44,275 nucleotides of DNA, from positions 1 through 44,275 of the forward strand of contig VBFV01000076.1 of NCBI GenBank assembly GCA_005881335.1, given 5' to 3'. Shown one piece after another: positions 1 through 44,275 of this stretch. The notes under the pieces were generated by a model, which saw nothing but the letters and a program-made list of their open reading frames with translations, had not been told where the DNA came from and searched no databases. This DNA comes from Chloroflexota bacterium. Its GTDB lineage: Bacteria > Chloroflexota > Dormibacteria > Dormibacterales > Dormibacteraceae. Both the position numbers and the translations under genes were made by a program. How positions within the stretch are numbered: position 1 is the stretch's first letter; every line of letters begins with the position of its first letter.

Positions 1-9120: not shown

Positions 9121-9153
9121 CCGCCACCCAGCGCATCTGTAAAGTGGCGACCA

Positions 9154-10181
9154 GTGAAGGCCCTGGTCAAAACGAAGAGGGAGCCGGGCCTGTGGCTGCA
9201 AGACGTGCCCGAGCCCAAGCCAGGGCCTGGTGAGGTGCTGCTCCGCGTGCTCCGCACCGGGATCTGCGGCACCGACCTCCACATCGACGCGTGGAACGAG
9301 TGGGCCCAGCACACCATCAAACCCCCGCTCGTGGTCGGCCACGAGTTCGTGGGTGAGGTCGTGGAGCTGGGTGAAGGCGTCGCGTCCGTGTATCCCGGTG
9401 AAACAGTCGGCGCCGAAGGTCACATCGTCTGCGGCCGCTGCCGCAACTGCATGGCCGGCCGCCGCGCGCTTTGCGCGAACACGGTGGGCATCGGCGTGCA
9501 ACGCGACGGCGCCTTCGCCGAGCTCATCGTCATGCCGGCGGGCAACCTGTGGCCGCACCTGACCAAAATCGACCTCGACGTGGCGTCGATCTTCGATCCC
9601 TTCGGCAACGCGGTCCACACCGCGACCCAGTTCCGCCTGGTCGCGGAGGACGTCCTGATCACCGGCGCCGGGCCGATCGGGATCATGGCCGCGATGGTGG
9701 CGCGCCACAACGGCGCACGCTTCGTCGTCATCACCGACGTCAGCGACTACCGGCTCGAGCTCGCGCGCAAGATCGGTGTGACCAGGGCGGTGGACGTCAG
9801 CAAGACCAACCTTCGTGACGTCCAGGAAGAGCTCGGCATGAAGGAGGGTTTTGACGTGGGCTTCGAGATGTCCGGCCGGCCGAGCGCGATGCGCGACATG
9901 ATCGACAACATGGCCCACGGCGGCAGGATCGCGGTGCTCGGCCTGCCCGATCACGAGTTCGGCATCGACTGGTCGCAGGTCGTTTTCAAAATGCTCACCG
10001 TCAAAGGCGTCTACGGCCGGCAGATCTTCGAGACCTGGTACCAGATGTCGGTCTTCGTGCAGAGCGGCCTTGACATCTCACCCGTCATCACGCACCGCTT
10101 CCCATACGAGCAGTACAAGGAGGCGTTCGCCGTCGGCCACTCAGGCCTGTGCGGCAAGGTTGTTCTGGACTGGAGCTCCTG

Positions 10182-10182
<1 letters not shown>
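9154..10182 (+). CDS. tdh: L-threonine 3-dehydrogenase (zinc alcohol dehydrogenase family)
   Basis: [62 protein letters not shown]. Confidence 0.92.
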
Positions 10183-11363
<1,181 letters not shown>

Positions 11364-11392
11364 CCCGACCCCGGAAAGCGTTTTCCGGATAC

Positions 11393-11641
11393 ATGAGCGA
11401 GCACGAGCTTTTACTGGTCCAGCTGGGGGACGCCCTGTCCAAGGTGGCGCGACCTCACCGGTGCGACGACCAGCTGCCGGCGGAGGTTCGGATGAGCCTC
11501 TGGCAGCTCGGGTTTCCCTGCAGCGAGCTGACCTCGCGGGAGGAACTAATCGCCAGGCTCTGGGCGCGCAAGCGGAGAGTCCTGACGGCGATGCAGCCGG
11601 AATGGGGCGGGCCCCCAGTCACACCTCCAGCCGCGGCCTAG
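11393..11641 (+). CDS. hypothetical protein
   Basis: 82-aa ORF between kbl and topoisomerase IB; no family recognised. Confidence 0.4.
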   Translation: MSEHELLLVQLGDALSKVARPHRCDDQLPAEVRMSLWQLGFPCSELTSREELIARLWARKRRVLTAMQPEWGGPPVTPPAAA

Positions 11642-12693
11642 CCGTCCCATCCGACCCGGCCGCGGAGGCCGCACAGGAAGCCGGGCTCGTTTACACGAGC
11701 GACGACGAACCGGGGATCCGTCGCGTGCGCAAAGGCAAGCGCTTCGAGTATCTGGGTCCCGACGGAAAGCTCGTTCGCGACCCGGCCGTCCTCGACCGCA
11801 TCCGTTCCCTGGTCATCCCTCCGGCGTGGAAGCACGTCTGGATCACCGCTCGCCCGCGTGGTCACATGCAGGCAACGGGGCGCGATGCGCGAGGGCGCAA
11901 GCAGCACCTGTACCACCCGCGGTGGCGCGAGGTCCGCGACAGGAACAAGTTCGACCGGATGGCCGGCTTTGCGAGAGTGCTGCCGCGGATCAGGAGCCGC
12001 GTGTCGCGCGACATGAGCCGGAACGGGCTGCCGAAGGAGAAGGTCGTGGCGACCGTCATCCGCTTGCTCGAGACGACGTTCGCGAGGGTGGGCAACGAGG
12101 AGTACGCGAAGGAGAACAAGTCGTTCGGGTTGACCACCCTGCGTGACCGGCACGTCGACGTGAGGGGTGCGACGGTGCGATTTGTGTTCCGAGGCAAGAG
12201 CGGCGTCGAGGTGCAGGTCGGGATCACCAACCGGCGGGTCGCGCGGGTGATCAAGCGTTGTGAAGAGCTGCCGGGGCAACACCTGTTTCAGTACGTCGAC
12301 GTCGACGGCGAGCGGCGCACGGTCACCTCAGACGACGTGAATCAATACCTGCGCGAGGTGACAGGACACGATTTCACGGCCAAGGACTTCCGCACCTGGG
12401 CCGGCACGGTCCTGGCCGTAGGCGCGCTGCGTGATGCGGCGGAGTTCGAATCCGAGAGCGAGGCAAAGCGCAAGGTCGTCGCGGCGATCGATGAGGTCGC
12501 GCACAAGCTCGGCCACACCCGAGCCGTGTGCCGCCGTTCATATGTGCATCCCGTGGTGATCGACACCTACCTGGACGGCCGGTTGGAGGCCGCGCTCAGC
12601 ACAGCCGTCTCGCGGATACCGGCTCGGCTCAAAAGCGATGAAGCGGCCGTCCTCTCGCTCGTGCGGCGAAAGGCGAGACGCAACGCCGCGTGA
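11461..12693 (+). CDS. DNA topoisomerase IB (true start internal, roughly 11600-11670)
   Basis: IPPAWKHVWITARPRGHMQATGRDARGRKQHLYHPRWREVRDRNKFDRM; DFTAKDFRTWAGT. Confidence 0.9.
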   Translation: MRRPAAGGGSDEPLAARVSLQRADLAGGTNRQALGAQAESPDGDAAGMGRAPSHTSSRGLAVPSDPAAEAAQEAGLVYTSDDEPGIRRVRKGKRFEYLGPDGKLVRDPAVLDRIRSLVIPPAWKHVWITARPRGHMQATGRDARGRKQHLYHPRWREVRDRNKFDRMAGFARVLPRIRSRVSRDMSRNGLPKEKVVATVIRLLETTFARVGNEEYAKENKSFGLTTLRDRHVDVRGATVRFVFRGKSGVEVQVGITNRRVARVIKRCEELPGQHLFQYVDVDGERRTVTSDDVNQYLREVTGHDFTAKDFRTWAGTVLAVGALRDAAEFESESEAKRKVVAAIDEVAHKLGHTRAVCRRSYVHPVVIDTYLDGRLEAALSTAVSRIPARLKSDEAAVLSLVRRKARRNAA

Positions 12694-13034
12694 AAGAAGT
12701 CGTCCTGCTGTTCGTGCGTGCCCTCGCGGGCGGCGCTCTCGTCGTCGCCTTTGCGATGTTCAGCGACATGCTGAAGCCCAAAATGTTCGCCGGCCTTTTC
12801 TCGGCCGCGCCTTCGGTCGCGACCGCCAGCATGCTCGTGACCGGTTTGGCGATGGGTCCTTCGAAGGACGAGAAATACGCGACCGGAATGATCGCGGGCG
12901 CGGTTGCACTGGTGGTCTACGCACTCACCGCGGCGCTCCTGGTCAAGCACCTCGGCGCCGTCGTAGGAAGCGCCCTGGCATGGTTCGCGTGGGCGATGCC
13001 GGCATTTGTCGCCTACTGGCTCTTTTTGCGATGA
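12690..13034 (+). CDS. small membrane protein (DUF3147-like)
   Basis: About four TM segments, 4-nt overlap with topoisomerase gene and with the next gene. Confidence 0.6.
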   Translation: MKEVVLLFVRALAGGALVVAFAMFSDMLKPKMFAGLFSAAPSVATASMLVTGLAMGPSKDEKYATGMIAGAVALVVYALTAALLVKHLGAVVGSALAWFAWAMPAFVAYWLFLR

Positions 13035-13390
13035 GCAAGTACCTGGTTCGATTTGCCTTTGGCGCGGCCATCTCACTTGTAGCTGGACTGTTGGGGATGG
13101 CGTTTGGACCGAAGCTCGGCGGCTTGTTCCTCGGCTTTCCAGCCATCCTGCCCGCATCGCTCACGCTGATCGAGAAGAAGGCGGGCAGGCAAGAAGCCGC
13201 CATCGACACCGAAGGCGCGACGCTCGGAGCGATCGCGATGATCCTGTTTGCGGTGCTAGTCTCCTTGACCGTGGCGCGATGGGGCGTGGTGCTCAGCCTT
13301 GCCGTGTCACTGGCCGTCTGGACCATGGTCGCCATCGGCCTATACACGCTGGTGATGGCTGTGTTCCATCGCCAGCCGGAACCACCCTAA
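13031..13390 (+). CDS. small membrane protein (DUF3147-like)
   Basis: ATG 13031 overlapping the upstream stop; MSKYLVRFAFGAAISLVAGLLGMAFGPKLGGLFLGFPAILPASLTLIEKK. Confidence 0.65.
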   Translation: MSKYLVRFAFGAAISLVAGLLGMAFGPKLGGLFLGFPAILPASLTLIEKKAGRQEAAIDTEGATLGAIAMILFAVLVSLTVARWGVVLSLAVSLAVWTMVAIGLYTLVMAVFHRQPEPP

Positions 13391-14814
13391 TCGGTCTTGA
13401 CTTCCTCTCCGCCCTGCGCCCATCGGGTGTGGTAGGCGCCGGCTCGGTCGACGCGGTGATAGGTGTGCGAGCCGAAATAGTCGCGCAGGCCCTGGATCAG
13501 GTTGGCGGGGCCCCGAGCGCGCCGGTACCCGTCGTAGTACCCAAGCGAAGACGCGAAGGCCGGGATCGGGATGCCGTGATCGACCGCGGCCTTGACCACA
13601 CGGCGCCAGGCAGGCTGGGCCTTGGCCAGCGCATCCTGAAAGAACGGCGCCAGCATCAGGTTGGCGAGGTGCGGGTCCTGCTCGTACGCATCCTTGATCG
13701 AGCTCAGGAATTTGGCGCGGATGATGCAGCCGCCACGCCAGATCGTGGCGAGCGCGCCGAGGTCCAGGTCCCACCTGAACTCCCTCGAGCCCGCGGCGAG
13801 ATGTTCGAAACCCTGCGCGTACGCGACGATCTTCGACGCGTAAAGGGCCTCCTGCACGTCGTCGACCAGACCACTGGCCGACTTCGCGGCCGCGGGGCCG
13901 GTCAGGATGCCCGACGCTTTCACACGCTGCGCTTTCTGACTCGACAGCATGCGAGCGAAGACGGCCTCCGTGATGCCGGTCAGCGGAACCCCGAGCTCGA
14001 GCGCGGACTGGCTGGTCCACCGGCCGGTGCCTTTCTGCTCGGCCTCGTCCTCGATGCCATCCACCAGGGCGGCTCCGCTTCCATCGTCGTGCTTGGCGAG
14101 GACATAGGACGTGATCTCGATCAGATACGACTGCAGGCGTCCTTCGTTCCATTCCCGAAACACGGAGGCGAGCTCGTCCGGCGCGAGACCGAGGGCGTTG
14201 CGCAGCAGGTCGTACGTCTCGGCGATCAGCTGGATGTCGGCGTACTCGATCCCGTTGTGGACCATCTTTACGAAATGCCCGGCGCCGTCCGGTCCGATGT
14301 ACGTGCAGCAGGGGACACCGTCGACTTTCGCCGCGATCGCGGTCAGCATCTCTTCGACGCGCTCGTAGGACTGACGCGTCCCGCCCGGCATGAGGCTCGG
14401 GCCGTGCAGCGCGCCCTCTTCCCCGCCGGAAACGCCGCATCCCAAGAACCCGAAGCCGATCTTCTCGAGCGCGGCGGCGCGACGCTGCGTGTCCTGAAAA
14501 AAGGAGTTGCCGCCGTCGATAATCACGTCGTCCTTGTCGAGGGCTTTGGTCAGCTCATCGATCACGTCATCGACCGGCCGCCCGGCATTCACCAACACGG
14601 CCACCGCGCGCGGCGGTTGCAAGACACGAGCCAGCTCCTCGAGGGTCGCGGCGGGAATGAAGTCGCCTTCTTGGGAGTGATCGGCAATGAATTGTTCGGT
14701 ACGCCGATGCGTGCGGTTGTAGACGGCCACGCGCACGCCGTGAGACGCGAAATTGCGCGCGAGGCCAGCGCCTATGGTGCCGAGCCCAACGACCCCGATC
14801 TCCTTCTCGGGCAT
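13387..14814 (-). CDS. gnd: 6-phosphogluconate dehydrogenase, decarboxylating
   Basis: GLGTIGAGLARNFASHGV, DGGNSFFQDTQRR, GCGVSGGEEGALHGPSLMPGG, KMVHNGIEYADIQLIAE. Confidence 0.95.
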   Translation of the reverse strand: MPEKEIGVVGLGTIGAGLARNFASHGVRVAVYNRTHRRTEQFIADHSQEGDFIPAATLEELARVLQPPRAVAVLVNAGRPVDDVIDELTKALDKDDVIIDGGNSFFQDTQRRAAALEKIGFGFLGCGVSGGEEGALHGPSLMPGGTRQSYERVEEMLTAIAAKVDGVPCCTYIGPDGAGHFVKMVHNGIEYADIQLIAETYDLLRNALGLAPDELASVFREWNEGRLQSYLIEITSYVLAKHDDGSGAALVDGIEDEAEQKGTGRWTSQSALELGVPLTGITEAVFARMLSSQKAQRVKASGILTGPAAAKSASGLVDDVQEALYASKIVAYAQGFEHLAAGSREFRWDLDLGALATIWRGGCIIRAKFLSSIKDAYEQDPHLANLMLAPFFQDALAKAQPAWRRVVKAAVDHGIPIPAFASSLGYYDGYRRARGPANLIQGLRDYFGSHTYHRVDRAGAYHTRWAQGGEEVKTD

Positions 14815-14831
14815 GCTGCAACCTTACTCAG

Positions 14832-15701
14832 ATGAAGCGGGCAAATCAAAATGCGACCCGGCTGCTGATGATCAACCGCCTTGCCGGCAGCATGGACGCG
14901 TCGATCGAGGCGAGGCTGCGCGGTGAGTTTGCGGGCTACCACATCATCTACTTCAACCCGCGGCGCGACTTCCGGAAGCTGATCACGCCGCGCGCGCAGG
15001 TCGTCGTCGCGGGCGGCGATGGCACGGTCGAATACGTCGTGCGGAGGCTGGTGGACTCGAAGCATCCGCTCGGCATACTGCCCATGGGCTCGTTCAACAA
15101 CTTCGCCCGCGCGCTCGGTCTGCCGGTCGACCTGGACCACGCGATCAAGGTCGTCAAGGAGGGTCACGCGCGCGGGATCACGCTCGGGCGCGTCAACGAC
15201 AAGGTGTTCCTCGAGGCGTGCGCGATCGGCCTGTTCGGAGAGGCGATCGTGCTGGGCGATTCGGCCAAGGACCTGCACTTCGGCGACGTGGTCAAAACGC
15301 TCAGGCACGTGATCGAGGCGAAGCCTTTCGAGTACGAGCTCTCGGGCGACATCAAAGGGGACGGCACCGCGATGTCGCTTGTCTTCAGCAACACCTCGTC
15401 GATCGGCAGCCACCTACCGGTCAGCGTCTCGAACCCGATCGACCCCTACCTCGAGCTGTCTGCGGACGCCGGGCGCTCGCGATCGGACATCGTCGGGCGC
15501 GCGCTGGCGTCGGTCCTGCCCAGCAAGCACGCCGAGGAGGGGTCGGAACGGATCTTCCGGTTCCAACGCCTCCGCATCAAAACCCGGCCGCGGGTGCGGG
15601 TTTACGCGGATAACCGGCGGGCAGGACGCACACCGGCGGTCGTGGCGGCGGAGGTCAGCGCCCTCAAGGTGTTCCTGCCGACACACGGGAGCCGTAAGTA
15701 G
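14832..15701 (+). CDS. diacylglycerol kinase-family lipid kinase
   Basis: VVVAGGDGTVEYVVRRL and LGILPMGSFNNFARALGLP. Confidence 0.88.
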   Translation: MKRANQNATRLLMINRLAGSMDASIEARLRGEFAGYHIIYFNPRRDFRKLITPRAQVVVAGGDGTVEYVVRRLVDSKHPLGILPMGSFNNFARALGLPVDLDHAIKVVKEGHARGITLGRVNDKVFLEACAIGLFGEAIVLGDSAKDLHFGDVVKTLRHVIEAKPFEYELSGDIKGDGTAMSLVFSNTSSIGSHLPVSVSNPIDPYLELSADAGRSRSDIVGRALASVLPSKHAEEGSERIFRFQRLRIKTRPRVRVYADNRRAGRTPAVVAAEVSALKVFLPTHGSRK

Positions 15702-15751
15702 GCTACGGCGCGGTCGCGTTTCCCGATTGAGGCTCTAGCCGAGGATCCAGC

Positions 15752-16690
15752 GTGGAAATCGACAGCCGTCGCATCCGGCGTTTGATTCGTCGGAGCCGCT
15801 CACGGGAGCGGATGCTGGACCGCGCGGTCCGGAGCCAGGCCTGGCTCGACCCGGTGGCGGTGTCGATCCAGAAAGCGGTCGGGGCTGCCTATGAGGCGCT
15901 CGGTCCACCCGGCCAGTCGATCAAAAACGTGATGCACGGGACCACCGCGCTCGGCCATCCGTTGCACCCAGCGCTCACCGACGTGCCGGTCGGGGCATGG
16001 ACGGTGGGGGTCCTCGCGGACTGGCTTTTCGTGGCGACCGGGCGGGTGCCCGCTGTGGCAGGCGATCTTGCGCTGGCGATTGGCGTGGCGGGCGGCATCG
16101 TGGCGGCGCTGACCGGGTACACCGACTTCCACGAGACCGACCGGCACGAGCGCCGAACCGCGATGGTGCACGGGCTGACGATGACGTTCGTGCTGGCGGT
16201 CGAGATCGTCTCGCTGATGGTGCGACTTGGAGTGCCGGACCTGCGCCCGTTCGCGATCGGGCTGTCGACGTTGGCGTGGCTGATGGCCGTGTTCGGGGCG
16301 TACGTGGGCGGACATCTCACGTTCGGGATCGGGACGGCGGTGAATCACAACGCATTCTTCGAAGGCCCGATGGACTACGTGAAGGTGGGGACGCGTGAGG
16401 ACTTTCCCGAGGGGGAGATGCGGCGAGTCGAGGCGCAGGGTCTGCCGGTCGTGATCTTGAGGCGAGACGGCCTGCTGCGTGCGATCGGCGCCGTGTGCGC
16501 CCACGCGGGCGGTCCGCTTGAAGAGGGAAAGGTCGATGGGGACGTGGTGACGTGTCCGTGGCACTACTCGCGGTTTCGGTTTGGGGATGGGAAGGTGGTC
16601 GGCGGGCCGGCGACGTTTGACCAGCCGCTGCTGGTTGTGCGGGAGCGGGGCGGGATCGTGGAGGTCAAGCTGCCAAATCCTCTGAAGTAG
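15752..16690 (+). CDS. DUF2231 membrane domain fused to Rieske [2Fe-2S] domain
   Basis: N-term HPLHPALTDVPVGAWTVGVLAD (DUF2231); C-term CAHAGGPLEEGKVDGDVVTCPWHYSRF (Rieske). Confidence 0.88.
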   Translation: MEIDSRRIRRLIRRSRSRERMLDRAVRSQAWLDPVAVSIQKAVGAAYEALGPPGQSIKNVMHGTTALGHPLHPALTDVPVGAWTVGVLADWLFVATGRVPAVAGDLALAIGVAGGIVAALTGYTDFHETDRHERRTAMVHGLTMTFVLAVEIVSLMVRLGVPDLRPFAIGLSTLAWLMAVFGAYVGGHLTFGIGTAVNHNAFFEGPMDYVKVGTREDFPEGEMRRVEAQGLPVVILRRDGLLRAIGAVCAHAGGPLEEGKVDGDVVTCPWHYSRFRFGDGKVVGGPATFDQPLLVVRERGGIVEVKLPNPLK

Positions 16691-16786
16691 AGAGGCCGGT
16701 GAAGAGGGTGGTGGGAGTAGGCCTGGGTGGCCTTCGGGGGCCGCTGGGTGAACATGTTTCCCATTCGGGTTGCCGCGCGGGCCGGA

Positions 16787-17035
16787 TTAGTCCGCGTTCA
16801 CCTCGGCCGAGTTGTTCTCCGTCTCCACCACTCTGACCCTCAGCAGGCGCGCCGGTTTCATGTGTGGCTCCAGGCGATTGAAGGCCGCTAATGCGACGTT
16901 CTCCGCGGTCGGCATGACACCTCGCGAGCAGGCGCCGAAGACCTCGCGGTTCTTCTCGTCGGTCCAGTCCTCGCGGCACAGGATGTGGCCGGCGGCGAAG
17001 GTGGCGCGGCGGGTGATGCGCACGTCGGCGGTCAT
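16787..17035 (-). CDS. shortened 6-pyruvoyl-tetrahydropterin synthase/QueD-like protein lacking the central segment
   Basis: ITRRATFAAGHIL...EKNREVFGACSRG joined directly to VMPTAENVALAAFNRLEP...RLLRVRVVETENNSAEV. Confidence 0.65.
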   Translation of the reverse strand: MTADVRITRRATFAAGHILCREDWTDEKNREVFGACSRGVMPTAENVALAAFNRLEPHMKPARLLRVRVVETENNSAEVNAD

Positions 17036-17652
17036 GGGTCCATCCGCAAGTTAGCACCCGAGAGCGGCGCCGACTCGGTCGAGGCGAGCCAGACGATGAT
17101 CCGCGCCACCTCCGCGGGCTGCAATGCCGGACCTTCCACGCCCGCCGTGCGGAGCATCGGCGTGTCGACCGAGCCCGGGCTGATGGCATTGACCCGGATG
17201 CCTCGCTCCCGTCCTTCGACCGCCAGCGCCTCGGTCAGGCCGGCGAGGCCCGACTTGGCCGCCACGTAAGCGGACATACCGGGAAACTTCTCGGCTCCAA
17301 AAACGCCGGACAGGCTCGAGACGAGGACGATGGAACCGCCTCGGCGGCGCATGAGCTTGAAGGCCTCACGGCTGCACAGGAAGGCGCCCCGCAGCCCGGA
17401 GTCGACCTGGCGGTCCCACACGTCAGCCGTCATGCGGGCGAATGGGCGCTTGATCAGGACCTGCGCGCAGTGGATCAGCGCGTCGAGCGACTTCAGCTGC
17501 CGAAATGCTTTGACAACGTCCTTCTCGTCGGACACGTCCGTGCCTTCGCGCCTGCTCAAAGACGTGACCTCCCAGCTCCGGGCCTGGAGCTCCCGGACCA
17601 CCTCGCGCCCGATGCCTCCCGATCCGCCCGTCACCACCGCCGTCAGCGTCAT
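17032..17652 (-). CDS. SDR-family oxidoreductase
   Basis: VVTGGSGGIGREVV, SAYVAAKSGLAGLTEALAVE, RVNAISPGSVDTPM; 4-nt overlaps with both neighbours. Confidence 0.9.
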   Translation of the reverse strand: MTLTAVVTGGSGGIGREVVRELQARSWEVTSLSRREGTDVSDEKDVVKAFRQLKSLDALIHCAQVLIKRPFARMTADVWDRQVDSGLRGAFLCSREAFKLMRRRGGSIVLVSSLSGVFGAEKFPGMSAYVAAKSGLAGLTEALAVEGRERGIRVNAISPGSVDTPMLRTAGVEGPALQPAEVARIIVWLASTESAPLSGANLRMDP

Positions 17653-18674
17653 CGCGCGGTGAGCAAGAGAGCCTTCTCGTATCGGTCCAGCGCGGCGCCG
17701 AGTCCGAGGCGACGCCGAGCGCTGGAGGAGACCGCGGCGCGGTCGAGGGCGAGACACCTGCGGACGGCCACCGTCAGGTCGCCGACGTCGTCCGGCTCGG
17801 CGAGGAAGCCGCTGACGCCTTCCTCCACCACCTCTGGCATCGCGCCGCGGCGGTAGGCGGCGACGGGACAACCGGCCATCTGGGCTTCCGCGGCGACCAT
17901 GCCGAACGGCTCCTCCCAGCGCACGGCGCAGATCACGACCGCGCTCTGCGCCATCAACCGGCGCAGCTCCTCGCGCCGCAACGAGCCGAACTGGACGGTG
18001 CCGGTGAGGTCGACCTCATAGGCCGGATCGTAGTGCGCGCCGGCGATGCGGACGTCGAGACCGGCGGCCCGCGCGGCCTCGATTGCGTGCTCGATTCCTT
18101 TCTCCGGGGAGATGCGCCCGGCGATGAGTGCCGCGCGGGTTGGGCTGAACTCGACAGGCATGTCGTCAACTCCGTTCGGCAGGACCTGCCCGACCTCGAC
18201 GCCCGCCGATCGCCACGACTCCAGGCACGAGCGCGAGACGGTCGCGAGCTGGGAGGGCGGAACGTCCCGCGCCGCGGCGACGACCGCTTCAACGATCGGC
18301 GGCAGATGAAGGGTGTGCAGCACCGGCAGGCCCCGACCGAGCTCGAAGGCGGGAGCGTCGAAGGCGTGCTGGCTGATCACGTCCACGTGCTCCGCGGCGA
18401 TCGCTTCGAACATCGCCCCCAGCGCCGCCGCGACTCCTGGGGCGGGAGGCGGCGGCGCGCCACCGGGCATGACCAATGCAGCCGTGGCGTCGAGGGGCGC
18501 CCGGACGGTGGCCAGCTTCACGCCGGCGACCTCGGACCCTTCGGTGCAGTGGAGGGTCACGTCATGGCCTTTGGCGACCAGGCCGGCGGCCAGGTCGCAG
18601 ATGAACGCTTGCGCCCCGCCGAGCTGCGCCGGGGGCAGCGGCGTCACCGGCGAGGCGACGACAGCGATTCTCAC
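17649..18674 (-). CDS. GT4-family glycosyltransferase
   Basis: LGGAQAFICDLAAGLVAKGHDVTL, AGRISPEKGIEHAIEAARAAGLDVRIAG, EEPFGMVAAEAQMAGCPVAAYRRGAMPEVV. Confidence 0.9.
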   Translation of the reverse strand: MRIAVVASPVTPLPPAQLGGAQAFICDLAAGLVAKGHDVTLHCTEGSEVAGVKLATVRAPLDATAALVMPGGAPPPPAPGVAAALGAMFEAIAAEHVDVISQHAFDAPAFELGRGLPVLHTLHLPPIVEAVVAAARDVPPSQLATVSRSCLESWRSAGVEVGQVLPNGVDDMPVEFSPTRAALIAGRISPEKGIEHAIEAARAAGLDVRIAGAHYDPAYEVDLTGTVQFGSLRREELRRLMAQSAVVICAVRWEEPFGMVAAEAQMAGCPVAAYRRGAMPEVVEEGVSGFLAEPDDVGDLTVAVRRCLALDRAAVSSSARRRLGLGAALDRYEKALLLTAR

Positions 18675-18704
18675 GACCGCGCCTTAGTCTGAACGACGGG
18701 TTCG

Positions 18705-19385
18705 GTGGACTACGAAGAGGCGGTCGAGAAGGCTCCGCCCGGCTGGCGACATTTCGGCGTCGACGACATCGCGCGGCTGCCCGACGCGGTGCGCAAACAC
18801 GAGATGGCACGCGTCCCAGCCGGCGAGGCGGGCGATCGCCTGGTGCGTGCCCTGTTCTGGACGCTCGTCTACCACCTCGAACCCGAGAAGTGGGACGAGC
18901 TCACGAGGTTTGAGCCGATCCATCCTGACCTCATCGCCTCGTTGCCGGACAGCGTCGACGTCGCCGTCGACATCGGCGCGGGCAGCGGCCGGCTCACGCA
19001 GCACCTCGTGAGGCGAGCCACGCGTGTGATCGCAATCGAACCGTCGGACGGTCTGCGCGCGATGCTCACGCGCCGCCTGCCCCAGGTGACCGCTATCGCC
19101 GGTTGGGCTGAGTCGCTGCCGCTCGAGTCGGCCGGCTCTCAGCTCACGATGGCATGCGGCGCTTTCGGCCCGGATGAGGTCGTGCTGGCCGAGATGCGGC
19201 GCGTGACGGCTCGAGGAGGATGGATCGCATTGATCAGCCCCGAGAGCCCGGATTGGTTCGAGGAGCAAGGATGGAGGCACATCACGGCCCCAGCGCTGCC
19301 CGCGCCCGACCATCCGCCGTGGATCGACGAGTTCTTCGGGCCGCTCGATCCCCCACATGAGCTCGTGATGGTCCAGGTCGGCTAG
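18705..19385 (+). CDS. class I SAM-dependent methyltransferase
   Basis: VDVAVDIGAGSGRLTQHLVRRATRVIAIEPSDGLRAML. Confidence 0.85.
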   Translation: MDYEEAVEKAPPGWRHFGVDDIARLPDAVRKHEMARVPAGEAGDRLVRALFWTLVYHLEPEKWDELTRFEPIHPDLIASLPDSVDVAVDIGAGSGRLTQHLVRRATRVIAIEPSDGLRAMLTRRLPQVTAIAGWAESLPLESAGSQLTMACGAFGPDEVVLAEMRRVTARGGWIALISPESPDWFEEQGWRHITAPALPAPDHPPWIDEFFGPLDPPHELVMVQVG

Positions 19386-19395
19386 CGGCCGCGCC

Positions 19396-20106
19396 TCAGA
19401 TCATCTTGCGGACGCAGTCGGGGCAGCCCTCGGCCTCCTTGACCGCGTCTGACTTCAGGAGAAGGCCGACCAGCTTGCCGTCGGATGTGGTCACGGGCGA
19501 GCTCTCCAGTTTGTGCCCCGTCATGTAATCGGCCATCTCCTTGATGGGCACATAGGGCCGGAAGGTGCTGGGCCCCGGACGCATCGCCTGCTCGATCAGC
19601 ATGTCCGCGTCCTTGGCGAGCTCCCCGGCTCGCAGCAGGCCGAGCACGATGCGGTTGGGATCGACAGCCACGGCCGCATCCCAGCGCGCGGCGCGAGCGC
19701 GATCGCGGACGTCACCCACGCGATCCGTCAGCGAGCAGACCGGGACGTCCTTGCGCGCCACCGTGCCCGCACGCGGGCGAGCCGCGTTCTCGCCTTCGGT
19801 CGGGAGGCCGGCGGCCATCCAGTCGAGCTTGCCGGCCTTGTAGTGGGAGACGTCAGTGAACCCGAGGAGCTCGAGCCGCGCCGCGGCCCTGGGCGCCATG
19901 TCTCAAGCCGAATCCCAGCAGTACACGATGACCGGTCGGTGTGGATCGAGCGAGGCTGCGCTCTCTCGATTGATGTCAGGCAGCGGGATGCTTCGAGCGC
20001 CGGGAAGGTGGTCCTCTTCGTACTCCTTGGCCGAAAGCACTTCGACGAGCTGCGCGCCTCGCGCGACGAGGTCCTGGAGCTGACCGCGATCGATCAGGTT
20101 GGCCAT
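19396..20106 (-). CDS. rhodanese-CBS domain protein with in-frame TGA (19903-19905) at the catalytic Cys position; candidate selenoprotein
   Basis: ATG at 20106 (MANLIDRGQLQDLV...VIVYCWDSA), TGA codon 68, then same frame DMAPRAAARLELLGFTDVSHYKAGKLDWMAAGLP and a CBS pair to 19396. Confidence 0.8.
19869..19908 (-). promoter_or_regulatory. candidate bacterial SECIS element (rhodanese gene)
   Basis: Base stem GCTTGAG/CTCGAGC (contains the TGA), upper stem GCGCC/GGCGC, loop CAGGGCCGC. Confidence 0.5.
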
Positions 20107-20122
20107 GAATCCATCGTAGAAG

Positions 20123-21706
20123 TCACGCCGGCGTCGCCGAGGCGGGCTCCTTCTCCGCGACCTCTTCTTCCTGCGGCTGGGCGGCGTTGCTCTGGATGCC
20201 GACCCAGTTGACGATGGCACCCACGAGAAGCAGTCCCGCGCCGATGACCATCGCGAGGTGGAACGAGCTCGTCGAGGCGTCTCGCACCGCAGCCACGAGG
20301 TTGGGATCGGTCGGCTTGTTCAAGGGGCTGACCAGTTTGCGAAAACTCTCCGAAGTGACGTCGATGCCGGTGACGCGCGCCGCCAGCAGGGAATAGAAAT
20401 TCGCGGTGAGGAAAACGAAGATCAGCGCCCCCGCCAGCTGCGGACCGACGCGCGAGATCGCGTTGTTGATCGCCGACCCGAGCCCCGCGTACCGCACCGG
20501 CACCGACGTCATGAGCGCGGTCGTCAGCGGCGCGACCAGGAGACAGAGGCCGAACCCGAAGATGATCGATGCGGGCAGGAAATCGGTGAAGTACGCCAGC
20601 GGAGGAAGGTACGTGCCCGGATTGTTCGGGTCCAGCTTCCACGGCGTGCTGGTCGCCGGAACGCGCACGTACCAGAGCACGCCGAGCGCCATGATCACCG
20701 GGCCGGCGGTCATGAACAGGCGCGCGCCGTATCTCGCGGACAGGCTTCCGAACCGGCGCGACAGGAAGATCAGGAAGAGCGACCCTGGGATCCCGGCCGC
20801 GCCTGCTGCCGCCGCGGCGTAACCGAGCGTCCCCTGCTGGAACAGGCCTACGTAATAGAAGGTCACGTAGAGCGCGCCGTAGATCACGAGCGTCGAGATG
20901 TTGGTGACCGTGAAGTTGCGCGAGCGGAAAAGCTCGAGTGGGATGAGCGGGTGCTTCGCGCGCATCATCCAGAACGGAAGGGCGATGGTCGCCACCACGC
21001 CCACCCCCAGGATCACGAAACCGAGCGCGTCGTGCCACGCCCGCTGCTGGCCGTAGATCGTCCCGAACGCGAGGCCCCCGACCGCGAGCGCGACGATGGC
21101 CGCGCCGGTCCAGTCGAACTGCGACGAGGCTTGCTCATCGCGGCTCTCCGGCACGTGCTTCCAGGTCGCCCACGCCGCCACCGCCACCAGCGGAACGTTG
21201 AGAAAGAACGCGGCCCGCCACGAGATCGTGTCGACCAGGAGACCGCCGATCAGCGGGCCGAGGATCGTGGTCGCGCCGGAGGCGCCGGCCCACGTCCCGA
21301 ACGCCCGTCCCTGCTCGCGGCCCGAAAAGTTAGCCGTGATCAGCGCCAGCGACCCCGGCACCAGGAGCGCCCCCGCGGCTCCCTGCAGGATCCGGAACAG
21401 GACGAGCAGCTCGGTCGTGGGGGCGAAGCCGCACAGCACAGACGTCACACCGAATCCGAGCAGTCCCCACAGGAACGTTCGCTTGCGGCCGTAGTAGTCG
21501 TTCACCGCGCCGGCGAGGATCAGGAGCGCGCTGAGGGTCAGGAGGTAGGCGTTGTAGATGTACGACTGGCCTTCGAGAACGCCGAGGAAGGAGCGCGGGA
21601 GGTCTCGTCCGATTCGGGGCAGTGCCACGTTGACGACCGTCGAGTCGAGGAAGACGATCCCCGACCCAAGCACCGCCGCGGCGAGGATCCAGCGGGAACG
21701 GGTCAT
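20123..21706 (-). CDS. MFS transporter, DHA2/EmrB-QacA-like
   Basis: FLDSTVVNVALPRIGRDL, about 14 TM segments, ILQGAAGALLVPGSLALI. Confidence 0.88.
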   Translation of the reverse strand: MTRSRWILAAAVLGSGIVFLDSTVVNVALPRIGRDLPRSFLGVLEGQSYIYNAYLLTLSALLILAGAVNDYYGRKRTFLWGLLGFGVTSVLCGFAPTTELLVLFRILQGAAGALLVPGSLALITANFSGREQGRAFGTWAGASGATTILGPLIGGLLVDTISWRAAFFLNVPLVAVAAWATWKHVPESRDEQASSQFDWTGAAIVALAVGGLAFGTIYGQQRAWHDALGFVILGVGVVATIALPFWMMRAKHPLIPLELFRSRNFTVTNISTLVIYGALYVTFYYVGLFQQGTLGYAAAAAGAAGIPGSLFLIFLSRRFGSLSARYGARLFMTAGPVIMALGVLWYVRVPATSTPWKLDPNNPGTYLPPLAYFTDFLPASIIFGFGLCLLVAPLTTALMTSVPVRYAGLGSAINNAISRVGPQLAGALIFVFLTANFYSLLAARVTGIDVTSESFRKLVSPLNKPTDPNLVAAVRDASTSSFHLAMVIGAGLLLVGAIVNWVGIQSNAAQPQEEEVAEKEPASATPA

Positions 21707-21755
21707 CTTGTCGGAGAGGTCAACTTCCCCAAGCCGTCGCCTATTCTGCGCGCGA

Positions 21756-23909
21756 TCAGCGCGGGCGCGTCGTCTGCCTCCGCACCCTTCGCGCGGCGAT
21801 CGCGGACACCAGGATGATCAGAGCGGCGCCGACTGGCCAGAGCGAAATGAGCGGCAGGACACCGTTGTTGGGTAGCCCGGGCACGGTGCTGCCGGTGACC
21901 ACGGTCGAGGCAGCGTCGTTGGACGGGTTCGGATCCACCGGCGTGCTGGAAGATCGAGTCGCGGTGTTGGTCACCGGCGTCGTCCCGTTGACCGTCACCC
22001 TGAGCTGGAGCGTCGCCGCGGCTCCGCTCGCCAGCGCACCAACGTCCCAGACGCCTGTTCCCGCGTTGTAAGTGCCCTGGCTCGGAGTGGCCGACACGAA
22101 GGTCAGGCCGGCGGGTACCGGATCTGTGACCTGCAGCGCTGTCGTCGCATTGGGTCCGCCGTTGTGCGCGGTAACCGTGAACGTGACGTTCGTCCCGACC
22201 GCCGGAGTCGGGTCGCTGACGGTCTTCGTCAGTCCCACATCAGCCGCGGCGGCGACGATGTTGAGGGGGGCGAGCACGGTGCTGCTGGGGAAAAACGTCC
22301 ACGTGTCGAGGCCTTTCGTATCCCCGAAGCTGCCGGTCGGGTCGCAAGGGACGTTGGCGTTGCCGCCCGACGCTGCGCCGAATGCCCGCTGGGTGCTCGA
22401 CGTGTTGAAGCCATTGATCGGGTCGGCGAACGTCGTGGTGGGCGGATTGTTGCCGCAGAGCACATTGCCGACTGTGTTGCCCGCGTTCACGACGGTTCCA
22501 TTGAGGGTCATGTATGCCCGGTCGTCGTAGAAGGCGGAGGTGCAGCCGGCGACCAGGGGACAGGTCCCGCCAGGTGGGTTGAGCAGCGTGATCGTGGGTC
22601 CGCCCGCAGTGTCGTTCTCGACGTCGATCATCGGGAAGTGGTACTCGCCCCCGTGGAATCTCGCGTGTACCTGGTACGTCCCGACCGGAAAGAACACCCC
22701 GGAGTTGTCCTTCCCGTCCCAGGCGACGGTCTGAGCGCCCGCAGGCCTCACGCCGCGCAGCACCCGGTTGCTCGGATTGGTGGGGTCGAAGTTCACGCCG
22801 TCCCGGCTGATTACGATCTCGTAGACGCCGGACACGTTGCTCGTATAGGCGAAGGTTCCGCCGTTGTTCACCAGGCTCGTGTTGCCGCTGAGGTTGCCCA
22901 GGAACACAAGGCCGGTCATGACCGGCGCGGTGGGGCTGACTGGAATGCCGAGCGCGGCGATGGTTGTCGGGGACGGGGGTTCGAAGAAAAGGGGAAAGCT
23001 CGGCCGGTCGAACGAGACACCGCCCTGGATGTTCGTCAGCTGGCCTGGACTGCCAAGGTTCGCCGCCACGGCGTCGTGGTAGAGGGGACTCGCGCCATCG
23101 GAGTCCAGAAACCCACGCTGATTGCCGTAGACGAGCCAGCCGTTGGGATCCATGCCTCGGAGGTCTACCTGGTAGCGATAGCCGTCAGCGGTAACCGCGT
23201 AGATGGTCGGGTAGACCGGCAGCCCGTTGCCACCGGTGAACAGCGCCAGGTAGTAGCTGAATACGCGGCCCGTGATGTTGGTGGGCGAGGTCAGGTTCGA
23301 TCGAACGGTCACGTCCCAGGCCGCGACCGAAGTTCCCTGCGCGGCGTTGAAGTCGTTCGCGTTGGTCAGAGCGACGTCGGCGGCGACGGTCCCGTCCGTG
23401 TTGCCTGAAAAACCGGACGGCCCGACAAACGCGATGTCGTAAACGCCCGTCGCTGCCGCCGCAAAGTGGCAGGGCGGGTAACCGCCGGCGACGCCGCCCG
23501 CCGGGATCGTGTCTGGACCCAGCAGCTCCTGGGCACGCGACGTGATCTGGCCCTGGGCTCCGGTCCGCTGCGCGTTGCAGCTGAAGCTGGGCGCCGCCGA
23601 GACGTCCTCACCGCCGATGGCTCCAGTCACCAGTCCCGGATTCCAAACGAGAATGTCGCTCGAGCCCTGTCCGATCGCGCTGGATCCAAGCAGAAGCACC
23701 TCGCCCGACTGCACGAAGGCCTTGACCAGGGTTCGGCGGATGAGCAGGCCGCCGCCATAGCTGTTGGTGCGCCACTCGCTGTTCGCGCGATTCCCCGCCG
23801 CGCCGCTGGGCCACAGGTCCTGACTGCCTGCGGCATGCGCAACCTGCGCGCCCCCAAGGAACACGAGCATCGCTGCCGCCGCGGCCAGGCCGCGCCGCGC
23901 GCTAGGCAA
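21756..23909 (-). CDS. secreted DUF11-repeat protein with C-terminal LPNNG-TM-Arg cell-wall sorting signal
   Basis: Signal peptide; ADVGLTKTVSDPTPAVGTNVTFTVTAHNGGPNATTALQVTDPVPAGLTF (DUF11); C-term LPNNGVLPLISLWPVGAALIILVSAIAARRVRRQ. Confidence 0.75.
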   Translation of the reverse strand: MPSARRGLAAAAAMLVFLGGAQVAHAAGSQDLWPSGAAGNRANSEWRTNSYGGGLLIRRTLVKAFVQSGEVLLLGSSAIGQGSSDILVWNPGLVTGAIGGEDVSAAPSFSCNAQRTGAQGQITSRAQELLGPDTIPAGGVAGGYPPCHFAAAATGVYDIAFVGPSGFSGNTDGTVAADVALTNANDFNAAQGTSVAAWDVTVRSNLTSPTNITGRVFSYYLALFTGGNGLPVYPTIYAVTADGYRYQVDLRGMDPNGWLVYGNQRGFLDSDGASPLYHDAVAANLGSPGQLTNIQGGVSFDRPSFPLFFEPPSPTTIAALGIPVSPTAPVMTGLVFLGNLSGNTSLVNNGGTFAYTSNVSGVYEIVISRDGVNFDPTNPSNRVLRGVRPAGAQTVAWDGKDNSGVFFPVGTYQVHARFHGGEYHFPMIDVENDTAGGPTITLLNPPGGTCPLVAGCTSAFYDDRAYMTLNGTVVNAGNTVGNVLCGNNPPTTTFADPINGFNTSSTQRAFGAASGGNANVPCDPTGSFGDTKGLDTWTFFPSSTVLAPLNIVAAAADVGLTKTVSDPTPAVGTNVTFTVTAHNGGPNATTALQVTDPVPAGLTFVSATPSQGTYNAGTGVWDVGALASGAAATLQLRVTVNGTTPVTNTATRSSSTPVDPNPSNDAASTVVTGSTVPGLPNNGVLPLISLWPVGAALIILVSAIAARRVRRQTTRPR

Positions 23910-24450
23910 CGGTCGCGCTCACCAGCAGTCGCTGCGTGTCGCTCTGGGTCATGGGGTTCCACGTGCCGGAGCAGGTGATCAGGGTCAGCGTCGTGTCGGT
24001 GCTCGGAGCGAAGAGGGACGGGATTCTCGCGTTGGCATCGACGGTGCGCTTGCTGCTCACCTTGAAGACCACGGTGCGTCCATCCGCGCGGACCACGCGC
24101 ACCTCGTCACCGATCCGCAGTCGGGACAGGTGCGTGAACACGGCGTCTCCTGTCCACCAGTTGACGTGCCCGTTGATCACCGCGTTGCCGGGTTCCCCGG
24201 GTGACTCCATCGGAGAGGCCTCGATGAGTCGCGGGGGCGTCGGTGCGAGGGCACCGAGGACAATGTAGAAACCCAGGGCCATGACCGCACCGATGCCGCC
24301 CGCGACGAACCTTCTCGGCACTTTGGCGCTCGATTCTATGCGGAGGTCGCTCAGAAGTCTTTGCGGCCGAGAAAATGTTTGAGAACCTCCGGGCGGGAGG
24401 CTTCGTACAGCGCGATGCGGTGGCCGCTCGGCAGGACGAACGACGAGCAC
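23902..24450 (-). CDS. sortase (class E/F-like); start probably internal near 24324
   Basis: Single TM; NGHVNWW (His), TLITCSGTWNP (Cys), SDTQRLLVSA (Arg). Confidence 0.8.
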   Translation of the reverse strand: MLVVRPAERPPHRAVRSLPPGGSQTFSRPQRLLSDLRIESSAKVPRRFVAGGIGAVMALGFYIVLGALAPTPPRLIEASPMESPGEPGNAVINGHVNWWTGDAVFTHLSRLRIGDEVRVVRADGRTVVFKVSSKRTVDANARIPSLFAPSTDTTLTLITCSGTWNPMTQSDTQRLLVSATVA

Positions 24451-24740
24451 GGGCCCATCGGGATCTCGAGCCGGCGTTCGTCTTTCAATCCGCGTTTCTT
24501 CAGCTCGGCCGCAGCCTTACGCAGGTTGTCGACACGATAGATGTAGATCGCGCGGTCGCCTTCGAGGTGGTCGGTGAGCAGCACGTGTGGAGGACCATCC
24601 GTCAGCTCCACCATCGCCACCCGCGCTCCCATCCCCTCGACCGCGAATGCGAGCTTGCCGCCCAGCACATCGGTAAAGAACCGCGCGTCGGCCGCGACGT
24701 CGCTGCTCGGCGTGTACAGGTAGTCGAGCTGCAGGAACAT
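24351..24740 (-). CDS. VOC/glyoxalase-family protein
   Basis: MFLQLDYLYTPSSDVAADARFFTDVLGGKLAF ... GPCSSFVLPSGHRIALYE. Confidence 0.75.
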   Translation of the reverse strand: MFLQLDYLYTPSSDVAADARFFTDVLGGKLAFAVEGMGARVAMVELTDGPPHVLLTDHLEGDRAIYIYRVDNLRKAAAELKKRGLKDERRLEIPMGPCSSFVLPSGHRIALYEASRPEVLKHFLGRKDF

Positions 24741-24875
24741 GCCGGGCAGGATAGCCTCCCGCCGATCACTGTAAATCGACCGGCCCGAGACGGCAGGCTG
24801 GGCCTAGACTGTGGCCGGCACCGGAAGAGGCAGGCTGGGTGGGCAGCGGCCCTTGTAACGGGAGGATTCAGCCGA

Positions 24876-26246
24876 ATGATCACACTCACAATCGACAAGC
24901 TTCGCGAGCAGGTCCGGGGTGATGTCATCACCGCTGATGACGAGCGCTATGACGAGGCGCGCAAGGTCCGGAACGGAATGATCGACAAGCGTCCGCAAGT
25001 CATCGTGCGGCCCGCCAACGCGGGCGACGTGATGTCTGCGGTCAATTTCGCGCGCGAGGGAGGACTGGATCTTGCGATCCGGGGAGGCGCGCACAGCGTG
25101 CCTGGTTTCGGAACGGTTGACAAAGGGGTCGTGATCGACCTGTCAGCAATGCGCGGCGTTCGCGTCAACCCGCAAAGGCGCACGGCCCGCGCAGAAGGCG
25201 GGGCCACCTGGGGCGACTTCAACGCGGCCACCAACGCTTTCGGGCTGGCCAGCACCGGTGGCATCATCTCGACCACCGGCGTCGGCGGTCTGACCCTGGG
25301 CGGCGGTATCGGCTACCTTGCCCGAGGGTACGGCCTTTCGTGTGACAACCTCGTCTCAGCCGACGTGGTCACGGCCGACGGCAAGTTCGTTGTCGCGAGC
25401 GAAAAGGAGAACGAAGACCTCTTCTGGGCGATCCGAGGCGGCGGCGGCAACTTTGGAGTGGTGACCTCCTTTGAGTTCAAGCTCCACCCCGTCAAGGACA
25501 TCTACGGCGGCCCGATGTTCTACGAGCTCAAATACGCCCGCGACGTTCTGAGCTTTTACCGCGAATACATCGCCGGCGCTCCCCGCGAGATGGGCGCCTT
25601 CCCCGCGTTCCAGATCGCGCCTCCACTCCCATTCATCCCGGAAAAACGCCATGGCGACACGTTTGTTCTAGTCGTTGCTTGCTGGTCCGGCCCGGTGGCG
25701 GATGGAGAGCGCGCTCTCAAGCCGTTCCACGACGTGGCCCCGGTTTTCGCCGAGCACGTAGGGGCGATGCCTTACCCGGCCTTGAACGCGGCATTCGACG
25801 GGCTGTATCCAACCGGCCTGCAGCACTACTGGAAGGCAAACTTCGTGAAGGAGCTGTCCGATCAGGCGATCGATGCACATGTCGAGCACGGCACGAAGGT
25901 GCCGGCCATGACTTCGACGATGCACATCTATCCGATCAACGGCGCGTGCCACGACGTGGCATCCGACCAGACCGCCTTTGCATACCGTGATGCCAACTTC
26001 GCGACGGTGATTGCGGGGATGTGGCCGGACCCGGCTCAGAATTCCGCGAACACCCGGTGGGTGCGCGAGTACTACGACGCCACAGCGCCCCTCTCCGAAG
26101 CCGGTGGGTACATCAATTTCATGGCGGAGGACGACCAGAGCCGGATCAAGGCGAACTACAAGGGCAACTATCAGCGACTTGTGGACGTCAAGAAGAAGTA
26201 CGACGCCGGCAACCTGTTCCACGTCAACCAGAACATCAAGCCCTAG
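24876..26246 (+). CDS. FAD-linked (berberine-bridge-like) oxidoreductase
   Basis: IRGGAHSVPGFGTVDKGVVIDLSAMRGVRVNP; STGGIISTTGVGGLTLGGGIGYLARGYGLSCDNL; ATG preceded by GGAGG. Confidence 0.92.
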   Translation: MITLTIDKLREQVRGDVITADDERYDEARKVRNGMIDKRPQVIVRPANAGDVMSAVNFAREGGLDLAIRGGAHSVPGFGTVDKGVVIDLSAMRGVRVNPQRRTARAEGGATWGDFNAATNAFGLASTGGIISTTGVGGLTLGGGIGYLARGYGLSCDNLVSADVVTADGKFVVASEKENEDLFWAIRGGGGNFGVVTSFEFKLHPVKDIYGGPMFYELKYARDVLSFYREYIAGAPREMGAFPAFQIAPPLPFIPEKRHGDTFVLVVACWSGPVADGERALKPFHDVAPVFAEHVGAMPYPALNAAFDGLYPTGLQHYWKANFVKELSDQAIDAHVEHGTKVPAMTSTMHIYPINGACHDVASDQTAFAYRDANFATVIAGMWPDPAQNSANTRWVREYYDATAPLSEAGGYINFMAEDDQSRIKANYKGNYQRLVDVKKKYDAGNLFHVNQNIKP

Positions 26247-26255
26247 CTGACTCAG

Positions 26256-26286
26256 CGGAGGCCCCGGCGATCAGCCGGGGCCTCTG
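26256..26286. terminator. bidirectional hairpin terminator between convergent genes
   Basis: CGGAGGCCCCGGC-GATCA-GCCGGGGCCTCTG, 13-bp stem (one G-T), between stops at 26246(+) and 26298(-). Confidence 0.75.
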
Positions 26287-26297
26287 TCAGCGACGAC

Positions 26298-27179
26298 CTA
26301 CTTCAGCGCCGTCGGCGCGCTCCATTTCCAGAGATGGGCCCACTGCACCACGATCACCGCGGCGATGATGAAAACACCGCCCAGGAGCTGCACCGGTAAG
26401 AGGCGGTCGCCGAGCAGCGCGGCGGCAAGCAGCACGGTCACGACCGGCTCCCACGTGCTGAGCAGGGAGGAACGCGCGGCGCCGATGCGTGGAAGTCCGG
26501 CCAGGAACAGCGAGATTGCGATCATCGTCGGGATCAACGCGATGGCGAACCCGACCGCCCAACCGCCCGCGGTGCTGGGGAAAACCAGCTCGCCCTGGAA
26601 CGCTGCGAGGATGCAGAACGCGATGCCGGCCCCGGTCATGATCACGGCGCTGGCCCCGACCGCCGGCACCGAGCCCATGACGCTCTCCCCGACCAGGATG
26701 TAGGCGGTATAGATCGTTGGCGCGGCAATCGCGAAGACAAGCGACCACGCGATCTGCAGGTGTGCGCCGCCGACGAGCAGGGCGACGCCGACAAAGCTCG
26801 CCACCAAAGCTACGGCGTGCCAAACCGACACCGACCGGCGAAGGAACAGCCACCCCGCCACGACGACGAGGCTCGGGTAGATGTAGGCGATCAGCACACA
26901 CAGCGACGCCGGCAGCGTGCGGAGGGCGGTGAAATACGTCAGCGACTGGGCGAAGTAGAACACCCCGCCCAGGGCTAGCAACGTGAGCAGCCGGAGCCGC
27001 TCGAAGCGCAATGGGTTCTGCCGCAGGATGAGCGCCAGTCCCCACATTCCGAACGCCGCGAGGACGAACCGGAAGGCGAGCGTCTGCGAGGTGCCAAGGC
27101 CCTCGCGATACGCGAGCTTCGCCAGGATTGCGTTCGTTCCAAACGCGGTGGCGGAGACGAGGATCATCGCCACACCCAC
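26298..27179 (-). CDS. EamA/DMT-family transporter
   Basis: About 10 TM segments, tandem EamA-like halves. Confidence 0.85.
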   Translation of the reverse strand: MGVAMILVSATAFGTNAILAKLAYREGLGTSQTLAFRFVLAAFGMWGLALILRQNPLRFERLRLLTLLALGGVFYFAQSLTYFTALRTLPASLCVLIAYIYPSLVVVAGWLFLRRSVSVWHAVALVASFVGVALLVGGAHLQIAWSLVFAIAAPTIYTAYILVGESVMGSVPAVGASAVIMTGAGIAFCILAAFQGELVFPSTAGGWAVGFAIALIPTMIAISLFLAGLPRIGAARSSLLSTWEPVVTVLLAAALLGDRLLPVQLLGGVFIIAAVIVVQWAHLWKWSAPTALK

Positions 27180-27214
27180 CCACTCCGTCCTGCGGCTCGA
27201 CGCCGCGGCTGTCT

Positions 27215-27427
27215 CTACGGCCAGAGCAGGTGGCCGAGCACCATGCCGATCAAGACCGCGACCGCGTACGTGGCCCGGGGGAACTGCCGGACCAGCGATC
27301 GAACCGCGTTCGTGATCGGGTCGGTGCCTTTGCGCAGGGCAAGTGACTCCTGCAGCATCAAAAGAAATGCGACCAGCGAGGCTGCGGTCGCGATCAGCGA
27401 CAGAATCGCCTCCGGCGTGAACGTCAC
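27215..27427 (-). CDS. small membrane protein A (paralog of 27424..27666)
   Basis: GTG start 27427; TM + FPRATYAVAVLIGMVLGHLLWP. Confidence 0.6.
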   Translation of the reverse strand: MTFTPEAILSLIATAASLVAFLLMLQESLALRKGTDPITNAVRSLVRQFPRATYAVAVLIGMVLGHLLWP

Positions 27428-27666
27428 TGTTTGATGCCTTCGGGCGAGGTCCGGCCGTAAGCGGGACCCCACAGGAAGTGCCCGAGCAAGATCCCGATCA
27501 CGACGGCGATCACGAACGCGACGCCCGGGTATGAGTGGACCGCGGGGCGTATGTACTCAGAGATGGGCGTGTGGCCCGTGAGGAGCGCCCAGCTCTCGAA
27601 ACCCAGCAACAACGTGATGACGCCGAACAAGGCGGTGACCGTCCACGAGAAGAGGTTGCCGATCAC
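27424..27666 (-). CDS. small membrane protein B (paralog of 27215..27427)
   Basis: TM + YPGVAFVIAVVIGILLGHFLWGP. Confidence 0.6.
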   Translation of the reverse strand: MIGNLFSWTVTALFGVITLLLGFESWALLTGHTPISEYIRPAVHSYPGVAFVIAVVIGILLGHFLWGPAYGRTSPEGIKQ

Positions 27667-29096
27667 CAGCGCGTGACCACGACCTTCTTGCGTGTATAGA
27701 AGTCGATGCCGTCGGTGCCGTGCACGTGCAGATCTCCGAAAAATGAACCTTTCCAGCCGCTGAAAGGAAAGAACGCAAAAGGCTGCGCGATGGGCACGTT
27801 GATTCCAGTCATGCCCGCCTCCACCCTCTCGCGGAACTCCCGTCCGGCGCGCCCGGACTGGGTGAAGATCGTGGCCATGTTTCCGAGTGACGAGGCGTTC
27901 GCCTGCGCGATGGCGTCGTCCAGCGTGGCGGCCCGCGCGATCGAGAGCACAGGACCGAAAATCTCTTCGCGGCCCACGGCCATCCGCGGCGTGACGTGGT
28001 CCAGGATGGTCGGCCCGAGGAAGAATCCGCGGCGGGACATCTCGCGGCGGCCGTCGACGACCAGCTCTGCGCCTTCAGCCACGCCCCGCTCGACAAACGA
28101 CGCGACGCGGTCGCGATGCTCGGCGCGGATCAACGGACCGACCTGCACTCCGGGCTGGTCGCCAGGGCCGACGACCATCTTCGCCGCCGCGTCGCGCAGC
28201 GGGTCGAGCAGCTCGTCCGCGGCCGCGCCCACCGCGACGGCCACGGATCCGGACAGGCATCGCTCGCCCGCGTTGCCGAAGGCCGAATTCAGGATGGCGG
28301 GCACCGCCACCGCCGGGTCGGCGTCGGGCATCACGACGATGTGGTTCTTGGCCCCGCCGAGAGCCTGGACACGCTTGCCCCGGGCGGCGGCTTCCGTGTA
28401 CACGTGCTGCGCCACCGGCGCCGAGCCAACGAACGAGATCGCGCTGATCCCACGATGCTCGATCAGTGCGTCGACGGCGCCGGCCGCGCCGTGGACCACG
28501 TTCAGGACCCCCGGCGGAAACCCCGCCTCGAGAAAGAGCTCCGCGAGGCGTGCACCTCCGAGGGGCGTGCGTTCGGACGGTTTGAGGATGAAGGTGTTCC
28601 CCGCCACGACGGCAAGAGGGAACATCCAGAGCGGGATCATGACCGGGAAGTTGAAGGGAGGGATTCCGGCGCAAACGCCGACCGGATAGCGATACAGGTC
28701 CTGGTCGACGCCAACGGAGACGTCCCGCAGGGTGCGTCCCTGTAGGAGCGTCGGCGCGCCGCAGGCGAAGTCGACGACCTCGATGCCACGCCTCACCTCG
28801 CCGCGCGCCTCATCCAGCGTCTTGCCGTGATGACGCGTGACCAGCGCGGCCAGCTCCTCGAAGCTGTCTTCGAGCACCGCCTTGAAGCGGAACATGAGGC
28901 GGACCCGGTCCATGACCGCGGTGCGCGACCAGGTCTGGAAGCTCTCCGCGGCCGCTCGCACCGCCGCATCGACCTCACGCCCGTCCGACAGGGGTACCTG
29001 CTCGATCACTTCGGCGGTGGCTGGATTGAACACCGGAAGCGAGCTGACGTCCTGAGCCGGCAGGCGCCATTCCGACCCGATCAGGTTGCGAATCAA
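27663..29096 (-). CDS. mmsA: methylmalonate-semialdehyde dehydrogenase (CoA-acylating) family
   Basis: GVCAGIPPFNFPVMIPLWMFPLAVVAGNTFILKPSERTPL; ALGGAKNHIVVMPDADP; start probably TTG 29096. Confidence 0.88.
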   Translation of the reverse strand: MIRNLIGSEWRLPAQDVSSLPVFNPATAEVIEQVPLSDGREVDAAVRAAAESFQTWSRTAVMDRVRLMFRFKAVLEDSFEELAALVTRHHGKTLDEARGEVRRGIEVVDFACGAPTLLQGRTLRDVSVGVDQDLYRYPVGVCAGIPPFNFPVMIPLWMFPLAVVAGNTFILKPSERTPLGGARLAELFLEAGFPPGVLNVVHGAAGAVDALIEHRGISAISFVGSAPVAQHVYTEAAARGKRVQALGGAKNHIVVMPDADPAVAVPAILNSAFGNAGERCLSGSVAVAVGAAADELLDPLRDAAAKMVVGPGDQPGVQVGPLIRAEHRDRVASFVERGVAEGAELVVDGRREMSRRGFFLGPTILDHVTPRMAVGREEIFGPVLSIARAATLDDAIAQANASSLGNMATIFTQSGRAGREFRERVEAGMTGINVPIAQPFAFFPFSGWKGSFFGDLHVHGTDGIDFYTRKKVVVTRW

Positions 29097-29116
29097 CTGT
29101 TGATACCGTACTCCCC

Positions 29117-29617
29117 ATGGCTCCGACGGCACGGCAGCTGCTCGAGGAAGCCGCCGCGCGGGGCAGCGACCTGGAGACCGTCGCACGCGGCGTGCTCGCG
29201 ATGCTTGCCGAGCTGACCGGCCTCAGCTCCACTTACCTGGCCGAGACGCGGCTCACAGCCGACGAGCAGTACATCGTTTTCTCGTGCAACCGCAGCGACC
29301 TCTTTCACATCCCGGAGGACGTGACGCTGCCCTGGTCCGAGGGCGTATGCCGCTTCGTCGTCGAGGGCGGCCCGAACTACACCAGCGACGCCCAGAAGCA
29401 GTTTCCGAAGAGCAGCGTCGCGAGGCTGCTGGAGATCCGCACCTTCATCTCCTATCCGGTCTTCACGGCCGAAGGTCGCTTCTTCGGGACGTTGTGCGGA
29501 GCGAGCAAGGAGCAGGTTGAGATCCAGCAGGAGATCCTCGAATTGATGCGGGAGTGCGCGCTGCTCATCGGCCAGCGGCTGAAACCGGACAGCCCGGCTC
29601 GGTCACAATCTGCCTGA
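29117..29617 (+). CDS. GAF-domain protein
   Basis: SSTYLAETRLTADEQYIVFSCNR...LEIRTFISYPVFTAEGRFFGTLCGASKEQ. Confidence 0.75.
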   Translation: MAPTARQLLEEAAARGSDLETVARGVLAMLAELTGLSSTYLAETRLTADEQYIVFSCNRSDLFHIPEDVTLPWSEGVCRFVVEGGPNYTSDAQKQFPKSSVARLLEIRTFISYPVFTAEGRFFGTLCGASKEQVEIQQEILELMRECALLIGQRLKPDSPARSQSA

Positions 29618-29618
29618 C

Positions 29619-30494
29619 ATGCGACTCCTGACCTTCCGTGTGGATGGAGCCGGCCGGACTGGATTGCTGCGACCCGACGGCTCGAACGAGGTGGTCGAGC
29701 TCGAGGACGTGGACCATATGCTGGACCTCATCGACGCGGGCCCTGAAGGCCTCGCGCACGCAGCTCGGACTCTCGCTTCCGCGCGGTCGCGCAGCCACCG
29801 CCTGCAGGACGTCGAGGTGCTGGCACCGCTGCCCAACCCGCGCGGCAACGTGATCGCCATCGGACGCAACTACCAGGCGCATGCGGAGGAGAGCGCGCGG
29901 GCAGCCGGCAAGACGGTCGACCCGCCGACGGTGTTCACGAAGGCGGTGACGACGATCGCAGGACCTTACGACGACGTCGTGGCCGATGCGGCGGTGACCA
30001 GCCAGGTCGACTGGGAGGTCGAGCTCGGTATCGTCGTCGGACGCGCGGGGATCAACATCCGCCGCCACCACGCCCTCGACCACATCTTCGGATTTGTCGC
30101 GCTGAACGATGTGAGCGCGCGGGACATCCAGTTTGGCTGGGGCGGGCAGTTCTTCAAGGGCAAGAGCCTGGACGGTTTTTGCCCGATCGGTCCGTGGATC
30201 GTCACGCCCGACGAGATCGAAGATCCACAGTCGCTGCGGCTGTCGCTGCGCGTCAACGGCGTTGTCAAGCAGGACGGCAACACACGGGACATGATCTATC
30301 CGGTCGACGCGGTCATCGAGTGGGTCTCCAAGGGCATGACGCTCTTGGCTGGCGCGATCATCGCGACGGGCACGCCCGACGGTGTCGGGTTTGCGCGCAC
30401 GCCGCCCGAATTCTTGAAATCCGGCGACGTGATGGAGGCAGAGGTCGAACGCATTGGGACGCTCCGCAACCGAATCGTCTCGGCAGCCGGCTGA
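29619..30494 (+). CDS. fumarylacetoacetate hydrolase family protein
   Basis: NVIAIGRNYQAHAEE, VDWEVELGIVVGRAGINI, GKSLDGFCPIGPWIVTPDEI, IIATGTPDGVGFARTPPEFLKSGDVMEAEVERIG. Confidence 0.92.
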   Translation: MRLLTFRVDGAGRTGLLRPDGSNEVVELEDVDHMLDLIDAGPEGLAHAARTLASARSRSHRLQDVEVLAPLPNPRGNVIAIGRNYQAHAEESARAAGKTVDPPTVFTKAVTTIAGPYDDVVADAAVTSQVDWEVELGIVVGRAGINIRRHHALDHIFGFVALNDVSARDIQFGWGGQFFKGKSLDGFCPIGPWIVTPDEIEDPQSLRLSLRVNGVVKQDGNTRDMIYPVDAVIEWVSKGMTLLAGAIIATGTPDGVGFARTPPEFLKSGDVMEAEVERIGTLRNRIVSAAG

Positions 30495-30496
30495 TC

Positions 30497-31414
30497 ATGT
30501 TCGCCATCGATCGCCTCGCCGGAGTCCTCGTCGCTCTCGCCTCGCCGCTCAAGCGCGACGGCCGCGTGGACGAGCCCGCGTTCGCCCGCCTGGTCGAGCA
30601 TGTGCTCGCGGGTGGGGTCCACGGCTTGCTCCCGCTCGGGTCCACCGGTGAGGGTGCCGCGCTGGACGAGCCCGCCCGGCGCACAGTCTTGAAGGCCGTG
30701 GTCGGGGCAGCGGCCGGACGCGTCCCTGTGATCTGCGGCGTGGCGCAGCCGAACCTGCAGTCCGCCCGGGCCGAGGTCGAGGCAGCTGCGCGTCTGGGCG
30801 CGAACGCCGTGCTGGTGGCGCCACCGTTCTATTACCCGATGGACCAGGCGAGCCTGCTCGCCTTCTACCGGCGGGTCGCCGAGGCTGCACCGGTGCCGAT
30901 CCTCGTCTACAACATTCCTCAATTCACCAAGGTCGTCGTCGAGCCAGCCACCGTGGCCGCGCTCGCCAACGAAGGCGCGATCCGCGGGATCAAGGACTCG
31001 AGCCGGGACTTCGAGTACTTCGAGGGCGTCTGCATCGCCACGCGTGACGTGGCCGGCTTTCGTGTGTTCACCGGAAGCGACACGATGCTGGTCGCCTCGC
31101 TTGCGGTCGGCGCCGCGGGCACGATTTGCGGCGCGGGCAATATCGCGCCTGAATGGGTCGTGCGCATCTACGACCAGTACCTGCGCGGCGACCTCGAGGC
31201 GGCTCGCGCGAGCCAGGACGCGCTGTACCGGCTGGTCATGGCGCTCCGGGGCGACGTCTTTCCCGGCGCGATCAAGGCCGCGCTGCACCTGCAGGGAATC
31301 TGCGAACCGTGGCCCGCGCCCCCCGCGCAGCGGCTGGACGAGCCCCATGAAGCGCGGCTCAGCAGGCAGCTCGCCGCCTTCGGATTGCTGACGCCAGAAC
31401 GCTCACGGCACTGA
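30497..31414 (+). CDS. dihydrodipicolinate synthase/N-acetylneuraminate lyase family protein
   Basis: GVHGLLPLGSTGEGAALD, PILVYNIPQF, IRGIKDSSRD. Confidence 0.9.
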   Translation: MFAIDRLAGVLVALASPLKRDGRVDEPAFARLVEHVLAGGVHGLLPLGSTGEGAALDEPARRTVLKAVVGAAAGRVPVICGVAQPNLQSARAEVEAAARLGANAVLVAPPFYYPMDQASLLAFYRRVAEAAPVPILVYNIPQFTKVVVEPATVAALANEGAIRGIKDSSRDFEYFEGVCIATRDVAGFRVFTGSDTMLVASLAVGAAGTICGAGNIAPEWVVRIYDQYLRGDLEAARASQDALYRLVMALRGDVFPGAIKAALHLQGICEPWPAPPAQRLDEPHEARLSRQLAAFGLLTPERSRH

Positions 31415-31429
31415 GATCCGACCCCCCGA

Positions 31430-31596
31430 CCATAGCCAGTTTCAGCGAACGTTCAGGAAGTCGGTTTCGAAAAAGGAGGCTGCCATGCGCGCGGTGCGCG
31501 CTGCGCATGGCCCACCCCCCACAGCCCTGGGAAGGCCGGGCGACCCATTCCCGGCTAGGCGAATCATCGGGTGACCTGAGCTAGGAAACCAGCCCC
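31430..31596 (+). ncRNA. candidate cobalamin riboswitch aptamer upstream of PfkB-PsuG
   Basis: 5' half AGGAAGTCGGTTTCGAAAAAGGAGGCTGCC (cf. AGGGAA..GGTG.GAA..GC.GCC); 3' half CTGGGAAGGC...GAATCATCGGGTGACCTGAGCTAGGAAACCAGCC (cf. TGGGAAGGC...GAGCCAGGAgACCTGCC). Confidence 0.65.
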
Positions 31597-31630
31597 ATTT
31601 GGATGGTTTCCGTTTACCTCAATTGAGGTA
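31584..31630 (+). promoter_or_regulatory. candidate riboswitch expression platform / operator
   Basis: GGAAACCA (31584-31591) complementary to TGGTTTCC (31604-31611), then perfect palindrome TACCTCAATTGAGGTA (31615-31630). Confidence 0.5.
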
Positions 31631-31649
31631 CGGCTATCCTCGTCAGGTC

Positions 31650-32489
31650 GTGATCGTCTCCATCGGCGACCTGGTGCTCGACGTCAGGATCGTCCCCGCG
31701 GGCCCGCTCGAGCCAGACGACGATTCACCCGCCTCGATAGCGATCGGGGGAGGCGGCCAGGCTGCCAACTTCTGCGCGTGGACCGCCGCCTCCGGCGAAC
31801 CGGTGCGCCTGGTGACCCGCATCGGCGAGGACGACACCGGGCGCAGGTTGGTCAGTGACCTCGAAGCGCGTGGGGTTGAGGTCCGGGCGGTCTGGGCCGC
31901 CGAGCCGACCGGCATCATCGCCGTCGTGGTCGGGCCCGACGGCCGGCGCAGCATGGCCACACAGCGCGGCGCGAGCGTGGGACTGAGCCCGGACGACCTG
32001 GAGGAAGCGTGGTTTCGCGACGCCGCCCTGCTCCACGTGCCGGGCTACTCGCTGTTCGTCGAACCGATCGCCAGCGCGGCGCGTGCGGCGATCAGGGTCG
32101 TGCGCGAGGCGGGCGGCATGGTCGCCGTCGATCTCTCGTCGGCGGCGGGCCTCCGCGCGTTCGGCCCCGCCCGCATGGCCTACGTCCTGGCGCGCATGAA
32201 GCCAGAGGTCCTCTTCGCGACCGAGGCCGAGGCGGCGACCCTGGCGGTGCCGCTCGACAGCCTCGCGCAGGTCCCGGTCCTGAAGCTCGGCGCCGCAGGT
32301 TCCATGGTCTATGGGCACAAGCTCGCGGCGCCCGAGGTGAAAATGGTCGACCCCACCGGCGCGGGCGATGCTTTCGCCGCCACCTTCTGCATCGCCTGGC
32401 TGCACGGGGCGACGCCCGTCGAGGCGGCCGAGCGGGCTGTCCAGGCAGCCTCGCAGTCGGTGACGCTGGCCGGGGCGCGGCCGATCTGA
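31650..32489 (+). CDS. PfkB-family carbohydrate/nucleoside kinase
   Basis: GGGGQAANFCAW, GEDDTGRRLVSDLEARGV, DPTGAGDAFAATF; GTG 31650. Confidence 0.88.
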   Translation: MIVSIGDLVLDVRIVPAGPLEPDDDSPASIAIGGGGQAANFCAWTAASGEPVRLVTRIGEDDTGRRLVSDLEARGVEVRAVWAAEPTGIIAVVVGPDGRRSMATQRGASVGLSPDDLEEAWFRDAALLHVPGYSLFVEPIASAARAAIRVVREAGGMVAVDLSSAAGLRAFGPARMAYVLARMKPEVLFATEAEAATLAVPLDSLAQVPVLKLGAAGSMVYGHKLAAPEVKMVDPTGAGDAFAATFCIAWLHGATPVEAAERAVQAASQSVTLAGARPI

Positions 32490-32515
32490 GCGACCTCCTC
32501 GCACTCTCACCCGAG

Positions 32516-33361
32516 GTGGCGGCAGCCCTCGAACGCGGCCGCCCTGTGGTGGCGCTCGAGACCTCGATCGTCGGCCAGGGCCTTCCTGCCCCCCACAACC
32601 TGCGAGCGGCGCGCGGCTGCGAGACTGCGATTCGGGACGAGGGCGCGACACCCGCGACGGTGGCCGTGCTGGACGGCCGGTTGCGGGTCGGGTTGAGCGA
32701 CGCCGACCTCGAGCGCATCGCGTCGGGGTCGGTCAAGGTGAGCTCGCGCGACCTGGGGCCATTGGTCATCCTGCGGGCGGCGGGGGCGACCACGGTCGCC
32801 GCCACGATGCGGGTGGCCGCGATGGCAGGGGTCCGCTTTTTGGCCACGGGCGGCATCGGCGGCGTCCACCGCGGCCACCCGGAAGACCAGTCGGCCGACC
32901 TCGAAGAGCTGGCCCGCTCGCCCGTGGCCGTCTTTTGCGCTGGGGCGAAAATCATCCTCGACCTGCGCCTCACGCTCGAGCGGCTGGAGAGCCTGTCTGT
33001 CCCGGTGCTCGGATACGGGACCGACGAGTTCCCGGCTTTTTACTCGCGCCGCAGCGGATGCCCGGTCAGCGTTCGCGTCGACGGCCAAGACGAGTGCGCA
33101 CGTGTCCTACATGCAGCTTGGGAAACGGGCGGCCGAGGCGCCGTCGTGGCGATTCCACCCCCCGCGGATCTCGAGGGAGCAGAAGAGATGACTCTGCGGG
33201 CCGTGGCGGAGATTCGGGACCTGAGCGGCCCCGACGTCACCCCACGCCTGCTGGCCCGCGTGGCCGAGCTGTCGGGCGGCCGGTCCCTGGACCTGAACGT
33301 CGACCTGGTGGTCAACAACGCGCGGGTCGCGGCCCAGGTCGCGCGGGCCTTCTTCGCCTAG
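32516..33361 (+). CDS. psuG: pseudouridine-5'-phosphate glycosidase family (PsuG); start may lie slightly upstream
   Basis: VALETSIVGQGLPAPHNL, FLATGGIGGVHRG, PVAVFCAGAKIILDL, VLGYGTDEFPAFYSRRSG. Confidence 0.9.
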   Translation: MAAALERGRPVVALETSIVGQGLPAPHNLRAARGCETAIRDEGATPATVAVLDGRLRVGLSDADLERIASGSVKVSSRDLGPLVILRAAGATTVAATMRVAAMAGVRFLATGGIGGVHRGHPEDQSADLEELARSPVAVFCAGAKIILDLRLTLERLESLSVPVLGYGTDEFPAFYSRRSGCPVSVRVDGQDECARVLHAAWETGGRGAVVAIPPPADLEGAEEMTLRAVAEIRDLSGPDVTPRLLARVAELSGGRSLDLNVDLVVNNARVAAQVARAFFA

Positions 33362-33377
33362 AACCGCATCGCGGCCG

Positions 33378-33812
33378 CTAGCGCTTCGGCTTCGCCACGG
33401 CCTTCTTCGGCCTCCCCGGCGGCCTCCCGGTCGGGATCCGGATCTTCAGCACCCGCGGCGGCCCCATCATCTCGCACCAGGCGACGACGACCTTGTTGAG
33501 CTCGACCATGCGATCTTCGACCTCGCGCATGTCGGCGAACCGCATGAATCGTGCCGACGGGCCGCTGCCTTCGAGGTGCGGAAAGCTGCCGCGAATCTTC
33601 GCGCCGCGGTTGAACATGAGGGTCACGGTCTTGGCGCCCAGCTGGACGAAATTGGCCATATCGCCCTTGTAGGCGAACTGGACCGTGCCGTGCTTCAAGT
33701 ACTCGGTCATCCGGTCGTCCGACCACATGACCAGATCGCGGACCCGCCGCAGGAGTGGTTCGGCCGGTTTGCCCCTGAACCACCTGTCGACGATCGGGTT
33801 CTTCTTCTTCAT
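33378..33812 (-). CDS. DUF1801-domain protein
   Basis: RVRDLVMWSDDRMTEYLKHGTVQFAYKGDMANFVQLGAKTVTLMFNRGAKI. Confidence 0.7.
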   Translation of the reverse strand: MKKKNPIVDRWFRGKPAEPLLRRVRDLVMWSDDRMTEYLKHGTVQFAYKGDMANFVQLGAKTVTLMFNRGAKIRGSFPHLEGSGPSARFMRFADMREVEDRMVELNKVVVAWCEMMGPPRVLKIRIPTGRPPGRPKKAVAKPKR

Positions 33813-33828
33813 CCAGACGAAAGATAAG

Positions 33829-33856
33829 ACCGGCGGGCCGCGAGTGGCCCGCCGGT
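33829..33856 (-). terminator. hairpin terminator of VOC gene
   Basis: Perfect 11-bp stem ACCGGCGGGCC/GGCCCGCCGGT, loop GCGAGT. Confidence 0.7.
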
Positions 33857-33866
33857 TGTTAATCGT

Positions 33867-34646
33867 CTACCGCTCCATCCTCAGTAGCCCGAAGGACGCA
33901 CCCTGCGGATCGGAGAGGATCGCGAAGCGTCCCCCCGGAAAGTCTTGCGGCTCCAGCATCGACGTGGCTCCGAGGTCGACCGCCTTCTTGTGCGCCTTGT
34001 CGACGTCGTCGACACCGAAGTAGACCTGCCAGTAAGACGGGATCTCCTTGGGCACCATCGGGTTCATCTCCATGCCCCCGGCGATGCTCTCGTCGTTGAG
34101 CTTGAACTCCGTGTACTCGCCCTCCTGGCCTTCGCCCATCGGCATCAGCTTCTCGCCCCAGCCGAAGACCTTCTTGTAGAAGGACTTGGCCTTGTCGATG
34201 CCTCGGGCATTGAGCTCCGCCCAGGCGAAGGAATTCGGCGCGTTCATGATGTCGGCGCCCTGCATCTCCTTCGGCTCCCAGGCCGAGATGAAAGCCCCGG
34301 ACGGGTCCTGGTAGACGGCCATGCGGCCGGACTTGAGGACGTCGAACGCCGGGGCGATCACCTTGCCGCCGGCGGCCTCGACCTTCTTGGCGGTCGCGTC
34401 CGCGTCGCGCGTCCCGATGTAGATCATCCACGCGGTCGGCGCGTTCGGGTCCTGCGCCGGACCGATGCCGGCCACGTTCTTGCCGCCGATGGTCGCCAGG
34501 GCATAGCCGCGCGCGGCGGGATCCTTGGTCAGGTCGACCTTCCAGCCGAAGAGCTTGGCGTAGTAATCGCGCGATCCCGCGGCGTCCTTGCTCGAGAGGT
34601 CAACCCACACCGGCGCATTCGCGACGAATGTTCTTGTCTCTGCCAT
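33867..34646 (-). CDS. VOC-family protein, two glyoxalase-like domains
   Basis: VWVDLSSKDAAGSRDYYAKLFGW and FAWAELNARGIDKAKSFYKKVFGWGE. Confidence 0.88.
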   Translation of the reverse strand: MAETRTFVANAPVWVDLSSKDAAGSRDYYAKLFGWKVDLTKDPAARGYALATIGGKNVAGIGPAQDPNAPTAWMIYIGTRDADATAKKVEAAGGKVIAPAFDVLKSGRMAVYQDPSGAFISAWEPKEMQGADIMNAPNSFAWAELNARGIDKAKSFYKKVFGWGEKLMPMGEGQEGEYTEFKLNDESIAGGMEMNPMVPKEIPSYWQVYFGVDDVDKAHKKAVDLGATSMLEPQDFPGGRFAILSDPQGASFGLLRMER

Positions 34647-34759
34647 ATTCAAGCCTCCTGGAACCCAGTCTGACGGGGGACCTACAACCCATTCTGCCAC
34701 CGGCTGGTTAAAGGACGCCGAAGGAATCTGGGGAGTTCGCTTAGCGTTGTCTAGAAGCG

Positions 34760-35377
34760 ATGTCCCAGCTCGAACCGATCGATCTCGTCATCTTTTCGGA
34801 CTACGTTTGACCCTGGTGCTACATCGACTCGGTCAGGGTCGAACAGCTCGAGCGCGATGGCTCTGTACACGTCACGTGGCTGCCCTTCGAGCTCCATCCC
34901 GAGGCGCCGATGGAGGGGATTCCGCGAGAGGTCTATTTCCGCGGCCGGCGCTTGGAGCGAGCGGAGGAGCACCTCAGGTCGATCGCGGCTGATGCCGGGC
35001 TCGAGTTGCAGCATCGCGACGTGATCATCAATTCCCGCCGTGCGCTGGGCGCGGCCGAGTTCGCCCGCGAGCGCGGCCGATTCGACGAGATGCACCACGC
35101 GCTGTTCCAGGCTCACTGGGAAGGGAGCGGAAAGCTCGAGAACGTCGACGATCTTGTGCGAATCGGCACCGCCGTGGGGCTGGACGCCGCCGAGCTCAGG
35201 ACCGCGATCGATGAGGGTCGCTATGCGGATCTGATCGACGAGCACCGCCGGATCGCATCCTCAGTCGGCATCGACGCGATCCCGGCGCACATCTTCGGCC
35301 GGCGCTACCTGGTCCTCGGTGCGCAGCCCTATGAGGTCCTCAGGCAGGTCGTCGATCGCCTCCATCGTCCGGATTGA
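34760..35377 (+). CDS. DsbA/FrnE-family thiol oxidoreductase with in-frame TGA (34808-34810) at the first Cys of CPWC; candidate selenoprotein
   Basis: ATG 34760 MSQLEPIDLVIFSDYV-[TGA]-PWCYIDSVRVEQLERDGSVHVTWLPFELHPEAP continuing in frame to 35377; family motif is CPWCYIG. Confidence 0.85.
34805..34844 (+). promoter_or_regulatory. candidate bacterial SECIS element (DsbA/FrnE gene)
   Basis: 11-bp stem GTTTGACCCTG (34805-34815) / CAGGGTCGAAC (34834-34844), one U-G wobble, encloses the TGA; 18-nt loop. Confidence 0.6.
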
Positions 35378-35483
35378 GAGAGTCCAGGGCGCGCAAATCA
35401 ATACTTGACACTCGAGCGAGTCCAGACGCGTAATAAGGGGTTGCCGGACGCCGGGGATCCGGGCTGTGGGAGAGGTGTCGAAG

Positions 35484-36992
35484 ATGAGACGAGTCGGAGT
35501 TGGCTTCATCTGTCTTGCGTTGATTGCCTCGTGCGGCGGCGGTGGCGGAAACCAGAGTTCCGGGACACCCAAGAACGGCGGCACGGCAACCATCGCGCTC
35601 GAAAGTGAGCTGCGGACCCTCGACCCGATGGACTCTTCGCTGCTGGTCGAGCGCGAGGTGTTTTACAACTTGTATGACTCGCTGTTCACGATCGACCCGT
35701 CGCTGACGATCAAGTCAGGACTGGTCAAGTCGTGGGACGTTTCCGACCCACTGAACTACAAGTTCACGCTTCAGTCGGGCGTCAAGTATCAGGACGGGAC
35801 ACCTTTCAACGGCGCATCGGTGAAGGCCAACATCGAGCGTTACAAGACCGGCGCGACGTCCCGTCGTAAGTCAGACCTGGCCAGTGTTAACAGCGTTGAG
35901 GTCACGGACGACACGCACGTCGTCTTCCACCTCAGCAAGCCCAACGCCACGCTGCTCGCCACGCTGGTCGACCGCGCGGGGATGATGCTGTCGATTGATG
36001 CAGTCACCAAAGGCGGCAAGGACTTCTCGCTGGCGCCGGCGGGAGCCGGCAGCGGTCCGTTCGAGTTCGTCGAGTGGAAGCGGAACGACCACCTGACCCT
36101 GAAGAAGAATTCGAGCTACTGGAAGTCCGGTCTCCCCTATCTCGACGGCCTCACATACCGCGCGATCCCGGATGTGAACGCGATCCTCGCCGCCCTCAAG
36201 ACAGGCGACATCGACATTGCTCGGGTGATCGCGCCGAAAGACGTGGCGTCGCTCAAGGTCGATTCGAGCTTCGTCTACCGCGACGTGCCCGCGATCGGCT
36301 TCAACGGCTTCGAGCTCAACGCCGGGACGTCGCCGTTCAATGACCCCGCCAAGCGGCAGGCGGTCGCGATCGCGATCGACCGATACTCGATCCTGAAGAA
36401 CATCAACTTCAACATAGGCGTGGTGGCTTACGGTCCGATTCCACCCTCGAGCTGGGCCTTCGACGCCGGCGAGAAGATCTACGACCACGCCGACGCGGCC
36501 AAGGCAAAGTCGATGGCGACCGGGTTCACGTTCACTTTCAAGACGACGTCCGATCCCGTCAACCAGCAGGCGGCGCAGCTGCTCCAATCAGAGCTGGCCG
36601 CGGCGGGAATAACGATGCAGATCCAGACCGAGGAGTTCGCCACGTATCAGCAGGAATGCGCGGCGCACAAGTTCGAGGCCTGCGGCGTCAACTGGTCTGG
36701 GCGAATCGACCCGGACGGCAACATGTATGCGTGGTGGCACACGGGCGGCGATTTCAACGACAGTATGTACAGCAACTCCCAGGTCGACGCCTGGCTGGAC
36801 GACGCCCGCACCAATGCGGACCAGACCAAGCGCAAGCAGGACTACATCAATGCGCAGAAGCAGATCGTGCAGGACGCTCCATACGTCTTCACCACGTTCG
36901 GCGTCAGCGCACAGATCTCCGACACCAAGATCCACAACTTCACGCTCTATCCCGACCTGATGATCCGGATGGCGGAGGTCTGGAAGGGCTAG
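35484..36992 (+). CDS. peptide/opine ABC transporter substrate-binding lipoprotein (SBP_bac_5)
   Basis: Lipobox LIASCGGGGG; LKSGLVKSWDVSDPLNYKFTLQSGVKYQDGTPFNGASVKANIER-type sequence. Confidence 0.9.
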   Translation: MRRVGVGFICLALIASCGGGGGNQSSGTPKNGGTATIALESELRTLDPMDSSLLVEREVFYNLYDSLFTIDPSLTIKSGLVKSWDVSDPLNYKFTLQSGVKYQDGTPFNGASVKANIERYKTGATSRRKSDLASVNSVEVTDDTHVVFHLSKPNATLLATLVDRAGMMLSIDAVTKGGKDFSLAPAGAGSGPFEFVEWKRNDHLTLKKNSSYWKSGLPYLDGLTYRAIPDVNAILAALKTGDIDIARVIAPKDVASLKVDSSFVYRDVPAIGFNGFELNAGTSPFNDPAKRQAVAIAIDRYSILKNINFNIGVVAYGPIPPSSWAFDAGEKIYDHADAAKAKSMATGFTFTFKTTSDPVNQQAAQLLQSELAAAGITMQIQTEEFATYQQECAAHKFEACGVNWSGRIDPDGNMYAWWHTGGDFNDSMYSNSQVDAWLDDARTNADQTKRKQDYINAQKQIVQDAPYVFTTFGVSAQISDTKIHNFTLYPDLMIRMAEVWKG

Positions 36993-37041
36993 CGATTCAC
37001 ACATCGTTCGTGGGCAGGTCATGCCGGAAACCTGATCCGGC

Positions 37042-37986
37042 ATGACCACCTACGTCCTGCGCCGCCTGGTGTTGATGGTCCCGGTTGCGTTCCTGGTCAC
37101 GGTCGGGGTCTTCATGCTCATCCACCTGACCCCCGGCGACCCGGCTCTGATCATCCTCGGCGAAGACAGGAGCCCGCAGGCGATCGCTCAGATCCATCAA
37201 GAGCTAGGCCTGGACAAGCCGTTGTACGTGCAGTACGTCATCTGGATCGACAACGTGGTTCACGGCGATTGGGGCCGCTCGATCACTACTCACGAACCCG
37301 TCGCCGGCGCGATCACGGAGCGTCTGCCGGCAACGATTGAGCTCGGCGTGGTCGCTCTGATCTGGTCGTTACTGGTTGCGATCCCGCTGGGCACCATCGC
37401 AGCCGTGCGCCGGGGTTCGGTCGTGGACAAGCTCGCCACGGGCATCGCCGTGGCGGGCGTTTCGGTCCCGAACTTCTTCATCGGGATCGTCCTGATCTTC
37501 GTCCTGTCGGTTTCGGCCCGACTGTTTCCCTTCGGCGGTTACGTGCCCTTCTTCCAGGATCCGTGGGAGAGCCTGCGCCATGTGGCCCTGCCGGCCATCG
37601 CGCTTGGCACGGCCGGCACCGCGATCAACATGCGCTTCACTCGCTCATCGATGATCGAGGTCCTGGGTCTCGACTACATCAGGACTGCGCGCGCCAAAGG
37701 CGCCTCGTGGCGTCGTGTCGTCTTCATCCACGCCCTCAAGAACGCGCTGATACCCGTCGTGACCATCGTCGGCCTTCAGATCGGCGGCATCATCGAGGGC
37801 GCTGTGGTGACCGAGACCGTCTTCACGTGGCCGGGGGTGGGCCGCCTGGCCGTGGAGTCGATCTTCAACCGCGACTACACGGTCGTCCAGGGCGTCGTCC
37901 TGCTGGCCGCCTTCTCCTACATGGTGGCCAATCTCGTCGTCGACCTGGTCTACGGCTGGCTCGACCCGAGGATTTCGTACGCATGA
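37042..37986 (+). CDS. ABC transporter permease (DppB-like)
   Basis: MTTYVLRRLVLMVPVAFLVTVGVFMLIHLTPGDPA; DYIRTARAKGASWRRVVFIHALKNALIPVVT. Confidence 0.93.
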   Translation: MTTYVLRRLVLMVPVAFLVTVGVFMLIHLTPGDPALIILGEDRSPQAIAQIHQELGLDKPLYVQYVIWIDNVVHGDWGRSITTHEPVAGAITERLPATIELGVVALIWSLLVAIPLGTIAAVRRGSVVDKLATGIAVAGVSVPNFFIGIVLIFVLSVSARLFPFGGYVPFFQDPWESLRHVALPAIALGTAGTAINMRFTRSSMIEVLGLDYIRTARAKGASWRRVVFIHALKNALIPVVTIVGLQIGGIIEGAVVTETVFTWPGVGRLAVESIFNRDYTVVQGVVLLAAFSYMVANLVVDLVYGWLDPRISYA

Positions 37987-38867
37987 GCAACGCGCCCGCG
38001 ATCGTCGCCGCCGAAGGACCGATCCGCCGCCGGCCGGTCGCCTTGCTGGAGCTGGCGAGGAAGAACCGAGGCGTCCTCGTCGGCCTGGCTCTGGTCGCGG
38101 TGCTCTTCCTGGTCGCGCTTCTGGCTCCCGTGATCTCACCCCACGACCCGATCGCCACCGAACCCGACAACGCATACCTGCCGCCGCTGAGCCCCGGCCA
38201 CGCGCTGGGCACGGATGAGCTGGGACGGGATCAGATCAGCCGCATCCTGTGGGGCGCCCGGATCTCGCTTCCGGTCGCCTTTGTCGCGGTCGCCGTCGGG
38301 TTGGTCGCAGGAGGCTTGATCGGCCTGGTCAGCGGTTACGCGGGCGGTTTGACAGACCTCCTGCTGATGCGCGTGATCGACGCCCTGCTCGCGTTTCCCG
38401 CCTTGATCCTGGCGATCGCCCTGGTGGCCGCACTTGGGCCCAGCCTCCGCAACGCCATGATCGCCATCGGGATCGTGGCCATCCCCGCTTACGCGAGGCT
38501 CGTGCGGGCGGTGGTGCTTCAGCTCAAACAGATGGAGTTCGTGGTCGCCACGCGATCTCTTGGCGCGACCCCGGTGCGCATTGTCCTGCGGCACCTCATA
38601 CCGAACCTCATGAACCCGGTCCTGGTGCAGGTCTCGCTGTCCGCGGGGTTCGCGATCCTGGCCGAGGCAGTCCTCTCCTTCCTCGGTCTCGGCGCCCAGC
38701 CGCCAACACCGGACTGGGGACAGATGATCACCACCGGCCGCACCTTTCTCCCCAACGACCCGTGGCTGGCCATCATCCCGGGCGTCGCCATCTCGATCAC
38801 CGTGTACAGCTTCAACCTGCTCGGCGATTCACTTCGGGACGCGCTCGATCCCAGGCTTCGACGCTGA
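37983..38867 (+). CDS. ABC transporter permease (DppC-like)
   Basis: ATG 37983; HALGTDELGRDQISRILWGARISL; VLSFLGLGAQPPTPDWGQMI. Confidence 0.93.
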   Translation: MSNAPAIVAAEGPIRRRPVALLELARKNRGVLVGLALVAVLFLVALLAPVISPHDPIATEPDNAYLPPLSPGHALGTDELGRDQISRILWGARISLPVAFVAVAVGLVAGGLIGLVSGYAGGLTDLLLMRVIDALLAFPALILAIALVAALGPSLRNAMIAIGIVAIPAYARLVRAVVLQLKQMEFVVATRSLGATPVRIVLRHLIPNLMNPVLVQVSLSAGFAILAEAVLSFLGLGAQPPTPDWGQMITTGRTFLPNDPWLAIIPGVAISITVYSFNLLGDSLRDALDPRLRR

Positions 38868-39848
38868 TGGCGTTCAGTCACCTGCTCGAGCTGGAGAACG
38901 TCCACACCGAGCTTTCCCTGGCCGAAGGCACGCTTCGCGCCGTCGATGGAGTCTCGCTCACGATCGATGCCGGAGAAACCCTTGGCATCGTCGGCGAGTC
39001 CGGCTCCGGGAAATCGATGACGGCGCTCTCGATCATGCGACTCCTACCGCGCTCAGGCAGGATCGTCGAAGGAAGCATCAGGTTCAAAGACCGAGTGCTG
39101 TCGGATCTCAGCGAGGACGAGATGGAGGCCATCCGCGGGACCGAGATGGCCATGATCTTCCAGGACCCGATGACATCGCTGAACCCTGTCTACCGGACGG
39201 GTTGGCAGGTAGGCGAGCCACTGCGCATCCACCGCCACGTGGGGTCGGGCGAAGCGATCGCCACGGCCACCGATCTCTTCCGCCAGGTTGGAATTCCCGA
39301 TGCGAGAAGTCGTGTGAGGCATTTTCCGCACATGCTCTCCGGGGGGATGCGTCAGCGCGCGATGATCGCCATGGGCCTGAGCATGAGCCCGAGCCTGCTC
39401 ATCGCCGACGAGCCGACGACCGCCCTTGACGTCACGATCCAGGCACAGATCCTCGACTTGCTGCGCAGGCTGAATCGCGAATACGGCACGGCGACGATCC
39501 TTATCACGCACAACCTCGGCGTGGTCGCCGGCATGTGTGACCGAGTCATCGTCATGTACGCGGGCCGCATCGTCGAGCAGGGCCGAACTGAGGACGTGTT
39601 CTCGCATCCCGAGCATCCGTACACGTGGTCGCTGCTTCGCTCGATACCCCGCCTCGATGCGGAACCGCACGAGCCGCTCACGCCGATCGAAGGCTCGCCG
39701 CCCGACATGGTCCATCTGCCGGCCGGCTGCAAGTTCCAGCCGCGATGCCCGTTCGCGGTGGCGCGCTGCAGCCGAGAGGAGCCATCTCTGCTCCAGGTCC
39801 GCGACCAGCTCGCGCGGTGTTGGGTGACGCAGGCCGGCACCGAGCTCA

Positions 39849-39856
<8 letters not shown>
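38867..39856 (+). CDS. ABC transporter ATP-binding protein (DppD-like)
   Basis: [59 protein letters not shown]. Confidence 0.93.
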
Positions 39857-40828
<972 letters not shown>

Positions 40829-40832
<4 letters not shown>

Positions 40833-42598
40833 CGGCCCGCGGCGTATGCCTGCGCGCCGCGTGCGCTGGCGGCGGCGGAGAGGATTCCGGTTGCGTGGTC
40901 GACTCCGACCGCGCAGATCCGGCCCAGGGACGAGCGGTCTGCCTCGAACACGTCGTGGCCTCGGCGCCGCAGCTCGTCGAGCACGCCGGGCTCCATCGGC
41001 TCTGAGTGCAACCGCCCAGGATGGGAGTCGTGTGGTGCAAACGAGCTTGGGAAGTGCGTGGTGTGGAACATGGGCGCGTCGATGGATGCCTGCAGGTCCT
41101 GTCCGAAAACGGCGTGAGTGAGGAAAAACTCAAGCGTCCATTGGTCCTGCTGGTCGCCGCCGGGTGTGCCGAACGCGAGGCATGGTTCGCCGTCGCGAAG
41201 CGCGAGCGACGGGCTGAGCGTGGTCCGAGGCCGTTTGCCGCCTTCCAGGTGATTGGGATGCTGGGGGTCGAGGTTGAACATCTGGGCTCGCGTGCCGAGG
41301 CAGAAGCCGAGGCCTGGGATCACCGGCGAGCTCTGCAGCCATCCACCGCTCGGGGTGCAGGCGACAAGGTTCCCATGACGGTCGGCGACCGCGACGTGCA
41401 CGGTGTCGCCCCGCACCGCGCCGAGCGACTGGGAACCGGCGCCTGTCCAGTGCCCCTCTGTCACGGCCCGTGCCTCGCGTCGCGGCAGCCGCGGCTCCAG
41501 ACCCGCGGGCCGGCCTGGCGTCAACGCCAAGGATGCCCGGTCGCCGACCAGCGGGCGGCGTTCGTCTGCGTATCGGCTCGACAGTAGGTCGGCAAGCGGC
41601 ACCGACGCGAAATCCGGATCCCCGTACCACGCCTCCCGGTCCGCGAATGCGAGCTTGGCGCACTCCGTGACGAGGTGGATGTGATCCGCGGACAGGAAGC
41701 CGGTGGAGGCAAGGTCGTAGGGCGCGAGGAGCTGCAGCTGTTGAAGGAAGACGGGCCCCTGGCTCCACGGCCCGCACTTGGCCACGGTCCAGCCGCGAAA
41801 ATCAGCGGTCACAGGGTCTTCACGCCTGGCCTGAAAGGCGGCAAGGTCCGCAGCCGTGAGGAGACCGGGATGCGCAACGCCTGAGCTATCCATCAGCTCG
41901 TGCCGGCAGTGCAGATCGACCGCCTCGGCCACGAACCCCGAATAGAACGAGCGCAGCGCCGCCTCGATCTGCTCTTCCCTGCCCCCGGCCGGTGCCGTAT
42001 CCCGCAGCAGGCGCCTGTAGGTCGCGGCAAGATCACGGTTGTGAAACCGCTGTCCGGGCCTTGGCACGCCCCCGCCCAGGTACACGGCCGCCGAGCTCGG
42101 CCAGTGCTCGCGAAACAACGGCTCGACCATGACCAGGATGTCGGTGATCCGCGGCAGCAGCGGATAACCGGATTCGGCATACCCGATGGCGAACTCCAAC
42201 ACGTCGGCCAGGCGCCAGGTGCCGTGGTCCCGTAGCAGGGCAAGCCACGCCGCGAAGGCTCCCGGTACGCATGCCGCTATGAGGCCCGTGCCCGGCACCT
42301 CGCCGAGTCCCATTTTCCTGATGCGCTGAATGCCGGCCGCGCTGGGCGCCGGCCCCTGGCCGCAGATGACATCGACCTTCTTCCGCGTCACGTCCCACAG
42401 GACGATCGGGACCTCGCCGCCGAGGCCATTGAGATGCGGCTCGACGACCTGCAGCACAAAACCTGCCGCGACGGCGGCGTCAAACGCATTGCCGCCTCGC
42501 TCGAGCACCGAGATCCCGCACTGTGCCGCGAGCCAGTGGGTGGAGCTCACCGCTCCAAAGGTCCCTTTGATCTCAGGCCGGGTTGTGAACTGCTTCAC
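40829..42598 (-). CDS. gamma-glutamyltransferase family protein
   Basis: [70 protein letters not shown]. Confidence 0.9.
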
Positions 42599-42622
42599 CC
42601 TGGCAAAGGCTACTGTCTACGA

Positions 42623-42913
42623 ATGAATCAATTCTTCGACGCCCTCGGCCAGGATTGGGTCGACGCCGCGGAGCGCCGCGGGGCGGCCATCAACAAACCC
42701 GCGCTGGACTCTGGCGTAGCACTGGAGCTACTCGAGCTGGCACGAGTGGCGGCTCACACCCAGGAGCGGCGATTCGCGCCGCTGACGTGCTACATGGCCG
42801 GGGTGGCGGCCGAGCGCCTGCGGACGGCGGGGGCGGACGTCGACGAACGCGCCATCGCCGAGTTCATCCAGGAAGTCAGGCAGAAGCTGGAGCGCGAGGT
42901 CCCCGGCCTCTAG
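42623..42913 (+). CDS. small protein (DUF6457-like)
   Basis: MNQFFDALGQDWVDAAERRG...LELARVAAHTQERRFAPLTCYMAGVAAERLRTAG. Confidence 0.6.
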   Translation: MNQFFDALGQDWVDAAERRGAAINKPALDSGVALELLELARVAAHTQERRFAPLTCYMAGVAAERLRTAGADVDERAIAEFIQEVRQKLEREVPGL

Positions 42914-42916
42914 GGG

Positions 42917-43990
42917 TTAGCGGACGTTGATGACCGGCAGCTGCCGGAAGCTCTGCACCGAAACGCGAGCGGCGACCGCCGACGCGACCTTGCGCAGCGC
43001 CTGCGCACCGGGACCTTCAGGACGGGAAACGACCACCGGCGCTCCCGCATCGGCCTCTTCGCGGATGGCGTTCTCGAGCGGGATCGCGCCCAGGTAGGGC
43101 ACGCCGAGCCGCTGCGCGGCTCGCTCGGCGCGACCGTGATCGAAGATGAAATGTTCTTTGCCACAGTCGTCGCAGACAAACCAGCTCATGTTCTCGATCA
43201 ACCCGAGCGGGGTCACGTTGAGACCGCGAAACATCTGAAGGGCCTTGACCGCGATCTTCAACGCCGCGTCCTGAGGCGTACAGACGACCGCGACGCCGGT
43301 CAGCGGGATGGTCTGCGCCAGGGTCAGCGAGGCATCGCCTGTGCCGGGCGGTAGATCGACGATCATGTAGTCGAGCTCACCCCAGCGGACGTCGGTCAGC
43401 ATCTGCTCGATCGCGCGCGACACCATCGGCCCTCGCCAGACCATCGCCTTGTCGGCTCCCGCCAGCAAGCCGATCGAGATCACCTTCAGGCCATAAGCCT
43501 CAAGCGGCACGAGCTTCTGGTCGTGCACTTGAGGCGTGTCGCTGATACCGAGCATGCCCGGCACCGACGGCCCGTAGATGTCAGCGTCGAGGAGCCCGAC
43601 CCGAGCGCCGGAGAGCTGCAGCGAAGCCGCGAGGTTGACGGCGATCGTCGATTTGCCGACGCCGCCCTTGCCCGAGGCGACCGCGATCACGTGCTTCACG
43701 CCTGGGATCGCCGCTTCATGGCCTCGGCCGTTGAAGGCCGCGCGCACGTTGGCCGTCATCTTCAGGTCGACCGCGGTCACGCCTGGGATCCCGGCGACGA
43801 GGTCGTGGGCCAACGACTGAAACCGGTCGCGCACGGGACAAGCGGGCGTGGTCAGCTCGAATGTGAAGCTGACCCGCCCGCCGTCGGTGATCGCGATGTC
43901 CTTGATCATGCCGAGGCTGACCACGTCGCGGCCAAGATCAGGGTCCTTGATCGCTGACAGCACAGTGAGGATGTCTTCCCTACTGGGCAC
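42917..43990 (-). CDS. Mrp/NBP35-family Fe-S carrier ATPase
   Basis: N-term DUF59; VASGKGGVGKSTIAVNLAASLQLSGARVGLLDADIYGPSVPGMLG. Confidence 0.93.
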   Translation of the reverse strand: MPSREDILTVLSAIKDPDLGRDVVSLGMIKDIAITDGGRVSFTFELTTPACPVRDRFQSLAHDLVAGIPGVTAVDLKMTANVRAAFNGRGHEAAIPGVKHVIAVASGKGGVGKSTIAVNLAASLQLSGARVGLLDADIYGPSVPGMLGISDTPQVHDQKLVPLEAYGLKVISIGLLAGADKAMVWRGPMVSRAIEQMLTDVRWGELDYMIVDLPPGTGDASLTLAQTIPLTGVAVVCTPQDAALKIAVKALQMFRGLNVTPLGLIENMSWFVCDDCGKEHFIFDHGRAERAAQRLGVPYLGAIPLENAIREEADAGAPVVVSRPEGPGAQALRKVASAVAARVSVQSFRQLPVINVR

Positions 43991-44249
43991 TGAAAATCAC
44001 CGCGGCACGCAAGGCCAGGACTCCTAACAGGACCAGGACGGAGACCACGACCGTGTCGAGACGCACCCCCGCGACGGTGCCCGATCCTCCCTCGGCGCGC
44101 ATCCGCATGTGGCCGCGCGCCTCGACGAGAGATCCGGCGACGCCGGCCACGGCGACCGCCCACAGCGGCAGCCAGGGCAGCTCGCGGGCGAGCGCGCCGG
44201 CGGCGCCGACCGTGATGAAGAACACGATGATCAACGCCAGCTCCAGCAC
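43980..44249 (-). CDS. hypothetical membrane protein
   Basis: Three hydrophobic segments; ATGA-type overlap region with mrp gene. Confidence 0.5.
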   Translation of the reverse strand: MLELALIIVFFITVGAAGALARELPWLPLWAVAVAGVAGSLVEARGHMRMRAEGGSGTVAGVRLDTVVVSVLVLLGVLALRAAVIFSAQ

Positions 44250-44275
44250 GGAGAAGTAACCATCCGCCTGGTGCA

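Follow-up and report, generated by a model that had tools for sequence, protein, structure and literature searches.

In the bacterial SECIS (bSECIS) model, which rests on the Zhang and Gladyshev consensus (PMC13188914), an upper stem of 4–16 bp carries an apical loop of 3–9 nt with a G within the first two loop positions, the distance from the UGA to the loop is 16–37 nt and the minimum free energy is ≤ −7.5 kcal/mol. Form 1 of the DsbA-like selenoproteins is described there by the domain PF01323 and a UxxC motif, while the rhodanese-like selenoproteins comprise forms 1–5 (PF00581, NF041203 and NF045694), with UxxS as the form 1 motif (PMC13188914). We analysed a stretch of 44,275 nucleotides from a Chloroflexota bacterium (contig VBFV01000076.1; hereafter, the window), in which a DsbA-like gene and a gene combining rhodanese and CBS domains are each interrupted by one in-frame TGA. 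An earlier note on this DNA had proposed that the two TGAs are served by SECIS stems of the same geometry, in which the UGA itself pairs with a downstream UCG. Our analysis indicates that these are the right genes and the wrong stem: both are very probably selenoprotein genes whose SECIS is of the ordinary bacterial type, namely a 7-bp hairpin starting 16 nt past the U of the UGA, with the UGA:UCG stem as a by-product.

Results

Positions relative to the Sec codon are numbered with the U of the UGA as 0, corresponding to 34808 in the DsbA-like gene and to 19905 on the minus strand in the rhodanese gene. The DsbA-like gene (34760..35377, plus strand; PF01323) encodes 205 amino acids when read through its single TGA (Pfam DSBA, 4e-29), and the translation displays the redox motif U-P-W-C, spanning Sec17 to Cys20. 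Throughout the class, its Sec codon (codon 17; 34808..34810, plus strand) reads TGA in every intact homologue and in every match that spans it. The three class matches without TGA begin downstream of the codon, and one of the genomes concerned, G012, has the TGA together with a one-base frame break.

The rhodanese-CBS gene (19396..20106, minus strand), delineated by translation, Pfam and homologues, encodes 236 amino acids via one TGA and combines a rhodanese domain (Pfam Rhodanese, 4.6e-13) with a C-terminal CBS domain (5.7e-9). Its motif is C-W-D-S-A-U-D-M-A, with Sec68 lying within YCWDSA-U-DMAPRAA and the CBS domain following. The Sec codon (codon 68; 19903..19905, minus strand) is TGA in every match within the class. 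Across the phylum, the gene was found in 42 of 399 sampled genomes, with an in-frame TGA in all except one frame-broken copy. The Sec aligns with the Cys of a homologue in Nonomuraea, which has TGC at that codon. Both TGAs are supported as Sec codons with a SECIS shortly downstream. Immediately upstream, and likewise on the minus strand, an MFS transporter gene (20123-21706) precedes the rhodanese gene. Single-base frame breaks directly past the Sec codon were seen in L041 and L132 (G012) and in L147 (G249), affecting one DsbA copy and one rhodanese copy; the break in the rhodanese copy, from an assembly of two contigs, falls within a G run and resembles a sequencing error.

The rhodanese-CBS family extends beyond Chloroflexota. 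In the Actinomycetota, Rubrobacter and Pseudonocardia (the latter on plasmids) carry the gene with TGA and the same hairpin codons. RefSeq splits the Pseudonocardia plasmid copies at the TGA into a 66-aa rhodanese and a CBS protein; the split or partial records are L220:438-1103, L221:780-1448 and L218:801-1403, and the Rubrobacter record lists the CBS part only. An MFS transporter neighbours rhodanese-CBS in both Pseudonocardia plasmids, and in one of these plasmids an alkylmercury lyase family gene also lies nearby. A contig labelled Candidatus Eisenbacteria (L106) holds a 66% identical rhodanese in which both the TGA and this SECIS recur, reflecting either transfer or a binning error.

The genome from which the window derives (2.2 Mb, 80% complete) encodes a tRNA-Sec (70.1 bits, TCA anticodon), on which ARAGORN agrees, and a selD that itself carries a Sec TGA (L163:516-1430, G000:C191). 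The same-genus genome G010 has Cys at the Sec position of selD (L162). Neither selA nor selB was found in this 80% complete assembly, and PF09106 (SelB wing) had no match in the genome. The majority of genomes from this genus contain full-length selB, and selA adjoins selB in the close sister genomes G009 and G010, so that, at this degree of completeness, one assembly gap at the selA-selB locus would account for both absences and is their simplest explanation.

In both genes, a hairpin is found at the same distance from the UGA, with a 5' arm that starts at +16, a stem of 7 bp and a loop that opens with GG at +23. In DsbA, this best-supported SECIS spans 34824..34842 on the plus strand (UCGACUC-GGUCA-GGGUCGA; loop 34831-34835; +16 to +34) and has a folding energy of −9.9 kcal/mol, with an equally stable structure in 0 of 200 shuffles; many relatives have UCGACUCG-GUC-CGAGUCGA over this span. 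In the rhodanese gene, it spans 19873..19889 on the minus strand (GGGCCGC-GGC-GCGGCUC; loop 19882-19880; −12.1 kcal/mol), and the homologues follow GRGCCGC-GNN-GCGGCUC from +16 to +32. When the two genes were aligned jointly, the hairpin did not fall into one shared column register, and separate models were built.

The DsbA hairpin is paired in 88% of cells across 46 distinct sequences, with compensatory changes at +21:+29 (UA, UG or CG in 46/46), +19:+31 (AU, GU or GC) and +23:+27 (GC or CG). In an alignment of 20 sequences, 91.7% of cells are paired and three pairs have changed on both sides, compared with at most 56% of cells when the hairpin is slid. RNAalifold applied to the DsbA homologues returns this same hairpin. 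Run against the genome, a covariance model built on the DsbA SECIS placed only the DsbA site above noise (next best, 17.9 bits over a 27-nt span), and an Rfam scan of the whole window gave no match.

The rhodanese hairpin is paired in 99.6% of cells across 68 distinct homologues. Among the codons that form it, GCC GCG nnn CGG CTC, each of GCC, GCG, CGG and CTC is used in 70/70 and the Arg codon is CGR or AGR only, whereas in the rest of the gene the commonest codon at four- and six-fold degenerate positions mostly reaches 36–80%. Against synonymous shuffles, the hairpin scores z = 21, although such z-scores overstate significance as the homologues are akin. No two-sided covariation was seen among the rhodanese homologues because nearly all pairs are invariant. 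Nonomuraea, the only Cys rhodanese homologue examined, shares the Ala-Ala, Arg and Leu codons and therefore does not provide a clean Cys control for the synonymous invariance. The +16 hairpin is marked by covariation in DsbA and by synonymous constraint in rhodanese.

The bases that the earlier note had paired are all present. In DsbA (34805..34844, plus strand), 34805-34815 (GTTTGACCCTG) can pair with 34834-34844 (CAGGGTCGAAC) to form 11 bp with one U-G. In rhodanese (19869..19908, minus strand), 19908-19902 can pair with 19875-19869 (7 bp) below an upper stem, GCGCC/GGCGC, formed by 19896-19892 and 19882-19878. The claimed distance of 33 nt between the U of the UGA and its partner G also holds at both 34808 and 19905. 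Isolated 51-nt segments of this species fold in silico as the note described (−17.8 and −20.9 kcal/mol), and plain folding of the species' own segments favours the UGA:UCG stem over the +16 hairpin. The full 57- and 56-nt segments fold no better than dinucleotide shuffles to any significant degree (z = −1.05 and +0.38).

Sharing of the 33-nt spacing by two unrelated genes had been considered unlikely to be trivial. In synonymous shuffles that keep protein and codon usage fixed, however, UGA pairing at offset 33 arises in 57% of cases for DsbA, 45% for rhodanese and 26% for both together, because Val/Leu-Glu stand at an equal codon distance in both proteins. A rhodanese helix of at least 7 bp appears in 10% of shuffles. 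The sole unusual feature of the pairing is the length of the DsbA helix: at least 11 bp is reached in 0.6% of synonymous shuffles and at 0.9% of the window's ordinary codons. The common spacing is therefore not evidence by itself, and in part it reflects another hairpin common to both genes. The idea of two SECIS elements with one geometry survives in this altered form, as the common geometry is real and belongs to the +16/+23 hairpin rather than to the UGA:UCG stem.

Across homologues, the UGA:UCG stem is not conserved. Covariation had been named beforehand as the observation on which its refutation would turn, and in DsbA there was none above shuffles, with 78.5% of cells paired against a column-shuffle mean of 76.9%. 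Several pairs of the DsbA stem are broken in most homologues, +4:+29 being intact in 19/46 and −1:+34 in 20/46, and the 13-bp long form occurs in 3/47 homologues. The upper stem in rhodanese is paired in 59% of cells. Compared with independent synonymous shuffles, pairing of the UGA:UCG stem is raised (z about 9–12), as would be expected since its 3' bases are shared with the +16 hairpin and the homologues are akin. The combined rhodanese stem covaries above every column shuffle; this signal sits in the unconserved upper stem, of whose cells 62% are paired in this comparison, and is not read as selection. As the two structures use the same 3' bases, they are mutually exclusive, and conservation of the UCG follows from the hairpin. 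The genome also holds a third Sec gene, selD, and there a 33-nt partner of the UGA occurs in 0/40.

The base preceding the Sec UGA (34807 in DsbA; 19906 in rhodanese; L163:545 and relatives in selD) is U much more frequently than codon usage would predict. Observed counts, with codon-usage expectations that ignore kinship in parentheses, are 22/47 (3.3) for DsbA, 44/70 (5.6) for rhodanese and 40/40 (6.3) for selD; in Cys-type selD, U occupies this position in 2/8. Since selD lacks the 33-nt pairing, the UGA:UCG stem does not account for this U. A role for it as an element of that stem was ruled out, as it is also fixed in selD and as several rhodaneses have CAA there, leaving an A unable to pair with A34.

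Discussion

On the reading that we favour, SelB and Sec-tRNA would insert Sec at the UGA of the DsbA-like and rhodanese-CBS genes, and the ribosome would be directed by an ordinary bacterial SECIS, the 7-bp hairpin with its 5' arm at +16 and its GG loop at +23. The UGA:UCG stem would then arise as a by-product of GC-rich sequence together with the conservation of the 3' arm, and it carries no clear mark of structural selection. Binding of this hairpin by SelB and production of the full-length Sec proteins presumably follow.

Were the SECIS instead a long stem like that of E. coli, including the UGA and closed by UGA:UCG at 33 nt in both genes, one would understand why this pairing is present and favoured in silico in this species, why paired cells exceed independent synonymous shuffles and why the combined rhodanese stem exceeds every column shuffle. 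The pairs unique to such a stem are broken in many homologues, though, its DsbA covariation is no higher than in shuffles, its rhodanese upper stem is often unpaired, selD does without it and its conserved UCG is explained by the +16 hairpin. Moreover, bases near the codon in the decoding site lie within the ribosome and are unable to pair at decoding, and hence the UGA:UCG stem cannot be the form bound by SelB at that moment. Taken together, these points make the long stem highly unlikely as the SECIS. Alternatively, the UGA stem might form on the free mRNA in this clade and hide the UGA until the ribosome melts it and the +16 hairpin forms, a two-state RNA that might tune translation. Both folds are indeed possible, with the UGA stem the stabler, in the window's genome (G000), in the sister genome G009 and in a few more genomes. 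This restriction to few genomes (the 13-bp helix being the rare exception in DsbA), the disruption of the UGA stem by a synonymous CCG in the sister sequences L021 and L022, and the frequency of UGA stems in GC-rich sequence nevertheless render such a switch very unlikely.

Nor do we give any real credence to the TGAs being sequencing errors, pseudogene stops or ordinary stops before a separate gene, even though RefSeq annotates the Pseudonocardia rhodanese-CBS gene as two genes split at the TGA. Across many genera, every intact homologue has this codon between frames open on either side; it occupies a Cys position (TGC in Nonomuraea), and a tRNA-Sec is present. The assignment of both genes to selenoproteins with the conserved +16 hairpin as predicted SECIS is the one that we retain.

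These findings correct which RNA element marks Sec in the DsbA-like and rhodanese-CBS genes and illustrate that folding of a single genome can favour a stable, unconserved stem over a conserved hairpin. They also document a rhodanese-CBS selenoprotein family that is widespread in Chloroflexota, occurs on actinomycete plasmids and is split by RefSeq. A 5'-U context for the Sec UGA is suggested and can be tested. Possibly, if short of probably, this U acts as a second cis signal in the lineage, through decoding context and not through pairing, alongside a near-invariant rhodanese-CBS SECIS common to Chloroflexota and Actinomycetota, as if SelB were reading sequence as well as shape.

Among described selenoproteins, the DsbA-like protein resembles form 1 by domain and motif, with a DSBA domain and Sec as the first residue of the CxxC motif (UPWC/UPFC). 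The rhodanese-CBS protein is broadly comparable to the rhodanese-like selenoproteins (forms 1–5) in having a rhodanese domain with Sec, and UDMS or UDLS stands in the majority of homologues, in keeping with the UxxS motif of form 1; the window protein differs from forms 1–5 in its C-terminal CBS domain and reads UDMA. None of the NCBIfam seleno-rhodanese models matched it above its cut-off, and none of the papers searched names selenoprotein, rhodanese and CBS domain together.

In the E. coli fdhF SECIS, G-U/G-G stands in the apical loop some 20 nt past the UGA. The conserved window hairpins share this placement of the apical-loop bases but, unlike the fdhF element, have no lower stem that takes in the UGA. 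With respect to the bSECIS model, the hairpins, whose SECIS role is predicted, fall within all four numeric constraints: stems of 7 bp, loops of 5 nt (GGUCA) and 3 nt (GGC) that both begin with GG, a UGA-to-loop distance of 20 nt in both genes and the folding energies given above. They depart from it in that the rhodanese hairpin is almost invariant in sequence, another phylum included.
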